NCBI RefSeq assembly: GCF_000337535.1
Contig: NZ_AOIP01000031.1
Coordinates: 162,943-226,942, forward strand
Origin: Natrialba aegyptia DSM 13077
Lineage (GTDB): Archaea > Halobacteriota > Halobacteria > Halobacteriales > Natrialbaceae
Direction of reading: 5' to 3'
Length of the DNA stretch: 64,000 bases
Shown: positions 1-64,000 of the stretch, piece by piece
Layout of the letters: each line of letters opens with the position of its first letter
How positions within the stretch are numbered: position 1 is the first letter of the stretch
Program-made: the position numbers and the translations under genes
Notes under the pieces: generated by a model
What the model saw: the letters and a program-made list of their open reading frames with translations, nothing else
Databases searched by the model: none
What the model was told of the DNA's origin: nothing

Positions 1-179
1 GAGGAAACCGATCGTGAATGAACGACAGGACGAGTGAACGGAGAAACGATCAGAGTCGCGTCGAGACTCCTTGAGCTGCGTATAGTATTGCGGAGATCAG
101 ATGAGGACATCTGCCATTGCGAATAGATATGAATTCTGTGGGGTCAGCAGAATAGAAACGTATCATATATGTTGTTGAA

Positions 180-2252
180 CTATCGACTGAGTTCGGATCC
201 GACCGGTACCGTCCAGCTGTCTGAGAGGTACTTTTCGGCGATGAAGACGAGTGCGAAGGCGGCGATGCCGGCGACCTGGGCGAACAGGGCCGGGTAGACC
301 ATGATGAACGCGCCGAGCCAGAACAGGCCGAATCGGATCGGGATGGTGTACCGGCGGTCGAAGTAAAACGGATAGTTGAGCCCGTAGATGATCGTCACCG
401 CGCCGAGCAGGACGGCACCGGCCGTGATCAGCGACTGGAGACCGAGTGCGGTCGAGACGAGTTCAGGATGGTAGATGAACGACAGGGGGAGGACGAAAAG
501 CGGCGCGGCGATCGTCATCGCGGTGGCGCACGTTTCCCAGAAGTTGGATTCGGCGATGCCGGCGGCGACGACGACGGCGATGGCGACGGGCGGGGTGACG
601 CCGGCCATGACGGCGGCGTAGAACACCATGTAGTGGGCCGCGAGTTCGGGAACGCCGAAGTCGTTGACGAACGCCGGGGCGACGAGGGTGGAGGTGATCA
701 CGTAGGCCGCGACGGTCGGCATGCCGATGCCCATGACGATACAGACGAGCATGCCGAGGATGGCGGCGATGAACAGGACGCCGCCGGAGATGTCCATCAA
801 CATGAGTGCGATCTTCGAGGGGGTGCCGGTCACCATCAGCAGGTCGACGATGCCGTTGACGGCGGCCAGGATGATGGCGATCGGTGCGAGGATGATCGCG
901 CCGCGGCGAAAGCCGGCGACGGTGTTGCCGAGTTCGGTGACGAGCGAGTCGACGATGCGGGATCGGCGGACCGATCGGAGGCGCGGGCTCCGAGCCGACG
1001 GCCGGTCGTCGAGTTCGACGGTCGCGGACCGGCGTCCGGTGACGACCGCGTAGATCGACTGGAGCACGGGGGTCGCGATACCGAGGCCGATCATGGTGGC
1101 GATGGTCCAGAGGGCGGACGTCGCGACGGTCCACTGCAACACGCCGAGCAGGGTGATCAGGACGACGAAGGGAGTGCCGAATCGAATTCCTTCAACGAGT
1201 TTGTCCCCGCGGGTGAGCCGCTCGTCGAAGAGGTCGTCGAACTGCAGGTCCTGGCTCCCGACCTCGCGGATCGAGGTGTAGTGGACGCCGATGACGATGC
1301 TGGCGACGAGGATCGCGGCGGGCAGCAGTCCGGCGGAGATGACGTCGACGTAGGCGATCTGGAGGAACGAGGCCATCACGAACGCCGAGGCACCCATGAC
1401 CGGCGGCAGGACCTGCCCGGAGGTCGAGGCCGTCCCCTCGATCGCGGCCGCCGTCCGCGGGCGGAGGCCGCTGTCGATCATCGTCGGAATGGTGAACGAG
1501 CCGGTCATGCCGGCGTTTGCGGCGTAACTACCGTTGACCGAACCGATGATCGCGCTCGCGAGAACGGCGGTCTGGGCGACGCCCGATTCGATGTACTTCG
1601 CGCTCGCGATCGCCATCCTGAGGATGAGATCGAACGCGCCGTAGGCGAACAACAGCCCGGCGTACAGGAGAAACGGCGCGATCAGCGTGGCCGTAAGCTG
1701 CGTCAGCGAGCCGAAGAACCCGCCGAGGTCGGTGATCAGAACCTGCAACATGTACCGCGTATCGATTCCGGCGTGGCCGAAGATGCCGGGCAGCATCCAC
1801 CCGTAGAGGGCGTACGCCATCGCGCCGACGACGAGACCGAGGAAAATCTTCCCGTAAGAGCGCCAGGTCAGGTACAGGATGACGGCGACCACCAGCCAGG
1901 CGAGGTGGTACTCGTGCTCCAGCGCTCGGCCCTGTCGCTGCTGGTAGACGGCTTCGAAGTTCGTAAACAGGTAAGCGCAGGCGACGATCATCACGCTGGC
2001 GCAGGCGATCAGTATCAGCAGATCGAGATCGTCGCCGGCTTCGATCGATCCAACCGCCTCGTTGAGGATGTACAGTACCAGAATGCTGCCGAGGAACACG
2101 ACGGCGTACTGCGCTCGGCTCAGCGTGCCGGGTGAACTCGCCCAGAAGAGGACGATTCCCCAGAACAGCAGCGCGCCGATCGTGATCGCGGAGTTGAGGT
2201 ATCGGAGCGTTGTTTCTCGAACGGTCGTCGGTGTCGGTTGTGCTGTCGTCAT
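180..2252 (-). CDS. TRAP transporter fused permease (DctQM type, TAXI family)
   Basis: A 690-residue polytopic membrane protein that would form the whole membrane part of a TRAP carboxylate transporter, with the small (Q) and large (M) subunits fused as is usual for TAXI systems. About four hydrophobic helices in the first 150 residues are followed by the long M domain, with glycine- and proline-rich stretches such as GMGIPTVAAYV near residue 510. It lies 42 bases downstream of the binding-protein gene on the same strand, so the two form one operon. TRAP systems use a cation gradient, usually Na+, which suits a halophile. The substrate cannot be read from the sequence; the neighbouring catabolic genes suggest a sugar acid or other hydroxy-carboxylate. 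Confidence 0.93.
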   Translation of the reverse strand: MTTAQPTPTTVRETTLRYLNSAITIGALLFWGIVLFWASSPGTLSRAQYAVVFLGSILVLYILNEAVGSIEAGDDLDLLILIACASVMIVACAYLFTNFEAVYQQRQGRALEHEYHLAWLVVAVILYLTWRSYGKIFLGLVVGAMAYALYGWMLPGIFGHAGIDTRYMLQVLITDLGGFFGSLTQLTATLIAPFLLYAGLLFAYGAFDLILRMAIASAKYIESGVAQTAVLASAIIGSVNGSYAANAGMTGSFTIPTMIDSGLRPRTAAAIEGTASTSGQVLPPVMGASAFVMASFLQIAYVDVISAGLLPAAILVASIVIGVHYTSIREVGSQDLQFDDLFDERLTRGDKLVEGIRFGTPFVVLITLLGVLQWTVATSALWTIATMIGLGIATPVLQSIYAVVTGRRSATVELDDRPSARSPRLRSVRRSRIVDSLVTELGNTVAGFRRGAIILAPIAIILAAVNGIVDLLMVTGTPSKIALMLMDISGGVLFIAAILGMLVCIVMGIGMPTVAAYVITSTLVAPAFVNDFGVPELAAHYMVFYAAVMAGVTPPVAIAVVVAAGIAESNFWETCATAMTIAAPLFVLPLSFIYHPELVSTALGLQSLITAGAVLLGAVTIIYGLNYPFYFDRRYTIPIRFGLFWLGAFIMVYPALFAQVAGIAAFALVFIAEKYLSDSWTVPVGSELSR

Positions 2253-2294
2253 GGGTGCAGTGGTGGGTCAGTAGCGCAGGTTGGCCGCCCGTCG

Positions 2295-3347
2295 TCAGTT
2301 GTAAGAGCCGGCGTCGTCGGGATCGCCGACGAGCCAGTCGTCGTTCCAGGCGTCCTGGTCCTGGTAGTACTCCGCCGCACCGGGATGCCACGGGTAATCG
2401 TCGATCGCCGCCGACGTGAGCTCGTCGAGCGATTCCGGGGTGAACCGCGGTTCGGCGTCGCGAACGGCGTCTCCGTGTTCGTGTGCGATCCGCGTGAGTT
2501 CGTAGACCTGATCCGTGGACGTCTCGGGGTGAAACGTAAACGTCACTTCGAGGTCCCAGGAGACGATCCCGTCGGCACCGATGTCCTGTTGCCACTGGAA
2601 GTCTTCGACGACGTCGTCGTACTCCGAAAACCCGGCACCGGAGTACTCCTGGATCGCCTCGACGAGTTCGTCCGTGTGTTCGACGTATCGAACGTCGGTC
2701 CGGCTGTCGTACTCGACGACGAAGCCGGTGTTGCCGACGCCGGGGGTGCCGTAGGCGATCGCGGCGTCGATCGTTCCCTCCTCCATGGCTCCGGGGGCGT
2801 CGTCGACGCCCATGTCGACGATGTCCATCTCCTCGTAGACGTCCGCGACCTGGGGCATCTGCCAGACGTCGAGCGTCGTCGCGCGGGTCGAGTAGCCGGG
2901 CTCGGCCGGGTAGACGGTGGCACCCGCGAGGTCGTCGAACGTTTCGATGTCGGTGTCGGAACGGGCGACGACGTAGATGCTGTAGGGAAAGGCGAGAAAC
3001 CCCTGCCAGGGGAGCGTTTCGACCGAACTGTCCGCGAACATGTCCTCGCCGTTCATCGCTTTGGACATCGTGTTCGTGTCGACGATACCGCCGTCGACCT
3101 GGCCGTCGCTCATCCGGTTCGTCGTCCCGACGTAGCCCGGACTCTCGATCGTCGAGTACGCCACGTCCTCGCCGTGGTCGGAGACGGCCTGTTCGAACGC
3201 CAGTCCGACGTCCCACGTCCCGCCGGCGGACGCGCCCATCCGAACGGTGTCCCCGCCCCCGCCGCCCAAACAGCCCGCCGCACCGAGCGCACCGATCGCT
3301 GCACCTGTCTGTAGGACGTTCCGGCGGCTGATGTTACCAATAACCAT
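2295..3347 (-). CDS. TAXI family TRAP transporter solute-binding lipoprotein
   Basis: A 350-residue extracytoplasmic binding protein for the fused permease downstream. I chose the ATG at 3347 over an upstream in-frame start because the signal peptide then begins properly: twin arginines at residues 8-9 (SRRNVLQTG), a hydrophobic stretch, and a lipobox ending at Cys26, the typical haloarchaeal Tat lipoprotein pattern. The mature part has TAXI-family features (GTWDVG near the start, then a long acidic two-lobed binding domain). It would deliver a carboxylate to the permease at the outer membrane face. Confidence 0.92.
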   Translation of the reverse strand: MVIGNISRRNVLQTGAAIGALGAAGCLGGGGGDTVRMGASAGGTWDVGLAFEQAVSDHGEDVAYSTIESPGYVGTTNRMSDGQVDGGIVDTNTMSKAMNGEDMFADSSVETLPWQGFLAFPYSIYVVARSDTDIETFDDLAGATVYPAEPGYSTRATTLDVWQMPQVADVYEEMDIVDMGVDDAPGAMEEGTIDAAIAYGTPGVGNTGFVVEYDSRTDVRYVEHTDELVEAIQEYSGAGFSEYDDVVEDFQWQQDIGADGIVSWDLEVTFTFHPETSTDQVYELTRIAHEHGDAVRDAEPRFTPESLDELTSAAIDDYPWHPGAAEYYQDQDAWNDDWLVGDPDDAGSYN

Positions 3348-3367
3348 AGTGGGTCTACCATCGACTG

Positions 3368-3401
3368 GATATCGTATATATTCTTTGGTGAGAGATATCG
3401 T
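3368..3401 (-). promoter_or_regulatory. Promoter region of the TRAP operon with paired GATATCGT repeats
   Basis: An AT-rich TATATA element (about 3375-3380) sits 28-33 bases upstream of the binding-protein ATG and can serve as box A. It is flanked by two direct copies of GATATCGT at 3368-3375 and 3394-3401, 26 bases apart. The arrangement suggests a regulator site, possibly for the IclR protein at 8907-9704, but no experiment or second site supports that assignment. Confidence 0.35.
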
Positions 3402-3440
3402 CCCCTTGAAAGGAGAACCGAGCTCGGTCAGCAAGCGGCG

Positions 3441-4643
3441 CTATCGCCCGAGGACGCTCGCAAGCGCCTCGTCGGACAGCACGGCCGAGAGCACCGGTTC
3501 CGTGTGCTCGCCGAGCTGTGGCGGTTCGTGGCCCGATCGCGTCGTCTTGCCGGTGAACTCGATCGGACAGGTCGGGAACGGAAGGTCGACGCCGTCGATC
3601 GTCAGCTCGTCGAGCGTTCCGCTCTCCTGGAGATGTTCGTCCTCGAAGACCTCGACGGTGTCCTGAACCGGCGCTCCCGGCAGGCCGCGCTCGCGGAACA
3701 GTTCGAACCACTCGTCGTTCGTTCGCTGATCGAAGATCGGTTCGAGTTCAGCTGTTAGCGATTCGCGATGCTCGACGCGGTCGTTGTTGGCCACGTAGCG
3801 GTCGTCGGTCGCGAGTTCGGGGCGGTCGATGGCCTCACAGAACGCGGTCCAGGTGTCGTCGCTGCCGATGGCGATGGCGAACCAGCCGTCCGCGGTTTCG
3901 ACGGTGCGGTAGGGTGCCAGCGAGGGGTGGACGGTACCCTGTCGCGGGTACGGTTCCTCGGTGACGAACGTGCGCCCCGCCCGCTCGGTGAGCCAGGAGA
4001 CGAGCCCTTCGAACATGGGAACGTCGATGTACTGGCTCTCGTCGTTGTAGAGTGCGGTCGTGATGCCGATGACGGCGTACATGCCGGCGCAGATGTCGCC
4101 GATCGGAATGCCGGGGCGGGCCGGCGGGCCGTCCGCCTGGCCGGTGATACTCATGCTGCCGCCGAGGGCCTGGACGACCATGTCGAAGGCGGGCATGTCG
4201 CGGTAGGGTCCCTCGAGGAAGCCGGAGATAGAGCAGTAGACGAGTTCGTCGGTGACCTCGCGGAGGTCGTCGTAGCCGAGGCCCCACTTTGCCATCGTGC
4301 CGGGGCGGTAGTTCTCGACGAGCACGTCGGCCGTTTCGGCGAGGCGTTCGAGGGCGGCAGCGCCCTCCTCGGAGGCCAGGTTCAATTCGACGCTTCGCTT
4401 GCCTCGATTGAGTGACGTGAAGTAGGCGGTGAGACCGGACTCGCCGATTTCGGGGCCGACGCTTCGCGTGATGTCGCCCCGGTCGGGCCGTTCGATCTTG
4501 ACGACGTTCGCGCCAAGATCTGCGAGCATCTGCGTCGCGAAGGGTCCCGATAGCATCTGCGTACAGTCGAGGACGCGAACGCCCTCGAGCGGGGCGTTCT
4601 CCGTCGGCGTCCCGGCCGGCGTCGACAGCGGGTCGGATGTCAT
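3441..4643 (-). CDS. Class III (CaiB/BaiF) CoA-transferase
   Basis: A 400-residue family III CoA-transferase, which moves CoA between carboxylic acids through an enzyme-bound Asp anhydride. The N-terminal Rossmann segment (EGVRVLDCTQMLSGPFATQML), NRGKRSV and the AFDMVVQA segment with the expected catalytic Asp are all present. The ATG at 4643 is preferred; a longer upstream frame encodes Arg-rich, non-family sequence. Its place beside a TRAP transporter and two dehydratase-like genes suggests activation of an imported or derived acid. The acid pair is unknown. Confidence 0.9.
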   Translation of the reverse strand: MTSDPLSTPAGTPTENAPLEGVRVLDCTQMLSGPFATQMLADLGANVVKIERPDRGDITRSVGPEIGESGLTAYFTSLNRGKRSVELNLASEEGAAALERLAETADVLVENYRPGTMAKWGLGYDDLREVTDELVYCSISGFLEGPYRDMPAFDMVVQALGGSMSITGQADGPPARPGIPIGDICAGMYAVIGITTALYNDESQYIDVPMFEGLVSWLTERAGRTFVTEEPYPRQGTVHPSLAPYRTVETADGWFAIAIGSDDTWTAFCEAIDRPELATDDRYVANNDRVEHRESLTAELEPIFDQRTNDEWFELFRERGLPGAPVQDTVEVFEDEHLQESGTLDELTIDGVDLPFPTCPIEFTGKTTRSGHEPPQLGEHTEPVLSAVLSDEALASVLGR

Positions 4644-4720
4644 GTCTCGAATACCGTTCGCTCCCGTAATGAGAACTCCGTTCTCCCTCGCCTCGCCCGA
4701 GGACGATCCTTGCAGCGCCG

Positions 4721-4906
4721 TCAGCCGAGATAGCGGACGAACCAGAGGGCCAGCATCGCGAACAGCGCCAGGGCGAGGACAACCTCGATGGCGGTGACGG
4801 CGGCGGGGACGTACGTCCGGATACCCGCCGCCGTCTCGTCGTAGCGCTCGTGGACACGGCCGAGCGTCTCTACCACCCGCGTTCCGATCGTCTCGTCCGA
4901 AGCCAT
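4721..4906 (-). CDS. Small single-pass membrane protein
   Basis: A 61-residue protein with an acidic, charged N-terminal half and one C-terminal hydrophobic helix (residues 34-58, VPAAVTAIEVVLALALFAML). It lies 77 bases upstream of the CoA-transferase start and on the same strand. I recognise no family. Acidic composition and G/C-rich third positions support it as real coding sequence. It may be co-transcribed with the CoA-transferase. Confidence 0.55.
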   Translation of the reverse strand: MASDETIGTRVVETLGRVHERYDETAAGIRTYVPAAVTAIEVVLALALFAMLALWFVRYLG

Positions 4907-4991
4907 GCGTGATACACACTGACTACCGTGTTAAATCCACTTGTTTTGTCGTTTCAAAGCTGAACTCGTCGACATCCGTGCGGTCGACGCC

Positions 4992-6209
4992 CTAGAAGCC
5001 GGTCGTCCCGTCGAGCAAGTGCTCCTCGACGACCGCGTCGTCGAGTTCAACGCCGAGGCCCGGCGTCTCCGGGACCTCGATGGAGCCGTCCCGAATCAGC
5101 GGTTGGTCGCGCTCGATCAGGTCGTCCCACCAGTCGACCTCGAGCGCGTGGAACTCGAGGACGTCGAAGTTGGGGATCACCGCGCCGAGGTGGACGCAGG
5201 CCATCGTCCCGATCGGGCTACAGACGTTGTGCGGCGAGATCGGGATGTAGTTTTCTTCGGCGCGGTCGGCGATGCGCATCGTTTCGCCGAGGCCGCCGAC
5301 GGTCGTCGGATCGGGCGTGACGATGTCGACGCCGTGGTCGTAGAGCAGGCCCGAGAGTTCGTGGACGCGAAATCGGTTCTCGCCGGTGGCGACCGGCGTG
5401 CGGGTGGCCGTCGTGACTTCTTTCTGGGCGTCCATGTTCTCGGGCGGGACGAGGTCTTCGAGCCACATGAGATCGTAGGGCTCGAGTTCGTATGCGAGGC
5501 GTTTCGCGCTCTCGACGGAGTAGTCCCAGTGGCAGTCGAACGCGAGGTCGACATCGTCGCCGATTGCCTCGCGGACGGCCGCGACGATCTCGCGTTTCTC
5601 CTCGATCGCGCCGTTCGTGAGTCGCCCGTTGAACGGGTCCGGATCGTTGTCCCGCTCGAGGTCGAGGTCGAACTTGAGGGCGCTAAAGCCCATGTCGACG
5701 ACGCGGCGGGCCTCGTTCGCGTACGCCTGGGGCGAGTAGGCCTCGGCGTCCGCGTAGTCGGTGGAGCCGTCCTCGACGGCGTAGGCCTCGCCGGCGTGGC
5801 AGTCGCAGTAGATGCGGACCTCGTCGCGGAGTTTGCTGCCGAGCAACTGGTAAACCGGCAGGTCGAGGAGCTTCCCGGCGGCGTCCCAGAGGGCGAGTTC
5901 GATGCCGGAGGCGGCGGTGACGACCTTGCCGGTCGTGCCGCCGTGGCCGGACATCTCCTGGATGATTCGCCTGTAGAGACGCTGGACATCGAGCGGGTTC
6001 TCGCCGAGCAGGAAGCGTTCGGTGTACTCGACGAGTTCGGGGACGCCGCCGCCGCGGTAGGCTTCGCCGATGCCGGTGACGCCGGCGTCGGTTTCGATCT
6101 TGACGAGGTTCCACTCGAAGTTGCCCTCGACGACGCAGGTGTCGATGGCGGTGATTTCGACGGTGCGGCTGTCGGCTCGGTTCGCGATCTGGTTGGAGAA
6201 GTCTTTCAT
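4992..6209 (-). CDS. Enolase-superfamily sugar-acid dehydratase (mandelate racemase/muconate lactonizing family)
   Basis: A 405-residue enolase-superfamily protein. It shows the metal-binding acidic series and catalytic segments of the aldonate dehydratase type: KFDLD, FDCHWDY, WLEDLVPPEN, TGEN, PDPTTVGGLGE and SPHNVCSP. The EDxxPPEN form and the D-C-H near the first metal ligand resemble gluconate, galactonate and xylonate dehydratases. These remove water from an aldonate to give a 2-keto-3-deoxy acid. The ATG at 6209 removes an Arg-rich upstream extension. The second enolase-family gene lies 118 bases upstream on the same strand. Exact substrate unknown. Confidence 0.9.
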   Translation of the reverse strand: MKDFSNQIANRADSRTVEITAIDTCVVEGNFEWNLVKIETDAGVTGIGEAYRGGGVPELVEYTERFLLGENPLDVQRLYRRIIQEMSGHGGTTGKVVTAASGIELALWDAAGKLLDLPVYQLLGSKLRDEVRIYCDCHAGEAYAVEDGSTDYADAEAYSPQAYANEARRVVDMGFSALKFDLDLERDNDPDPFNGRLTNGAIEEKREIVAAVREAIGDDVDLAFDCHWDYSVESAKRLAYELEPYDLMWLEDLVPPENMDAQKEVTTATRTPVATGENRFRVHELSGLLYDHGVDIVTPDPTTVGGLGETMRIADRAEENYIPISPHNVCSPIGTMACVHLGAVIPNFDVLEFHALEVDWWDDLIERDQPLIRDGSIEVPETPGLGVELDDAVVEEHLLDGTTGF

Positions 6210-6327
6210 GGTGTCTGTAAGTCGGTCGGCGACGGGGCGGAGTTCGGTTCGCCGGGAAGGTCGGGTGTCGATTCGGTCAGCTGTGTTCTCCGCGCGGTGT
6301 CGGTGCTTTCGGGCGGGCGCGTTCGTC

Positions 6328-7440
6328 TCATCGCTCGTATCGGAACCGCTCGATCGCATTCTCGTCCAATCGGATGCCGTGTCCCGGCTCGTCCGGCAGG
6401 GAAATCGTGCCGTCGTCGTCCGGGCGCAGCGGCGCTTCGACGATGTCGTCGAAGACCTTCACGTCCATGTCGCGGTAGAAGTACTCCACCCAGAGGGCGT
6501 TCTCGATCGAGCCGACCAGCGAGGCGTGGAGGTTCCAGTTGTAGTGAGGCGCGATCGGCACGTCGAGCGCCGCCGCGTAGTGGGCGATCTTGAGCCACTC
6601 CGTGATGCCGCCACAGACCGTCGCGTCCGGCTGGAGGATGGTCGCCGCGCCGTCGCTGTACAGGCGCTCGAAGTCGTAGCGTGGACCCTCGAGTTCACCC
6701 GTCGCGACCGGGTACGAGATCGCGTCGTTGACCGCGGTCATCGCCTCGGTGCTGTCGATCATGACCGGTTCTTCGATGAAGTACGGGTCGTAGGGTTCGA
6801 ACGCGCGACAGTTGCGGACGGCTTCCGTCGCGCTCGACCAGGCCCCGTTGGCGTCGAGCAACAGGGTCCGCTTGTCGCCGATCTCCTCGCGGACGGCCGC
6901 GACGCGGTCGGCTTCCGCTTCGGGGGACCGCCGACCGACCTTCATCTTGACGACGTCGTGGCCCTCGTCGACGTAGCGGCGCATCTCCTCGCGCAGCCCC
7001 TCGTGACCCTTGTCGTCGCGGTAGTAGCCGCCGCTGGCGTAGGCGGGGACCGCGTCGGCGTGGCCGCCGAGGAGTTTGTACAGCGGCTGCTCGGCGATCT
7101 TCGCTTTCAGGTCCCACAGCGCGATGTCGACGGTCGAAATCGCCCGCAGGAGGAGTCCGGAGCGGCCGATCTGCACGGTCCCGTCGTACATCTCTCGCCA
7201 CAGCCGTTCGGTGTCCCGGGGGTCCTCGCCGACGAGCATCGGCTCGAGGAGCGACTCCACCGCCCGCGAGATCAGGTGCGCGCCCTCGTACCCGAGCGAG
7301 TAGCCGACGCCCTCGCGGCCGTCCGCGGTGCGAACGAACGTGATCGCGTGGTCGCGGGCGGTCAGCGTCCGATTCGAGAAGGATACCGGCTCCGCCAGCG
7401 GGATCTCTACCGGAACGCTCTCGATTGCTGTGATCTCCAC
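6328..7440 (-). CDS. Mandelate racemase/muconate lactonizing enzyme family protein
   Basis: A 370-residue enolase-superfamily member distinct from its neighbour. The N-terminal capping domain is followed by a barrel with the KxK pair (VKMKVG), metal ligands in LLLDANGAW, FIEEPV and ATGELE, the Asp of LQPDATVCGG and the His of APHYNWN. That Asp-His dyad plus KxK marks the mandelate-racemase subgroup, which includes racemases and acid-sugar dehydratases. It starts 136 bases from the divergent LarA-like gene. Having two different members in one cluster suggests two stereoisomers or two successive substrates. Confidence 0.9.
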   Translation of the reverse strand: MEITAIESVPVEIPLAEPVSFSNRTLTARDHAITFVRTADGREGVGYSLGYEGAHLISRAVESLLEPMLVGEDPRDTERLWREMYDGTVQIGRSGLLLRAISTVDIALWDLKAKIAEQPLYKLLGGHADAVPAYASGGYYRDDKGHEGLREEMRRYVDEGHDVVKMKVGRRSPEAEADRVAAVREEIGDKRTLLLDANGAWSSATEAVRNCRAFEPYDPYFIEEPVMIDSTEAMTAVNDAISYPVATGELEGPRYDFERLYSDGAATILQPDATVCGGITEWLKIAHYAAALDVPIAPHYNWNLHASLVGSIENALWVEYFYRDMDVKVFDDIVEAPLRPDDDGTISLPDEPGHGIRLDENAIERFRYER

Positions 7441-7576
7441 AGTCGGTGCACGTCAAACGGTACCAAAAACCATCCACCATCCGGCAAGTGTCGCCTGTGG
7501 TTACGGTTCAGATTCAACCCTCCCGGCACCGATCCCGTTTCACGACGCGAAACCCAGCATGTAGCCGATAGTATAT

Positions 7577-8902
7577 ATGCCAGGATCGAGACAAGCCGCT
7601 ATGGAGTTCCCCGATCGGCGCGACCTCCAGGACCTGCTCGACCCGCAGCCGCTCCCGTCGTTCGCACGCGTTCGCTACGACCCGGCCACCGAGACGCTCG
7701 ACGCACCGCTCGAAACGGTCCGCGACGAACTGGGGCGACTCCCGCTCGACGAACTCGAACCGGGCGCAACCGTGGCGGTCGGCCTCGGCAGTAGAGGGAT
7801 TCACCGGATCGCGGACATCGCCGCCGAGACGGTTACCATGCTCGACGAGCGGGGATTCGAGCCGATAATTATCCCCGCGATGGGGAGCCACGGCGGCGCG
7901 ACGCCCGAGGGCCAGCGCGAAATCCTCGCCGCGCTCGGGATCAGCGAGGAGCGCGTCGGTGCTCCCGTCGAAGCCACGATGGCCGTCGAGCAGGTCGACG
8001 AGGTCGCCGTCGGCGACACGGCCACACCGGTCTACTTCTCCGCCGCCGCACTCGAGGCGGACGCGGTGCTGGTGATCAACCGGATCAAACCGCACACGAA
8101 CTTCACCGGTCGGATCGAAAGCGGATGCTGCAAGATGCTCGCCGTCGGCCTCGGAAAACAGCGAGGCGCGCAGGCGTTTCACTCGACGGCACTCGCGGAA
8201 GGCTACGTCCCCACCATCGAGGCGCTAACCGCCGCCATCCGTAACGCCACCCCGCTGCTCGGCGGCCTCGCGCTCGTCGAAAACTTCCGCGAGGAACTCG
8301 GTCACATCGAGGCGATTCCGGCGTCCGAACTCGAAACGCGCGAACCCGAACTGCTCGAGCGGGCGACCGCAGAGATGGCGACGCTTCCAGTCGACGACAT
8401 CGACCTCCTCGTCGTCGACGAACTCGGGAAGGAGATCTCCGGCGCGGGCATGGACACGAACGTGATCGGCCGGTATCGCGTCATCAACGCGCCCGATCCC
8501 GACGAGCCCTCGATCGATCTCATCTACGCGCGCGGACTTACCGAGGAGACGAAGGGCAACGGCAACGGCATCGGCCTCGCGGACATCACGCGCCGGCGAG
8601 CGATCGAGCAACTCGACCTTCAGAAAGTGTACGCGAACGCCTTGACCAGCGGCTCGCTCGCCAAGGCGAAACTCCCGCCCGTCGCGCCGGACGACGAACT
8701 CGCGCTTCGAATCGCGCTGCCCGCCCTCGGCGGCTACGATCCCGCCACCGCCCGTATCGTCTGGATCGAGAACACGACCGACCTCGCCGAGTTCCGCGTC
8801 TCCGAGACGCTCGCCGCTGCACTCGAGAGCGATGACAACGTTACCGTGCTCGAACGGGAACGGTTGCGGTTCGAGGACGGCACCGCGACGTTCGAGGCTT
8901 GA
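7577..8902 (+). CDS. LarA-like nickel-pincer racemase family protein (DUF2088)
   Basis: A 441-residue protein with the DUF2088/LarA layout: an N-terminal domain with MGSHGGATPEGQ and a central segment INRIKPHTNFTGRIESG followed by CCKMLAVGLGKQRGAQAFH, rich in His and Lys where LarA binds its NPN nickel pincer cofactor. Family members racemise or epimerise alpha-hydroxy acids. ATG 7577 is just downstream of AGTATATATG, so a start at 7601 (MEFPDRR) is also possible. It is transcribed away from the dehydratase operon. No larB, larC or larE cofactor genes are in the window, so cofactor supply must be elsewhere or the activity differs. Confidence 0.85.
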   Translation: MPGSRQAAMEFPDRRDLQDLLDPQPLPSFARVRYDPATETLDAPLETVRDELGRLPLDELEPGATVAVGLGSRGIHRIADIAAETVTMLDERGFEPIIIPAMGSHGGATPEGQREILAALGISEERVGAPVEATMAVEQVDEVAVGDTATPVYFSAAALEADAVLVINRIKPHTNFTGRIESGCCKMLAVGLGKQRGAQAFHSTALAEGYVPTIEALTAAIRNATPLLGGLALVENFREELGHIEAIPASELETREPELLERATAEMATLPVDDIDLLVVDELGKEISGAGMDTNVIGRYRVINAPDPDEPSIDLIYARGLTEETKGNGNGIGLADITRRRAIEQLDLQKVYANALTSGSLAKAKLPPVAPDDELALRIALPALGGYDPATARIVWIENTTDLAEFRVSETLAAALESDDNVTVLERERLRFEDGTATFEA

Positions 8903-8906
8903 CAGG

Positions 8907-9704
8907 CTACTCTACAATGTGGTCAGTTGAACTCGCGTCCGAGGCGTAGGTCACGTTCAGTTCGAGTTCGTTCGCGGCGGCGAGCATCATGCTCGGGACC
9001 TCGTCTTCGAACCACTCGCCGGTGAGGCGGTGTGAGGGGCCGGCGACGGCGAGTGCGCCGACGGCCCGGCCGTCGCGTTTGACCGGGACCGCGGTGCCGT
9101 TGAGGCCGTCGACGTGTTCCTCGCGATTGAACGCGACGCCGCGCTCGCGAACGGTCTCGAGTTCGTCGTAGAGCGCGTCGCGGTCGGTGATCGTGTTCGT
9201 CGCGTGGGCAGGTAGGCCCCACTGATCGAGGATGTCGTCGACGCGCTCGCGGGGGGAGTGTGCGAGGATCGCCTTGCCGGCGGAGGAGGAGTGGAGGTGG
9301 ATCTGTCGGCCGACGCCGAAGCCAACGCGGACGGCCCGGCTACCGGTTTCGACGTGCAGGTAGATACCGAGCCCGTGGTCTTCGACGACGAACTGGGCGC
9401 GTTCGCCGGTCTCCTCGGCGAGTTCCTGGACGTGGGGCTTGGCCATCTCGTAGGCCGGATCGCGCGTCTGGGCGGCCCGGCCCAACCGCGCAAAGCGCAG
9501 GCCGATCTGGTAGCGGTCGCCGTCGCGAGAGACGTATCGCAGGTCCGAAAGCGTCTGCAAGTGCCTGTGTGTCGTGCTTTCTGCCAGTCCGAGTCGATCC
9601 GCAATTTCGGAGAGGCGGGCGGGACCGAGCTCCTGCAGCGCGTGAATGATTTCGAAACTGGTGTTCGTGGTCTGGATCGCGTCGTTGTCGTTCCGGTCCG
9701 CCAT
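8907..9704 (-). CDS. IclR family transcriptional regulator
   Basis: A 265-residue regulator with an N-terminal winged helix (residues about 15-75, with LSEIADRLGLAESTTHRHLQTL) and a C-terminal IclR effector-binding domain (GFGVGRQIHLHSSSAGKAIL, then FNREEHVDGLNGTAVPV). IclR proteins usually sense small carboxylates or catabolic intermediates. Its place in the middle of the transport and catabolism genes, converging with the LarA-like gene (4 bases apart), makes it the likely local regulator. Confidence 0.93.
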   Translation of the reverse strand: MADRNDNDAIQTTNTSFEIIHALQELGPARLSEIADRLGLAESTTHRHLQTLSDLRYVSRDGDRYQIGLRFARLGRAAQTRDPAYEMAKPHVQELAEETGERAQFVVEDHGLGIYLHVETGSRAVRVGFGVGRQIHLHSSSAGKAILAHSPRERVDDILDQWGLPAHATNTITDRDALYDELETVRERGVAFNREEHVDGLNGTAVPVKRDGRAVGALAVAGPSHRLTGEWFEDEVPSMMLAAANELELNVTYASDASSTDHIVE

Positions 9705-10146
9705 AGTGACTGTCGGTCGGACCGCTACTTAGTAGTTCCGCTCTGTGGAATTCACCGCTACCGAGGCATACTGTTGCCAATTCACCCCGGCAGGAAAGAT
9801 CCGTCGGCAGCGCGCCTGGTGCAGCAGTTATCCGGACCCGCGACCGCAGACAGCGTTCCGGAACGCTTCTACGGGCCGGAATTCAAGAAGCGGGCGAGGC
9901 GTTCCGGCCGTCGAACTACCCTGTCACATTACAGATGTACATGTGTAATCCATGGTCGGTGCCAAGCGAACGAAAACCGCACATACTGTGGAAAAGTCGG
10001 TCGCTAGACGTTGAAAATCCCGATACGTTCAGTCTCCGGATAATTCCGCAGTCCGGAATCCGGCGGTCGCCGACGGCATCTCGTCCGCCGTTGGGATTTC
10101 CGCAACGGCAACCTTTTTCGTGCTCTCCTTTGGCTTTACGGACGAT
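9705..10146. other. Intergenic region between iclR and the SDR gene
   Basis: A 442-base divergent intergenic region with no convincing gene. It holds the 22-bp dyad described separately (9928-9949). The SDR gene start is preceded by a CCTTTTTCG stretch. All frames crossing it are short and lack haloarchaeal codon bias. Confidence 0.6.
9928..9949. promoter_or_regulatory. 22-bp inverted repeat, candidate operator
   Basis: The halves ATTACA and TGTAAT are perfect inverted repeats separated by ten bases that themselves hold the palindrome ATGTACAT. Only the two bases flanking the inner palindrome break symmetry. The site lies between the divergent iclR and SDR genes, about 198 bases before the SDR start, where an operator for either promoter would be expected. 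Confidence 0.5.
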
Positions 10147-10935
10147 ATGGACCTACAGATCGACGGCAACACGGCGCTGGTGACGGCCTCCTCGAGCGGC
10201 CTCGGAAAGGCGTCTGCGCGGGCGCTCGCCCGGGAGGGCGCAAACGTCGTCATCAACGGCCGCGACGCGGACCGACTCGCGGACGCGAAAGCCGACATCG
10301 AAGCGGACGCGACCGGCGAGGTCGTCACCCAGCAGGGCGATCTGACCGACGAGGACGACATCGAAGCGCTGGTCGAGACGACCGTCGACGAGTTCGGCGG
10401 CGTCGACCACCTCGTGACGAGCGCCGGCGGCCCGCCGTCCGGTCCGTTCCTCGACACCGACGACGAGGACTGGTACCAGGCCTACGACCTGCTCGTCATG
10501 AGCGTCGTTCGCCTCGCGCGCGAGGCGGAACCGCACCTGCGCGAGAGCGACGCGGGGACCATCGTCAATATCACCTCCCGGAGCGTCAAGGAGGCGATCG
10601 ACAGCCTCGTCCTGTCGAACTCGGTTCGGATGAGCGTCATCGGCCTGGAGAAGACCCTCTCGCAGGAGTTCGCGCCCGACGTGCGGACGAACGCGGTGCT
10701 TCCCGGGCCCCACGAGACCGAGCGCATCGAAGAACTCGTCAATCAGGCCGTCGACCGCGGCGAGTACGACTCCTACGAAGCGGGGCTCGACGACTGGGCG
10801 AGTAACCCGCTCGAGCGCGTCGGCGATCCGATGGAACTGGGCAACACCGTCGCGTTCCTCTCTTCGCCGCTGTCGGGCTACATCAACGGCGAGAGCGTCC
10901 TCATCGACGGGGGGTCGACCGGAGCGAACCTATGA
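10147..10935 (+). CDS. Atypical short-chain dehydrogenase/reductase (SDR)
   Basis: A 262-residue SDR fold protein. The nucleotide-binding TASSSGLG (13-20) and the C-terminal SPLSGYINGESVLIDGG are clear. The usual catalytic Tyr-x3-Lys is absent: where Tyr and Lys should be, 13 and 17 residues after Ser144, the protein has Ser157 and Arg161 (LSNSVRMSV). This divergent type occurs in other SDRs and may use another catalytic set. The start at 10147 fits the family length. It overlaps the cupin gene by ATGA, so the two are translationally coupled. In the pathway it would oxidise or reduce a keto-deoxy acid. Confidence 0.88.
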   Translation: MDLQIDGNTALVTASSSGLGKASARALAREGANVVINGRDADRLADAKADIEADATGEVVTQQGDLTDEDDIEALVETTVDEFGGVDHLVTSAGGPPSGPFLDTDDEDWYQAYDLLVMSVVRLAREAEPHLRESDAGTIVNITSRSVKEAIDSLVLSNSVRMSVIGLEKTLSQEFAPDVRTNAVLPGPHETERIEELVNQAVDRGEYDSYEAGLDDWASNPLERVGDPMELGNTVAFLSSPLSGYINGESVLIDGGSTGANL

Positions 10936-11279
10936 AGCCGGTCCCGTTCGACGAGGCCGAGACCTACGAGCCCGATGAGGGCTGGCGGCGGGTCTCGATG
11001 GCCGGCAGCGACGCGTTCTCCTTCGAGTGGTTCGAAAAGCCGCCGGGCCACAGCTCGCCGATGCACGACCACGAGAACGAGCAGGTCTGCCTCTGTCTCG
11101 AGGGCGAGTTGACGGTCGCGACCGAGGACGACGAAATCACGCTCGAACGGTACGACTCCGCCTGGCTCGACGCCTGGGAGTCCCACCGCGTCGAGAACAC
11201 CGGCGACGAACTCGCGGTCGGGCTGGACGTGTTCGCGCCCGGGCGCTCGTTCGACTTCTGGACGGATCGGGACGACTGA
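10932..11279 (+). CDS. Single-domain cupin protein
   Basis: A 115-residue cupin. Motif 1 is GHSSPMHDHENEQVCLCLEG with metal-ligand candidates His45, His47 and Glu50; motif 2 has His85 (AWESHRVEN). Such small cupins act as sugar-acid isomerases, mutarotases or ligand sensors. It overlaps the SDR gene stop by four bases and is followed 44 bases later by the FAH hydrolase, so it belongs to the same transcript. Its exact reaction cannot be assigned. Confidence 0.88.
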   Translation: MKPVPFDEAETYEPDEGWRRVSMAGSDAFSFEWFEKPPGHSSPMHDHENEQVCLCLEGELTVATEDDEITLERYDSAWLDAWESHRVENTGDELAVGLDVFAPGRSFDFWTDRDD

Positions 11280-11323
11280 CGGCCTGCCGCGATACCACGT
11301 CTTCATACTCATACCCACCACCA

Positions 11324-12145
11324 ATGAAGTACCTCGCACGCACCACCGACGGGACGCCGCTTCTCGGCGACGACGCCGGCTACGTACCACTGGCGTCGGC
11401 GACGCCCGAACTGGCGATCGTCAGGGACGCCCTGGCGCGCGCCGCCGACGGCACGCTGCCCGCCCTCGATACCGTTCCGACCGCGCGAATCGACCCGGCG
11501 CACATCCAGTTCGGCCCGCCGCTCGACGAGTTCGGCAAACTCTGGGGGATCGGCCTCAACTACGCCGACCACGCCGGCGACCTGGACGAACAGCGACCCG
11601 ACGAACCGGCGAGTTTCATGAAACCAGAAAGCGCGCTTACCGGCCCCGGCGGCCCGATCAAACTGCCGCCGGTCGAGCGGACGGACGGCGTCACCGCCGA
11701 AGCCGAACTCGCCGTGCTCATCGGCCGCGGGTGTCGAGCCGTCGACGAGGACACGGTCGAGGACGTAATCGCGGGCTACCTCCCGGTCATCGACATGACC
11801 GCGGAGGACATCCTCCGGCGCAACCCGCGATTTCTCACCCGCGCCAAGAGCTTCGACTCGTTCCTCGTCGTCGGCCCGGCGATCGCCGTCCCCGAGGAAC
11901 CGCTCGCACTCGAGGAACTGACAGTCCGCACCATCGTCAACGACGAGGTTGCAGCCGAAAACGAGATCCGAAACATGCTGTTCCCGCCGGCTGAACTCGT
12001 CTCGTTCCACAGCGACGTGATGACGCTCGAACCGGGCGATCTGATCAGCACGGGGACGCCCGGCGCGGAGCCGATCTCGCCCGGCGACCACGTCAGCGCC
12101 ACAGTAGAATCGATTGGCACCGTCGATGCCCCAGTCGTTCGCTGA
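11324..12145 (+). CDS. Fumarylacetoacetate hydrolase (FAH) family protein
   Basis: A 273-residue FAH-fold hydrolase. The region GIGLNYADHAGD holds the catalytic His83, and Glu126, Glu128 (AEAELAVLIG) and Asp157 (VIDMTAED) are the expected metal ligands. Family members cleave C-C bonds of 2,4-diketo acids or act as decarboxylases and isomerases. Downstream of an SDR and near an aldonate dehydratase, the classical role would be a 2,4-diketo-3-deoxy-acid hydrolase, as in the haloarchaeal diketo-hydrolase pathway for L-rhamnose. That is inference. The ATG at 11324 fits the family N-terminus. Confidence 0.9.
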   Translation: MKYLARTTDGTPLLGDDAGYVPLASATPELAIVRDALARAADGTLPALDTVPTARIDPAHIQFGPPLDEFGKLWGIGLNYADHAGDLDEQRPDEPASFMKPESALTGPGGPIKLPPVERTDGVTAEAELAVLIGRGCRAVDEDTVEDVIAGYLPVIDMTAEDILRRNPRFLTRAKSFDSFLVVGPAIAVPEEPLALEELTVRTIVNDEVAAENEIRNMLFPPAELVSFHSDVMTLEPGDLISTGTPGAEPISPGDHVSATVESIGTVDAPVVR

Positions 12146-12216
12146 CGGCGGCGGGGAATCCGAACACCGGACGCTCGTCTGCCGTCAGAAACTGCGGGTG
12201 CGGAGCCGCTGAGGAC

Positions 12217-12651
12217 TCAGTCTTCGGTCTGCATCTGGGTGATGACGGGTCGATCCGCCGAAAGCAGGACCGACTGTGTGACGCTGCCGAACAGTACCTT
12301 CCCGGTCGGACTCCGCTCGCGGCCGCACAGCACGATACTGTCGGCGTCGATCTCCGAGGCGACCTCGAGGATCGTCTCGGCCGGATCGCCGTGTTCTCGC
12401 CGCATTTCGACCGACATTCCCTCCTCTTCGAGTTCAGCGAGTGCGGTCTCGGCGTGCTGTGGGAAGGCCGTTTCGTCGTAGAGGTTTTCCGAATTGACGC
12501 GGCCGCTGACGCCGGTCACGTCGAATTTCTCGAAGACGTTCAGGGCGACGACCTCGATGTCCGATGGATCGCCGGGGAGCGAGCGAACAATCGAAATCGC
12601 CTGGTCCGTTCGTCGTTCGTTCCGGTTGACCGACAGTAAGACGCGATACAT
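12217..12651 (-). CDS. Universal stress protein UspA family
   Basis: A 144-residue Usp-fold protein beginning [19 protein letters not shown] and ending with the nucleotide-binding type segment [22 protein letters not shown], which carries the G-x(n)-GS pattern of ATP-binding Usps. Haloarchaeal genomes carry many such single-domain copies for stress adaptation. It is convergent with the FAH gene and stands alone as a transcription unit. Confidence 0.93.
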
Positions 12652-13152
12652 ATCGTATCCCTCTTCGAGCGGCCCCTTAAGTGTCCTGGCGAGCGGTCGT
12701 TTCTCCTCGGCGACTGATCGGTATCGGGACTGGTGGCGATAGTGGTAGCAACATGGTGGGCAGCGACGGCGGAACCGGGTCCCGTCCGACGCAAGGGTAT
12801 CGATATCGAGACCACGATGAACGTTTCACGATCAATGAGTACACCAAATTTGATGTGTTTTGAGTCAGGGGTGTACTTAAATACCCCATATATCTTACTG
12901 GTATGCCTCTTCTATCGTCTTCCTTCCGGAAATCAGAATATTCGCCGTTTTAGGTCCAGAAAGCCCTCATTGGTGTATCTGCATTCTGTTTCGACGAATA
13001 TCAGCCCACTATTGCGAAGCGGAGTATGTGGGCATACGAGCCCCTCTAAATTGGATTCGGAGTTTATATTCCTAATCGCTATTCGAGTATTGTCTGAGTA
13101 TTGTCTATTATTCTATTTTGGTAGTTCTCGCCGATCTCGAATACACAACCAG
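12652..13152. other. AT-rich gene-free region
   Basis: About 500 bases without a supported gene. The first 200 bases would contain the uspA promoter. From about 12840 to 13140 the base composition is clearly more AT-rich than the surroundings, with an 11-base perfect tandem duplication at 13085-13106. No terminal repeats, transposase remnant or coding bias can be seen. Confidence 0.5.
13085..13106. repeat. Tandem 11-base duplication
   Basis: GAGTATTGTCT occurs twice in immediate succession (13085-13095 and 13096-13106) within the AT-rich gap downstream of the phosphoesterase gene. This is most simply a replication slippage event. Confidence 0.8.
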
Positions 13153-13812
13153 TCACTCGTCGGGACCGAGTTCACCGGAGCCGAACTCGTGGTCGTGGGC
13201 GGTGAGTTCGAGCGTCGCCGGATCGAGCGTGTAGTAGCGTTCCCAGGCGGGTGCGAGACTCACGACCCTGGTGCCCGCAATTTCGGCTTCGCGGTGAGTA
13301 TGGTGGTGGCCGACTAGACAGAGGGTCGGCGAGAGCGCCTCGAGCAGGTCGGTCACGTGCTCACAGCCCGGATCGTAGCCGTAGTACAGCAGGCCAGTCG
13401 GGGCCTCGTGAGTGAGCAGCACGTCGATATCCGACAGGTCGGCAGCCCGTTCGATATCTTCGTGGGTGAAGTGACGGCGGCGGTCGTCCTCGAGTTCAGC
13501 CCGTGAACAGTCGTACTTCGTCGGCGCGTAGTTGCCCGAAAGGCCGGCGACACGGCGACCCTCGAGCGCCGCGGCTGAACTCGCGAGGAGGTTGACGTTG
13601 GTCGTCTCAGCCGGTCGATTTTCGGTCCGGAGCGCCTCGATCACGTCGAAGTCCTCGTTGTTGCCGGCGACGAACCAGGTCGGTGCCGGCAGGTCGTAGT
13701 GTTCGAGGTCGCCGACCTGCAGGACGCGGTCGGGGTTGACGGTCCGATAGCATTCGAGCAGGATCTCGCGGCGGGCCGGGTCGGACGCGTGGGCGTCACC
13801 GAGGACGAGCAT
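13153..13812 (-). CDS. Metallophosphoesterase (calcineurin-like)
   Basis: A 219-residue metallophosphoesterase with the ordered metal-binding motifs GDAH, GDLEHYD, GNNEDFD, LLTHEAPTG and GHHHTHREA. These bind a dinuclear metal centre that hydrolyses phosphate esters or diesters. It resembles YfcE/MJ0936-type small phosphodiesterases. The physiological substrate is not evident, and neighbouring genes give no operon context. Confidence 0.9.
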   Translation of the reverse strand: MLVLGDAHASDPARREILLECYRTVNPDRVLQVGDLEHYDLPAPTWFVAGNNEDFDVIEALRTENRPAETTNVNLLASSAAALEGRRVAGLSGNYAPTKYDCSRAELEDDRRRHFTHEDIERAADLSDIDVLLTHEAPTGLLYYGYDPGCEHVTDLLEALSPTLCLVGHHHTHREAEIAGTRVVSLAPAWERYYTLDPATLELTAHDHEFGSGELGPDE

Positions 13813-13950
13813 GGTGGAGCGACGACCGCTGGGACTATAGTGTCCGCGACGGCAGTCGTCTGGGGGTTCTCGGGGTGTCGGTCGTTCAAGTCACCGACGA
13901 GAGCGATTCGTCGCGGGCCGTCATCGGACGGCCGTGGCCGCTTCGAGCCC

Positions 13951-14880
13951 CTAGTCGTCTTCTAGCTGAACGAGTTCGTCGACGGCCGGAATGTCGGCTG
14001 CGGCGTCCGTGATCTGTTGCATTCGATCCGTGTGCTTCTCGAGTGCGTAGGCGGCCAGCCTTCCGTTTTCGAGACCCATCTGCTCGCTCTCGTCGTCGGG
14101 CTGGAACCGCTCGTCCTCGGTGATCCCCTGGACGAGCGGCACGAGTTCGTCGACCGTCTCCTGGATGAGCGACGGGTCGACGCCGTCGGCGATGAGTTTC
14201 TTGAGCTGGTTCATCCCGAAGCCGACGTGTCGGCCCTCGTCGCTACGGATCTTGCTGAATCCTTTGACCAGTCCCGGAAGGTGCGGCAGCGCGTCGAACT
14301 CGCCGCCGTAGGACGTTTGCATCCCGTAGTAGCCCGTCTGGGCGAGAATCCCCTCGACGGTGAGGTGGTAGTGACAGTACGCCTTCGCACGGTTTTCGGG
14401 CGTGTCGTCCTCGAGTAGCCGGTACTGGGCCGCCCGGTTGCGGTCGAACAGTTCGACGTAGGGGTCGTTGAACCACTTGTCCGCGCGGGGATTCGACCGG
14501 TCCCAGCCGAGTTCGTCTTCGACGGTCCAGAGGACCTCGCGCCAGTAGCGGTCGAAGAAGTCGGCGTGTTTGGCCTCCTCGTACAACTGCGTCGTCAGAA
14601 ACAGCTGTTCGTCGAGGTCGTCGAGTACCGTTGCAAGCGGCGCGAGATCCTCCGTGACGGCGTCCTCGCCCGCCCCGAACTTCGCGATGCCGTTTAGCGT
14701 TCGCTCCCAGTCCGCCCGAGTGAACTCGTCTGCAGCGTCGACGTATGCGAGGAGATTGTCGACGTCTTCCTCGAGTTCGATTTCGCCGGGGTCCCAGTGG
14801 CGTTCGACCGCGTTCCGATAGTAGCGGTTCGCTCGGGAATCTCGATCCATCAGCTCGGTAGGTGTGTACTCAGTTGCCAT
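13951..14880 (-). CDS. R2-like ligand-binding oxidase (R2lox) homologue
   Basis: A 309-residue ferritin-superfamily protein related to ribonucleotide reductase R2. The di-metal ligands are all visible: Glu72 (GEDAV), Glu102 and His105 (EEAKH), Glu176 (TVEGIL), Glu215 and His218 (DEGRH). R2lox proteins hold a Mn/Fe cofactor, a bound fatty acid and a Val-Tyr ether crosslink. The matching Val75 (three after the first Glu) and Tyr171 (five before Glu176) are both present, which separates it from true NrdB. No nrdA lies nearby. ATG 14880 is preferred to a start seven codons upstream. Confidence 0.85.
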   Translation of the reverse strand: MATEYTPTELMDRDSRANRYYRNAVERHWDPGEIELEEDVDNLLAYVDAADEFTRADWERTLNGIAKFGAGEDAVTEDLAPLATVLDDLDEQLFLTTQLYEEAKHADFFDRYWREVLWTVEDELGWDRSNPRADKWFNDPYVELFDRNRAAQYRLLEDDTPENRAKAYCHYHLTVEGILAQTGYYGMQTSYGGEFDALPHLPGLVKGFSKIRSDEGRHVGFGMNQLKKLIADGVDPSLIQETVDELVPLVQGITEDERFQPDDESEQMGLENGRLAAYALEKHTDRMQQITDAAADIPAVDELVQLEDD

Positions 14881-15007
14881 AGGACACGGTATTCCGTACA
14901 ACTATTAAAGACGAGTTCACGAGAAACTGATACCAACTGACTGGGTGTGGTTCGCGGTGTGCGGTGGGAGAAACGGTCCGGTGAGACGAGCGGGGAGCGG
15001 ACGGCGG

Positions 15008-15505
15008 CTACGCGCGCCGGGATGGCGAGCCGATTTCGAAGATTTCCTCGTAGAGGCTGGCTGCGAGTTGGTCCATGTTCGCCGCCGCCTCGCTGGCGTC
15101 CATCGTATCGCCGACGCCCTGCCATTCAATCGAGAGGCGAGAGAGCGGGACGAGTGCGATACCGCCGATCGTGATGGTGCCGTCGGAGGTGTGAACGGTC
15201 CACTCGGTTCGCATGCCGGTAGCGGATTTCGTGACGGTTTCGATCTCGCCGCCGGCGTCGGCCCAGCGTTCGACGAGGCCGTCGGTGATCCGTCGCAGTT
15301 TTCGTTCGCCGAGGACGTGCACGACGACACCGGTGCCTGCGAGAAGGACGAACGCGACAGCTGCGAACGGGATGCCGCCGTAGGGGACGTTCACCGACGC
15401 TGCGAGCCCCGCCGTCACGACGACGAGGCCGAGTACGCGAGCGTCGAGTGCGCTGGGGACCGTCCCGCTCCAGGCGGTCTCCTGAGTCGGCTGATCGAGT
15501 TGCAT
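15008..15505 (-). CDS. Membrane protein of unknown function with two N-terminal helices
   Basis: A 165-residue protein from ATG 15505, with two hydrophobic helices (about residues 25-65, LGLVVVTAGLAASV and PFAAVAFVLLAGTGVVV) and a soluble C-terminal domain with alternating beta-strand character. A TTTAAAG box A at about 15564-15570, read on this strand, lies some 60 bases upstream. That supports this start rather than one 25 codons earlier. I recognise no named family. Confidence 0.7.
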   Translation of the reverse strand: MQLDQPTQETAWSGTVPSALDARVLGLVVVTAGLAASVNVPYGGIPFAAVAFVLLAGTGVVVHVLGERKLRRITDGLVERWADAGGEIETVTKSATGMRTEWTVHTSDGTITIGGIALVPLSRLSIEWQGVGDTMDASEAAANMDQLAASLYEEIFEIGSPSRRA

Positions 15506-16061
15506 CTGTCGGGATTGGGAACGACGAACGGGTAGCCGTTCCCCTGTTCTATTGCTCTCTTTAAAGGCTGTGCCGGACAACGGATCGCTGTTCCAGCACT
15601 AGAGCAGCAACCGGTGAACCGATACGACTGGTTGAGACACGTATCGTGACATACGCGTCCGACCGGTATCGTCGAACTACTCGCTGCGAACGGTCTGGTG
15701 GCCCCCATAATCGACAGCTATCGTCGCTACTGCAAGTCAATACATGCCCGATCGTATGACGACTAGACGGTCGGTATGCAAATCGTTGCAGCCGTTACTA
15801 GAGACGGGCCAAGTCCCGAACGCTTGGCAGAAAATAACATGATTTAATATACAGTAGAAATGCATACATTGGTGCATCATATGTGTACCTATTGGCGAGT
15901 ATTAGAATGGAATTGGGCCAAATATGGGTCAAGAGGAGACTTATTAAAGAACAGGATCTCACTCTCCGTTCTGAGGACGATCCAACGCCGAGAGCCGGCA
16001 TCTCGACCGAATCACACTCGCGTGGTTCACTCCGTAACCCGACGATCGCAGCGGAGGGACG
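15506..16061. other. Divergent intergenic region
   Basis: This 556-base gap separates divergently transcribed genes. It contains the box A for the membrane protein gene and, around 15940-15950, an ATTAAAG-type box A for the RCK-domain gene. The middle (15820-15960) is AT-rich. I find no coding sequence, tRNA or repeat in it. Confidence 0.55.
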
Positions 16062-16817
16062 ATGATGAACTCGAACGATCTCGTTGAAGCGTTCGTTCGC
16101 CGACCGGTGCTGCGGCAGTTGCTACGGCCTGTGGTCGCATTTATTGCCGTCATTGTCGCCGGAATCGTGGGCTTTCGTACGGTTGATGGGATCGGAATCA
16201 TCGATTCGCTCTTCTGGTTGATCGACCCCACGAGCATCGAACTCCACTTCCAGACTCACGAGGGCCCTGCAACGCTCGTCAAAGCATACGCTATCGTCGT
16301 GCTTTCCGGCTTGGTCGTCGCTAGTTTATGGATCGGTGAAACGCTGTTTTCAGCGGCGTTTGGCGGACAAATACAGGAAGAGTTCAAACATATGAAGATC
16401 GAACAAGACATCAGCGCCCTTTCAGACCACGTCGTTATCTGTGGCTACGGGACGTTCGGAAAGACCATCGCGGCGCGGCTCCGGGAGGCAGACCGCGAGG
16501 TGGTAGTTATCGAACAACAGGACGCACAGTACCAGCAGGCAATCGAAGACGGAATTCTCGCGGTAAACGGTGATGCGCGCCGTGAGGAGACGCTCGCTGA
16601 TTCGGGTGTCAAGCGGGCGGCTACTGTCGTCGGAGCGATCGACGATTCGAACGCGAACATCCAAATCGCTATCGCGGCGAGTCAGCTCGCGCCGACGGTG
16701 ACGCTCGTCGTCCGCGCTGGCGACCAACGCGATGAAGCGCTCGCCCGTCGTGCCGGTGCGGACGAGGTCGTGATTCCGGAAGTCGTGAGTGGCGAACACG
16801 TTTGTACGTCGCTGTAA
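16062..16817 (+). CDS. Membrane RCK/TrkA-N NAD-binding protein lacking a K+ filter
   Basis: A 251-residue protein with two membrane helices (about 22-42 and 74-95) followed by an RCK/TrkA-N domain. The Rossmann glycine motif is CGYGTFGKTIAARL (128-141), and the acid VVVIEQQ ends strand two. The layout is that of a two-helix K+ channel subunit, but the loop between helices reads DPTSIELHFQTHEG instead of TVGYG. It is therefore unlikely to conduct K+ alone and may be a sensor or an accessory subunit. There is a double ATG at 16062 and 16065. Confidence 0.85.
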   Translation: MMNSNDLVEAFVRRPVLRQLLRPVVAFIAVIVAGIVGFRTVDGIGIIDSLFWLIDPTSIELHFQTHEGPATLVKAYAIVVLSGLVVASLWIGETLFSAAFGGQIQEEFKHMKIEQDISALSDHVVICGYGTFGKTIAARLREADREVVVIEQQDAQYQQAIEDGILAVNGDARREETLADSGVKRAATVVGAIDDSNANIQIAIAASQLAPTVTLVVRAGDQRDEALARRAGADEVVIPEVVSGEHVCTSL

Positions 16818-17002
16818 CGCCAGCGCACTGCGCGGTCGCTACACTGTTTGGGGTTGTGAGCCGATGCTGCGGTCTCCGCACTCTATCTCTCCCTCTCTTT
16901 CTCGCTCGAAACGTCATATCCGGGGACGCAAACGATGGATAAAACAGAAACCAGTGCAGTCGAGTTCTTATCCGGCCGGCGGCCCTGTTCCGTATCGAGC
17001 GT

Positions 17003-17224
17003 ATGTCACGGTCACGAGAGTTCGCCGCCGATACGCGGTGGGGATGGTGCTGTCCGCGCTGCGAGTCTGACGTGTCGGTGTGCAAGGATCCACGGTCAGA
17101 GACGTTCCGGTGGGAGTGTCCGGACGAGTCGTGTCCGGCCGTCGGGTTCGGGTTCACGTCGCGACGACGGGCGCGGATCGCACTCCGAGAGTATCGAGAG
17201 CGGTATCAAGGGATCTATCGGTAA
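17003..17224 (+). CDS. Small zinc-finger protein (73 aa)
   Basis: A short basic-acidic protein with CPRC (Cys17, Cys20) and a second pair in CPDESC (Cys39, Cys44), consistent with one zinc knuckle or ribbon. The C-terminal part is a charged helix (RRRARIALREYRERY). Haloarchaea carry many such small zinc-finger proteins of unknown role. It converges with the spermidine-synthase-like gene, with 11 bases between stops. Confidence 0.75.
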   Translation: MSRSREFAADTRWGWCCPRCESDVSVCKDPRSETFRWECPDESCPAVGFGFTSRRRARIALREYRERYQGIYR

Positions 17225-17235
17225 TCGGTTCGGTC

Positions 17236-18900
17236 TTAGCCGACGAGCGTCGCCCTCGCACCGTGGTTCGAATCGGCAGTGATCGCAGCCGACGGTTCGG
17301 CGGGTTCGGTATCGGCTTCGGTCCCACCACCCCCGTCGTCCGCCGATTCCTCGATCACGTACCGCTGTCCCAGCATCGGGTCGAGCAGGCTATCGACCTC
17401 GCCGCGGTCGTCGCGGAGGACCGGCGCGTCGTCCGTGTTCGGCTCGTCCAGCCTGTTATCGATCGCACTGCCGAGATCGACCCCCATCGTCTCGGCTCGC
17501 GCGTCGTTCCTGGCTTCGAGTTCAGCCTCGTCGAACGCGGTGTCGTCGTTCGTCGCCACGATTTCGATGTTCTGGACGTTGTTCGAGTCCGATGTGCGGA
17601 AACTGTAGGCGTCGGGGAAGGCTTCCTGTACCGTTCGGTACTGGGCGCGATAGAACTCGGCGGCCGGTCCGTTCGGAGCCGAAATGACGTTCGCGTGGAA
17701 GCGGCCGTCGTCGGCCAGCCGATCCGAAACGAGTTCCATGAACTCGACGGTGGTCAGGTGGAAGGGGACCTGTTCTTTCTTGTAGGCGTCGAGGACGATC
17801 ACGTCGTAGGTTTCGTCGGTTCGCTGGAGGAACTGTCGCCCGTCGGTCGCGTGGACGTTGATATCGTCGGACTGCTCGGGGTCTTCGAGGCCGAAGTACT
17901 CCTCCGCGGCGTCGGTGACGGACGGATCGATTTCGACCACGTCGACCGTCGCGTTGTACTGGTCGGCGAAGTCCTGCGGCCCGGTGTAGCCGCCACCGCC
18001 GATGAACAGGACGCGGTCGACGTCCTCGATATCGTCGCTCATGAGCATCGGCAGGTGGAAGTACTTCGTGTAGGTGAAGACGTGTCGGTCCGGTTGGTCG
18101 AGATCGAGCGCGCTGTGTTGTGCGCCGTCGAGGTACATCGTCCGTTCGCCGCCGTTATCGATGACCTCGAGTTGTTGGTACGGCGTCTGGGTCTCGTAGA
18201 CGACCTCGCCCCGGTGGTCGATGTCGAAGAGGGCGGGGCCGCCGGCGGCAGCGCCGACGAGCGCGAGCGCGACGAGTACGCTGGCGGCGGTCGGCCTGCG
18301 CGGCAGTTCCGGAACGATGAGGATGAGTGCGGTGCCAACGAGCATGAGTCCGAACAGGAGACCGATCCCGTCGATGCTCAGTGCCGGAATGAAAACGAAC
18401 GTCGTCGCCCCCGAACCGACGATGCTGCCGATCGTGCCGAGGGCGTAGACGTGGCCGGAAGCTTCCCCGGTGCCCTCCTTCTTCGAGAGTTCAGCCGCGT
18501 AGGGGCTGATGAATCCGAGGAGGTAGGTCGGGGGGCCGAAGAGGACGATGACGGCCGGCAGGGACGCGTATCGCGCCGGGAGCGCGAGCGTCGAGGTGTA
18601 CGTGAGCAGAATGTCGCTCGCGAAGACGACGACGCCGACGTACGCCGCAGTCGCGAGCATGAGCCAACTCATCTGGCGGTTCGTCGCGACCGCCGCGCGC
18701 TTGCCGCCCTGCCAGTAGCCGAGGCTCAACGCGGCGAGCAAGACGGTCAGGATTCCACCAACCGTGTAGATGTGATTTCCGAACTCGGGCGCGAGCGTCC
18801 GCATGGCGAGCATCTCGAGACCCATGCTGGTGACGCCCGAGATGAAGACGGCGAGGTCGGGTTTGCTCGGCCGAACCGAGGCGAACGCGGGGACAGCCAT
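17236..18900 (-). CDS. Membrane-anchored spermidine synthase-like methyltransferase-fold protein
   Basis: A 554-residue fusion. Residues 1-225 form six or seven membrane helices. The following 260 residues are a spermidine synthase-like Rossmann domain with GGGGYTGPQDF (SAM/dcSAM loop), VDVVEIDPSV and VLDAYKKEQVPFHL. An acidic tail of about 70 residues ends the protein. Polyamine synthases are normally soluble; this membrane-fused type is common in archaea and bacteria and its substrate is unknown. It need not make spermidine. Confidence 0.87.
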   Translation of the reverse strand: MAVPAFASVRPSKPDLAVFISGVTSMGLEMLAMRTLAPEFGNHIYTVGGILTVLLAALSLGYWQGGKRAAVATNRQMSWLMLATAAYVGVVVFASDILLTYTSTLALPARYASLPAVIVLFGPPTYLLGFISPYAAELSKKEGTGEASGHVYALGTIGSIVGSGATTFVFIPALSIDGIGLLFGLMLVGTALILIVPELPRRPTAASVLVALALVGAAAGGPALFDIDHRGEVVYETQTPYQQLEVIDNGGERTMYLDGAQHSALDLDQPDRHVFTYTKYFHLPMLMSDDIEDVDRVLFIGGGGYTGPQDFADQYNATVDVVEIDPSVTDAAEEYFGLEDPEQSDDINVHATDGRQFLQRTDETYDVIVLDAYKKEQVPFHLTTVEFMELVSDRLADDGRFHANVISAPNGPAAEFYRAQYRTVQEAFPDAYSFRTSDSNNVQNIEIVATNDDTAFDEAELEARNDARAETMGVDLGSAIDNRLDEPNTDDAPVLRDDRGEVDSLLDPMLGQRYVIEESADDGGGGTEADTEPAEPSAAITADSNHGARATLVG

Positions 18901-19188
18901 TGCTGGGATTGTCGCGGTCGATCCGTGAGTACCTGTTGGCTTCGGCAGATCGATACGGCGGTCCAGTCGCTCGATTTCAGCGCCGATCGACCGCCCCGAT
19001 GCGATCGCTCACTCTCGCTCGTTTCGCTGGGAGCCGTCACCGGCGAGTTCAGACGCCCCACAAGTGAAACAGAAGTGATGTGTAAGTGCGCCCCTCCGTT
19101 GGTTCTGTTATCCGTCTCTACCTACTTAACACGAATTTCACGAATTCATACCAAAAAGGACTAACTAGTGTAGCCGTGTTGCATCGGT

Positions 19189-20529
19189 ATGACCAATTCG
19201 GGTGAACTGCCGCCGGTTGACGATCTCGATAACGTGATCCTCCTTTCGGCGGACTCACTGCGCGCCGACCGCGTGCACGCGACCCGCAACGGCGAGTCGC
19301 TCACACCGACGCTGGACGAACTCGCGGCCGAGGCGCTCGAGTTCGAACCCGGCATCGCGCCCGGTCCGTCGACGCGCGACACGATTCCGTCGATGCTCAC
19401 CGGGAAGTATCCGTCCCAGTTCGACGAATACGGGTTGCCAACGGGCGGTTCACCGACGACGATCGCGGAGGAACTGTCGGACCGCGGCTTTGCGACCGCC
19501 GGACTCAGCCAGAACAACTTCACGGGGCGACGGTACAATATCGACCGCGGGTTCGATTACTTCGACGACGTGAGTGCGGAAGCACGAAAGGAAAACGACA
19601 GCGGCGCGTGGCGGCTATACGTCCGTGATCTGATCGAAGACACGCCGCTCATGGAGGCCGCTTCGCACGCGAACAATCTCGCGATGGAACACCTCGGAAA
19701 AAGTCTCTTTCACAGGGACGACGGCGCTGACGTCATCACCGATAGAGCGCTCGATTGGATGAGGGAAACGGACGGCAAACGGTTCCTGTGGGTCCATTAT
19801 ATGGACACCCATCATCCGTACCTCTCGCCGGAACGGATCCAGAAACGGTACGGACGCGTCTTTCCGCCGAAGAAGATCAAACAACTCTCGCAGAAAACAC
19901 GGAGTGCGCAGGACGAAATCACCGACGCGGACGTACCCGATATGGAGTACGTCTACGACTGCTCGGTCCGCTACGTCGACGAGCAAATCGGCCGTCTTTT
20001 CGACCACCTTCGTTCGGAAGGCGAGTTCGAGAACTCGCTTATCATCGTCACCGGCGATCACGGCGAAGGGTTCGGCGAGTTCGGGAAATTCGGTCACGCT
20101 CACGAACTGTGGGACACGCTCGTTGCTGTCCCACTCATCGTCCGTCACCCCCACGGACCGACCCGAACCGTCGATGGCCAAGCACCACTTCGGCTACTGA
20201 AAGAATCTATCGTGGACGGAAGCGGACTGTTCGAACTTTCGGACGGGGGTGTCGACTACGTCTACACGGAAGTGCCGAATTACCGGGAAGATATCAAGGG
20301 CGTCCGCGGAACGGAGTACAAGTTGATCGATACCGGGGACGAGCGGATCGCGACTCGGATCACCGACGGCGACGAAGAGGTGATTCCCGTCTCGGAAATA
20401 CCCGAGTCGAAACGCGAGCAGTTAGCCGCGGAATTGGATCGCGAGTTCGAATCCGTCCAGGTCGCGTCGGACGTTGAACGGCGCGAGTTCAAGAAGGACC
20501 TGGCCGCGTTAGGCTATCTCGACGAGTGA
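19189..20529 (+). CDS. Sulfatase/alkaline phosphatase superfamily hydrolase
   Basis: A 446-residue sulfatase-fold protein with metal-binding LLSADSLRADR near the N-terminus, MDTHHPY, and the C-terminal VTGDHGEGFGEFGKFGHAHELWD. The position of the formylglycine motif reads GPSTRDTIPSMLTG, with no Cys-x-Pro-x-Arg. The nucleophile would then be an unmodified Ser or Thr, as in related phosphodiesterases or phosphoglycerol transferases. No signal peptide is visible. It stands alone after a 288-base divergent region. Confidence 0.87.
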   Translation: MTNSGELPPVDDLDNVILLSADSLRADRVHATRNGESLTPTLDELAAEALEFEPGIAPGPSTRDTIPSMLTGKYPSQFDEYGLPTGGSPTTIAEELSDRGFATAGLSQNNFTGRRYNIDRGFDYFDDVSAEARKENDSGAWRLYVRDLIEDTPLMEAASHANNLAMEHLGKSLFHRDDGADVITDRALDWMRETDGKRFLWVHYMDTHHPYLSPERIQKRYGRVFPPKKIKQLSQKTRSAQDEITDADVPDMEYVYDCSVRYVDEQIGRLFDHLRSEGEFENSLIIVTGDHGEGFGEFGKFGHAHELWDTLVAVPLIVRHPHGPTRTVDGQAPLRLLKESIVDGSGLFELSDGGVDYVYTEVPNYREDIKGVRGTEYKLIDTGDERIATRITDGDEEVIPVSEIPESKREQLAAELDREFESVQVASDVERREFKKDLAALGYLDE

Positions 20530-20727
20530 GACGATCTGTTGTACCGATTTCTCGGCGAATCCGCAGGATGGGTCGCGGGTGCGCCGGCACTGACTTCCAG
20601 CGATTCGTCTGAGGCGACGCTCGTCGCTGCATTCAGTACTCTTGTCGTACTCGTACTGCTGTTCTCTCGAGATGAACCAATTTCGGGCATCGCTTCGACT
20701 GTCGGCAGCAGACGGACGGGTTGCAGC

Positions 20728-20961
20728 CTACGGGCGCGTCATCACGTGCGTGAGAACGAACAGTCCGACCGCGACGACGGCAACAGTAGTGAGACTGAAC
20801 TCGATCATCCCGACCGCGTCTGCACCCCAGACGAGCCACCAGGCGAACAGACCCGAGAGGACGGCGTTCAACACAACGAGCAGGCGCGGATCGCCGCTCG
20901 AGGATTTGAGTCCGTCGCGGAATCCGTCACGCCTGTTCTCCGAGTCGGGATCGCTACCCAT
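20728..20961 (-). CDS. Small two-helix membrane protein
   Basis: From ATG 20961 this is a 77-residue protein with an acidic N-terminus (GSDPDSENRRDG) and two hydrophobic helices (LLVVLNAVLSGLFAWWLVW and FSLTTVAVVAVGLFVLTHV). An in-frame start seven codons upstream is possible. I recognise no characterised family; the pattern is common among small haloarchaeal membrane proteins. Confidence 0.6.
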   Translation of the reverse strand: MGSDPDSENRRDGFRDGLKSSSGDPRLLVVLNAVLSGLFAWWLVWGADAVGMIEFSLTTVAVVAVGLFVLTHVMTRP

Positions 20962-21059
20962 AGCGCGATAGGGGGACGACACTCACTTAGCCGTTTCCGT
21001 GCCGACGATTCGGATTCGGGTCCGAGTCCGGGTCCGCCGCGTTCGGACGGGGTGTCCGA

Positions 21060-21713
21060 TCACTGACTTCGCCGACGGTCGGTGGCCTGTTGAATCGCAA
21101 GCGGGTGGTCGGCACACGCAACGGTGGTCAGGACGAACAGGGCCGTGACGATGGTGCCGAGAGCGAGTCCGGAGATCGGGAGGAAGCCGAACGCGGCCGC
21201 AAGTAACAGGCCAACGCTCGCCGTCGCGGTGGCGACGTAGTACGTTTCGTCAGTTATGGCCGGACTGCCGAAACGACCGAGCAGCGATTGGTCGGTTTCG
21301 TCATCGGCAGCCATCGGATCGGGTGTCGTGACTTCGAGGTACGGTCTGAATATCTCGAGGTGGTCCCCGGGGCTGACGATACCGCGTGACTTGTTGTAGT
21401 CGATAACGCCGGCCTTATCGAGTTTCGGCAGGTGCGACTGGTAAAGCGGGATGTAGACCCGTTGGCGCTGTGTCGAGGACAGTTTGGCAACCGTTGTCTC
21501 GTGCTCGCGAGCGGCGACGTGCTCCGCAAGATTCCCCATCTTGACGGATCCGTTCGCAGCGAGCATATACCGAATCGCCTCGCGTCTTCGCGAGGTTTGA
21601 AGGATATGAAAGACATCGTCATCGGAGAGTGTCGTCGATTCGTCGCGCGAGCGGTCGCTCGCTGATGCATTCGCTGTGGCCGCGGAGGGGGTCGGGCGGT
21701 CGGTGGTGCTCAT
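21060..21713 (-). CDS. DUF7344-type winged-helix protein with C-terminal membrane helices
   Basis: A 217-residue protein typical of the haloarchaeal DUF7344 group. Residues about 30-110 form a winged helix (DDDVFHILQTSRRREAIRYM, then LYQSHLPKLDKAGVIDYN), followed by a linker and two membrane helices near the C-terminus. Such proteins are putative membrane-linked transcription regulators. ATG 21713 is preferred over the GTG at 21722. A perfect 7-bp dyad lies immediately upstream and a TATA-like element (GATATACAA on this strand) about 45 bases upstream. Confidence 0.85.
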   Translation of the reverse strand: MSTTDRPTPSAATANASASDRSRDESTTLSDDDVFHILQTSRRREAIRYMLAANGSVKMGNLAEHVAAREHETTVAKLSSTQRQRVYIPLYQSHLPKLDKAGVIDYNKSRGIVSPGDHLEIFRPYLEVTTPDPMAADDETDQSLLGRFGSPAITDETYYVATATASVGLLLAAAFGFLPISGLALGTIVTALFVLTTVACADHPLAIQQATDRRRSQ

Positions 21714-21718
21714 ACTAC

Positions 21719-21734
21719 TCACTCAGGTGAGTGA
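21719..21734 (-). promoter_or_regulatory. Palindrome at the DUF7344 gene start, candidate operator
   Basis: TCACTCA and TGAGTGA form a perfect inverted repeat around two central bases, ending six bases before the ATG at 21713. The position, between the likely box A and the start codon of a winged-helix gene, fits an autoregulatory operator. Confidence 0.45.
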
Positions 21735-21983
21735 ACTACGCCCTCCTAAACGTTATTGTATATCGTGTCGGCATAAACAGTAAAATAGCCATTACGTTTC
21801 AATTCGGGAACTGTCTCCATTAAGCACTCATTAGGCAGTTAGTAGCCTTTTACCGGATGATCTCGGCATCTAATAACCACATAATAGCGTTCTAATACGC
21901 CACTATATATCGCGCAAAATATTACATTCGTCATAAAATGAAAGTCAGTTTCTGGAGTCTTTCTGCTCTCTCTAGGAGATCGG

Positions 21984-23261
21984 CTATTCCCGCCTGAAAA
22001 CGGTTTCTTCGCCGGGTTCTACTGGAAACGAGTTCGTGGGCGCGAATGCGTCACGGTCCCACTCGGTCTCGGTGACGAGACCGTCCGTTAGCCGCGCGCG
22101 CAGTCGCGACTCGACGCCGTCGATTTCAGTGTCGAAATCGTTGTGCTCACCGGTATCGTCGCGCGCCGTCGCGATAACCACGAGTTCGGTCCGCCGGTCG
22201 CCGAACTCGTCGTGCCACTCGAGGTCGGGACGGTTAGAACGGTAGAGGTCGCGTTCGAGTGCCGGAAGGGTGGCGACCCAGGGGCCGGTTGCAGTCAGCC
22301 GAACGGACGGGCCGGCCTGGGAGAGTGAGAGTTGCATGTCAGTGCCGGCGACCCAGGCGGTGCCTTTGGAGCGAACGACAGCGGCGGGCAGATCGCGGAG
22401 GATGTCGGCGAATCGGTCGGGGTGGAAGGGCCGGCGTGCGCGGAAGACGAACGAGTCGACGCCGTAGGCTTCGGATGGATGGCGATGGGTGTGGTCGGCC
22501 TCATGGTCGTGATCGGAGTTCTGATCGGACGGTTGACCCTGTCCTCGATCCTGGTCCCGACGGCCCCGACTCTGCTGTGCATCAGTTGCCGGATCGAATC
22601 GGTCCACGCCGAGCACTCGATCGGGATCGACCGCGCTGAACTCGGTGTGAATCGTCTCGGCGGTCGGCCGAAGCGCATCGAGGAGCGCATCCGTTTCGGC
22701 GAGTTCAGCCGGTTCACAGCGGTCGGTCTTGTTGCAAAGAATCAGGTCGGCGGCCTCGAGTTGCTCGATCAGGAGGTCCGAGAGCGGGCGATCGGATTCT
22801 GCGGCCGGATCGGTCCGGCGTTCCGGTACCGCTTCCCCCGCGAAGGTGTCGATGAACAGCGGCGTATCGAGGACGGTAACGATCGCATCGACGTCGTAGC
22901 GAGCGGCGACGCGCGAGGTCGTGGTAAAGAGGCGAGCAACGGGTTCCGGCTCGGAGATGCCGGAGGACTCGACGACGAGGTGATCGAACTCGTAGGAACG
23001 GGCCAGCCGGACGACGGCGGTTTCGAGGTCGTCTTGCAGTTCACAGCAGAGACAGCCGTTCGAGAGTTCGGCGATGCCGTCGTCGACGTCGAGTTCGGAT
23101 CCCTCGGCGACGAGTTCGGCGTCGACGTTCACCTCGCCCATATCGTTGATCAGGACGGCGAGATCGCGGCCGTCGGCGTGTTGGAGCAGGTGATTGAGCA
23201 GCGTCGTCTTGCCGGCTCCGAGGCTGCCGGCGAGAATCGTGACGGGAATCGTCGCGGTCAT
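21984..23261 (-). CDS. CobW/COG0523 family metal-chaperone GTPase
   Basis: A 425-residue COG0523 GTPase with Walker A GSLGAGKT (12-19), the metal-binding CxCC (Cys70, Cys72, Cys73 in NGCLCCEL), VVESSGISEP and the base-specificity NKTD near 177. Residues about 245-262 form a His/Asp-rich insert (DHDHEADHTHRH) before the C-terminal CobW_C domain, which suggests Zn2+, Co2+ or Ni2+ binding. Family members insert or deliver metals. It is divergent from the secreted beta-repeat protein, with 135 bases between starts. Confidence 0.92.
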   Translation of the reverse strand: MTATIPVTILAGSLGAGKTTLLNHLLQHADGRDLAVLINDMGEVNVDAELVAEGSELDVDDGIAELSNGCLCCELQDDLETAVVRLARSYEFDHLVVESSGISEPEPVARLFTTTSRVAARYDVDAIVTVLDTPLFIDTFAGEAVPERRTDPAAESDRPLSDLLIEQLEAADLILCNKTDRCEPAELAETDALLDALRPTAETIHTEFSAVDPDRVLGVDRFDPATDAQQSRGRRDQDRGQGQPSDQNSDHDHEADHTHRHPSEAYGVDSFVFRARRPFHPDRFADILRDLPAAVVRSKGTAWVAGTDMQLSLSQAGPSVRLTATGPWVATLPALERDLYRSNRPDLEWHDEFGDRRTELVVIATARDDTGEHNDFDTEIDGVESRLRARLTDGLVTETEWDRDAFAPTNSFPVEPGEETVFRRE

Positions 23262-23396
23262 ATCGAAAGTGAGTGTCTTGCACGGATTAAGCCTCGTCGC
23301 CTCGGGCCGTCTTTGACCGTGAAAGTCTGCGAATAGATCGTTTTCGGTGAAAGTAATGATAACCTACTTGTATGTGAAGAATCAAATCGAGCCTGT

Positions 23397-25424
23397 ATGC
23401 AACAACGTCCCCGCCGCGCAGTTCTTGGTGGAATCGGTGCGACGATGATTACTGCCCTCTCCGGTTCGACCGTTGCGACGACGGAGTCCGAACGCACGCC
23501 CGTTGCCTCCACGACGACCGAGTCGTCGTTCGACGACGTGCTCGCGTACCTTCCAGCAGCGGTCGCGGACGACTCGATGGTCGTAACCGCGGTCGACTAC
23601 GACCGCCTGCTCGAGGCCGACCAGCCCCACGATCCCCGTCCGTCTATTGGCTCGCTCGATATCGATGCGGAGTCGGTCTCAAAGAGCGCCTTCGTGACCT
23701 CCTACACCGACGAGTTCTCCCAGCCGCTCAGGGTCCTCGTCACCGATAGTGAACTCGAAGCCGAGACCGAGACCCGCGAGAGCGACGCCGGTATTGAGTA
23801 CGAGTTCACCGCACACGACAGCCGGGAAGAGACCGTCGTCGGAACGGACGGCGACGTTCTCGTCGTCGCAACGGACGCCGAGACAGTCGACGCGGCGTTC
23901 GACGCGAAGGCGGGCGAGGGAGATCGACTTCTCGAATCGGCGTCGACGGTCGAGGACGGATTGACGGTCTTCGACGGCAGCGACGCACGAACCGTTCAGG
24001 TCGGCGACGAGCAAATGGCGCCACGCGATGTCGAGGACGCAGCCGTTGAGTACGTCGTCCGCGCACAGACCGTTCTCGATCGAGACACGATGGAAGTCTC
24101 GATTGGCATCCAGTTCGAGGACGAGTCGGCTGTTACCGACGAACTGATCGAAACCCTCGAAGCGGAGTTCGCCTACACTGCAACGGCGGACGAACCCGCG
24201 GTCGAGGTTGATGGGGCGTTCGTCAGCACCACGGTCGAACGCGACCTCGCCGCCGAACGAGCCGTTCGGGAACACGACAGTCCCGGTAGCCTTCACGTCG
24301 ACCGTGAGATAGATCTCGACGACGAGTACCTCGAGATCGAACTCCTCCGCGGCGATCCGACGCCGATCGAGGACGTTACCTTCGAGGTCGACGGTGAAGA
24401 GTACGACCGCGACATCTGGACCAACGGCCACGGCAAACTCGAGGCCGGCGATACGATCGTCATGGACATGGACGACGTCGAACCGAACCTGTCGATCAGC
24501 CTCAGTCACGATCACGCCCTCGGCAGTTCCTCGAGCGGAACGTCGATCCTCTCTCACTTCCGTTTCGAGTCCGAGTTCGACGTCGATACCGGCGAACTCG
24601 TCGTCACGTACGACGACGACTTCCCGCTCGACGGCGATCGAGTTCACCTCGCGGTTTACGAGGACCGGCCGTATTACCGGCCCGACGAGGAGGCACCTGA
24701 ACCGCGAACGTCCGCCCAGCCGTGGACGGGTGAGACGCTGTCCGAAGGAGACAGAGCGACGCTCGACGGTGTCGAATCCGGTGATACGGTCCTCGTCGGC
24801 TGGGACGGTACCGCGTACGACGACAGCATCAGCCGAGTGCAGGCTCGTCCTCCGGGACACGTCTCCTTCGAGTACGACTACGACAGCGAGCGGCTCGAGG
24901 CGGTTCTCGAGTTCGACAGTCGCCGACCCGCCTCGGAGACGGATGAAGCCGAGGCGAGCGACATCGAGCGATCGGCGTCGGAGTACGAACTCCTGATCGA
25001 CGGCGAGCCCGCCGACACGCAGTGGACGGACGAGTTCGAGACGGTCAGTTCGGGTGCCACGATCGAACTCACGGACGTGCCGATCGGTGTGGATGTCGAG
25101 GCCGTCTGGGCCGCCACGGAGACACAAATCGGCTGGACCCAGCCGCAGCCGTCGGTCGAACTCGAGTACGATGCTGGGACGATCGAACACGTCGGCGGCG
25201 ACGAACTGTCCGCCGCCGAACTGACGGCTGAGGTCTGGACGGACGAGGACAGATTTGAAATCGAACTCGGCGACGAGATCGACGGCGATTTCGAGGAGGG
25301 AGAAACGTTCACGGTCGACGCCGGTACCGAAGCCGATAGCGACGACGAGCTCGGCGAGGTCTACCACGTGTCGATTCGCTATGCCGGCGAGTATCAGGTT
25401 GGATACGCGTATCCGAACCGATAA
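23397..25424 (+). CDS. Tat-exported protein with tandem beta-sandwich repeats
   Basis: A 675-residue acidic protein of unknown function. The N-terminus RPRRAVLGGIGATMITALSG is a twin-arginine signal without a lipobox Cys. Residues about 40-300 form one domain. After residue 305 there are about four related units, each with a WT/W-G turn followed by a GD or SG-(A/D)-T segment (for example LEAGDTIVMDMD, LSEGDRATLDGVESGDT and VSSGATIELTDV). This repeat style is common in haloarchaeal surface and pilin-associated proteins. It probably acts at the cell surface. Confidence 0.8.
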   Translation: MQQRPRRAVLGGIGATMITALSGSTVATTESERTPVASTTTESSFDDVLAYLPAAVADDSMVVTAVDYDRLLEADQPHDPRPSIGSLDIDAESVSKSAFVTSYTDEFSQPLRVLVTDSELEAETETRESDAGIEYEFTAHDSREETVVGTDGDVLVVATDAETVDAAFDAKAGEGDRLLESASTVEDGLTVFDGSDARTVQVGDEQMAPRDVEDAAVEYVVRAQTVLDRDTMEVSIGIQFEDESAVTDELIETLEAEFAYTATADEPAVEVDGAFVSTTVERDLAAERAVREHDSPGSLHVDREIDLDDEYLEIELLRGDPTPIEDVTFEVDGEEYDRDIWTNGHGKLEAGDTIVMDMDDVEPNLSISLSHDHALGSSSSGTSILSHFRFESEFDVDTGELVVTYDDDFPLDGDRVHLAVYEDRPYYRPDEEAPEPRTSAQPWTGETLSEGDRATLDGVESGDTVLVGWDGTAYDDSISRVQARPPGHVSFEYDYDSERLEAVLEFDSRRPASETDEAEASDIERSASEYELLIDGEPADTQWTDEFETVSSGATIELTDVPIGVDVEAVWAATETQIGWTQPQPSVELEYDAGTIEHVGGDELSAAELTAEVWTDEDRFEIELGDEIDGDFEEGETFTVDAGTEADSDDELGEVYHVSIRYAGEYQVGYAYPNR

Positions 25425-25742
25425 TCGATCGTTTCGCTCTCTGGTCTTCGCTCTTCGTCGCTCTCCGTTCTTCACGCGACCGCCGGCGCGCTGGTCTCTG
25501 CGACCAGAGCGTCATCAGCGTCCTGCCCTCGAACGCGCCGGTGATCGAAGCTGTAGTCGCTAACGGGGGCAGTGGACGCGCGATCGCGCGACAGGTATTC
25601 GGTGTGTAACCTGGGTGCGACTATAGCGCGCATGTTTCTGTTCTGTTCTGTTTAGGCGCGGCGGCTGCCACCGAATAACGCCGCAGGCGAGGGCGGCGAA
25701 AGGGTGATACCTTTTAGTCTCCGGCCTCGAGTATGACCGACG
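25425..25742. other. Gene-free gap before the 98-aa gene
   Basis: This 318-base gap shows no coding signal. It carries a (TTCTG)n tract at 25634-25653 and a CCTTTTAGTC element about 30 bases before the next ATG that can serve as box A. Confidence 0.5.
25634..25653 (+). repeat. (TTCTG)n pentamer tract
   Basis: A run of three TTCTG-type units within a T-rich stretch, about 90 bases upstream of the 98-aa gene. A longer tract of the same unit in the same relation to a start codon lies upstream of the YchF-like gene (34271-34302). Confidence 0.7.
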
Positions 25743-26039
25743 ATGACACTTGCCGATCGAATCGCGTCGTACCAGGCAACGCTCGAGGAGTGGCTTCGCG
25801 GGCTCTTTCACGGACTGTTCACGCATCCGGCCTACGAGAAGATCGAGCAGGAGGCCGAGGACACGGAGGATGCGTTCATGTTGGCGTGTTTCCCCGACGC
25901 CTTCGGCATCCCGAGTCCGGTCTCGTACTACACCGCTGAACTCCTCCCGTACCTGGAAGACGAGTTCAGCGCGTGGGAGCGTCGGATGTGGGATCGGCAG
26001 TCGGTTATCGAACGAAAGGGACACCAGTATCACTTCTGA
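25743..26039 (+). CDS. Conserved-looking haloarchaeal protein of unknown function (98 aa)
   Basis: A 98-residue soluble, acidic, Trp/Tyr-rich helical protein (ATLEEWLRGLFHG, then AWERRMWDRQSVIERKG). No membrane segment, metal motif or signal peptide is visible. Codon use matches the genome. It precedes the ArsA-type ATPase by 127 bases on the same strand, so the two may be related in function, but no direct evidence links them. Confidence 0.75.
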   Translation: MTLADRIASYQATLEEWLRGLFHGLFTHPAYEKIEQEAEDTEDAFMLACFPDAFGIPSPVSYYTAELLPYLEDEFSAWERRMWDRQSVIERKGHQYHF

Positions 26040-26166
26040 GAGCAGACAACGCAATGCATTCCACGACGGTGATTCCACGTCCGCGCCCGCATTCGCGTTC
26101 ACTGGTAGCGCCGACGCTGCCCCGTGGGACGACCCTGCTGATTGATGTGGTGATTCGATTCAACCG

Positions 26167-27141
26167 ATGACCGAGTTCGTCTTTTTCGGCGGCAAGGGAG
26201 GGGTCGGCAAGACGACGGTTTCGTGCGCACACGCACTCGAGTGCGCCAGTTCGAGTCACGAGACGCTCGTCGTGTCGACCGATCCGGCCCACAGCACGAC
26301 CGACGTGTTCGAGCAGGACTTCGGTGATGAGCCCCGGGAAGTCGAGGGGTATACCGGCCTCTCGGCGATGGAAATCGACCCGGAGCGAGAGGTACAGGAC
26401 CATCTGCAGGATCTCAAGCGGCAGTTAAATGCGCAGCTCTCTGCGGCGATGGTCAACGAGGTGGACATCCAACTGGAGATGGCACATCAGACGCCGGGTG
26501 CCTACGAGGCGGCCCTGTTCGATCGATTCGTCGATGTGATGCAGACCGCCGAGGACTACGACACGGTGATCTTCGATACCTCGCCGACCGGATCGACGCT
26601 GCGACTGCTCGCGCTACCGGATCTCCTCGAACAGTGGATCGATCGACTGGTGGCCAAACGCAAGCGGAGTATCGACCGCTACGAGAAGGCTGCGATCGGC
26701 AACCGGGAGCCCCGACGGGTGATGGATGGCGACCCCGTCCTCGCTCGCCTCCAGCAACGCAAGGAGCGATTCGAGTTCGCCGGCGAGGTGCTGCGGGAAA
26801 GCGCCTCGTTTTACCTCGTGTTGAACCCGGACGAACTCTCGATCCGGGAGACGCGCCGCTCGGTCGAGACGCTTTCCGAGGCGGAGCTCCCTGTTCGCGG
26901 GCTCGTCGTCAATCGATTGACGCCGGAACCCGACCCCGACGAGGACGGCCGGGGCGCACGCTATCTCCGCGAGCGGGTCGCAACTGAGCGTGACCGCCTC
27001 GACCAAATCGAGCGCGAGTTCGACGTGCCGGTCGTCGCAACCATCGAAACGCGCGTCGAGGAGGTTCGCGGCAGTCTCCTCGAAGACGTCGCAGCTGAAC
27101 TCGATATGGGGAGCACAGACGAACAGTCGCGGCTGGAGTAG
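26167..27141 (+). CDS. ArsA/Get3-type P-loop ATPase
   Basis: A 324-residue ArsA-family ATPase with the deviant Walker A GKGGVGKT (residues 9-16), switch segments DPAHSTTDVFEQ and DTSPTGSTLRLLALPDLL, and NRLTPEPDPDE near the C-terminus. Single-domain archaeal members resemble Get3/TRC40 chaperones for tail-anchored proteins more than the tandem arsenite pump ATPase. No arsB, arsR or arsD lies nearby, which favours a targeting role over arsenic export. Confidence 0.9.
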   Translation: MTEFVFFGGKGGVGKTTVSCAHALECASSSHETLVVSTDPAHSTTDVFEQDFGDEPREVEGYTGLSAMEIDPEREVQDHLQDLKRQLNAQLSAAMVNEVDIQLEMAHQTPGAYEAALFDRFVDVMQTAEDYDTVIFDTSPTGSTLRLLALPDLLEQWIDRLVAKRKRSIDRYEKAAIGNREPRRVMDGDPVLARLQQRKERFEFAGEVLRESASFYLVLNPDELSIRETRRSVETLSEAELPVRGLVVNRLTPEPDPDEDGRGARYLRERVATERDRLDQIEREFDVPVVATIETRVEEVRGSLLEDVAAELDMGSTDEQSRLE

Positions 27142-27308
27142 ATTGAACTCGCGAGGTTTTGAGGTGCCCATTTGTTTCCGACTTGTCGCATAACCACTGA
27201 TTTCTTCCATTTGATAGCGAAAAGAGGTGTTTTCTCGAAGGGAATGCGGACCTCAATAAATAATATTTATAGTGTCTCCGTCCAACAACCGGCACGTGAT
27301 ATAATACC

Positions 27309-29195
27309 ATGGCTGGTGTAATCTGGATCGTCGCACTGGTACTGGCGACGTTTAGCGTGGCATACGTCACGTATGGGCGGTATCTCTCGCGGTTCGTCAA
27401 TTTGGACGATAGTCGAGAGACGCCGGCCCACAAGTATCAGGATGGGCAGGAGTACGTCCCGGCGAAGAAGTCGGTCTTGCTGGGGCATCACTATTCGAGT
27501 ATCGCGGGGGGCGCACCCGTCGTCGGGCCGATCACGGCCGCGCTGGTCTGGGGATGGTTGCCGGCCGCGCTGTGGGTTGCGATCGGGAACCCGCTGATCG
27601 GGGCGGTCCACGACTTCGTGTCGCTGTCGAGCAGCGTTCGACACGAGGGGAAGTCGATCGGCTACATCATCGGGGAGTACGTCGGCGAGCGCGGCAAGAA
27701 CATGCTGCTGTGGTTCGCGTTCTTGCTGACGATCCTCGTCGTGGCGGTGTTCGCGCTCGTCATCGGGGTCGTTTTCAACGCGTATCCGCAGGCGGCGACC
27801 GCGAGTTTGATCTACGTCACGCTCGCGTTCCTGTTCGGGTTCTGGCTCTACCAGCTCGGACTCCCCTTCTCTCTCGGGACGGTCGTCTTCGTCGCTGGGG
27901 TATTCGGCTCGGTCTGGGCCGGTATCCAGTACCCGCTCGCGCTCGTTCCGGCCGCCGAAGGCGCCACGTACCCCGCGGGAACGATCGTGTTGCTCGACTC
28001 GGCACCGTGGTTCATTCCCGCGCTGCTCGAGAGCGTCAACATCGGAGCGTGGGTGCTCGTCATCCTCCTCTACGGAGCGCTTGCGAGCGTGCTGCCGGTG
28101 TGGATGCTTCTCCAACCGCGCGACTACCTCTCGTCGTTCCTCCTGTACACGGGCGTCGGCGGGGGCCTCCTTGCAGTTATCGTCGGTACGTTCATCACCG
28201 GGATGGGGAGCGACGCGGTCCACCCGGAAACCGGCGAGGCGCTGAATCTCGACATCGCGACCGGCGCCTGGTACGGCTTCTTCGGCCAAAGCGGGCCGCT
28301 CGCGGACCTCATCCCGCTCATGCCGCTGTTCCCGCTCCTGTTCGTCACCATCGCCTGCGGGACCGTCAGCGGCTTCCACGCGCTGGTGTCCTCGGGGACG
28401 ACGGCGAAGCAACTGAACAAGGAGAGCGACGCCCAGCTCATCGGGTACGGCGGCATGCTCGCCGAAGGACTGCTCGCGGCGGTCGCGCTCTGTTCCGTGA
28501 CGATCATCGCGATCACACCGGCAGATACCTCCGGCGGTATCGGGCTCGCACTGCCGAACTTCGCGACCGGTGGCGGTGCAATCCTCACTACCCTCGGTAT
28601 TCCGATGGATTACGCAGCGCCGTTCATGGCGCTCGTGCTCGCGAGCTTCCTGCTGACCAGCATGGACACGGCCGTTCGGCTCGGTCGCTACATGCTCGAG
28701 GAACTCGTCGGCACTCCCGAAACGACCGTTCAAGGGTACGCAGCCAATCGCTATGTCAACACCTCGATCATCGCTGCCGTTGCGTTCTTCCTGCTCGGGA
28801 GCGGCCGGTGGGAGGATCTCTGGACGCTGTTCGGCGGCGCGAACCAGTTGCTAGCGTCGCTCGCGCTGCTCACCGGAACGGTCTGGCTGGCCAACTGGAG
28901 CAAGACGAAACAGCTCGTCTCCACCGGTGCTCCGACGGTCCTGATGGCCGTCATCACGCTCTGCGGACTGACGTGGGTCGGCGGCTATCAGATCGTCGGG
29001 GGTCGACTCCTCGGAATCACCGCGGAGGCGGAGACCTCGTTTATCGGACTGGCCTCGGCTATCGTTCAGGTCATCATTATCGCGACGCTGCTCGGGTTGG
29101 CGCTTTCGCTGTTCAAGATCGGCTACGACAACATGCAGATGGCCCGCGACAGTAGCTCGGGAGTCTCCGCCGAGGTCGGACAGGACGACGACTAA
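27309..29195 (+). CDS. cstA: Carbon starvation protein A (CstA) family transporter
   Basis: A 628-residue polytopic protein with about sixteen helices and CstA hallmarks: ETPAHKYQDGQEYVP, HHYSSIAGGAPVVGP, AVHDFVSLSSSVRHEG and GTVSGFHALVSSGTTAKQL. Characterised members import pyruvate or peptides. The promoter region (27240-27300) is AT-rich, with an ATATTTATAG box A. It is followed closely by a convergent gene of unknown function. Confidence 0.94.
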   Translation: MAGVIWIVALVLATFSVAYVTYGRYLSRFVNLDDSRETPAHKYQDGQEYVPAKKSVLLGHHYSSIAGGAPVVGPITAALVWGWLPAALWVAIGNPLIGAVHDFVSLSSSVRHEGKSIGYIIGEYVGERGKNMLLWFAFLLTILVVAVFALVIGVVFNAYPQAATASLIYVTLAFLFGFWLYQLGLPFSLGTVVFVAGVFGSVWAGIQYPLALVPAAEGATYPAGTIVLLDSAPWFIPALLESVNIGAWVLVILLYGALASVLPVWMLLQPRDYLSSFLLYTGVGGGLLAVIVGTFITGMGSDAVHPETGEALNLDIATGAWYGFFGQSGPLADLIPLMPLFPLLFVTIACGTVSGFHALVSSGTTAKQLNKESDAQLIGYGGMLAEGLLAAVALCSVTIIAITPADTSGGIGLALPNFATGGGAILTTLGIPMDYAAPFMALVLASFLLTSMDTAVRLGRYMLEELVGTPETTVQGYAANRYVNTSIIAAVAFFLLGSGRWEDLWTLFGGANQLLASLALLTGTVWLANWSKTKQLVSTGAPTVLMAVITLCGLTWVGGYQIVGGRLLGITAEAETSFIGLASAIVQVIIIATLLGLALSLFKIGYDNMQMARDSSSGVSAEVGQDDD

Positions 29196-29233
29196 CCCGG
29201 CGTTACTCCGAGTTCAGCGATTTCTTCGTGGCA

Positions 29234-29878
29234 CTACAACTGTAATCGACGCGAAAGCAATCCGAGCAGTCCCGGTTCCTCCCGCTCGATCGGCTCCCAG
29301 AGGCGAAACGCCGACGCCACGTCAGCATTCTCGCTCGCGACCAGCGCCTCCGACGCCGGCGCGACGACGACGATATTGATCTCGTAGTGACCGTGATAGC
29401 CGTACTTCAATAGCGTCCGCCCGTCGACGGCCTCGATGCGACGCCGCACGTCCGTTGGGTCCGGAATCGACGGCGTAACGAGGACGAACGTGAACTCCGT
29501 GGCAAAGTGCTCTTCGTCCGCCTCGATCCACTCGTCCGCGAGTTCGGAGCCGAGGTCGGCAAAGCGCCCCAGCGTTCGGTCGTCAACAGCGTCGACGTGC
29601 GTGACGAACAGGTGCTCGGTCGACTCGTGTTCGGCGAACGAGAGCGCGGGATGGAAGACGTGCTTCTGGTTGACGACCGAAAGCGTCCCGTAGAGCGTGA
29701 ACTCCTCGCCGGCGACCCGGTAGTCTTTCTCGAGATCGTAGTTGTGCATGAGCCGATCGCTGACTCGGTCGATGAACTCGTCGTCCCAGTCGGGGACGGC
29801 AAGGTCGCGGTCGCCGGCTGCATCCTCGCCGGCCGGATCGAGACCCGTTTCGGTTGGCCTGTCCGCTGGACGTTCCAT
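29234..29878 (-). CDS. Haloarchaeal protein of unknown function next to cstA
   Basis: A 214-residue soluble protein starting at ATG 29878 (MERPADRP). The body is mixed alpha/beta (VPDWDDEFIDRVSDRLMHNYDLEKDYRV, read as two segments), ending YGYHGHYEINIVVVAPA and a short acidic tail. No catalytic motif or membrane helix is evident. It faces cstA tail to tail with 38 bases between stops. I do not recognise the family. Confidence 0.78.
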   Translation of the reverse strand: MERPADRPTETGLDPAGEDAAGDRDLAVPDWDDEFIDRVSDRLMHNYDLEKDYRVAGEEFTLYGTLSVVNQKHVFHPALSFAEHESTEHLFVTHVDAVDDRTLGRFADLGSELADEWIEADEEHFATEFTFVLVTPSIPDPTDVRRRIEAVDGRTLLKYGYHGHYEINIVVVAPASEALVASENADVASAFRLWEPIEREEPGLLGLLSRRLQL

Positions 29879-30031
29879 GTGAAGTGATGCCACGTCGACC
29901 TCAAAAGTCCGTCGGGTACCCGTCCGGGGGCGAGCGGCTGGCAACGGCGGTCAGCGCTCGACCGGTGAAGTCCCCCGGCGAACCATGTGTTTACATACCA
30001 CGGTAGCGAACGGTGGACACGAGAACAACGC

Positions 30032-30256
30032 ATGGCACGAGATCGGGAAGCGTGCGGACGGTGTTCGACCTCCATCGTCGTTGATACCGCACAGAGCGAC
30101 CAGCACGACGACGAGCGTGGAGCCCGCAATCCCTACGCCGAAGCGCGTATCGAAGTCGACGACACACAACTGCGGCGGTTCTCCCCCGACGGCTGGATCA
30201 CCCGCGTCGCGAGTGAACTCGATGCCGTCGTGCGTCGATTTACCTGGGGCGAGTAA
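30032..30256 (+). CDS. Possible small CxxC protein (74 aa)
   Basis: From ATG 30032 the frame encodes MARDREACGRCSTSIVVDTA and a mixed polar body ending in WITRVASELDAVVRRF. A single CGRC pair could bind zinc as a dimer. Codon bias is fair but not decisive, and an upstream in-frame ATG at 29987 would add 15 less typical residues. It is divergent from the gene at 29234-29878. Confidence 0.45.
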   Translation: MARDREACGRCSTSIVVDTAQSDQHDDERGARNPYAEARIEVDDTQLRRFSPDGWITRVASELDAVVRRFTWGE

Positions 30257-30370
30257 ACGGTTCACACCATCCGAGACCATCGTCGCCAGTACCGCCCCCA
30301 CCGTATACGTACCGGCGATTTTGCTATCGACGGTGAACTCGTCGAGGCGTCCGCGGCGATGCGTATCCGG

Positions 30371-30529
30371 TTACGTTTCGGTAGTGTCGACCGAGCGGTA
30401 GATCTCCGAGCGGAGTTCGGCCGCCCGTTCTTCGTCGATGACGGCTTCGTCCTCGAGTTCGTCGAGAATCCCGAGGATCGCGTCGCAGAGTCGCTCCGGG
30501 TGGTCGATACGGACCTCTGAGTCGTCCAT
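30371..30529 (-). CDS. Very small acidic helical protein (52 aa)
   Basis: A 52-residue frame starting MDDSEVRIDHPERLCDAI, then GILDELEDEAVIDEERAAEL, ending in SVDTTET before TAA. It is strongly acidic, helical and has nearly all G/C third positions, exactly the profile of haloarchaeal coding sequence and unlike an antisense shadow. It stands alone. Its function is unknown. Confidence 0.62.
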   Translation of the reverse strand: MDDSEVRIDHPERLCDAILGILDELEDEAVIDEERAAELRSEIYRSVDTTET

Positions 30530-30737
30530 ACGACCTCAACCACGCCGAGGGTATTCAACGACCGGGGCAGAAACCAGCGGTTCTCGTCCGGTTTCGATAG
30601 TCGGAAAGAGCCTTGTTTAGACGCGGAGCAACAGCCCGTTCCTTTCGTTAATGACGCTACAAATCAGCCGCTCAGTTAAACTGCGGATGTAACCCCCTAC
30701 AAAAGGATACAAGTGGCTGATAGTGCTACAAAATGGC

Positions 30738-31967
30738 ATGGTTTCTGAGCAATTCGACGCGTTCTTGCTTGACCTTGACGGGGTAGTGTATCTCGGGGAC
30801 GAGGCCCTACCGGAGGCGGTCGAGTCGGTGAATCGCCTCGATGAGAGGGACAAGGAACTACGATTCCTGACGAACGACCCACGCCCTCAGCGTCAGACTG
30901 TCGCGAACAATCTTCGCAAACTGGGGATCGACGCGGAAGAAGACGAGATCATCACGTCGGGCTGGGCGACCGCCCACTACCTCTCCCAACAGGATGTGAC
31001 CACCGCTGCTGTCGTCGGTAGCGAAGGGCTGGAAATCGAACTCCAAGAGGAGGGCATCGAGGTCACGGACGACGATCCCAATGCGATGGTCGTCGGCGCG
31101 GACGAGAAGACGTCATATCAAGACATCCAGCGGGCGGCGAGACACATCCACCGGGGAGCGACGTTCGTGGGGACGAACCCGGATGGGTCGTTCCCGACCC
31201 CAGACGGGCCCGCACCCGGGGCTGGAGCCATTGTCCGAGCAGTCGAAGCTGCGGCGGGGACAGAGCCGACGGTCGTTGGCAAACCCGAGCCGCTTATGTT
31301 CGAGATGGCTCTCGACGGGCTGGCCGACGACGTGCAAGCGGTTGTGATTGGCGATAATCCTGCCACGGACGTTCTCGGCGCCCACCGTGCGGGGCTCACC
31401 GGGATTCTGGTAGCCGAGGACGAACCGACTGCCGCATCCGCTCGTGATCTTCAGCAACCAGATTTGACGATCTCGACGCTTGCAAACCTCTTCACAGACA
31501 CAACCGACACGTGGGAGGCACCTCCCTATTCGTGGCCGGATGAGATACGTCCAGGTGTCGCTGCTGTCGTAGTAAATGACGCAGATGAGGTGCTGTTGCT
31601 GAAACGCGCCGACAAAGAGCAGTGGGCCCTCCCGACTGGCACGGTCGAACGGTGCGAACCAGTCGGGGACGCTATCACACGGGAGGTTGAGGAGGAAACG
31701 GGACTGCAAATAGCGGTTGAGCGGTTGATGGGCGTCTATTCATACCCGGAACAGCAGGTGTTTTCGTATCCCTCAGGCAAGGCAGTTCACTTCGTCACGA
31801 GTTGCTTTCGGTGTACCATCGAGGGGGGGACACCCGAGGCCGACGAAGAGGAAGCCCTCGAGGTCGGATTCTTCGACATGAACGATTTGCCGTCGGACAT
31901 TCTCCCGATGCAACCGCAGTGGATAGCCGATGCAAATGATACGGATGGCTCTCCTGCAATTCGATAA
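30738..31967 (+). CDS. HAD-IIA phosphatase fused to a NUDIX hydrolase
   Basis: A 409-residue two-domain enzyme. Residues 1-255 are a NagD/phosphoglycolate-type HAD phosphatase (DLDGVVY with Asp12 and Asp14, FLTNDPRP, VVGKPEP, IGDNPATDVLGA). Residues 272-405 are a NUDIX domain with a complete NUDIX box from Gly301 to Leu323 (GTVERCEPVGDAIT, then REVEEETGL). NUDIX enzymes cleave nucleoside diphosphates linked to another group; HAD-IIA enzymes dephosphorylate small phosphates. One chain could do both steps. ATG 30738 is preferred over a GTG at 30723. Lower-GC flanks and a dead transposase just downstream suggest an inserted segment. Confidence 0.88.
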   Translation: MVSEQFDAFLLDLDGVVYLGDEALPEAVESVNRLDERDKELRFLTNDPRPQRQTVANNLRKLGIDAEEDEIITSGWATAHYLSQQDVTTAAVVGSEGLEIELQEEGIEVTDDDPNAMVVGADEKTSYQDIQRAARHIHRGATFVGTNPDGSFPTPDGPAPGAGAIVRAVEAAAGTEPTVVGKPEPLMFEMALDGLADDVQAVVIGDNPATDVLGAHRAGLTGILVAEDEPTAASARDLQQPDLTISTLANLFTDTTDTWEAPPYSWPDEIRPGVAAVVVNDADEVLLLKRADKEQWALPTGTVERCEPVGDAITREVEEETGLQIAVERLMGVYSYPEQQVFSYPSGKAVHFVTSCFRCTIEGGTPEADEEEALEVGFFDMNDLPSDILPMQPQWIADANDTDGSPAIR

Positions 31968-31991
31968 ATACACATGCTGTACTGACCGAAA

Positions 31992-32814
31992 TTACGGGGA
32001 AAGTTCGACATTTCTCACAGCCGCTTTCAGAACGAGTTCACGGAACTTCCCGAACCACGTCCGCGCCCGAAGCATGTCGCCGTACCGCTGCTTGAGCGCG
32101 AAAAACACAGCCTCGACGATTGACCGTCGATGATAGGTATCGTCGTCATGGCGAGCGTTATGCGCCATATCTAGCGGGGAGAACTCTCGGTGTTTGATCA
32201 CTGGCCGAACGTCGGCCTCCCGAAGTTCTTCGCGGAGGTCGTCCCAATCATAGCCCTTGTCAGCGGTCACGGTCTGTAGCCGGTCGAGGTTCCGTGTGAG
32301 TACCTGCCGCCCAACACGGGTGTCATGTGTGCTTCATCGAACAATGAATGTCTAACACGGTGCTGGTTTCGCAGTCGACCAACGCTGTCGCCTTTACCGA
32401 TCTGAAGGTGTAGTCTGTCCGATTTTCGTAGTGGCGACTAGCAGAGTGTCGGTCGAAGCCAGTCGCGTCGATAGCCTGTACGTCACCGGTATCGTGGAGA
32501 TCAGCGGAGAGTCGAAGGAGGGTTCGCCAGACTGCCATCTTGAGCTGCTGCTTCCGTGCGTAGACGGTCGTAAAGTCTGGCAGCTCGCTCATTTCGAGAT
32601 TCAGTTTCTCGACGATGCCATGCATCTCGTGAAGGACATCGAGGAGCCGTCGATACGGCAGATCAAGGTATTCGCGGAGACCGTGGATCACAACGATCAC
32701 CCAGTCAGCGTAGCCACCGTCGCCCTTCTTGACCGGTGGTGAAGCATCGCCAGAGACAGCGCGTTTTGCCAACGTTACGAGGCGATCCGTAAATTGAGAG
32801 AGACGAGAGGGCAC
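31992..32814 (-). pseudogene. Frameshifted IS5-type transposase
   Basis: Two adjacent frames together make a nearly full haloarchaeal IS5-family DDE transposase. The N-terminal part (GTG 32814 to about 32323) ends in VLDIHCSMKHT, and the C-terminal part continues HDTRVGRQVLTRNL before VTADKGYDWDDL, ending ...AAVRNVELSP at 31992. The joint near 32323-32330 needs a +1 shift or a 2-base loss. DDE residues are plausible (DATGFDR, TADKGYDW, and a Glu near YHRRSIVEAVF). Clear terminal inverted repeats or a target duplication could not be found, so only the gene body is marked. Confidence 0.8.
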
Positions 32815-32960
32815 ATTGCTCAGTTCTGGCTTTGAAATAGGTTAGTTTGCCGAAGTAAGTCGTCTCTTTGGCGTCTAAACAAGGCCGTCGGAAAGTAATA
32901 CGTCGATTCGTGAGTTCAGGTGCGGGTCTCGCCCGGTAATCGGAGCGACCTCCTGCCCAC

Positions 32961-34160
32961 TCAGTTCGTCGTGATGACCTCGATCACGTCCCGCGACTCG
33001 ACCGTGTAATCCTTGCCGAGTTGGCGGTTCGTCCGGCAGTCGATCGCGTGGAGGAAGCCGTCGCCGATGTCGGAGTGGAGGCTGTAGGCGAAGTCCTCGG
33101 CGGTCGAGTTCGGCGGGATGAGATAGCAATCGGGCAGGACCTCGCCGCGTTCGTTGCCAAGGCCGTTCGCGCCGCCGGGGAAGACGGGCGTGACGCCGAG
33201 CACGTCGAACAGGGCGGTTTCGATCGCGGCCTGCACGCCGGTCGCGCCGAACTCGGTGAGGAACTCGCGGATCTGCTCGAGGCCCTGTTCTTGCTCGCCG
33301 GAGACCTCACCTGTAATCTCGAACTCGGCGTCGCCGGGCCGGTAGTCGACGACGCCGGCCTTGTCGGCGGACTTCAGGGCCTTTTCGGCGTGGGCGCTGC
33401 AGGGGACGATCGTCAGGTGTTCGTAGTCAGGATCGGTCGTGATTTCCTCGTAGTTGTCCTGCGCTTCGGGGGTGTCCATCTTGTTCGCCGCGATGACCAT
33501 CGGCTTGGTCTCCTTGCGGATTTCGCGGGCGAGTTCGAGTTCGTCGTCGGCGTCCCAGTCTTCGGGCTCGAAGCCGACGTCGACGCGGCGGATGAGCCGC
33601 TTGATCTCGTCCGCGTTGGTCTTGAACGCGCTCATCTGCTCGGCGAGTTCGTCCTCGATGGCGTCGTCCTCTGTGGTGTAGCCGGACTCGTAGCGCTCGA
33701 TGCCTTTCTCGAGGACGCCGAGATACCACTGGTCGAGTTCTTCCTCCAGGAAGGCGATGTCCTCGCGAGGGTCGTGGCCCTCGGTCGGTTCGCCTTCAAG
33801 GTCGGTTTCGCCGGAGAAGTCGACGACGTGGACGAGTACGTCCGTCTCGTTCAAGTCGGTGAGGAACTGGTTGCCGAGGCCGTTGCCCTCGTGTGCGCCG
33901 GGGATCAGGCCGGCGACGTCGACGAGTTTCGTCGGCACGAAGCGGGTGCCGTGGTCGCAGTAGCCGACGTTCGGGGTGCACTCCTCGTCGAACTCGGGGG
34001 CGGCGCAGTCGACGCGGACGTAGGCCTCGCCGACGCTCGGGTCGATGGTCGTGAACGGGTAGGCCCCTTCGGGCACGTCGTTCATCGTCGCGGCATTGAA
34101 GAAGGATGACTTGCCGACGGAGGGTTTGCCGACGAGTCCGATCCGGTAACTCCTACTCAT
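32961..34160 (-). CDS. YchF/OLA1-like GTPase with C-terminal TGS domain
   Basis: A 399-residue Obg-family translation-associated GTPase. G1 is GKPSVGKSS (11-19), G3 is DVAGLIPGAHEG, and G4 is NKMD (AANKMDTPEA). Bacterial and human YchF/OLA1 have a non-canonical NxxE at G4 and prefer ATP; the NKMD here predicts GTP. The C-terminus (AEDFAYSLHSDIGDGF, DYTVESRDVIEV) is a TGS domain. ATG 34160 matches the family N-terminus. It likely binds ribosomes. Confidence 0.93.
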   Translation of the reverse strand: MSRSYRIGLVGKPSVGKSSFFNAATMNDVPEGAYPFTTIDPSVGEAYVRVDCAAPEFDEECTPNVGYCDHGTRFVPTKLVDVAGLIPGAHEGNGLGNQFLTDLNETDVLVHVVDFSGETDLEGEPTEGHDPREDIAFLEEELDQWYLGVLEKGIERYESGYTTEDDAIEDELAEQMSAFKTNADEIKRLIRRVDVGFEPEDWDADDELELAREIRKETKPMVIAANKMDTPEAQDNYEEITTDPDYEHLTIVPCSAHAEKALKSADKAGVVDYRPGDAEFEITGEVSGEQEQGLEQIREFLTEFGATGVQAAIETALFDVLGVTPVFPGGANGLGNERGEVLPDCYLIPPNSTAEDFAYSLHSDIGDGFLHAIDCRTNRQLGKDYTVESRDVIEVITTN

Positions 34161-34270
34161 TACCTGTCCCTGACGCGGCCGACCTAAACGGGTTTCTGTC
34201 TCGGCGGCGGGTGATATGGTTATTCCTGGCACGCGGACGGGAGACGGGGAAATACGAGAGGACGAAACGG

Positions 34271-34302
34271 AGAAACAGAACAGAATAGAACAGAACAGAA
34301 CA
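34271..34302 (-). repeat. (GAACA)n pentamer tract upstream of the YchF-like gene
   Basis: About six GAACA/GAATA units in a row. Read on the gene strand this is a (TTCTG)n tract 110 bases upstream of the GTPase start, as at 25634-25653 upstream of another gene. It is either a simple slippage repeat or a shared upstream element. Confidence 0.75.
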
Positions 34303-34338
34303 ACTGAACTCGAAGGGATCGCAGCGCGGAGAGGACTG

Positions 34339-34647
34339 TCACCGGACCAGCGTCGTCCAACTCCAGCCGGCGAGCGCGACGACGATCAGCGCGAGAACGG
34401 CGAAGACGGCCCACTGCTGCGTCTGGGTCTCCGCGATCGGCCCGAACACGTCGACGAGCCCGGTCGCCTGCATCAGTCCGACGACGATCAACAGGAGCAA
34501 GAAGATCGACACGACGCCGACTGCGATCCAGTTGCGAGCCATCTGCTCTCCCTCTTGCTTTGCCTCCTCGGCGTCCCGAGTCGGTTTCTCCGTCGGATCC
34601 CGATCGGTCCCGGCGTCGGGATCGAGGTTGGAGTCGCGATCGGACAT
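34339..34647 (-). CDS. Small two-helix membrane protein with acidic N-terminus
   Basis: A 102-residue protein: residues 1-38 are acidic and charged (DRDSNLDPDAGTDRDPTEKP), followed by two membrane helices (WIAVGVVSIFLLLLIVVGL and WAVFAVLALIVVALAGW). The family is not recognised. It lies between the aminotransferase and the GTPase gene on the same strand, 178 bases before the latter. Confidence 0.7.
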   Translation of the reverse strand: MSDRDSNLDPDAGTDRDPTEKPTRDAEEAKQEGEQMARNWIAVGVVSIFLLLLIVVGLMQATGLVDVFGPIAETQTQQWAVFAVLALIVVALAGWSWTTLVR

Positions 34648-34742
34648 ATCAATCGGTAGACCGGGAGCACGGGAAACGGTTCTACCTGCAGATTCCGGTG
34701 GCGTTTGAAGTACGTGACCGCCGCTCCCGACGCCGTCGCTCG

Positions 34743-35879
34743 CTATTCGAGCACCGCCGCCAGCGCGTCCATCGTCCGCTCGACGCGTTCCGGCCGTGCG
34801 TTGTGGCCCATGTGACCGATCCGGACGATATCGTCTTCGAGTTCACCGAGACCGGTCGCGACGACGATGTCGTGCTCGGTCCGCAGCCGCTCCTGCAGGT
34901 CGGTCGCACTGCCGCTGAACTCGAGTGCGGTCACGGTTGGCGAACAGTCCGCGGGGGAGGCGGGGTACGGATCGAGCCCGAGTTCAGTTGCACGGTTGCG
35001 ACAGCGGGCTGCGGCCTCGCGATGGCGTTCGAAGACCGATTCGAGGCCCTCCTCAAGCAGCAGGTCGGCGGCGGCGTCCAGTCCCAGGACGTTCGAGGCG
35101 AGGTGGGTGTAGGGGAACCACTCTTCGTCCTCGTCGGCGGCGGTGCGCCAGGGTTCGAGATCGGTGTACAGCGAGGCGGTCTCGACGCGCTCGATGCGCT
35201 CCCAGGCTCGATCGCTGATCGTGCAGGTGGCGAGCCCCGGCGGGGCGCTGAAGCACTTCTGGCTCGCGCCGAGACAGACGTCGATCCGATCGGTCGGAAC
35301 GGGCGCGCCGCCGAGCGAGGAGACGGCGTCGACGACGCTGATGATGTCGCGGGCCTCGAGCACGTCGAGGATCGGCTCGAGGTCGTTCAGCGTGCCGGTG
35401 GGAGTTTCGCAGTGGACCATGGTCGCCACGTCGAACGGCTCGTCCGCGCTCTCGATCGCCGCCTCGACGGGGTCCGGGTCGAGCGTTTCGTCCCAGGGGA
35501 CCCCACAGCGGACCGGCTCGCCGCCGTACTGCTCGACGAAATCGGCGAAGCCGTCGCCGTACAGGCCGTTGGAGAGGCAGAGCACGCGGTCCCCGGGAGA
35601 GACGAGCGAGGCGATCGCGGCTTCGAGTCCCAGGATTCCCTCGCCGCCGAGAACGACGGTGTCCCGATCTGTCGCGGCGTCGGCCGAACCTGCCGGTCCC
35701 GCCGTGTGAATCCGCGTGAGTTTGTCCGTCAGGTTTCGGTAGCACGCGAAGAACTCGGGTTCGAGGTCGGGATTCGGCGCTGGCTCGGCCAGCCGCTCTC
35801 TAACCGGGGCCGGAATCTCGGTCGGGCCGGGAGTCATCCGCAGTCGATCTGCGGCGAGACAATCGGTAGTGTCGGTCAT
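34743..35879 (-). CDS. Class V aminotransferase (alanine-glyoxylate/serine-pyruvate type)
   Basis: A 378-residue PLP enzyme of the alanine-glyoxylate/serine-pyruvate aminotransferase group. Signature segments are RMTPGPTEIP at the N-terminus, VVLGGEGILGLEAAI, HCETPTGTLND, VVDAVSSLGG and the PLP lysine Lys208 in GASQKCFSAPPG. It would transfer an amino group between small amino and keto acids such as alanine, serine, glyoxylate or pyruvate. It diverges from the MBL hydrolase gene; the 146-base spacer has a small tandem repeat. Confidence 0.92.
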   Translation of the reverse strand: MTDTTDCLAADRLRMTPGPTEIPAPVRERLAEPAPNPDLEPEFFACYRNLTDKLTRIHTAGPAGSADAATDRDTVVLGGEGILGLEAAIASLVSPGDRVLCLSNGLYGDGFADFVEQYGGEPVRCGVPWDETLDPDPVEAAIESADEPFDVATMVHCETPTGTLNDLEPILDVLEARDIISVVDAVSSLGGAPVPTDRIDVCLGASQKCFSAPPGLATCTISDRAWERIERVETASLYTDLEPWRTAADEDEEWFPYTHLASNVLGLDAAADLLLEEGLESVFERHREAAARCRNRATELGLDPYPASPADCSPTVTALEFSGSATDLQERLRTEHDIVVATGLGELEDDIVRIGHMGHNARPERVERTMDALAAVLE

Positions 35880-35913
35880 GGATGCGTGAGACTATCGCTG
35901 GCGAGGACTAAAG

Positions 35914-35940
35914 TCGTCGGTATCGTCGGTATCGTCGGTG
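35914..35940. repeat. Three 9-base tandem repeats in a divergent promoter region
   Basis: TCGTCGGTA, TCGTCGGTA and TCGTCGGTG follow each other without gaps between the divergent aminotransferase and MBL-hydrolase genes, flanked by TGGCGAGG on both sides. It may be a direct-repeat operator or a slippage product. Confidence 0.6.
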
Positions 35941-36025
35941 GCGAGGGCTTCTCACACCGCTGTCCCGACGGAACGCTCGACTGGAAGGGGCTATCCTTAT
36001 CGGTCGGGCCGCCACACTGTCGCGT

Positions 36026-36760
36026 ATGCACGTCACGTTTCTCGGCACCGGTAGCGCGATGCCGACCGGCGAGCGCTTTCAGGCTGGTATCCTCGTTCAG
36101 AACGACGACCGAACGCTCCTGGTCGACTGCGGCTCCGGCGTCCTCCACCGCCTGCAGCAGTCGGGCGTCGGCTACGAGAGCGTCTCGACGGTCCTGCTGA
36201 CCCACCACCACCTGGACCACGTCGCCGACCTCCTGCCGCTGATGAAAGCCCGCTGGCTCGCCGGCGAGGAACACCTGGAGGTCGTCGGCCCCCAGGGAAC
36301 CAAAGCGCTGCTGGACGACCTCCTCTCGGTCCACGAGTACATGCAGGACAAACTCGACTTGCAGGTTCGCGAGGTCGTCCCCGGCGAGTTCAGCGTCGCC
36401 GGCTTCGACGTGACGGCCTACGAAACGCGCCACTCCCTGCCGTGTCTGGCCTACCGCTTCGGCGATCTGTTCACCTTCAGCGGCGACACCGAGGCGTTCG
36501 CGGGACTGGCGAACTTCGCCGAGGGCTCAGCGATCCTGGCCCACGACTGTTCGTTCCCCGACGACGTCGACGTCTCGAATCACCCGACGCCCGAGGCCCT
36601 CGGTCGTGAACTCGCGGGCCGTGACATTGGCCGCGTCTACCTGACACATCTCTATCCGCATACGGAGGGCCGCCACGAGGAAATGCTCGAATCGATCGGC
36701 ACGCACTACGACGGCGACGTGCGGTTCGCGGAGGACTTGATGACGATTTCGGTCGAGTAA
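36026..36760 (+). CDS. MBL-fold metallo-hydrolase (RNase Z/arylsulfatase-like)
   Basis: A 244-residue metallo-beta-lactamase fold protein with the HHHLDH metal motif (LTHHHLDHVADLLPL), DCGSG near residue 39, a GDT segment (TFSGDTEAF), and distal His ligands in AHDCSF and YLTHLYPH. The pattern is that of the RNase Z-like branch, which includes tRNA 3'-processing enzymes and small-molecule hydrolases. It lacks the long exosite arm of true RNase Z as far as I can see, so the substrate is open. Confidence 0.88.
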   Translation: MHVTFLGTGSAMPTGERFQAGILVQNDDRTLLVDCGSGVLHRLQQSGVGYESVSTVLLTHHHLDHVADLLPLMKARWLAGEEHLEVVGPQGTKALLDDLLSVHEYMQDKLDLQVREVVPGEFSVAGFDVTAYETRHSLPCLAYRFGDLFTFSGDTEAFAGLANFAEGSAILAHDCSFPDDVDVSNHPTPEALGRELAGRDIGRVYLTHLYPHTEGRHEEMLESIGTHYDGDVRFAEDLMTISVE

Positions 36761-36912
36761 GCGCTTCTCCCTGCCCGTTTCCATCCGATCGAGGAGACAA
36801 CTGGACAGCGTTGCATATCCAAATACGTATAACCGATCCGTTTGTAGGATCATAACAACAGTATGATTCAGGACGAACGGGAGCAACGGCTAGTCCCCGG
36901 GAGGGGAACCGA

Positions 36913-39900
36913 ATGAGCGCGCCCGAACGGCTCGCAGCGATCGTCACGCAACACTCGCGCGTCGTGCTCGTCGTCCTCCTGCTCACGACCGCGGTCGTCG
37001 GTGCAGGCGCGACGATGGTCGACGACGACTCGTCGCTCGACCAGTTCGAGACGGACTCGGACGAGGCACAGGCGCTCGAAGATATCGAGGGTAACTTTAC
37101 GAGCGACCAACAGGAGAACACGACGAGTTTGCAGGTGATAACCCGCACCGGCGAGGGCGGTGACGGCGGGGACAACGTGCTGACGAAATCGTCGCTCATC
37201 TCGTCGCTCGAGTTTCAGCAGGACATTCGAGCGAACGAATCGATAAACGAGACGCTGGCCGAGGAACAGCCGATCACCGGCGTCGAGAACATCATCGCCA
37301 TCTCGGCGATCCGAAGCGAGGAGGCGGACGCGCTGAACGAGACCAGCGCACGGCTCGAACGCGGGCTCAACGAGACGGTCGCGATTCAGCGCCAGTACGA
37401 GCAACTAAACGCGACGTACGACGAATCCGATCCGGAGTACGAGACCCGCGCGGCCGAACTCGACGCTGAACTCGATGCCACCGTCGAGAACGCGACGGCA
37501 CCGCTGACCGACGCACAGACCGCCGAGTACGAATCGGCCGTCCAGCAGGCTCGCGAGATCGAATCCCAGCGCTACCAACTCGAGCAGACCACGGACGATC
37601 CCAGCGAATCCCCCGAGTACCAGGAACTCACCGAGCAACTCGAGGGCGTCTATCAGGCCGGAACCATGGGCGTGCTCGAAGAAGAGTACGCCGCGCTCGA
37701 AGGCGGCGGAGATGGGGAGACCGGCGGCGACCAGCCGTCGCTCGACGAACAGATCGACGCGCTCGAAGACCTCGACGACGACGAGTTCAGCGAACTCGTT
37801 GCGGAGACGCTCTCGGACGGCGAGGGCGAGGACAACCCGGCGATTTCGCTGATGCCGACGTCGTACGATCCGGGGAGTACGGAGGCCGACGCGCGATTGA
37901 CATCGATCACGCAGTCGGCCGGCAGTGACGGCATGTCCGAGATGGGCGGGGTCGACGATTCGGTCGTCGACAGCCAACTCGAGATTCGCGACATGGCGAA
38001 CGCACACGATGGCGACTACCTCGTCTTCGGGTCCGGCCTCATCACCGACGAGATCGACCGGTCGATGGGCGATAGCCTCGCGATCGTCGGACCGCTCGCC
38101 TTGCTGTTCGTCGTCGTGGCGCTGTTGGTCGCCTACCGCGACCTGCTCGATATCGTCCTCGGTATCGTCGGGATCGGCGCGGTCCTCGTCTGGACGTTCG
38201 GCTTCATGGGCTGGGCCGGAATCGCGTTCAACCAGATGTTCGTCGCGGTGCCCGTGCTCTTGATCGGGTTATCGATCGACTACGCGATCCACGTCTTCAT
38301 GCGCCACCGGGAGCAACGCGAGACCGAGCGGTCCGCGGACGCCGACGATCACGCCGGCTCGGTTCGCGGCTCGATGTCGGTCGCGCTCGCCGGCGTCGGC
38401 GTCGCGCTCGTCTGGGTGACGGCGACGACCGTCATCGGCTTCCTCTCGAACCTCGTCAGCCCGATCGGCCCGATCCGCGAGTTCGGCATCGTCAGTTCGG
38501 TCGGCATCGTCGCCGCGCTGATCGTCTTCGGCGCGCTGATCCCGGCCGCCAAAGTCGAACTCGACGCGTTCCTCGAGGGTCGCGGCCTCGATCGACACAA
38601 GCGCGCGTTCGGGACCGGCGGCGGCCGCTTCAGCGAGGTGCTGACACTCGGGTCGATCGCAGCCCGAAAGATCCCGCTGGTCGTCCTCGTCCTCGTGCTG
38701 GTCCTCTCCGCCGGGGGCGTCTACGGCGCGACGCAGGTCGACACCAGCTTCCAGGAGGAGGACTTCCTCGCGGAGGATCCGCCGGCCTGGACCGAGAGCC
38801 TGCCCGGCGGGATGAGCCCCGGCGAGTACCAGGCGAAAGACGACCTCGACTACGTCAACCAGGAGTTCCAGCGCGCGGACAGCCAGGCGCAGCTCCTCGT
38901 CGAAGGTAACGTCGCCGATCCGGCCCTGTTGGAACAGATCAATGCGACCCGCGAAGAGGCCGCATCGAGCGATGTCGCCTACGAGTTGGCGACGGGCGAG
39001 GCGGACGTACAGGACCCGCTCTCGACCATGGAATCCGTCGCCGCGCAGAACGAGTCGTTCAACGAGTCGTTCACCGCGGCCGATACGAACGGCGATGGCG
39101 TGCCCGACGAGAACGTCTCGGCGCTCTACGACGAACTCTTCGAGGTCGACGAGGAGACAGCGGGGCAGGTGCTCCACCAAACCGACGACGGGGAGTACAA
39201 TATGACGCGACTGGTCATCGGCACCGACGGCGGTGCAACGACGAGCGAGACGACCGACGAGATGCGCGCCATCGCAGGAACCCTCGAAGACGACGGTGAT
39301 GGCGACTGGACCGTCACCGCAACCGGCGATCCGATCGTGAGCTACATCGTCGAGCAGGACCTGCTCGACACGGTCCTCGAGAGCCTGCTGATCACGCTCG
39401 TGGCGGTGTTCGTCTTCCTCACGGCGGCCTACTGGCTGACCGGAAACAGCGCGATGCTCGGCACCGTCACGCTGTTGCCCGTCGCGTTCTCCGTCAGCTG
39501 GATTCTGGGGACGATGTACCTCCTCGGTATGCCGTTCAACGTGCTGACGGGGATGATTACGAGCCTCACGATCGGGCTCGGCGTCGCCTACAGTATCCAC
39601 GTTAGCGCCCGCTACTCGCTCGAGTTAGAACGCCAGGGGAACGTCTGGTCGGCGCTTCGGACGACGGTGACCGGCACCGGCGGCGCACTGCTTGGCAGCG
39701 CGGCGACGACCGTCGGCGGCTTCGGCGTCCTCGCGTTCGCCATCCTGCCCGCCCTTCAGCAGTTCGGGATCATCACCGCGCTGACGATCACGTACGCGTT
39801 CCTCGCGAGCGTCGTCGTCCTGCCGACGCTGCTGGTCCTCTGGACGCGGTACTTCGGCCCGGACGTGTCGTTCGACTTCGATCCGACCGCCGAACCGACC

Positions 39901-39963
39901 CCCGCGAGTGACGGCGGCGCACCGGCGGAGGCTGGAACCGACGAGGACGGTGACGACCGATGA
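36913..39963 (+). CDS. MMPL/RND superfamily transporter
   Basis: A 1016-residue transporter with two RND halves. Each half has one N-terminal helix, a large extracytoplasmic domain and a six-helix bundle (first bundle about residues 385-560, second about 820-980). VLLIGLSIDYAIHVFMRHRE and SLTIGLGVAYSIHVSARYS are the paired TM4 regions with the conserved Asp in the first copy. Extracellular residues 130-300 contain acidic coiled segments. It likely exports lipids or hydrophobic compounds. It overlaps a TrmB-type regulator by ATGA, so the pair is co-translated. Confidence 0.92.
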   Translation: MSAPERLAAIVTQHSRVVLVVLLLTTAVVGAGATMVDDDSSLDQFETDSDEAQALEDIEGNFTSDQQENTTSLQVITRTGEGGDGGDNVLTKSSLISSLEFQQDIRANESINETLAEEQPITGVENIIAISAIRSEEADALNETSARLERGLNETVAIQRQYEQLNATYDESDPEYETRAAELDAELDATVENATAPLTDAQTAEYESAVQQAREIESQRYQLEQTTDDPSESPEYQELTEQLEGVYQAGTMGVLEEEYAALEGGGDGETGGDQPSLDEQIDALEDLDDDEFSELVAETLSDGEGEDNPAISLMPTSYDPGSTEADARLTSITQSAGSDGMSEMGGVDDSVVDSQLEIRDMANAHDGDYLVFGSGLITDEIDRSMGDSLAIVGPLALLFVVVALLVAYRDLLDIVLGIVGIGAVLVWTFGFMGWAGIAFNQMFVAVPVLLIGLSIDYAIHVFMRHREQRETERSADADDHAGSVRGSMSVALAGVGVALVWVTATTVIGFLSNLVSPIGPIREFGIVSSVGIVAALIVFGALIPAAKVELDAFLEGRGLDRHKRAFGTGGGRFSEVLTLGSIAARKIPLVVLVLVLVLSAGGVYGATQVDTSFQEEDFLAEDPPAWTESLPGGMSPGEYQAKDDLDYVNQEFQRADSQAQLLVEGNVADPALLEQINATREEAASSDVAYELATGEADVQDPLSTMESVAAQNESFNESFTAADTNGDGVPDENVSALYDELFEVDEETAGQVLHQTDDGEYNMTRLVIGTDGGATTSETTDEMRAIAGTLEDDGDGDWTVTATGDPIVSYIVEQDLLDTVLESLLITLVAVFVFLTAAYWLTGNSAMLGTVTLLPVAFSVSWILGTMYLLGMPFNVLTGMITSLTIGLGVAYSIHVSARYSLELERQGNVWSALRTTVTGTGGALLGSAATTVGGFGVLAFAILPALQQFGIITALTITYAFLASVVVLPTLLVLWTRYFGPDVSFDFDPTAEPTPASDGGAPAEAGTDEDGDDR

Positions 39964-40709
39964 CCACCGACGAATCCGAGGCGCTCGACGCCTTCGAACA
40001 CCTCGGACTCACCAGCTACGAGGCCAAGGTCTTCATCGCCCTCCAGCGACTCGGCTCCGGCACCGCCCGCGACGTCGCCCGAACCACCGACGTTCCCCGC
40101 TCGCAGGTCTACAGCGTCGCCGAAAGCCTCGCCGAGCACGGCCTCCTCGACGTCCAACAGGCCAGCCCGATCCGGTACCGGCCGGTCGACATCGAGGACG
40201 CCCGCACGATCCTCCGCGACCGATTCGAACGCGAACAGGACCGCGCCTTCGAGTTCGTCGATCAGGTCTCGCAAGAAGTCGCCGACGAGGAGACACAGGA
40301 GGACATCTGGACCGTCCGCGGTCGCGACCGGATCGACGACCGCACCGTCGACCTGCTCTCGAGCGCCGACGAGCGTCTCGTCTTCGCGACGCGCCTCCCC
40401 GAACTCTTCACGGACGCGATCGGACACGTCCTCGAAGAGCAGGCGCGCGCCGGCGTCGAGACGATCGCAGTTAGCCGCACCGAAACCGTCTGCGATCGCT
40501 TCGCTGAACTCGAGGGCGTCTCCGTCGAGTCCCCGACGAGGCCCCATACGGATGACCACCGATCCGGGCGGATCGCCATCGTCGACGACGACGGAATCCT
40601 GCTCAGCGTCGTCGACGACGCCGGCGAAGAGACCGCCATCTGGAGTTCGGAATCGCTGTTTGCCACCGTCCTCATCCAGCTCATCGAGGCGAATCAACAC
40701 GTTCGCTGA
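39960..40709 (+). CDS. TrmB family transcriptional regulator
   Basis: A 249-residue regulator with an N-terminal winged helix (FEHLGLTSYEAKVFIAL, then SGTARDVARTTDVPRSQVYSVAESLAEHG) and a C-terminal TrmB-type effector region. Classical TrmB proteins sense sugars, but many haloarchaeal paralogues control transporters. The 4-base overlap with the MMPL gene suggests it regulates that operon, including itself. Confidence 0.9.
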   Translation: MTTDESEALDAFEHLGLTSYEAKVFIALQRLGSGTARDVARTTDVPRSQVYSVAESLAEHGLLDVQQASPIRYRPVDIEDARTILRDRFEREQDRAFEFVDQVSQEVADEETQEDIWTVRGRDRIDDRTVDLLSSADERLVFATRLPELFTDAIGHVLEEQARAGVETIAVSRTETVCDRFAELEGVSVESPTRPHTDDHRSGRIAIVDDDGILLSVVDDAGEETAIWSSESLFATVLIQLIEANQHVR

Positions 40710-40718
40710 CGGCCCGGG

Positions 40719-40734
40719 CGGACGAGTTCGTCCG
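40719..40734 (+). terminator. Hairpin after the transporter-regulator operon
   Basis: CGGACGA and TCGTCCG form a 7-bp stem with a two-base centre ten bases after the regulator stop. It may act in transcription end formation or RNA stability; no T-run follows directly. Confidence 0.3.
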
Positions 40735-40770
40735 GGTTCGGTTTCAGGCTCCGTCTGGCTGCAACACCGA

Positions 40771-41088
40771 TCAGCGGATACGTTGAATCGCACGCAGGTT
40801 GTTGCCCACCGCAACGATTCCGATACCGGTGATCACGGCCGGGATAAGAATCCGAACGGGGTATCCGTCGAGAACGAGATAGCCGCCGTAGAACGCCGCA
40901 AACAACACGACCTTGAACGCCCCGAACCGGACGAGTCCGCCCGGCGTCGGCGGCTCGCCGAGCAGTCTGCGGACGAACGCCGACCCCTCCTCGAGTTCAG
41001 CGTACCGGAGTCCGGCGGCGGTTGTAACGAGGTCACCGAGCCCGTACGAGCACACTGCGAGGAGCCACAGCGTGGCGTGTTCGATCAT
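40771..41088 (-). CDS. DUF5658-like membrane protein
   Basis: A 105-residue protein with three hydrophobic helices and the polar motif GLGDLVTTAAGLRY after the first, with an acidic loop (ELEEGSAFVRRLL). The layout resembles the DUF5658 family of small membrane proteins; function is unknown. It converges with the TrmB gene and is followed by pelA on the opposite flank. Confidence 0.72.
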   Translation of the reverse strand: MIEHATLWLLAVCSYGLGDLVTTAAGLRYAELEEGSAFVRRLLGEPPTPGGLVRFGAFKVVLFAAFYGGYLVLDGYPVRILIPAVITGIGIVAVGNNLRAIQRIR

Positions 41089-41125
41089 GTGCGGGCGAGT
41101 CAGCCGTGACGGACGGCGCGAGCCG

Positions 41126-42193
41126 TCATTCGAGCCGGTAGCGCAACAGCGCCGCGATACCGCCGAGGTTCGAGAGCTGCTGTCCCGGCGGGAACTCGCT
41201 CGAGAAGACGGTTACGTCGCCGCCTTTCTGTTCGGTCGTGCGGACGATATCGTCAACGTCGATGGCCCACTCGCCTTCCGGACCGCGCTCCTTGCGGAGC
41301 CGGTCGTCGAGAATCAGGAGTCGCTCGATCGCGCCGAACTCGGCCGCTTGCTTGACTTCTTCGGGACCGTAGGCCGCCTTCGCACCCTGGGCGATGCGCT
41401 CGGTGAGTTCGTCGATGAACTCGGCCTCGCGCTCGATGCGAGTCTCCTGTTGGACGTCCGCGACCGCGCCGCGCTTTAGCACCTCGTGGACGCCCCGATC
41501 GCCGACGCTCGCCGTATCGACCATCGTGAGCCGCTCTGCGACTTCGGGCTCGTTGTCCTCGATGTACTTTCGGGCGTCCTGTTTCGTAAAGCCGGGGCCG
41601 GCGAGGATGATCGCGTCCGCGTCCTGGCGTTTGAGTACGTCGCCGAGTTCGGCGAACAGTTCCGAGCGCTCGCGTGCGTACTCGCCTTTGCCGGTGGGAC
41701 CGGTGATCGCCGCTCGCTCTTCGGTGCCGTACTGGGCGACGGTGTGGACGTGGGCCTGTCCCTCCTCGACGGTGGCGATGGCCACGTCGGGATTCTCGGT
41801 GGCTTCCTCGGCCTCTTCGAGGCGGGCCTCCTGATCCGGCTTGAAACGTTTCTCGATCGAGATCTCTTCGCGCCCCTCGACGTTCAGGGTGTGGTGAAAC
41901 CCGAGTTGGTCCTCGCGCGAGCAGGCGACGATTTCGCCGCCGACGCGAAGCCGGTTCGCGAACTTGTGGAACTCGATGTCCTCGACGGCGATGGCGACCC
42001 ACATGGGTTCGCGCTCGCCGCCGGTATCGCGCATCTGATCGTCGTTGCGCTGGATGCGGCGGGTCGTATCGCCCGCGACGCGGTCGCCGGGCTCTAGGAC
42101 GTACTGGAGATGCCAGAGGTCGTCGACGCTCTCGGGGACGACGGTAACCCGCTCGCGCCCGCCGTCGAGCGGTTCCCGGTCTTTGATCTGCAT
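41126..42193 (-). CDS. pelA: Pelota (Dom34) mRNA surveillance factor
   Basis: A 355-residue archaeal Pelota. The N-terminal Sm-like domain (1-130, with [20 protein letters not shown]), central eRF1-2-like domain (130-270) and C-terminal eRF1-3-like domain (270-355, [11 protein letters not shown]) are all present. The GGQ loop of a termination factor is absent, as expected. With aEF1A, Pelota splits ribosomes stalled without a stop codon. RqcH, the next step in nascent-chain quality control, is encoded less than 2 kb upstream on the same strand. Confidence 0.95.
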
Positions 42194-42265
42194 ACCCGTC
42201 AGTCCGGGCGGACCGGTAAAAGGTGCTGTTGTTCGCGACCCGCCGACAGGAGGCGGGTGGCGGTC

Positions 42266-43228
42266 TCAGGCGTGGACCAGGTAGTTCTCCGAGCACCAGA
42301 CCCACTCGTTGTACGCCGGGACGTGCAGTCCCCACCAGGTGATGCCGTCGCAGTCCTCGGGGCCGTTCATGACCTCTCCCTGGGTTCCCTCCGGCAGCGT
42401 CAACACGACGTCGTCGTTGAGACACGGCTGCTCGCGGCCGTTGAGAGCCGTCGTCGTGACGACCTGATCGCCGTCCTGGAACTTGTCACCGCCTCCGCCT
42501 CCCCCACCGCCGCCGTCTCGAACCAGACTCGCGAAGTGATCCATATCCCAGTCCGGATACGGGCAGGTCCGCCCGCCGTGAGAGAAACTGCTACAGTCGC
42601 CGTCCGGCACGTGCGTATGCCCGATAATTCCGCCCGGTTCGTTCTGGATGCAGGTGTTGCTCGTGTAGAACTCGAGCGGGATGTCGTGCATGTCGGCGAT
42701 ACAGCGAACGAGTTCAGCCGAGGATTCATAGCAGGCGTCGGTGATGCCGTTGTCGTTGAACCACTCGTGTTCGATGCCGATCGAGCGGTGGTTGGCGATG
42801 TACCTGGCGTGCCAGGCCGCCCGATCGTGGTGGACCAGTTGGTCGACGTGGCCCGCCGACGGCCCCTCGGTCCAATCGTAGTTCTTCACGAGGTAGTGCG
42901 AACTCACGCCCGAACTCGAACTCGTCAGCGTACTGAGCGCGCCCTGGTACGCACCCGCCGTGACGTGGATGACGATCCAGTTGATCCCGTAGTTTCGCGC
43001 GCTGTGATTCGCCGCTTCGACCCAGCGATCCGCCGCGCTACACTCGGTATGCGAGGCCGCGACGCGCTCACCTTGCGCGGCGAGCACCGTTCCCGAGCCG
43101 GCGGCGACACCCGTCGCCCGGAGAAACGACCGGCGGTTCCAGTCGCCCCCATCGCGTTCCGTCTCGTCGGACTCGTCGGCTGAACTCGAATCCCGCTCCG
43201 ATCCGTGGCTTGTGCACTCAAGACACAT
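42266..43228 (-). CDS. Tat-exported N-acetylmuramoyl-L-alanine amidase with SH3-like C-terminus
   Basis: A 320-residue secreted amidase_2/PGRP-type enzyme. From ATG 43228, the twin-arginine signal is NRRSFLRATG (31-40). The catalytic domain has IVIHVTAG (His88), IGIEHEWFND, GHTHVPDGD (His204) and a Cys at about 222 in RTCPYPDWD, matching the His-His-Cys/Asp zinc set. A nine-Gly linker leads to a bacterial-SH3-type domain (TTALNGREQP, then EWVWCSENYL), which in lytic enzymes binds cell walls. Haloarchaea lack peptidoglycan, so the likely target is bacterial. The gene diverges from a DUF2178-type gene. Confidence 0.9.
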   Translation of the reverse strand: MCLECTSHGSERDSSSADESDETERDGGDWNRRSFLRATGVAAGSGTVLAAQGERVAASHTECSAADRWVEAANHSARNYGINWIVIHVTAGAYQGALSTLTSSSSGVSSHYLVKNYDWTEGPSAGHVDQLVHHDRAAWHARYIANHRSIGIEHEWFNDNGITDACYESSAELVRCIADMHDIPLEFYTSNTCIQNEPGGIIGHTHVPDGDCSSFSHGGRTCPYPDWDMDHFASLVRDGGGGGGGGGDKFQDGDQVVTTTALNGREQPCLNDDVVLTLPEGTQGEVMNGPEDCDGITWWGLHVPAYNEWVWCSENYLVHA

Positions 43229-43351
43229 GGAACAACAGTACACTGCGAGACACAATAATAGTTATTGGAAATTATCGGTAGAGGAAACATCAAACACGAT
43301 ATTTTGAGGGCGGTCGCAATCATCGGGTGGCGGATAGATTTAAGTAGGTGT

Positions 43352-43384
43352 GTAAAGCATGTTTTACTGTAAAGGCTGCTTTAC
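43352..43384 (+). promoter_or_regulatory. Tandem GTAAA-N6-TTTAC dyads upstream of the DUF2178-type gene
   Basis: Two dyads of identical form, GTAAA-N6-TTTAC, occupy 43352-43367 and 43369-43384 with one base between them. An ATTTAAG box A lies just upstream (about 43337-43343). The pair therefore covers the probable transcription start, and a bound protein would repress the gene at 43407. Confidence 0.6.
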
Positions 43385-43406
43385 AGAACTCGGGTGCCAT
43401 CGATCC

Positions 43407-43823
43407 ATGACAGAAACGACGCTCCCGTTGATTCGGAACGATAGTCCAGCGACGTACAAACGACTGATGGGAATCTGCGGCGTCGCCGCCGGTCTCGCCC
43501 TCGGTGTCGGGACGGCGTTGAACCGCCCCGTTATCGCAGTTGTGCTCTACGCCGTCGGGCTGACCGCAGCGGCGGTGATTCCGTACGGGGCGGCGAGGCC
43601 GCTGTTCGACGAGCGCGACGACGCGATCCACCAGCGGGCCAGCGGAACCACGCTGGCGCTGTTCGGCTGGCTATCGGCGCTCGTGTACCCGTCGCTGGTC
43701 GTCCTCTCGGGGACGGAACTCTTTTCGTGGGGGCCGGCCAGCGCGGCAATTGCGTGGACGACCGTCGTCGTCTACGGAACCTACGCCGTCGCACTCGGGT
43801 ACTTTCGGCATACCTCGGGGTGA
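43407..43823 (+). CDS. DUF2178-type membrane protein
   Basis: A 138-residue protein with four membrane helices in two hairpins and between them DERDDAIHQRAS, the hallmark of DUF2178. ATG 43407 is chosen because the upstream in-frame extension crosses the dyad operators. These proteins often sit next to small HTH regulators, but none is adjacent here. Function unknown. Confidence 0.8.
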   Translation: MTETTLPLIRNDSPATYKRLMGICGVAAGLALGVGTALNRPVIAVVLYAVGLTAAAVIPYGAARPLFDERDDAIHQRASGTTLALFGWLSALVYPSLVVLSGTELFSWGPASAAIAWTTVVVYGTYAVALGYFRHTSG

Positions 43824-43995
43824 CACCGACGAACGCGGCGTCGCGAGAAAAGCGGTGACGGCGTGAACGCGGCGTCGAATCTGCTCTCCGGATCAGCGAC
43901 GGGGCCGACCGCCCCTAATGGACTGTTGTCAGCCATTTCCGGCGCAACCGCGATCGTCCTGCGATTGCATCGAGAAACCGGGACAGCAGACCGCC

Positions 43996-46164
43996 TCAGT
44001 CCTCGGAAATCCGGCTGCCGCCCGGCGGCATGAAGTGTTGAATGCGGTCCGGGCTGGCGATCTTCCGGACGAACGTCTCGTCTTCGAATCGCTCGCGGAA
44101 GCGCCGGTAGAGTCGCTTCGCCGCGTCGGCCTGGGCGTACCGGCCGGGCTCGAGTTCAATTGTCGTCTCCGCGGTCCCTTCGATGGCCGCCGGTGGGCCG
44201 CCGATGACGCGGGTGTACGGCTCACACTGGATCCCGACGGCGGCACCGACCGGGGTGTCGCGGTAGTAGGTTCGGTCGCCGCGGACGGCGAAGCCGCCTT
44301 TTTCCAGATATTCCCCGCTTTCGGGGGTCTTCGTCACCTGGTCGGAGTCGACGGCGTAGACGTCGCCGGCGTAGCGGCCGTCCTTCCAGACCGAGGCGTA
44401 GGAAACGGCGAACTGGGCGGCTTCCTCGATGCTCGACTCCGGGAGTTCGATGTCCGACGAGGAGGCCTCGCTCGGGTCGGTCGCCTTTAGGACCGTGACG
44501 GGGCCGCCGTGGGCCTGGGTGTGCAGGACTTTGTCGCCCGGTTCCAGGTACTTCTTTACCAGTTCCTCGTTCTGGTCGGCGTCGCGGCCGCCGATCACGA
44601 GGTAGCCGTCGCTGGTGTGGAACCAGCGGAACCGGTCGAACCAGGGTTCGTTCTCGCGGATCGGGATCGACGGATCCGCGAGCCAGTCGTGGTCTTCGCC
44701 CTCATCCTCGGCAGCCTCGTCGTCCGCCTCCTCGCCGTCGGCGGCCTCCCACTCGTCGCGGCGGCGCTTTGCCTCTTCGAGGTCCTCGCGGGTGTTCTCG
44801 ATCGCGGCCAGCGCGCCCTCTTTCTTCTCCGCGACGCGCTTTGCCTCGGTGTAGAGGCGATCCGCGTTCTGCTCGACGCCGTCGTGAGCCACGAGTTCGA
44901 TGTACTCCCCGTCGACGTCGACCGTGACGAGGCCCTCACTGCCGTCGACGGCGACGACCGCCTCGGCGGCGTCGATGCCCTGCTCGGCACCTTCCTCGAA
45001 CCGGGCCTCGATCTCGTCCCAGGGGCGGTCCTGTTCGCGGGCCTCCTGAATCGTCGAGAGGATCTCGTCGACGAGGCCGTACTCGGCGTACAGCGACTCG
45101 GCGTTCTCGCGGAGGTTCTGGGCTTCCTGTTCGAATCCCTCGATCGCGCCCTGTTGCTGTTCGATGATCCGCTCGTGTTTGGCGATCTCCTCCTCGAAAT
45201 CGGGACGCTGATCCGTCGGATCCGGCTCCTCCTCGTCCTCGAGTTCGAGCCGGAAGAAGTAGTCGTCGAGCGCTTCGAGGAAGGTATCGTAGGGTTCGCC
45301 GTCGAGGTCGTCCCGTTCGTGCTCCTCGAGCGGGAAGGGCGTCACGTCGACGACGCGGGCGGCGCTCCCGTCGTCCCCGTCTCTGTCGCCGTCCCCGGCT
45401 CGGTCCTCGTCGCCGGTGTCGAGATACAGTCGCGAGTCGAAATTCCCGTTTCGGATATCGAGCGCGAGCCGTTCGATCGCCTCGTAGAGCCCGTCGTAGG
45501 TCTCCTCGTCGGCGTCCGCGATGTCCATCGCCTTCTCGACGCCCGCGCGGGTGCAGAGTTCTTCCGCGTAGAGGCCGCCGAAGTTGAGCTGCGTCGCGAG
45601 CGTGCGGACCACGTCGGTATCCGAGTCCTCCATCTCGTGGCCGAAGGCCTCGCGCGAGATCGTCAGCGGGTTCGTCCGCGTGTCGGGGAACTCGTAGCGC
45701 GAGCCCGGCACCACGGTTCGGGACTTCAGGCGAACCGTCTCGAGACAGTCGATCACCTCGTACTCGCCGTCCGTCACCGCGACGTTGCCCTGGCCGAACA
45801 GTTCGACGATGATCCGGGTCGTCCCGTCGTCGCGCTCGAAGACGAACTCGAGGATGCGGTCGAACTCGTACTGCTCGACGCCGGCGAAGTCCGCGCCGGA
45901 GAGTCGATTGCGCAGCATCATCGCGAACTGCGGCGGCCGACCGGGGGCGTCGGGCACCCGCTCTGGGGTAACTGTGTGGGCGCGTTTCACCTCGCCGACC
46001 TCGAGCAGCAATTCGATGCGCCCGCGGTCGAAGTCGCGCAGCTTGAGGCGGACGAGATCGTCCCCGTAGAGATAGGCTTTGTCGAGCTTCGCGCCCTCGT
46101 AGGCTCCGAACTCGCGGACGAGGGCGGCGAGGTCGACGCTCGTAAGCTCCCGCTTTGGATCCAT
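43996..46164 (-). CDS. rqcH: Ribosome rescue protein RqcH (NFACT family)
   Basis: A 722-residue NFACT protein. NFACT-N occupies about 1-200 (MDPKRELTSVDLAALVREF, then FAMMLRNRLSGADF), two coiled-coil arms about 320-480, and the NFACT-R domain about 530-620 (WFDRFRWFHTSDGYLVIGGR, HAHG-like HTQAHGGP). Archaeal and bacterial RqcH bind split large subunits carrying a stalled chain and can extend it with C-terminal alanines. It and Pelota form a ribosome-rescue pair in this region. It diverges from the gene at 46436. Confidence 0.94.
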   Translation of the reverse strand: MDPKRELTSVDLAALVREFGAYEGAKLDKAYLYGDDLVRLKLRDFDRGRIELLLEVGEVKRAHTVTPERVPDAPGRPPQFAMMLRNRLSGADFAGVEQYEFDRILEFVFERDDGTTRIIVELFGQGNVAVTDGEYEVIDCLETVRLKSRTVVPGSRYEFPDTRTNPLTISREAFGHEMEDSDTDVVRTLATQLNFGGLYAEELCTRAGVEKAMDIADADEETYDGLYEAIERLALDIRNGNFDSRLYLDTGDEDRAGDGDRDGDDGSAARVVDVTPFPLEEHERDDLDGEPYDTFLEALDDYFFRLELEDEEEPDPTDQRPDFEEEIAKHERIIEQQQGAIEGFEQEAQNLRENAESLYAEYGLVDEILSTIQEAREQDRPWDEIEARFEEGAEQGIDAAEAVVAVDGSEGLVTVDVDGEYIELVAHDGVEQNADRLYTEAKRVAEKKEGALAAIENTREDLEEAKRRRDEWEAADGEEADDEAAEDEGEDHDWLADPSIPIRENEPWFDRFRWFHTSDGYLVIGGRDADQNEELVKKYLEPGDKVLHTQAHGGPVTVLKATDPSEASSSDIELPESSIEEAAQFAVSYASVWKDGRYAGDVYAVDSDQVTKTPESGEYLEKGGFAVRGDRTYYRDTPVGAAVGIQCEPYTRVIGGPPAAIEGTAETTIELEPGRYAQADAAKRLYRRFRERFEDETFVRKIASPDRIQHFMPPGGSRISED

Positions 46165-46289
46165 ACAACAGAGTGCCCGGCGCGGTCAAAAAGGCGTGTC
46201 GCTCCGTTCGCGGGGCCGGTTGGCGTCCACGTCGAGAACCCGACCGACAGTCGGAAAGGCTAATCCCGCCCGACCCACTGGTACCTGGT

Positions 46290-46439
46290 ATGAACGCCGC
46301 GCTCGACCCCCTCACCGGCGTCGAACCGCCGTCCGTCGGAAACCGGAGGCGTACCGCCACCTGCGGCACGCGCAGGGCAACTACCGTCGCGTCCGTCGAT
46401 TCCATCCCACCCGAAACCGGAGGCAGCCCGCAGCTATGA
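46290..46439 (+). CDS. Possible 49-aa upstream small frame
   Basis: An ATG at 46290 opens a 49-codon frame (MNAALDPLTGVEPPSVGN...) whose TGA overlaps the next gene start as ATGA. The first half looks haloarchaeal; the second half is Arg/Thr-rich and less convincing. It could be a leader peptide or chance. Confidence 0.22.
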   Translation: MNAALDPLTGVEPPSVGNRRRTATCGTRRATTVASVDSIPPETGGSPQL

Positions 46440-47092
46440 GCGCGCCGGAAGACCAGCGCACCTGGCAGGCCATCCTCGAACTCCCGCCGGTTCTCGACCG
46501 GCTCGAGGACGCCGGCGGCATCCCCGTCCTCGAACTCGTCGACGAACTCGCCGAGCGCAACGACCTCGCCGTCGAGGCCGACGGCGTCGTCTACCACGAC
46601 CGCGGCATTCGCGTTCCCGGACACGACGCAACCTTCGTCCACGAACCGACCGGCTCGCGGGGCCGGCCCGCCTTCAGCGTCGAGGTGAACTCCGTCGGGC
46701 CGCGAAACACCTGGGCCGTCTTCGACAAGACGCTCTCCTGGGACGTGTATCTCCTCCAGACGCCCGAAGTCGCCGCTCTCGCCTGGCTCAGCGACGAGGA
46801 GTACCGCGTCGAGGACGCGGAACACTTCGAGACGAAACAAGACGCTGTGGCCGCCGGGAGGTTCTCCTTTGGCATCTTCCTGCACAGCGGCGAGGACTGG
46901 CAGGAACAGGTCGAGTACATTCGCCAGACGGACGCGCCGGCGTTCCTCCAGCGCGAAGACGGCTCGACGATGCACCCCGCGACCCAAACCGAGTTCTACC
47001 AGCTCGTCGACTCGACGCCCACCGAGTTCAGAACGAGCGGGAACGCGCCCTCGTATCTGGGCCTGCTCGAACTCGAGATCACGATCGATTGA
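46436..47092 (+). CDS. Haloarchaeal protein of unknown function (218 aa)
   Basis: From ATG 46436, a soluble, acidic 218-residue protein with an N-terminal helical part (LPPVLDRLEDAGGIPVLELV) and a C-terminal alpha/beta part ending YLGLLELEITID. No catalytic motif is evident. It may be coupled to the short frame at 46290. It converges with tenA. Confidence 0.75.
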   Translation: MSAPEDQRTWQAILELPPVLDRLEDAGGIPVLELVDELAERNDLAVEADGVVYHDRGIRVPGHDATFVHEPTGSRGRPAFSVEVNSVGPRNTWAVFDKTLSWDVYLLQTPEVAALAWLSDEEYRVEDAEHFETKQDAVAAGRFSFGIFLHSGEDWQEQVEYIRQTDAPAFLQREDGSTMHPATQTEFYQLVDSTPTEFRTSGNAPSYLGLLELEITID

Positions 47093-47147
47093 CACAGACG
47101 CCGACGCCTATCGTCTCGCTCGCTCTCTCAGCTCACGCGACCGCCGG

Positions 47148-47807
47148 TCACAGCTCCCACCCTTCCCGCGTATAGGCCATCTCCCAGAACCGGTACTCCA
47201 ACTTCGCGCTCGTCAGGAACGCCTCGCACATTGCCTCGCGTTCGCCGGGATAACGCTCGCCGCAGCGATCGACGAACTCGCGACACCACGCCGTCGCCTC
47301 GCGGAACTCCTCGCCGGTGTACATCTCGATGAACGGGGTGTAGCGGTGCTCCTCGTCGGCGAGCTCGGCCATGTGCTCGGCCACGTCGAGGTAGCCCTGC
47401 ATGCACGGATAGAGTGCACCTGCGATTTCCGCGAGCGAGCCCTCGTAGGCCGTCCGAACGAGGAAGTTCGTGTAGGCGACGCAGGTCGGGGCCTTCTCGA
47501 CCGACTCGAGTTCGGCGCTCGAAATCCCGTAGTCCGCGGCGAACTCGCGGTGGAGGTCGAGTTCGTGCTCCAGCACGTTGTGAGCGACGCCGAGAAGGTG
47601 GGTCATCGTCGCCTCGTCGCGCGCTTTCGTCCCGGCGATCGAGAACAGGCGCGCGTAATCGAGCAGGTACCGGTAGTCCTGTTTCACCCAGTGGCGAAAC
47701 GAGGCTTCCTCGAGCGTGCCGGCGGCGAGTTCGGTGACGAACGGATGGCGCTTCTGTGCGTCCCAGATGTCCGCGCCGGCGTCGAGGAGGTGGTCGCTGA
47801 ATGCCAT
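47148..47807 (-). CDS. tenA: TenA family thiaminase II/aminopyrimidine hydrolase
   Basis: A 219-residue TenA with the family active-site residues at their usual numbers: Asp44 (KQDYRY), Tyr112 (AYTNF), nucleophile Cys135 (YPCMQGY) and Glu204 (LEYRFWEM). TenA hydrolyses aminopyrimidines to salvage thiamine precursors or acts as thiaminase II. ATG 47807 gives the family length. It diverges from the ZIP transporter gene. Confidence 0.93.
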   Translation of the reverse strand: MAFSDHLLDAGADIWDAQKRHPFVTELAAGTLEEASFRHWVKQDYRYLLDYARLFSIAGTKARDEATMTHLLGVAHNVLEHELDLHREFAADYGISSAELESVEKAPTCVAYTNFLVRTAYEGSLAEIAGALYPCMQGYLDVAEHMAELADEEHRYTPFIEMYTGEEFREATAWCREFVDRCGERYPGEREAMCEAFLTSAKLEYRFWEMAYTREGWEL

Positions 47808-47967
47808 AGACGAGTTCGGTGGTTGCGCGGTATTATATGTTGGTGGTACAATCGAGTTATCCAACGCCGGACGCCCCCGTGTCATCTGCCGCTGTCCGCG
47901 GCCGAAGTCGGGCGGTACACGCCGGCGACCCGGATAGTCATTTTTGCCTCGACGGCGAACGAACGGT

Positions 47968-48810
47968 ATGGTCTCGCTCGCGGAAGTCGTTCTCGTCGCT
48001 GCCGTTGCGGGCGGACTCACCGGCGTCGGGGCGCTCCCGCTGTTACTAACAGAGCGGGTGAGCCACCGGCTCTACGACGGCGCGCTGGGACTCGCCGCCG
48101 GGATCATGGTCGGCGCGGCCGTCTTCGCGCTCGTCCTCCCCGGTCTCGAGTTCGGAACGCCGCTCGAGGTCGTCGTCGGAATCGTCGCCGGGGGCGCGTT
48201 CCTGCTCGTCGGGAACGCCGCGCTCCCGCACCTCCATCTGCGATTTCGAGGCAGCAAGCGTCTCGAGGGGACCGCACTGCTGGCTCGCTCGCTCGACGCC
48301 GAGCCGGCGGTGAACGCGCCGGGAGCGGGCGAACGCGGTCCCGTCGAGTTCACGGGCGACGGGTTGCGCCGGGCGACGCTCGTCGGCGGGGCCGTGACGA
48401 TCCACAACGTCCCCGAGGGTCTCGCGGTCGGCATCGCGTTCGCGAGCGGCGAGTCCGCCGTCGGCTTCGCCATCGCGGCCGCCATCGCCGTCCAGAACGT
48501 TCCCGACGGGTTCGCGATGGCGGTTCCCGCAGTCCGGGCGGGCGTCTCTCGCGGTCGAACGATCCTCTATACGACCCTTTCCGGCGGAATCCCGGAACCG
48601 ATCGCTGCGGCCGTCGGTTTCTCGCTCGTCACGGTCGTCTCCGGGCTCTTCCCGGTCTCCGCCGGCTTCGCCGCGGGCGCGATGATCGCCGTCGTCTTCC
48701 GCGAACTCGTGCCCTCGAGCCACGGCCACGGCTACGCCGACACCGCGACGGCGGCGTTCATCCTCGGCTTCGCGCTGATGCTGATCGTGGATACAGTACT
48801 CGCGGTCTGA
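47968..48810 (+). CDS. ZIP family divalent metal transporter
   Basis: A 280-residue membrane protein with eight helices and the paired ZIP metal motifs HNVPEGLAVGIAF and QNVPDGFAMAV in TM4 and TM5, plus GAMIAVVFRELVPSSHGHG near the C-terminus. It would import zinc or another divalent ion, or in the GufA-like branch move it the other way. ATG 47968 is preceded by a TATTATATG-like promoter shared with the divergent tenA. Confidence 0.9.
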   Translation: MVSLAEVVLVAAVAGGLTGVGALPLLLTERVSHRLYDGALGLAAGIMVGAAVFALVLPGLEFGTPLEVVVGIVAGGAFLLVGNAALPHLHLRFRGSKRLEGTALLARSLDAEPAVNAPGAGERGPVEFTGDGLRRATLVGGAVTIHNVPEGLAVGIAFASGESAVGFAIAAAIAVQNVPDGFAMAVPAVRAGVSRGRTILYTTLSGGIPEPIAAAVGFSLVTVVSGLFPVSAGFAAGAMIAVVFRELVPSSHGHGYADTATAAFILGFALMLIVDTVLAV

Positions 48811-48949
48811 GAGGGGGCTGTGCACAGTCTGAGAGGGATCTGAGCGCGGTCAGAAGTGCGGAGCCGGCGCGGCCATCCCGCAGGCCGTAGTCGTATTCAG
48901 GCCGGGCGTTGATCCGGATCGACTCCCAACCGTTGTCACGTCACCGACC

Positions 48950-49615
48950 ATGGCCTCTGACTATCACACGAAAGACGACTTCGACGACGAACTCGACATC
49001 GACGAGGAGCGGTTCGACGACCGACCGGACGAGGAGACGCTCGAAACGGTCGTCTCGAACGTCGAGGATCGAAACATTGCGGTCGACGTATTCGATGACG
49101 GGGACGCAGCCCGGGAGTTCCTCGCCGATCAAATCCCCGACGGTGCGGCGGTAATGGACGGCCACTCGACGACCCTAGAAGAGATCGGCTTCGCCGATAC
49201 CCTCGAGGAAGCCGACGGCTTCGACTACGTCGGCAACGCACTCGCCGAAATCGAGGACGACGACGAGCGCTCGACCCGCCGCCGCGAGGCGACCACCGCC
49301 GACGTCTTCTTCGACGGCGTCAACGCTGTCGCGGAAAGCGGCGAACTCGTCGGCGCGAACGCGCTCGGGAACGCCGTCGGGGCCTGGCCGTTCGGGGCCG
49401 AATCGCTCGTCCTCGTCGCGGGGACGAACAAGATCGAACCGGACTGGGAGACGGCCGTCGAGCGCGTCCGCGAGTTCGCGCTCCCGCTCGAGGACGCCCG
49501 CGCACGGGAGGTCTACGACCAGGGCAGCCTCGTCGGCAAACTCGTCTCCCTCGAGTACGAGCGGGTCGACGACCGCACGCAACTCGTGTTGATCGACGAC
49601 GAACTCGGGTTCTAA
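48950..49615 (+). CDS. LUD domain (LutC/YkgG-like) protein
   Basis: A 221-residue LUD-domain protein (DUF162). An acidic N-terminal region (residues 1-30) precedes the domain with FLADQIPDGAAVMDGHSTTLEEIG, VGANALGNAVGAWPFG and LVAGTNKIEPDWETA. Family members belong to lactate-utilisation Lut complexes. No lutA or lutB is adjacent, so this is a stand-alone paralogue. The HpcH/HpaI gene follows after 69 bases. Confidence 0.88.
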   Translation: MASDYHTKDDFDDELDIDEERFDDRPDEETLETVVSNVEDRNIAVDVFDDGDAAREFLADQIPDGAAVMDGHSTTLEEIGFADTLEEADGFDYVGNALAEIEDDDERSTRRREATTADVFFDGVNAVAESGELVGANALGNAVGAWPFGAESLVLVAGTNKIEPDWETAVERVREFALPLEDARAREVYDQGSLVGKLVSLEYERVDDRTQLVLIDDELGF

Positions 49616-49684
49616 GCGGCCGCGGTCGAACCGCCCGTTTCCGCCACCGGTGACCTTTTCTCGCTGATCGGCCAACGCTTCGCC

Positions 49685-50491
49685 ATGACGTTCGTCTCGA
49701 ACCTCCGCAATCGCGAGCGACTCGTCGGTACCTGGGTCGCACTGAGCGATCCGGCGATCGGCGAGATCAGCGCCCACCTCGAGTTCGACGCCGTCGTCAT
49801 CGACGGCGAGCACTCGACGAACTCGATCGAGACGGTCACGGAAATCGCGCGTGCGGTCGACGCGGCAGACGCCGCGGGGGCCGACGAATCCGAGACCCAA
49901 ACCGATACCGGAACCATCGTCCGACTCTCGGAGAACGATTCGACGGAGATCAAGCGCGTCCTCGACGCGGGCGTCGACGGCGTGATGGCACCGATGATCG
50001 ACACGCCCGAGGACGCGCGCGCACTCGTCGAGGCGACCCGCTACCCGCCCGACGGCGTCCGCGGCGTCGGCTTCGGCCGCGCCAACGAGTTCGGACTGGC
50101 GTTTCCCGAGTACGTCGACCGGGCGAACGATGAACTCGTCACGATCGCCCAGACCGAGACCGAATCCGGCCTCGAAAACGTAGAGGAAATCGTCGCCGTC
50201 GACGGCCTCGACGGGCTGTTCGTCGGCCCGGCGGATCTCTCGGCCGCGCTCGGGCGCTTCGGCGAGACCGAGAGCGACGAGTTCCTCGCGGCCGTCGATC
50301 GGATCCTCGAAGCGGGCCACGAAGTCGACAAGCCGGTCGCGACGCTGGCGTTCGAGGACGAGGAGATCGAACGGTGGGTCGATCGCGGCTTCGACTTCGT
50401 CTTGGCCGGCGTCGACATCGATTACGTGAAATCGGGCGGGCGGCGGGCGAAGGCGGCGTTCGACGATGCGATAGCGGAGCGAGACGAGTAA
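49685..50491 (+). CDS. HpcH/HpaI aldolase family protein
   Basis: A 268-residue class II aldolase of the HpcH/HpaI (2-keto-3-deoxy-aldarate type) family. Motifs are LVGTWVALSDP, VIDGEHSTNSIETV, MAPMIDTPEDARAL, GVGFGRANEFG, QTETESGLENVEEI and GLFVGPADLS. These enzymes cleave or form 4-hydroxy-2-keto acids with a divalent metal. It might act with sugar-acid catabolism, but the catabolic island is nearly 40 kb away. Confidence 0.9.
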   Translation: MTFVSNLRNRERLVGTWVALSDPAIGEISAHLEFDAVVIDGEHSTNSIETVTEIARAVDAADAAGADESETQTDTGTIVRLSENDSTEIKRVLDAGVDGVMAPMIDTPEDARALVEATRYPPDGVRGVGFGRANEFGLAFPEYVDRANDELVTIAQTETESGLENVEEIVAVDGLDGLFVGPADLSAALGRFGETESDEFLAAVDRILEAGHEVDKPVATLAFEDEEIERWVDRGFDFVLAGVDIDYVKSGGRRAKAAFDDAIAERDE

Positions 50492-50659
50492 TCCGCACGT
50501 CTCGGTCCATACTGCCGGAGAAAACCTTTGACTCATCGAACGTACTCGAACGACTCCCACGAGCGACGGTTCGCGGGACGCGATCGAGCGTTCGCCGATT
50601 TTCGTCCAGTAGTCTCGGGAGCACCGATCGTAGCGCGGGTTCCGTTCTTTTTCGCGACG

Positions 50660-50896
50660 TTACCCTCCGCCCGTGTCGGCGTCCGTATTCGTTGGCGCAT
50701 CCCCGGTGTCGCCAGCCGAGGCAACGGCCGGGTCGACGAGCACGACTTCCGGCGGCGCGCGACAGCCGCAGGGAGCGGCAACTGCCGTCGTCGGACCGAG
50801 GATCGTCACGGTCACGACCGCCTGGCCGCAGAGCGGACAGTCGGGCAACGAGGGACCGGTCGGTTCGTCGATCGACTTCGGGTTCTCATCCCTCAT
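50660..50896 (-). CDS. CPxCG zinc-finger protein, module copy A
   Basis: A 78-residue protein with Cys20-Cys23 (CPLCG) and Cys43-Cys45 (CGC), spaced as C-x2-C-x19-C-x-C. The core VTVTILGPTTAVAAPCGCRAPP is shared with the protein at 63499-63792, including exact Cys spacing; the tails differ. Both genes lie head to head with a conserved RNA-like element. Function unknown; the fold is a small zinc ribbon. Confidence 0.78.
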   Translation of the reverse strand: MRDENPKSIDEPTGPSLPDCPLCGQAVVTVTILGPTTAVAAPCGCRAPPEVVLVDPAVASAGDTGDAPTNTDADTGGG

Positions 50897-50981
50897 CGTC
50901 GCCTCCGGCGGGCAGTCGCGATGGTGACTGTCTCCGTGAGCGATGGCGATGAGACTCGAAGCGAGCGATACGTCGGTCGTG

Positions 50982-50999
50982 CGGGATGTTTATGTCCCG
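50982..50999 (+). promoter_or_regulatory. Palindromic box A promoter, copy A
   Basis: CGGGA and TCCCG bracket TTTAT (50989-50993), giving an inverted repeat around a haloarchaeal box A. The first T of the box lies 28 bases upstream of a conserved ATGG, the same spacing as at 63869-63886. Confidence 0.6.
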
Positions 51000-51013
51000 G
51001 TAGAATGAATCCG

Positions 51014-51118
51014 AACATGGCTGCAAACCCTCCACGGGGTTTGGAAGCCACGTCTCGGGTGTGTCCGCACCCGGGGCATTTTGCGTCTGCCCGTTGTGGC
51101 TTCCGTTCTAATCGTTGA
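51014..51118 (+). ncRNA. Candidate structured RNA, copy A
   Basis: The predicted transcript begins near 51017. GGAAGCCAC (51043-51051) pairs with GTGGCTTCC (51096-51104) as a 9-bp closing helix. Inside are CGGGTG/CACCCG (51056-51061 with 51068-51073) and GGGCA/TGCCC (51074-51078 with 51088-51092). A 5' hairpin AAACCC/GGGTTT lies at 51025-51042. The 3' tail is GTTCTAATC. Compared with copy B, substitutions keep the helices, and a 4-base indel breaks any shared 5' reading frame. I know of no named RNA of this shape. Confidence 0.55.
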
Positions 51119-51298
51119 TGTGTGGTGTCTTATATCTACTGTTACTTGACGCGAACGGAGGGGTGAGTACCGGCGTTCTTGCGGGATGCTGCTGCGACGT
51201 GCCGTGTCCTCACTGGTGCGAAACGAAGCAGTAACCGGACGGTCTCGGACACCGGTACCAAACCGATGAGTCAGTCAAAATAGCGTTCGCAGCGGCCG

Positions 51299-52966
51299 TT
51301 ATAGGCGCTTGCTTACGTACGGGCCGTCCTGGTGATAACCCAGCTTGTTCCGGTAGTACTCCCGCGCGCCGATACCCGAGATGACGCTGACCTTGTCGTA
51401 GCCCGCGTCGGCCGCGAGTTCTTCCGCGCGGTTCATCAGGCGGCGACCGTAGCCCTGGTGTTGGTGCTGGTCCGACTCGCCTGCCTCACCCATCGTAACT
51501 TCGGAGCCGTAGACGTGGAGTTCGCGAATGAGGGCAGTGTTTTCGAGTTCCGGCCGAACGGGGTCGTTCGGGAACCGGAGCCGACAGAAGCCGATCAGCA
51601 GATCCTGGTCGAAGTCCTCGAAGGAGATGAAGTGCTCCGTGCCGCCGCAGGCGTCGTAGGTCATCACGTCGAGGTCGACCTCGTTCGGCTCGGCGTCGTT
51701 CATGCCGACCTCCCGACAGCGGATGCACTCGCAGTTCCAGTCGTGGTCGTCCATTCGCTTTCGGGCTAACTGGCGGAGGTTCGACTTCCAGACGCCCGCG
51801 TCGATGTAGTCCGCCGGGATATCCCGCTGGACGCGCTGGAGCCGCGTGTAGCGCGGGATCATGTCCTTGATCTCGGCGACCAGTTCGGCGGCCTCGTCGT
51901 TGTCGAGCGGCTCGTACTCGCCCTCGTGCCACCAGTCGTAGGTCGCCGTGCCGCGGACGATCAGCGTCGGGTAGATCTTCAGGTAGTCGGGTTTCCATTG
52001 GTCCTGCTCGAAGAGCCGGCGGAAGTCCTCCAGACACATCTCCTTGCTCATGCCCGGCTGGCCGGGCATCATGTGGAAGCCGACCTTGAACGCCGAATCG
52101 CGCAGGCGCTGGTTGGCCTCGATCGAGGCCTGCACGCCGTGGCCGCGGTGCATCTCGCGGTTGATCCGCTCGTAGGTCGTCTGCACCCCGACCTCGACTT
52201 TCGTGCCGCCCAGATCGAGCATCCGGTCGATCTGCTCGGGATCGCACCAGTCGGGCTTGGTCTCGAACGTCGTCCCGATGTTCCGAACGTCTCCCGTCTC
52301 GTTCTCGGCGATCACGTCTTCTAAATACTTGAACTCGTACTCGGCGGGGTCCTCGGCGAAGCTTTCGCCCTCCGCGGGTTCGGGCTCCTTGTCGACGTCG
52401 TAGTCGTTCATCGCTTCCAGGGCGCGCTTGACGAACCACTCCTGGTAATCGTGGCTCCGGGCGGTCATCGTCCCGCCCATCAGGATGAGTTCGACCTTGT
52501 CGATCGGGTGGCCGATTTCGCGGAGCTGTTCGAGGCGCAGCGTCACCTGGCCGTAGGGATCGTAGTCGTTCTGCACGCCGCGGGCGGCGGCGGGTTCGTT
52601 GCCGGTGTAGCTCTGGGACGAAGAGAACTCCGAGTCGGGGCCGCCGGGGCAGTAGAGACACTTCCCGTGCGGGCAGCGCTCGGGAGAGGTCATGATCGCG
52701 ACCGGCGAGACGCCAGAGGCGGTGCGGACGGGTTTGCGCTGAAGCACCGTTTCGAGGTCCTCGCGGTGCTCTTTTGGCGCGTAATCGAGGAGTTCCGAGT
52801 TCTTCGGAACCTTCGGTGCGGAGTGCTCCGAACAGGCCTCGAGTTTGGCCTTCTCGACTTCGTCGCGTTCGACGTCGCCTGCGAGAATCCGCTCGACGAG
52901 CGTCTCGCAGACTCGCTCGAACGCCTCGGTTTCGGTCGGCTCGCGGTCGGGCGTCTCGGTACTCAC
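51299..52966 (-). CDS. elp3: Elp3 tRNA U34 modification radical SAM/acetyltransferase
   Basis: A 555-residue Elp3. The radical SAM cluster motif is CPHGKCLYC (about residue 100), preceded by PVRTASGVSPVAIMTSPERC. The C-terminal GNAT acetyltransferase domain covers about 400-555 (HVYGSEVTMGEAG, then YGRRLMNRAEELA). Elp3 makes 5-carboxymethyl-uridine at wobble position 34 of tRNAs. Length and both domains are complete. Confidence 0.95.
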   Translation of the reverse strand: MSTETPDREPTETEAFERVCETLVERILAGDVERDEVEKAKLEACSEHSAPKVPKNSELLDYAPKEHREDLETVLQRKPVRTASGVSPVAIMTSPERCPHGKCLYCPGGPDSEFSSSQSYTGNEPAAARGVQNDYDPYGQVTLRLEQLREIGHPIDKVELILMGGTMTARSHDYQEWFVKRALEAMNDYDVDKEPEPAEGESFAEDPAEYEFKYLEDVIAENETGDVRNIGTTFETKPDWCDPEQIDRMLDLGGTKVEVGVQTTYERINREMHRGHGVQASIEANQRLRDSAFKVGFHMMPGQPGMSKEMCLEDFRRLFEQDQWKPDYLKIYPTLIVRGTATYDWWHEGEYEPLDNDEAAELVAEIKDMIPRYTRLQRVQRDIPADYIDAGVWKSNLRQLARKRMDDHDWNCECIRCREVGMNDAEPNEVDLDVMTYDACGGTEHFISFEDFDQDLLIGFCRLRFPNDPVRPELENTALIRELHVYGSEVTMGEAGESDQHQHQGYGRRLMNRAEELAADAGYDKVSVISGIGAREYYRNKLGYHQDGPYVSKRL

Positions 52967-53030
52967 TATCCACCGTTCATCGGGCGGCGCGAATAAGCGT
53001 GTCGGACTCGCTACCGCTCGCTCGCGGCCG

Positions 53031-53264
53031 TCACTCTGCGTTCGGCTGTGGCGGAAATTCCTCGTCTTCGTCGTCGAGTTCGACGAACGATGTCGCGCCG
53101 CACTGACAGCCGGTCCGCTGCCCGATCAGAAGAATCTTGCCGTCGGGCCATTTTTCGGCCGCGTAGGCCGTTCCGCATTCCGAACAGACGGCAGCAACCT
53201 TCTGTGTTCCTGATTCGTGGTCCTCGGCATCACCCGACGAGTTCGGTGACGACTCCTTCGACAT
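53031..53264 (-). CDS. Small zinc-ribbon protein (77 aa)
   Basis: A 77-residue protein with Cys27-Cys30 (CSECG) and Cys53-Cys55 (CQCG), acidic ends and a short beta-hairpin between the pairs. The C-x2-C ... C-x-C layout is that of the CPxCG-like small proteins elsewhere in the window, but the core sequence differs and no RNA-like element adjoins it. Function unknown. Confidence 0.75.
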   Translation of the reverse strand: MSKESSPNSSGDAEDHESGTQKVAAVCSECGTAYAAEKWPDGKILLIGQRTGCQCGATSFVELDDEDEEFPPQPNAE

Positions 53265-53333
53265 AGCAGTACTATCGGTTAGAACGTGGAAACGAATACC
53301 GCTGTGAGTTCGAGGCTGCTTATAACGGGGCGC

Positions 53334-54014
53334 TCAGTCTGCGTCGTCGATTTCGCGTTTTGCTTGCTCCGAGGAGACGACCAGCGTGTTTTCCGTCAAG
53401 TTCTTGGTTGCTCGGCGAAGGCGTTCCGAAACCGCGTTCGTGGAGATGTCGAGTTCGACTGCGAGATCGCCGATCTGGGCGTCGCGGGGCACGTCGAAGT
53501 ACCCCATTTCGAGCGCCGTAACGAGAACTGCGCGTTGGGCGCTCGTCAGGTCGTACTCGCGTTCTTTCGGTGCGGACCCGTCGTAGATCCGTTGCAGTTC
53601 GAACGCGTACTCCTTGCGCTGAAAGTACTGGTGGAACTCCTCGAGAGACGCCTGATCCACGAACTTGAGTTTGAAAAACCAGTGGCCATCCACCGCGGTC
53701 GCCTCCTGAACGATGCCGTGTTGATCGACGATCTCGTCGACCCGCTCTTGGACCGCCTCGTCCCAGTGAACGTTGAAATAGCCGATGCCGTCCTCGCTGT
53801 CGAGGAACTCGTACCCGACGATGCTCTGGTCAGCTGCCAGTGCCGTCGTGATGGGGTCGATTTCGGCGTTCGTGAACCACAGAAACGGCATGACCCACTC
53901 TCGGCTGTGCGTCGCGAGCCGTTCGACCTCGATCGTCACGTCGGGAACCCGGTCGAACGTTTCCCCGAGCGCGAACGCACCCGCTGGGATCGTGAACTCG
54001 GCGATGACACTCAT
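53334..54014 (-). CDS. Bat-like HTH_10 transcriptional regulator
   Basis: A 226-residue haloarchaeal regulator of the bacterio-opsin activator type: an N-terminal sensor-like domain (AEFTIPAGAFALGETFD) and a C-terminal HTH_10 domain (about 155-215, LTSAQRAVLVTALEMGYFDVP, IGDLAVELDISTNAVSERLRRA). It probably activates or represses a stress or light-linked regulon. It diverges from the mrp operon by 193 bases, so it may regulate it. Confidence 0.9.
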   Translation of the reverse strand: MSVIAEFTIPAGAFALGETFDRVPDVTIEVERLATHSREWVMPFLWFTNAEIDPITTALAADQSIVGYEFLDSEDGIGYFNVHWDEAVQERVDEIVDQHGIVQEATAVDGHWFFKLKFVDQASLEEFHQYFQRKEYAFELQRIYDGSAPKEREYDLTSAQRAVLVTALEMGYFDVPRDAQIGDLAVELDISTNAVSERLRRATKNLTENTLVVSSEQAKREIDDAD

Positions 54015-54207
54015 GGGAGAGCAAGCGGACGATGCGGGATAAGCCGCGTGGTTGAGATGGCAATAGCTCCCTCGGGTGCGGGATGCTCCGATTGGTGTGG
54101 GTCAATCCGGATCGAATCGTTCGCGAGCGCGCCCCTGACGTCGGTCGAAAACCGCGAATTCCGGGTGAATCGTTAAGTTGGCGCTGCTGGTAGTCAAAAC
54201 AGACTGA

Positions 54208-56673
54208 ATGCCCCCGGAGCTGTCGGTCGTGCTCGCCGTAGTCACAGCGCCGTTTGCAGTTGCGGGTGTGACGCCGCTGCTGATCCGATCGCTCGGCGAG
54301 AAGACGGGCTATGCCGGGGCGGCGGTCGCCGCGTTCTGTTTCGCCCTCCTCGGAACGCAGTACGGCTCCGAGGGAACCGTCGAACTGGCCTGGATTCCGT
54401 CGCTCGAGGTCGCGCTCCGGTTTTACGTCGACGGCTGGGCGTTGTTGTTCGCACTCCTCGCGAGCGGCATCGGCGCGCTCGTATTCTTGTACTCGCCGGC
54501 GTACATGCACGGCGAGTCCGGACTCGCCAGATACTACGCTGCACTGCTCGCGTTCATGGGCTCGATCATCGGAATCGCACTCGCCGCCGACCTCATCGCA
54601 ATCTTCCTCTTCTGGGAACTCACCAGCCTCTGTTCGTTCGTGCTGATCGGCTTTCACACCGACGACGCGTCCTCGCAGTACGCCGCCCGAATGGCGATGC
54701 TCGTGACGGTCGGCGGCGGGCTGTTCGTGCTCGTCGGCTTTCTCCTGCTCGCGTTCGTCGCGGGTGACATCGTCGGTCCCGGAACGTCCGCCTTCGACCT
54801 CGCCGCGATGCTCGACCGACCCGACGAGATGCAGACCGCGCTGCGGGAGGCGGGCCTGTTCGTTCCGGTGCTGGGGCTACTCGCAGTCGGCGCGGCAACC
54901 AAATCCGCACAGGTGCCGCTTCACTTCTGGCTCCCCAACGCGATGGCCGCGCCCACGCCCGTTTCGGCCTTTCTCCACTCCGCGACGATGGTCAAAGTCG
55001 GCGTCTACTTCGTCGGCCGCGTTCGCCCGCTGTTTGCGAGCCTCGAGTGGGTGGTGCTGTTCGCAACGCTCGGCTTAGCGACGATGACGATCTGCGCCCT
55101 TCTCGCCGTCGCCGCGACGGACATCAAAGAACTGCTCGCCTACTCGACGGCGAGTCACCTCGGGCTCATGATCGCCGGCTTCGGATTCACCTCGATCCTC
55201 GGCGCGGAAACCGGCGTCTTCCACCTGTTCAACCACGCGCTCTTCAAGGCCGCCCTGTTCCTGATCGCCGGTATCATCGCTCACGAGACGGGGACGCGGC
55301 GTCTCGATGAACTCGGCGGACTCCGACACGACCTCCCCGTGACGGCATTTCTCACCGCTATCGTCGCCCTCAGTATGGGCGGTATCCCGCCGTTCAGCGG
55401 CTTCTACTCGAAGGAACTCCTCTTCGAGGCGACCGTCGAAGCGAGCCACCACCACGACCTCGGCCCGCTCGACTGGCTCTACCCGGCCGTCGCCGTCTTC
55501 GGAAGCATCTTCACCGTCCTGTACTCGCTTCGATTCCTCGCGCTCTTCTTCGGCCGCCAACCCGACTCGCTCGACCACGTTCATCGGCCGCCGGTTATAC
55601 TGCTCGTCTCCCCCGCCGTCCTGGCCGCACTGACGGCCGTCGTCAGCATCGATCCCGAACTCGCGGTTCGGGCGATCGTGCAGGCCGGCGTCGACGCGAC
55701 CGCCGTCGATCCCGGGGCCCACGAGATGCACGTCGGGCTCCCGACGTCATATTCGCCGGCCGTCGGGATGAGCGCCGTCGCGATCGGTAGCGGCGTCCTC
55801 GCGTACCCGTTCTACGACTCCATTCACCGCAGCATCCGATCGATCCCCCGAGCGGTCCCGCCGATCGGCGCGAACTGGTGGTACGACGCGATCACCGAGC
55901 GTCTCACCGACGACGGCGCGTGGCTCGCATCACGCGTTCACAACGGCCTGCTCCGGACGTACGCGACCTGGACGCTCACCGCCACCTGCGTTCTCGCACT
56001 TGCCGGCTTCGTCGCGACCGATGCCGCCGTCCCTCCCGTCGGGTTCGACCCCGCTTCCCTCACCGGTCTCGACGTTCCGATTGCGGCCGCACTCGTCCTC
56101 TCCCTCGCAGTCGTCGCGGGCCTCGCGGTCGTCACCGCCGACTCGCACGTCGCCGGCATCCTCACGCTCTCGATCCTCGGATTCATGATCGCCATCTTCT
56201 ACATCCTCGCCAGCGCGCCCGACCTCGCACTGACCCAACTCGTCGTCGAAACGCTCGTGCTGGTGATCTTCCTGCTCGTCGTCGAAGAGATCCCGGAGTA
56301 CTACGAAGTCAGTCTCGGCAGGGTCGCTCGGGACGCCGCCCTCTCCGTCCTGGTCGGCGCAACCGCGTTCATCACCGTCCTCCTCACGACCGACGCCCGA
56401 CCCGCCGGCGAGAGCGCGATCGCGCGCTACTACACCGAACACGCCGTTCCCGAGGGCGGCGGACAGAACATCGTCAACGTGATCCTGGTCGACTTTCGCA
56501 GCTTCGACACGCTCGGTGAACTCGTCGTGATCGCCGTCGCCGCGATTTCGATCCTCACGCTCATCGTCATGCGCTCACGCGGTGACGAGAGTTCAGTCGC
56601 AATCGAGGATGCGGAGGGCGGGAGTGCGAACGAATCGCACGAAAGCCACGAGACCCGAGGTGAATCCGAATGA
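54208..56673 (+). CDS. mrpA: Mrp Na+/H+ antiporter subunit A
   Basis: An 821-residue subunit, the largest of the Mrp complex. It resembles NuoL, with about 14 helices then the C-terminal MrpA extension (DUF4040/MbhE-like). Key segments are FWELTSLCSFVLIGFHTDD, STASHLGLMIAGFGF and FNHALFKAALFLIAGII with the conserved Lys. An acidic tail rich in Glu, Ser and His ends the protein. The complex drives H+-coupled Na+ export. It opens a seven-gene operon in which every junction overlaps. Confidence 0.94.
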   Translation: MPPELSVVLAVVTAPFAVAGVTPLLIRSLGEKTGYAGAAVAAFCFALLGTQYGSEGTVELAWIPSLEVALRFYVDGWALLFALLASGIGALVFLYSPAYMHGESGLARYYAALLAFMGSIIGIALAADLIAIFLFWELTSLCSFVLIGFHTDDASSQYAARMAMLVTVGGGLFVLVGFLLLAFVAGDIVGPGTSAFDLAAMLDRPDEMQTALREAGLFVPVLGLLAVGAATKSAQVPLHFWLPNAMAAPTPVSAFLHSATMVKVGVYFVGRVRPLFASLEWVVLFATLGLATMTICALLAVAATDIKELLAYSTASHLGLMIAGFGFTSILGAETGVFHLFNHALFKAALFLIAGIIAHETGTRRLDELGGLRHDLPVTAFLTAIVALSMGGIPPFSGFYSKELLFEATVEASHHHDLGPLDWLYPAVAVFGSIFTVLYSLRFLALFFGRQPDSLDHVHRPPVILLVSPAVLAALTAVVSIDPELAVRAIVQAGVDATAVDPGAHEMHVGLPTSYSPAVGMSAVAIGSGVLAYPFYDSIHRSIRSIPRAVPPIGANWWYDAITERLTDDGAWLASRVHNGLLRTYATWTLTATCVLALAGFVATDAAVPPVGFDPASLTGLDVPIAAALVLSLAVVAGLAVVTADSHVAGILTLSILGFMIAIFYILASAPDLALTQLVVETLVLVIFLLVVEEIPEYYEVSLGRVARDAALSVLVGATAFITVLLTTDARPAGESAIARYYTEHAVPEGGGQNIVNVILVDFRSFDTLGELVVIAVAAISILTLIVMRSRGDESSVAIEDAEGGSANESHESHETRGESE

Positions 56674-57134
56674 CGACCGTCATCATGCGAACGACAGCTC
56701 GCATCGTCGTCCCAATCGTTCTGATCGTCGCCATCTCGCTGCTTATCGAGGGGCACAACCTCCCCGGTGGCGGCTTCATCGCCGGCGTCCTCACGTCGAC
56801 CGCGTTCGTGATCGTCTACATCGCGTTCGGCCTCGATTTCTTGGAACGGGGCGTCCTCGGCCGCGATGTCGATCCCGGAAAGACACCCTCGCGCGATCGC
56901 GTCGTCGTCGCCTACCGCCGGCTGTTTACGGTCGGCCTCGCGATCGCCGTCGTCAGCGGGCTAGTCCCGCTTGCGCTCGATCACCCCTTCCTGTCGCAGT
57001 CGTACATCGTTCTCGAGGGCGTGCCGCTCTACCATCACCTCGAAATCGCGAGCGCGCTGGCGTTCGATCTGGGGGTCTACTGCGTCGTCGTCGGCGGCCT
57101 GCTGACGATTATTTCGGTGGTGGGTGCCGAATGA
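56670..57134 (+). CDS. mrpB: Mrp antiporter subunit B
   Basis: A 154-residue MnhB-domain protein with four helices and the motif EGHNLPGGGFIAGV. It overlaps mrpA by ATGA at 56670 and mrpC the same way at 57131. Part of the Mrp complex in the cytoplasmic membrane. Confidence 0.93.
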   Translation: MTTVIMRTTARIVVPIVLIVAISLLIEGHNLPGGGFIAGVLTSTAFVIVYIAFGLDFLERGVLGRDVDPGKTPSRDRVVVAYRRLFTVGLAIAVVSGLVPLALDHPFLSQSYIVLEGVPLYHHLEIASALAFDLGVYCVVVGGLLTIISVVGAE

Positions 57135-57484
57135 GTGCGTTCGTCCTCGCGCTCGTCGTCGGCGCACTGTTTGCACTCGGGACGTTCCTCCTCCTTCGAC
57201 GCGACCTGATCCGCGTCGTCTGGGGACTCGCCATCGTCAGCCAGGCGGCAAACGTCTACCTGCTGGCGATGGGTGGGATCGAACTCGGCGGCTTCGAGAC
57301 CGTCCCGATCCTCGCCGGCCACGGCGAGGGCGTCCCCGAGACGACCGATCCGGTCGTGCAAGCACTCGTCCTCACGGCCATCGTCATCGGCTTTGGCATG
57401 ACCGCCTTCGCGCTCGTGCTCTCCTACCGCGTCTACGAGGAACACGACACGCTCGACGCCTCCGAACTGGGTGATCGCGAGTGA
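57131..57484 (+). CDS. mrpC: Mrp antiporter subunit C
   Basis: A 117-residue NuoK-like subunit with three helices, including VVWGLAIVSQAANVYLLA and VVQALVLTAIVIGFGMTAF with the expected PVxQALVLTAIVI signature. It starts inside the mrpB stop (ATGA). An acidic tail follows the last helix. Confidence 0.93.
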   Translation: MSAFVLALVVGALFALGTFLLLRRDLIRVVWGLAIVSQAANVYLLAMGGIELGGFETVPILAGHGEGVPETTDPVVQALVLTAIVIGFGMTAFALVLSYRVYEEHDTLDASELGDRE

Positions 57485-59256
57485 ACGGGATGGCGCTACA
57501 GACGCTGTCTCCCGGCGCGGAATCGACGCTGGTGATCGCTCCCATGCTGATCGTCCTCGTCGCAGCCGTCGGCACGTTGCTCCTCGGAACTCGCCCCCGC
57601 GCCCGAGCGGGCGTCAGCCTCGCGGGCGGCGCGGCCTACCTCGTCGCCGTCGCAGCGATCGACTGGTACGTCGTTCTCGCGCCCGACGCACCGGGCGCTG
57701 CAACCTATCAGGTCGGCGGGCTTCCGGCCCCCTTCGGAATCACGCTCGTCGCCGACGGACTCTCGGCGTTTATGCTGACGATGGTCGGCGTGATCGGCGT
57801 CGCCTCGCTCGTCTTCTCGATCCGAGTCCTCCCTGAACTCGACCGGCGCAGCTACTACTTTCCGCTGTTTCACTTCCTGGCGCTCGGCGTCACCGGCGCG
57901 TTCCTTACGGGCGATCTGTTCAACCTGTTCGTCTGGTTCGAGGTGATGTTGATGGTGAGTTACATTTTCGTCGCCTACTACGGCGGCCCCCAGCACACCC
58001 GCGCCGCGTTCTGGTACGTCGCGCTCAACCTGCTCGCCAGCGCCGTCTTCCTGCTCGGCGTCGGCGGCATCTACGCGACGACGGGGACGCTCAACATGGC
58101 CGATCTCGCGCGTCGACTCGCCGCGCCCGCGGCGTACGGAATCGATCCTGGCCCGGTCGTCGGCCTCCTCGGCCTCCTCCTGTCGGTGTTCGCGATCAAA
58201 GCGGGGCTCGTCCCCTTCCAGTTCTGGATCCCGACCGCCTATCGGGCCGCTCCGCCTCCGATCACCGCACTACTCGCGGGCGCGACCAAGAAGGTCGGCA
58301 TCTATGCTATCATTCGGCTCTCGTTCACCGTCTTCGCGGACGCCCAGATCGGTGTCGACCTCGCCATTCCGGCCGTCGGCACGATACTCGCGGGCGACTC
58401 GCCGCTCGCGTTCATCGGTGCCGTCCTGTTCGTCATGGGCACCGCAAGCATCCTCGTCGGCGGACTCGGTGCCGTCGGCCGAGACTCCCTCGAGGGCGTC
58501 CTCGCGTACTCGAGCATCGGCCAGGTCGGCTTCATCGCGGTTCCGGTCGCGATCGCCGCAACGACGACAGTTCCAGACGTTCGCCACATTGCGATCGTCG
58601 CCGCACTGGTGTACGCCCTCAATCACGCCCTGGCGAAGGGCATGCTCTTTCTCGCGGTCGGGGCGGTCCGAACGGCGACCGGAACGAGCCGTCTCGCCGA
58701 CCTCGGCGGCCTGGCAAGCCGTTCGCCACCCCTCGCCGGGGCGTTTTTCATCGGCTCGCTCGCGCTCGTCGGCATCCCCCCGCTATCGGGCTTTTTCGGT
58801 AAATTCCTCGTCTTCGACGCCGCCGCCCAGGCGGGATCGATGTCGGTGCTCGTGCTCCTCCTCGCCGGCTCGCTGTTGACGATCGCGTACGTAACGCGGG
58901 CCTGGAACCGAAGCTTCTGGGGACAACGAACACCCGCGGTCGACGACGCGGTTACCGACCCGGTTCAGGTGGCCGTTCTCCTCGCGCTCGCCGTGACGAT
59001 CGTCGCCGTCGGCATCGGATTCGAGCCGATCTACCGATTCGCGGACGCCGCCGCGACGGCCGCCCTCGATACCGACGGCTATATCGACGCCGTCGATCCG
59101 AACCAGACGGTCTCCGGCGCGGACGGCGGCAATGTGGACGCGGGTGCAGGCGCAGGCGAAGGTGGAGGCGGAGGCGAAACTGGAATGGGTACTGAACCTG
59201 AAACGGAACCCGGAACTGGAACGATCAACACCAGTAATGGAGGTGACACCCCATGA
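57481..59256 (+). CDS. mrpD: Mrp antiporter subunit D
   Basis: A 591-residue NuoM/N-like subunit with about 14 helices. Segments FNLFVWFEVMLMVSYIFVAY, LLAGATKKVGIYAI and YALNHALAKGMLFLAVGA carry the proton-path Glu and Lys residues. The start is GTG 57481, overlapping the mrpC stop, or possibly ATG 57490. The last 45 residues are a Gly/Glu/Thr low-complexity tail. Confidence 0.92.
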   Translation: MNGMALQTLSPGAESTLVIAPMLIVLVAAVGTLLLGTRPRARAGVSLAGGAAYLVAVAAIDWYVVLAPDAPGAATYQVGGLPAPFGITLVADGLSAFMLTMVGVIGVASLVFSIRVLPELDRRSYYFPLFHFLALGVTGAFLTGDLFNLFVWFEVMLMVSYIFVAYYGGPQHTRAAFWYVALNLLASAVFLLGVGGIYATTGTLNMADLARRLAAPAAYGIDPGPVVGLLGLLLSVFAIKAGLVPFQFWIPTAYRAAPPPITALLAGATKKVGIYAIIRLSFTVFADAQIGVDLAIPAVGTILAGDSPLAFIGAVLFVMGTASILVGGLGAVGRDSLEGVLAYSSIGQVGFIAVPVAIAATTTVPDVRHIAIVAALVYALNHALAKGMLFLAVGAVRTATGTSRLADLGGLASRSPPLAGAFFIGSLALVGIPPLSGFFGKFLVFDAAAQAGSMSVLVLLLAGSLLTIAYVTRAWNRSFWGQRTPAVDDAVTDPVQVAVLLALAVTIVAVGIGFEPIYRFADAAATAALDTDGYIDAVDPNQTVSGADGGNVDAGAGAGEGGGGGETGMGTEPETEPGTGTINTSNGGDTP

Positions 59257-59942
59257 CCGTCCGCACCTGGCCCGTCGCCGGCATCGTCTTCGCCGTGCTC
59301 TGGATCTTCGTCCGCGGCATCGAACTCGCACCCGCAGCGCTCGTCGGACAGTTCCTCGCCGGCATCGTCGTCGGCCTCCCGATCGCGTTCCTCTTCCGGC
59401 GTCTGTACGGAAAGTACACCGATCTCGGTCGGCTGGGCCACGCCTCACCGTACGCCGGCCGCTACCTCGCGGCCTTCTCGTGGGAACTCGTCCGTGCAAA
59501 CCTCGATGTCGCCTACCGAGTTCTCTCTCCCCGGGTGAAGATCGAACCCGAAGTAATCCTGGTCCCGCTTCGCGTCCAGACCGTCGCCGGAATCACGCTC
59601 ATCGCCAACAGTATCACCCTCACGCCAGGCACCGTCGCCCTGGATCACGACCCGGACGAAAACGCGCTGTACGTCCACGCGATCGACGGTCGCGATCCCG
59701 AATCGATCGCCGCCCCCATCAGAACCTGGGAAACCTATGCACTGGAGATGTTCGACGAGGAACTGTCTCCGTCCGATCCGCCACCCGCAATCATCACCGG
59801 ACGCGAGGACGACGACACGAACGCTGCACGCGAACGAACCCACCACGACCGAGGCGAAGACGACCATCACAACGGAATGCCCAACGGAGAGCCGAACTCC
59901 GACGACCAGCACAGCCAGACGGAGGCCGACGAGGATGAGTGA
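59253..59942 (+). CDS. mrpE: Mrp antiporter subunit E
   Basis: A 229-residue MnhE-domain protein with two or three N-terminal helices and the segment LIANSITLTPGTVALDHD. The last 70 residues form an unusual acidic His/Asp/Asn-rich tail (HHDRGEDDHHNG). It overlaps mrpD by ATGA and mrpF by eight bases. Confidence 0.92.
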   Translation: MTVRTWPVAGIVFAVLWIFVRGIELAPAALVGQFLAGIVVGLPIAFLFRRLYGKYTDLGRLGHASPYAGRYLAAFSWELVRANLDVAYRVLSPRVKIEPEVILVPLRVQTVAGITLIANSITLTPGTVALDHDPDENALYVHAIDGRDPESIAAPIRTWETYALEMFDEELSPSDPPPAIITGREDDDTNAARERTHHDRGEDDHHNGMPNGEPNSDDQHSQTEADEDE

Positions 59943-60222
59943 CGATCCAGCCGTCCTCGAATGGACCGTTCGTACAGCACTGATCCTCGTCAGCGGACTC
60001 TGTCTGCTCTGTGGCTATCGCGTCGTTCAGGGACCGACGACGCCCGACCGCGTCGTCGCACTGGACGCTATCGCCACGAACGTCGTCGCAATTGCCGTCC
60101 TGTTCGCACTTCAAACCGGCCGCGGGCTCTTCATTACGGTGAGTCTCGTCCTCGCCATCATCGGCTTTATCGCCACGGTCGCCGTCGCCAAATTCGTCAC
60201 GGAGGGCGAGATCATCGAATGA
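59935..60222 (+). CDS. mrpF: Mrp antiporter subunit F
   Basis: A 95-residue three-helix subunit with RVVQGPTTPDRVVALDAI, the MnhF hallmark. It starts at ATG 59935 within the mrpE end and overlaps mrpG by ATGA at 60219. Confidence 0.93.
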   Translation: MSDDPAVLEWTVRTALILVSGLCLLCGYRVVQGPTTPDRVVALDAIATNVVAIAVLFALQTGRGLFITVSLVLAIIGFIATVAVAKFVTEGEIIE

Positions 60223-60611
60223 TCCGATCCGCACTCATCATCGCCCTGATCGTCGTCGGCGTCTTCTTCCTCACCGTCGGCACGATCGGACTGCTCCGCC
60301 TCCCGAACGTCTACAACCGCATGCACGCAACGAGCAAGCCCACGACGCTCGGCACCGCCGCAATCTTCCTCGCCGGCTTCGTCTCCTTCGGCCCCGGAAA
60401 CGAAGGCCTCACCTCGCTCATCGGCATCGCATTCCTCTTCCTGACCGTCCCGACCGGCGCACACATGATCGCCCGCTCCGCACACCGCAGCGGCGTTCCC
60501 TTCGAGGACAGCGTCGTCTGGCCCGACGAGTCGACGAGTGAAGACGACGGTGAACAGAGAGGTGAACTCGAGCAGTCCGAAACCGCCGACGACTCGAGTT
60601 CAGATGCGTAA
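60219..60611 (+). CDS. mrpG: Mrp antiporter subunit G
   Basis: A 130-residue three-helix subunit with LLRLPNVYNRMHATSKPTTLG, the MnhG signature, and an acidic C-terminal tail of about 35 residues. It is the last gene of the operon. Confidence 0.93.
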   Translation: MIRSALIIALIVVGVFFLTVGTIGLLRLPNVYNRMHATSKPTTLGTAAIFLAGFVSFGPGNEGLTSLIGIAFLFLTVPTGAHMIARSAHRSGVPFEDSVVWPDESTSEDDGEQRGELEQSETADDSSSDA

Positions 60612-60755
60612 CGCTGTGCCGTTCTGTTGCGTGCGGGTCCGCTCGCCGTCGGTCCGATTCGTCGCCGAACGGCACCGCGACGCCGTCGCTATCGGCCGAT
60701 AGTGTCCGGAGGACGAGACTGCGTTGTGACGCGCCGTCTGGCGGTCGACGTAGTG

Positions 60756-62942
60756 TTACGCGAGCGTTGCGTCGAGTGCGTCGAGTGCCGCCTGGCGAAC
60801 GGCGTCGCGCTCGCCGGGGAGGAACTCGATATGACCGTCCTGGCCGCCGACGACGTGGACGCCGGCGTCGGGGGCTGCTTCGGCGATGGCGTCGCCGAGG
60901 TCGCGAACGTTCAGCGACTCGGTTGCGCGGACGTGGAGTTCGTCGTCGCCGAGACCGAGGGTGACGAACGAGTCGTCCTCGCGTTCGCGTCGGTGCAGCG
61001 CATCGAGCAGGAGCGTTGTCGTCGGGAAGTTGTAGCGGTGGGTGAACGCCGCCGTATCGAGGACGGCGACGCTGATCCCGTCGACGGATTCGGTCGTCAG
61101 GTTCTCCCGGGCGGTTTCGAGACCGGTATCGAGTTTCGCGCGGAACTGTTCGGAGACGTGGGCAGCGAGGTCGCCGTCGACCGGCCGGTCGGTCTCCTCG
61201 TCGTCGCCGAAGAGGAGGTCGGCGACGAGTTCGCGTTTGTCCTTGTAGGACTGGTAGTAGGCCTCGAGCGCGATGGCTTCGCGGCGCTCGGAGATGCCGG
61301 TCTCGTCGTAGCCGGCGTCGGCGGCGAGTTCGCGGTAGGCCTCGGGGGTGTTCTCCCAGTAGCTGACGGCGGGGAGGTGTTCGAGGTCGGCGCGAACGTC
61401 GTCGTTGACGTGGGCGGCGACGGTTGCGGAGAGTGCGGTCGAGGTCACGTCCGAAACGTCCGCGTCCGCGAGCGACGGTGCGACGGCGATCGAGACGGCG
61501 TCGGTGATCGCCGCGTCAGCGTTGCTGTCGTCGATGACGAGTGCGTCGGCGTCGTACAGCGAGAGCAGGTCGTAACCGTCGACGGATTCGACGGTCGAAC
61601 CGGCATCGACGAGGACGACGAGCGGGAGTTGCTCGCCGTGGCGTTCGCGGGCCTCGAGCATCGAGGTGACGTCGTCGGTTGCAGCGTCCATGTCGTAGAC
61701 GCGACCGTCGAGCGGTCGGCGCTCGAAGTAGTGGTATTCGGCGTCGTCGCGGGTGTGCTTCTCGCGGATAAGCGGGAGCACGGCGCGCTCGATGGCGGCA
61801 CCGGCAACGTAGCCGTCGGCGGTGGCGGCGTGGCGAACGACGATCGGTCGGGCCTCCATGACGGCGCGACGGATCGCGGTCGCGGCGTCGACGAGCCCGT
61901 CTTCGACGGCGGCGACTGCGTCGTGGTCGGCAAGCAGCGAGACATCGTCGGGGCTCGCCTCGCGTTCGAGTGCGGTTTCGAGGCGCTCCGTGACGGTCGC
62001 GCGCTCGTCGCCGTCGAGTCGGTCGAGGGTTTCGGTCTCGACCTGCAGGTCGCCGTGGTGGCGCTCGATTTCGCCTTCCAGTGCGACGACGTCGTCGACC
62101 GTCACGTCGGGGTAGGCACGAACGCCAGCTTCTTCGAAGGCGGCGCACTCGACGGTGCCGGTCTCGTCGCGCAGTTCGAAGACCGTCGGGCCGCTGGTCT
62201 GGCGGGCACCCGTGATTTCACCCTCGAGTCGGACGACGCTGCCGACCTGGTTCTCGATGGCGTCGACGGTGGTTCGCTTGAGCGCCGGTTCCTCGTCGAC
62301 ATCGCTCTCTTCGTCTGCAGACTCCGCAGCGAGCGTCTCGTCCGTCTCTTCGGCTTCAGTTTCCGCATCGGCGTCGGTCGCGGGAGCCGAGGCCGCCGCG
62401 GACTCGGTCGCAACGGAGCCGCTGCCGCCGGCGACGGTATCCGTCGCGTTCGGCGTCCCCGGCGTCGGCTGGTCATCGCTCGACTCAGCCGAGTCGTCGG
62501 TGGTCTCGGCGGCGTCCGCGCCGGTATCGGTCTGCGTGCCGCTCCCGGTCTCGTCCTCGAACTCCTCGGGACGGAACTCGTCGTCGGCCGTCTCGATCAG
62601 TTTGCCGCGGAACTCGCGTTCGCGCTGGCGGATCGACCAGCCCAGATCGACGTTGCCGTTGTCCCGCACGTCGAGCACTTGGACATAGACATCGTCGCCG
62701 GGGTCCCAGTCGAGGCTTTCGAGTCGTTGGTCGAGTTCGCTTCTGTGCAACAGGCCAGTAACGTGTGATCCGATGTCGATGAAGACACCGAAGTCGGCGT
62801 AGCCGTCGACGGTGCCCCGGTAGTACCGACCGGGGGAGAGCTGGGAGGCGGCTGTGCCTTCGAATTCGAAGACAGCATCCTCCTCGTGACTCTCGCAGAT
62901 TTCACCGTCAACGGGTACACCACAGATGATACAGTTACCCAT
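60756..62942 (-). CDS. DHH/RecJ-like protein with S1 and OB domains, degenerate active site
   Basis: A 728-residue multidomain protein. Residues 1-19 are a CxxC-type zinc motif (CIICG, CESH), 38-105 an S1 RNA-binding domain, 115-220 an acidic low-complexity linker, 222-310 an OB fold, and 360-728 a DHH/DHHA1 phosphoesterase region. The catalytic DHH position reads DDS (VIDDSNAD, 469-476), and the first motif is RHAATADGYVA, so nuclease activity is doubtful. Archaeal RecJ-like proteins of this degenerate class can have non-catalytic roles, for example replication-associated, as Cdc45-like proteins do. Confidence 0.87.
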   Translation of the reverse strand: MGNCIICGVPVDGEICESHEEDAVFEFEGTAASQLSPGRYYRGTVDGYADFGVFIDIGSHVTGLLHRSELDQRLESLDWDPGDDVYVQVLDVRDNGNVDLGWSIRQREREFRGKLIETADDEFRPEEFEDETGSGTQTDTGADAAETTDDSAESSDDQPTPGTPNATDTVAGGSGSVATESAAASAPATDADAETEAEETDETLAAESADEESDVDEEPALKRTTVDAIENQVGSVVRLEGEITGARQTSGPTVFELRDETGTVECAAFEEAGVRAYPDVTVDDVVALEGEIERHHGDLQVETETLDRLDGDERATVTERLETALEREASPDDVSLLADHDAVAAVEDGLVDAATAIRRAVMEARPIVVRHAATADGYVAGAAIERAVLPLIREKHTRDDAEYHYFERRPLDGRVYDMDAATDDVTSMLEARERHGEQLPLVVLVDAGSTVESVDGYDLLSLYDADALVIDDSNADAAITDAVSIAVAPSLADADVSDVTSTALSATVAAHVNDDVRADLEHLPAVSYWENTPEAYRELAADAGYDETGISERREAIALEAYYQSYKDKRELVADLLFGDDEETDRPVDGDLAAHVSEQFRAKLDTGLETARENLTTESVDGISVAVLDTAAFTHRYNFPTTTLLLDALHRREREDDSFVTLGLGDDELHVRATESLNVRDLGDAIAEAAPDAGVHVVGGQDGHIEFLPGERDAVRQAALDALDATLA

Positions 62943-63002
62943 CTACTCGTATCAAGCAGTTTCGTCCTAAAACGGTTGTCGAAATGAGTCCGGGTTGTCA
63001 GG

Positions 63003-63278
63003 GTGACCAGCAGCGGTTTCGTCCACTCCTGTTCCCGCCTGCCCGCCGGGGACAGTACAGTTGCTCATCCTCCGGAGAACGGCCAGTACCGACCGATCGT
63101 GGTGATTCCTGATTCTGAACTCGTCCCGTCGTTCGGCCGCTGCTCTCGCTGGAGGGACACAGGGACAGGCAGAAATGGCACAACACGCGACAATGCGTCC
63201 GACCCGGACGAGTTCAAGCGTGACATCGAGGCCGAAAACGAACTTCGTCCGATCGACGGCCCGGAACCGGTCGAATGA
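63003..63278 (+). pseudogene. Possible gene remnant
   Basis: A plus-strand frame without an ATG whose last 30 codons (SDPDEFKRDIEAENELRPID, then GPEPVE and a stop) have acidic, G/C-ending codons typical of real genes, while the 5' part does not. It may be the 3' end of a broken small gene, or a short gene whose start was mutated. Confidence 0.28.
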
Positions 63279-63460
63279 CTCCGTTGGTTGTAGAATGCGA
63301 GCAGTAGCGTTCGAGTCGCAGTTACGGCCCGGATTCCGGTCGATGCGGGGTTTCGAATGGTGGTAGATGGTGGTGGTCGGTGAGGGCTCCGATGGCGATC
63401 GTCTCCGCTCACCGGGCACACCGACCGGAACCCGATATCCCGCCGCGACCCGACGACGGG

Positions 63461-63487
63461 CGTGCAACGGCCACGGGACGTTGCACG
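63461..63487 (-). terminator. 9-bp hairpin just downstream of zinc-finger gene copy B
   Basis: CGTGCAACG (63461-63469) and CGTTGCACG (63479-63487) are perfect inverted repeats with a nine-base loop, starting 11 bases after the stop codon of the gene at 63499-63792. It probably marks the transcript end. Confidence 0.5.
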
Positions 63488-63498
63488 CGGCGCTCGCG

Positions 63499-63792
63499 TT
63501 ACGCCTCGTCGGATCGGTCGGGTACGGGCGGCGCAACGCGACACCCACACGGCCCCGCAACCGCGTCCGTCGGCCCGATCATCGTCGTTCGCGTGATCGG
63601 CTCCCCGCATCGCGGGCACGTTCTGAACTCGTGGTCGGTCTCGCGATCGGGATTTTCGTGTGCGTCACCGGGGTGTTCGTGCGTTTCGCCCGGATTCTTG
63701 TGTGCGTTACCGGGGTTCTCGTGTGCGTCGGTCCGGGTTTCGGTCGGTTCGGTATCCGGTTCGCCGACTCCGTCGTCGTCACTCCGGGTCAT
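63499..63792 (-). CDS. CPxCG zinc-finger protein, module copy B, with His-rich heptad repeats
   Basis: A 97-residue paralogue of the protein at 50660-50896. Cys59-Cys62 (CPRCG) and Cys82-Cys84 (CGC) keep the C-x2-C-x19-C-x-C spacing, and GPTDAVAGPCGCR matches the core of copy A. Residues 22-49 are four heptads of the type DAHENPG/NAHKNPG, adding a His-rich N-terminus absent from copy A. The gene faces a second copy of the RNA-like element. Confidence 0.78.
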   Translation of the reverse strand: MTRSDDDGVGEPDTEPTETRTDAHENPGNAHKNPGETHEHPGDAHENPDRETDHEFRTCPRCGEPITRTTMIGPTDAVAGPCGCRVAPPVPDRSDEA

Positions 63793-63868
63793 TCCTGATA
63801 CCTCGTGACTCCGCCGAATTCGGACGGTAGAGACGGCAGTACGCGGACGATTCGACTCGTCAATCGTG

Positions 63869-63886
63869 CGGGATGTTTATATCCCG
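63869..63886 (+). promoter_or_regulatory. Palindromic box A promoter, copy B
   Basis: CGGGAT and ATCCCG bracket GTTTAT, nearly identical to 50982-50999. The box lies 28 bases before the conserved ATGG. Confidence 0.6.
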
Positions 63887-63900
63887 TGAGAATGTACGCA

Positions 63901-64000
63901 AACATGGCTTCAAACCGCACGGGTTGGAAGCCACGCCTTGGGTGTTGGTGCACCCGGGGCACTTTCGTACCCCACGTTGTGGCTTCCGTTCTAATTGGTA
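63901..64000 (+). ncRNA. Candidate structured RNA, copy B (may run past the window)
   Basis: GGAAGCCAC (63926-63934) pairs with GTGGCTTCC (63979-63987). The inner helix GGGTG/CACCC is at 63940-63944 with 63951-63955, and GGGG/CCCC at 63956-63959 with 63970-63973. The 5' hairpin is AACC/GGTT (63913-63925). The body between the 9-bp strands aligns with copy A without gaps and keeps the GTTCTAAT tail. The downstream end lies beyond the window. Confidence 0.55.

Follow-up and report, generated by a model that had tools for sequence, protein, structure and literature searches.

A putative translation-controlling 5′ leader RNA upstream of small zinc-ribbon genes in Natrialba aegyptia and other haloarchaea

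Two loci in a 64,000-nucleotide stretch of the Natrialba aegyptia DSM 13077 genome (the window) each pair a small zinc-finger gene with a conserved element, raising the question of whether that element is a gene in its own right or part of the neighboring one. A preliminary description took it for a separate structured RNA, read rightward and head to head with a leftward zinc-finger gene, the two forming a two-part system. Both copies lie at the positions given there, both proteins carry CPxCG-(19 aa)-PCGC with identical spacing, and the element is about 130 bp long, with a mean column identity of 74% overall and a much higher one in the core. Also present, and co-varying, are the closing helix of 9 bp (GGAAGCCAC/GTGGCTTCC) and the internal hairpins. 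The repetition is far beyond chance: with up to two mismatches allowed, the N. aegyptia genome has 16 matches to a 16-mer of the element and 0 to the same pattern reversed, and R2, a model of the gene strand, matches 19 places at E<=1e-15 and weaker ones besides.

Because the element is nearly symmetric, the choice of strand must rest on asymmetric evidence. Wobble pairs in the closing stem P1 favor the gene strand (34 GU vs 6 A.C in the mirror), as do those in a downstream palindrome, P4 (48 GU vs 5 AC across the copies), where two pairs run through the series GC/GU/AU and UG/UA/CG. Reading the gene strand gives 27 GNRA tetraloops, vs 3 of a special type when the top strand is read; an archaeal promoter, CRGTAG-ATATAAG, lies 25-37 nt upstream of the leader's first strand, A, in 101 unique copies; and SD-like motifs stand 5′ of 79 of the 87 chosen zinc-gene starts. 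One test dissents, as wobbles in the hairpin hp1 alone favor the top strand (36 vs 8), and the folding energy (MFE) of the whole element does not discriminate between strands. From the wobble pairs, the GNRA loops, the promoter abutting the 5′ strand, the SD-preceded starts, and an overlooked small ORF, we conclude that the predicted RNA lies on the gene (minus) strand. Models R2 and R3 represent the gene strand; R1 represents the opposite, wrong one, yet the near-symmetry of the helices lets it recover these loci too. A coding role for the top strand was rejected, its reading frames not being conserved between copies, and a top-strand sRNA failed the strand tests, hp1 alone dissenting. The structured RNA of the preliminary description and its co-conservation with small zinc-finger genes thus stand, whereas its rightward reading is contradicted by the wobbles, tetraloops, promoter, ribosome-binding site, and coupled small ORF; in place of a separate divergent RNA gene there appears to be a leader at the 5′ end of the zinc-finger mRNA, in tandem with the gene on one strand and in one transcript unit.

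On that strand the promoter comes first, then the three-helix leader, the basic ORF, and finally the zinc-ribbon gene. In copy 1, with all features on the minus strand, the promoter CAGTAG-ATATAAG (BRE plus TATA; 51129..51141) is followed by the leader, matched whole by model R3 at 50981..51107 (E 1.9e-24). The RNA is predicted to begin with strand A (GGAAGCC; 51098..51104), continue through hairpins P3 (51074..51092) and P2 (51056..51073, with double changes from GC to AU), and reach strand B (GGCUUCC; 51043..51049), which can pair with A, forming P1, or with C. The hypervariable hairpin hp1 (51025..51042) separates B from strand C (GCAGCC; 51019..51024), the alternative partner of B, which abuts the 5′ side of the small ORF's start codon. 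This ORF (50893..51018; 41 aa, beginning MFGFILPGHKHPARPTYR) was missing from the preliminary description; it contains P4 (50982..50999; gene-strand sequence CGGGAC-AUAAAC-AUCCCG) and ends in a stop codon that shares an ATGA with the start of the zinc-ribbon gene. That gene (50660..50896) encodes 78 aa with CPLCG-x19-PCGC and has an SD sequence, GGAGG, 5 nt 5′ of its ATG. Copy 2, also on the minus strand, has the same layout: leader at 63868..63990 (R3, E 8.6e-25), strand A (GGAAGCC) at 63981..63987 with its promoter just past the window end, strand B (GGCUUCC) at 63926..63932, strand C (GAAGCC) at 63906..63911, a small basic ORF at 63789..63905 (38 aa, beginning MFAYILTGYKHPARLTSR) with P4 at 63869..63886, and, again overlapping as ATGA, the zinc-ribbon gene at 63499..63792 (97 aa, CPRCG-x19-PCGC). 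Natrialbaceae copies also share a TTCC-like conserved block upstream of the promoter, at -51 to -48 from strand A, which is possibly a shared activator site.

The small ORF is tied closely to both of its neighbors. Its AUG comes right after strand C in 100 of 102 copies, one of the others having GUG and one being decayed; it is basic (net +5), mostly 31-50 codons long, and has the consensus MIAYILPGYKRPARPTYR. When the zinc-gene start was picked independently, as the first SD-preceded ATG, stop and start overlapped, usually as ATGA, in 62 of 66 cases, with 3 and 0 in the other frames. Given this coupled overlap and the SD-preceded starts, leader, small ORF, and zinc gene appear to share one transcription unit. 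At several positions (Leu6, Arg14, Arg18) third bases vary while the amino acid is constant, evidence qualified by P4, which spans codons 7-13, is surrounded by A/T-ending codons, and constrains part of the sequence; the C-terminus is not conserved. The decayed copy (L053; G000:C31:107119-107240) has lost the P4 palindrome and the start codon and has no zinc gene; an intact copy lies 1.8 kb away, and the decayed one adjoins an inverted repeat, GGATTCCTCCGGCTTTAGCCGGAGGAGG, which may itself be part of an insertion element.

The leader folds, in the predicted structure, into a three-way junction closed by A:B, with P1 holding P2 and P3. Covariation on the gene strand supports these helices (98.4% paired; six pairs with double changes; covariation score reached in 0 of 500 shuffles). 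In diverged leaders from other families, strands A, B, and C change in concert: B GGUCUUCC stands with C AAGACC in L204, B GGGUUCCC with C GAACCC in L212, and B GGCUUU with C AAAGCC in L207. B:C pairing of at least 5/6 is found in 28 of 30 and 39 of 40 distant leaders, against maxima of 15 and 20 when C was permuted (2000 trials), and is kept across sequences as different as GAAGCC, AAGACC, GAACCC, GGAAGC, and CGACCC, although models R1-R3 were given structures without B:C. Part of the basis for locating B was how well it matched C, which biases the exact pairing counts upward, and the permutation and sequence-shuffle controls deal with this only in part; with whole sequences shuffled, the mean combined score was 1.76 observed vs 1.23, and no shuffle reached the observed median. 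In constrained folds the A:B or B:C state was within 1.5 kcal/mol of the MFE in 94 of 100 and 57 of 59 leaders, the median gap between the two states being about 2 kcal/mol. The AUG is predicted to be more buried in the B:C state in 63 Natrialbaceae leaders vs 12 the other way; outside this family the predicted masking is weak (23 vs 14).

P4, too, seems to belong to the element rather than to one peptide. Among 60 leaders outside the main set, starts of hairpins of at least 5 bp peak at an offset of 18-20 from the A of the AUG, with 31 at one position, other nearby offsets mostly having 0-6 and those farther 3′ reaching 10; the interval from +15 to +26 contains a hairpin in 37 of the 60, vs 10-25 in control intervals of equal width. 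An offset of about +18 to +20 corresponds roughly to the front edge of the initiating ribosome. We find, on comparative grounds, two features expected of riboswitches: a conserved RNA structure that heads an mRNA and lies on its strand, and an alternative helix joining the aptamer stem to the gene start, seen in the B:C covariation. We call the leader riboswitch-like on this basis and do not file it as a riboswitch.

A CPxCG/PCGC protein gene lies downstream in 75 of the 102 copies (nearly all from Natrialbaceae genomes, family f1), and counting a second zinc protein, CYRC...CCxxC, found in genus g5 and a few others, where the P4 loop is altered, raises this to 87 of 102. Comparison gave no support for homology between these two groups, which have no detectable relationship. 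Archaeal CPxCG-related small zinc-finger proteins have two paired Cys patterns, at least one of them CPxCG-like, and fewer than 100 aa (PMC2253796). The class calls for a second Cys/His pattern 7-40 residues from the first, and the window proteins (78 and 97 aa) agree with it in this spacing, in the paired patterns, and in length; they differ in having PCGC, preceded by an invariant Pro (GP...PCGC), as the second pattern, and several of their relatives are longer than the class limit of 100 aa. No family in Pfam, NCBIfam, PADLOC, or PHROGs matched the zinc protein at cut-off. AlphaFold predicted it poorly from a single sequence and, with 50 relatives, with a core pLDDT of about 90; Foldseek with this core gave no match at E<=0.001, the weak matches being mainly ribosomal zinc ribbons of the L37Ae/L43Ae type. 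A further small Cys-rich protein in the window (CSECG...GCQCG; 53031-53264, minus strand) has no leader match, showing that some small zinc proteins of the region lack such a leader.

Some leader copies have neither zinc protein downstream. The ORFs directly after distant leaders encode PadR (PF03551 above cut-off), SWIM-like, CPxCG, and other CxxC proteins as well as short ORFs, and some leaders outside Natrialbaceae precede ORFs with no obvious zinc site. Copies without a zinc-finger gene were what the preliminary description itself had named as refuting it, and leaders before PadR, SWIM-like, and non-zinc ORFs accordingly end its strict two-part claim; that leader and zinc gene work together is still plausible from their co-occurrence. 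Five distant Natrialbaceae leaders (L246, L254, L257, L262, L263) lie directly 5′ of PadR-like winged-helix genes. In two others (L095 and L096; G000 C39 and C55), leader and small ORF are followed by non-zinc ORFs sharing a VxTDGLHxALRxAERDLREID-like segment, which may be a third kind of partner.

The absence of further genomic copies would also have counted against the preliminary description; about 20 were found in N. aegyptia beyond the window pair, and more in other haloarchaea. R3 matches (E<=1e-3) occur in 115 of 145 haloarchaeal genomes and 50 of 58 genera, with up to 32, 29, and 28 copies per genome. Sampling across the phylum gave 22 genomes with an R3 match, all from the same order (about 33 sampled), and 0 among about 164 other genomes. 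A second multi-copy expansion is seen in G360 and G183 (family f3, genus g73; 15 and 8 matches), whose leaders have A/B/C strands of the GAACCC type followed by tiny CxxC ORFs. Neighboring genes common to the N. aegyptia copies were not seen on inspection by eye. A viral origin was considered and rejected, an exact 19-mer being absent from viral contigs, with no phage match and no leader in the searched 50 kb of phiCh1; these searches test diverged forms only weakly. Between some orthologous loci hp1 is only 48-60% identical though the core is 95-100% identical, and one pair shows the opposite pattern; this suggests exchange among paralogous leaders. Replacement of hp1 at orthologous loci with a near-identical core is seen in L010/L023 vs L039 and in L022 vs L034/L038.

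Rfam, tRNA, and protein-family searches on the window loci returned nothing at cut-off, and neither element nor leader matched Rfam above the curated gathering threshold; judged by this and by open-licence papers, the leader family appears to be previously uncatalogued. Structured leaders have been regarded as atypical for haloarchaea, and as of 2021 the Thermococcus fluoride riboswitch was the only archaeal one established experimentally (PMC8241225). The leader resembles translational riboswitches in being a structured 5′ leader whose closing stem, P1, competes with a helix beside the translation start, but differs in that its alternative strand ends at the AUG itself, in the extra hairpin inside the ORF, in numbering up to 32 copies per genome, and in matching no Rfam family. 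The nearest known system is in Halobacterium salinarum, where a small basic ORF and a CPxCG zinc-finger gene are co-transcribed in brz-brb and bp4-OE2447F, bp4 preceding OE2447F with a 7-bp overlap (PMC2253796, PMC3184054). The gene order and overlap read from the sequence here agree with those of bp4-OE2447F, and the units are putatively co-transcribed. In brz-brb, by contrast, brb follows brz and the pair is tied to the bat/boa regulators, whereas the N. aegyptia units stand beside unrelated genes; those papers describe no conserved leader RNA for either operon.

The element, placed mostly ahead of small zinc-binding proteins and regulators, probably acts in cis as a structured 5′ leader RNA, controlling translation by alternative A:B and B:C pairing. 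The comparative data support its strand, helices, alternative pairing, coupled ORF, and distribution. Transcription would start from the BRE/TATA promoter about 25 nt upstream of strand A, and A:B pairing (P1) would close the RNA into a three-way junction that includes P2 and P3. Strand B could pair instead with C, whose end abuts the start codon of the first ORF: in the A:B state C and the AUG would be free and translation on, and in the B:C state both would be buried and translation off. P4, near the front edge of the initiating ribosome, belongs to the element. In Natrialbaceae the short basic leader ORF comes first, and its translation would deliver ribosomes to the zinc-ribbon gene; outside this family the first ORF often encodes the main protein itself. 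We infer the switching of the two states in the cell, the identity of the on-state, and the nature of the signal, candidates for which are a small ligand or a metal (zinc, for instance), the zinc protein from the same unit, and salt or temperature.

Could the zinc-ribbon protein itself bind its own leader and set the balance between A:B and B:C, in the manner of some ribosomal proteins? The high proportion of Natrialbaceae leaders followed by a zinc protein and the weak resemblance to L37Ae/L43Ae ribbons point this way, but the zinc proteins behind this leader belong to two unrelated families, PadR and other proteins lie behind distant leaders, and no Foldseek match passed the threshold; such autogenous control is unlikely. 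The divergent trans-acting RNA originally proposed could draw on hp1 and on a top-strand TATA-like TTTATA with 23-nt spacing to ATGGC. Every other strand test, the gene-strand promoter, and the coupled ORF oppose it, and this TATA-like motif forms the loop of a hairpin on the gene strand, with CTTTTTG in its place in one genus's copies, making that largely refuted model very improbable.

The two remaining alternatives assign the main role to the small ORF. Ribosome stalling on its conserved basic peptide, with the A/T-ending codons near P4, might govern the zinc gene, the RNA structure serving the stall; peptide conservation, coupling to the gene, and the placement of P4 within codons 7-13 are consistent with this, but elsewhere the same RNA and P4 often lead straight into the main ORF, whose N-terminal residues differ, indicating that the peptide is not the common part, and we think attenuation of this kind somewhat less probable than autogenous control. 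There is a smaller chance still that the small basic protein and the acidic zinc protein form a two-protein unit, brz/brb-like or toxin-antitoxin, to which the RNA is secondary: the overlap of the two genes and the bp4-OE2447F precedent suit such a unit, whereas the unconserved C-terminus of the small ORF and an RNA conservation far wider than that of either protein do not.

Returning to the leader as a translational control element, we tentatively extend it, as a possibility short of even, to a class-wide haloarchaeal riboswitch-like RNA, with 20-32 paralogous leaders per genome toggled through strand B, diversified by fast-changing hairpins, and answering one common signal, possibly zinc. 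If so, the leader regulon would comprise small zinc proteins and regulators responding to that shared signal, and haloarchaea would have in this leader their first natural riboswitch class. Its presence in most sampled haloarchaeal genomes, at 20-32 copies in some, would alter the view of structured leaders in these organisms, providing archaea with a large class of RNA switches acting on translation that can be tested, along with an entry to the function of their many small zinc proteins.

Follow-up and report, generated by a model that had tools for sequence, protein, structure and literature searches.

A candidate two-state translational leader switch in front of small zinc-finger genes of haloarchaea

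The leader among described archaeal systems

Haloarchaea serve as models of translation that does without Shine-Dalgarno sequences. Among natural archaeal riboswitches, the excerpted text of PMC8241225 (2021) names only the Thermococcus fluoride riboswitch as experimentally determined. It also presents synthetic theophylline riboswitches of Haloferax volcanii, in which a leader hairpin that masks the Shine-Dalgarno sequence and the AUG controls translation; natural haloarchaeal counterparts are not described in that excerpt. Overlapping ORFs are reported to be strictly coupled in haloarchaea, as were 9/9 tested H. volcanii gene pairs, with ATGA-type overlap (excerpts of PMC6728339). The C(P)XCG zinc-finger micro-proteins of Haloferax volcanii are very small and carry paired Cys motifs (excerpts of PMC11241148 and PMC6562870), and the haloarchaeal CRISPR-derived modules termed HRAMP are described without a regulatory RNA in the excerpted text of PMC8730458.

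Here we analyze an element from a window of 64,000 nucleotides, the whole stretch studied, of Natrialba aegyptia DSM 13077, and consider it probable that the element forms a structured 5' leader on a minus-strand mRNA and works as a two-state translational switch. Like translational riboswitches such as that for fluoride in T. kodakarensis (PMC8241225, in excerpt), it places a conserved domain of several helices directly before a start codon and has a strand that would either close this domain or mask the AUG. It differs from them in its many dispersed copies per genome, in its restriction to haloarchaea in the samples searched, in the dummy ORF that one family places between switch and gene, and in having no Rfam match: the whole window gave 0 matches at the Rfam 15 gathering threshold, and the element alone gave best matches at chance level (E 3.6 and 4.7). 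The theophylline riboswitches are engineered and unrelated to it in sequence. It shares the ATGA-type overlap with the H. volcanii pairs, but the upstream ORF here shows no sign of peptide selection and lies under a structured leader. The proteins behind it resemble the C(P)XCG micro-proteins in size and paired Cys motifs, but their family, multi-copy in Natrialbaceae, has the motif C-x2-C-x19-C-x-C ending in PCGC and no NCBIfam or Pfam family. Five such proteins gave nothing above cut-off in Pfam (best E 0.029, Lar, 15 of 28.6 bits) or NCBIfam (best E 0.043), and a search for sequence relatives in the PDB gave chance-level matches only (best E 0.016). A literature search of open-access papers found no published description of the element. 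Its predicted parts and the associated genes in the window are as follows.

51126..51141, minus strand: predicted promoter box, TATA-like, minus-strand CAGTAGATATAAGACA; conserved in the alignments, as is its distance from alpha
51096..51104, minus strand: alpha strand of P1, GGAAGCCAC
51074..51092, minus strand: P3 hairpin, GGGCA / TGCCC; the short forms among the other copies have a GAAA loop
51056..51073, minus strand: P2 hairpin, CGGGTG / CACCCG, with a hypervariable loop
51043..51051, minus strand: beta strand, GTGGCTTCC, partner of alpha (in P1) or of gamma
51025..51042, minus strand: P0, apical stem of the beta-gamma hairpin, AAACCC / GGGTTT
51016..51024, minus strand: gamma strand ending in the start codon, GCAGCCATG; AUG at 51018-51016
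50893..51018, minus strand: short upstream ORF of 41 codons, whose TGA overlaps the next ATG (ATGA)
50660..50896, minus strand: zinc-finger protein of 78 aa, CPLCGQAVVTVTILGPTTAVAAPCGC, below Pfam and NCBIfam cut-offs
50982..50999, plus strand: palindrome with a TATA-like core, CGGGATGTTTATGTCCCG, within the short ORF
63903..63987, minus strand: copy B leader, with alpha at 63987-63979, beta at 63934-63926 and start codon at 63905-63903
63789..63905, minus strand: copy B short upstream ORF of 38 codons
63499..63792, minus strand: copy B zinc-finger protein of 97 aa

The distance from the TATA-like box to alpha is 29 nt in 60/62 leaders, and transcription would start at about 51106-51109; the promoter of copy B falls past the end of the window.

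A conserved RNA fold and its strand

The preliminary description had contrasted copies A and B and favored RNA structure over a plus-strand protein. Its 9-bp helix, GGAAGCCAC/GTGGCTTCC, is indeed identical in copy A (51043-51104) and copy B (63926-63987), and the pattern they share matches twice in the window against no match in 100 shuffles. The 5' hairpin pairs in both copies as had been noted, and the 4-base indel is recovered as a distance from the ATG to GAAGCC of 27 nt in A and 23 nt in B. The letters given for the start of the inner helix, C-G in A and U-G in B, are likewise correct, but this change is pairable on the plus strand only, as it amounts to C-A on the minus strand. Homologues added here covary strongly without a common plus-strand frame, which upholds the choice of RNA over protein: frames 0, 1 and 2 all occur among the 19 copies of the genome, which refutes the proposed plus-strand protein, and the plus-strand ATG is absent from one of these copies. 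On this comparative evidence, the element is an RNA and not a protein.

Support for the fold comes from three alignments. In that of the genome's own copies (A2, 15 of the 19, with long-insert or decayed copies excluded and copy B entered once, as locus L014), pairing within the four-helix structure reaches 90.7%, and 19 cells show double changes; none of 500 shuffles scored as high. In the MAFFT alignment of 62 non-redundant leaders below 86% identity (A4), 93.5% of the P1/P2/P3 cells are paired, with 42 double changes against 14 when shuffled (0/500 shuffles as high); the RNAalifold covariation term is small on A4. A set of distant leaders was drawn from 34 sources, namely 15/21 loci outside the home family, Natrialbaceae, and 19/36 HRAMP-like loci, the ones with a full-length match and E no higher than 0.05. 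The 33 that matched show 114 double changes in P1/P2/P3 against 29 when shuffled (0/500), in an alignment that was itself fitted to the model. Predicted folding of copy A gives a z of -3.23 on the minus strand and -2.01 on the plus strand, and P3 of the short minus-strand forms closes a GAAA tetraloop.

With respect to the strand, the P1/P2/P3 cells of the 62 leaders, in minus-strand letters, comprise 1080 Watson-Crick, 74 G-U and 14 A-C pairs, and this excess of G-U over A-C means that the wobble pairs favor the minus strand. A count of P1 wobbles without alignment is neutral (44 vs 42), and earlier counts made without a fixed register were mixed and are superseded by the aligned one. The signals seen only on the plus strand are the U-G of copy B and an invariant U-G when P2 is extended outward. 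The plus-strand ATG is one half of a CATG, the other half of which is a minus-strand start codon, and in several families the AUG of a minus-strand gene marks the end of the structure. At five loci from other families, a strong stem is directly followed by the start codon of the zinc-finger gene. Of 108 located units, orthologues and duplicates included, 87 have a divergent gene for a small Cys4 protein next to the element. Most likely, the element is read from the minus strand; the plus strand and the role implied for it by the preliminary description are most likely wrong, in view of the wobble pairs, the CATG and the AUG of the minus-strand genes.

The start codon, its predicted alternative pairing and the genes behind it

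From 135 located matches, we derived 81 unique units with a CATG and an ATG-started zinc-finger frame, the zinc-finger ATG being chosen independently. The first stop in the frame of the gamma AUG lies -3 to +20 nt from the zinc-finger ATG in 75/81 of these units, and in 47 of those 75 the overlap of stop and start is ATGA; the other two frames overlap the zinc-finger start in 3/81 and 0/81, and the short ORF and the zinc-finger ORF are never in the same frame. Sequence comparison demonstrates the coupling of the ORFs and the location of the element at start codons, beside the conserved fold and the strand preference. Selection on the peptide of the short ORF was considered and rejected: its three codon positions change equally (90/99/95), and beyond codon 14 there are 50 synonymous against 166 non-synonymous codons. 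As the peptide beyond codon 14 shows no sign of coding selection, only the frame and length of the short ORF seem to matter. Codons 1-14 are nearly frozen at the DNA level and include rare codons. The short ORF also holds a near-invariant palindrome around GTTTATA, with linked changes of GGGA/UCCC to GAGA/UCUC, and this plus-strand palindrome may be an antisense promoter or an mRNA hairpin.

We infer a switch with an on and an off direction, a trigger and regulation as such. Pairing of alpha with beta would form the P1-P2-P3 three-way junction, leaving the AUG at the leader's end free and translation on; with P1 absent, beta would pair with gamma, masking the AUG and turning translation off. 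In Natrialbaceae-type genomes, the AUG would open the short, largely sequence-free ORF, and the zinc-finger gene would then be reached through termination-reinitiation at the overlapping stop and start, while elsewhere the leader AUG would mostly open a protein gene directly. In the 62-leader alignment, pairing of beta with gamma reaches 85.6%, with double changes in 7 cells, and a register slid by -3 scores higher on the covariation measure (0.122 vs 0.061). Among the distant leaders, a beta-gamma helix of at least 6 bp is found in 25/33, against 12% with gamma shuffled, and it is built from several unrelated sequences (GGCUUC/GAAGCC, GGGUUC/GAACCC, GGUCUU/AAGACC). These distant leaders with their differing sequences provide stronger evidence for the switch than the modest covariation within the family. 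In predicted folding of the full leader, P1 exceeds 0.5 in 48/62 and beta-gamma in 11/62, and with alpha removed beta-gamma exceeds 0.5 in 56/62. Since P1 usually wins in the full leader, the off state would need a trigger or co-transcriptional folding.

In the home family, units that lack the main zinc finger mostly have a different small protein, coupled likewise, of either the CYRC...CCPDC or the DGLHEAL family; 4/16 such units (copies at L027, L044, L049 and L108) show no coupled ORF. The CYRC...CCPDC proteins constitute a second unannotated small Cys4 family behind the leader (L059, L060, L062, L025, L107). Outside the home family, the leader AUG usually opens a gene directly; among the 21 such loci, L190 opens a 7-codon frame and L181, where a PadR is coupled, a doubtful GTG frame. 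One genome, G208, has ten leaders (L179, L186-L194), nine of which stand before a Cys protein of 44-45 aa; this is coupled to a larger protein (about 175 aa) that has further Cys pairs and belongs to no known family. In other families, the small zinc-finger motif also occurs in longer proteins that start like PadR winged-helix regulators (L149, L154).

In four genomes of two families, the leader is followed by a Cys-finger protein and then by a RAMP-like protein, and such operons resemble HRAMP (excerpt of PMC8730458). The regions upstream of 36 RAMP-like loci gave 21 full-length leader matches at E up to 0.16, the rest being partial, and 21/21 full-length matches end exactly on the AUG of the Cys-finger (zinc-finger) ORF. 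HRAMP-like operons that begin with the leader occur in several haloarchaeal families (L184, L176, L180, L185, L203-L222, L233-L238), and a more divergent class of RAMP-like loci (L223-L232) gave no full-length match. These leaders were found by covariance model, nearly all being missed by a loose three-strand search. The RAMP assignment comes from weak profile matches of one protein (PF03787 at E 0.0018, PADLOC Csm3 at E 0.00044), the second of the two proteins searched having no PF03787 or PADLOC match; the HRAMP name is applied to these operons tentatively, after the HRAMP paper named above. HRAMP as the partner of the RNA was rejected on the ground that the window's genome has 19 leaders yet lacks an HRAMP RAMP gene.

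Distribution, competing readings and significance

The window's genome holds 19 copies by DNA search (E 9.4e-9 or better, one split into two pieces), as it does with a later model (E 6e-12 or better), and they sit between differing genes; a search for a recurrent neighboring gene family beside the copies, other than the small proteins, found none. Model R1 gives 1-26 copies per genome in 34/61 sampled genomes of the home family. A minus-strand model, R2, detects the leader in 54/242 sampled Halobacteria genomes and in 26/73 genera, with 44/61 genomes positive in the home family and 10 outside it; its leader counts per genome are to be taken as "at least". In a sample of the phylum, 10/294 genomes have matches, all 10 within the window's order. 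Within the samples searched, the leader is restricted to haloarchaea. A phage or plasmid origin was rejected, as a search of phages gave no match and the plasmid matches (16 records) cover only part of the distribution. At L017 (3107-5075), the segment between two leader copies varies among sister genomes and in this case contains a TnpB-like ORF; of the two copies, the second has lost its start codon.

The leader may instead be an autoregulatory site to which the small zinc-finger protein encoded downstream binds, as in ribosomal-protein leaders. This would account for its position, nearly always before small Cys-rich, zinc-finger-like proteins, and for the zinc finger being present in 42/42 R1-positive genomes of the home-family sample against 4/19 R1-negative ones. 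However, the same leader precedes unrelated proteins (CPxC...PCGC, CYRC...CCPDC, the 45-aa CARC protein, the HRAMP-type finger and a DGLHEAL protein that has no Cys pairs), which makes a single protein family hard to sustain as the ligand; we regard autoregulation as rather unlikely. Another reading reverses the strand, with a free small RNA made from the TATA-like palindrome (50982-50999), starting at the CATG and acting in trans or antisense to the leader. The almost invariant GTTTATA core about 25 nt before the CATG, the DNA-level freezing of the first 14 codons of the short ORF with rare codons among them, the many dispersed copies and the folding of the plus strand too are all consistent with such an RNA. 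It is nevertheless improbable, given that the wobble pairs favor the minus strand, that the zinc-finger ORF starts directly at the element outside the home family, where no plus-strand TATA was seen by eye, and that the coupling of the ORFs would be left unexplained. Moreover, the P2 loop, which would be the natural guide, changes even among orthologues (identity 83%, vs 94% for the leader), on which ground a free small RNA with a guide loop was rejected.

That the copies are a mobile MITE-like repeat with hairpins serving transposition appears very improbable. The dispersal of up to 26 copies per genome and the TnpB-like gene between two copies in L017 are in its favor, but two sister genomes have most copies at the same sites, and for copy A synteny extends to a more distant, divergent species. 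Further, the copies are 71-85% identical, with compensatory changes among their differences, and coupled genes belong to the unit. Precise ends were not seen, and the breakpoints near some copies lie at no fixed end, rather than giving the variable sites and clean ends of a MITE.

We accordingly retain the reading of the element as a translational leader switch. By comparative evidence, it has the conserved, covarying structure in a 5' leader that marks a riboswitch; riboswitch classes are, however, defined by ligand binding, and for this reason we class it with translational leader switches, not with the riboswitches. More tentatively, it could be a candidate for a native haloarchaeal riboswitch class, in which one signal, possibly zinc, stress or infection, would set the translation of many small zinc-finger proteins and of HRAMP-like operons at once, the leader being kept while the zinc-binding gene is exchanged. 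A leader that is widespread, occurs in many copies and has its start-codon mask built in would make haloarchaeal translational control directly testable. It also points to a common signal for dozens of zinc-finger proteins that lack annotation, and would offer a regulatory handle on the HRAMP-like, CRISPR-derived operons.
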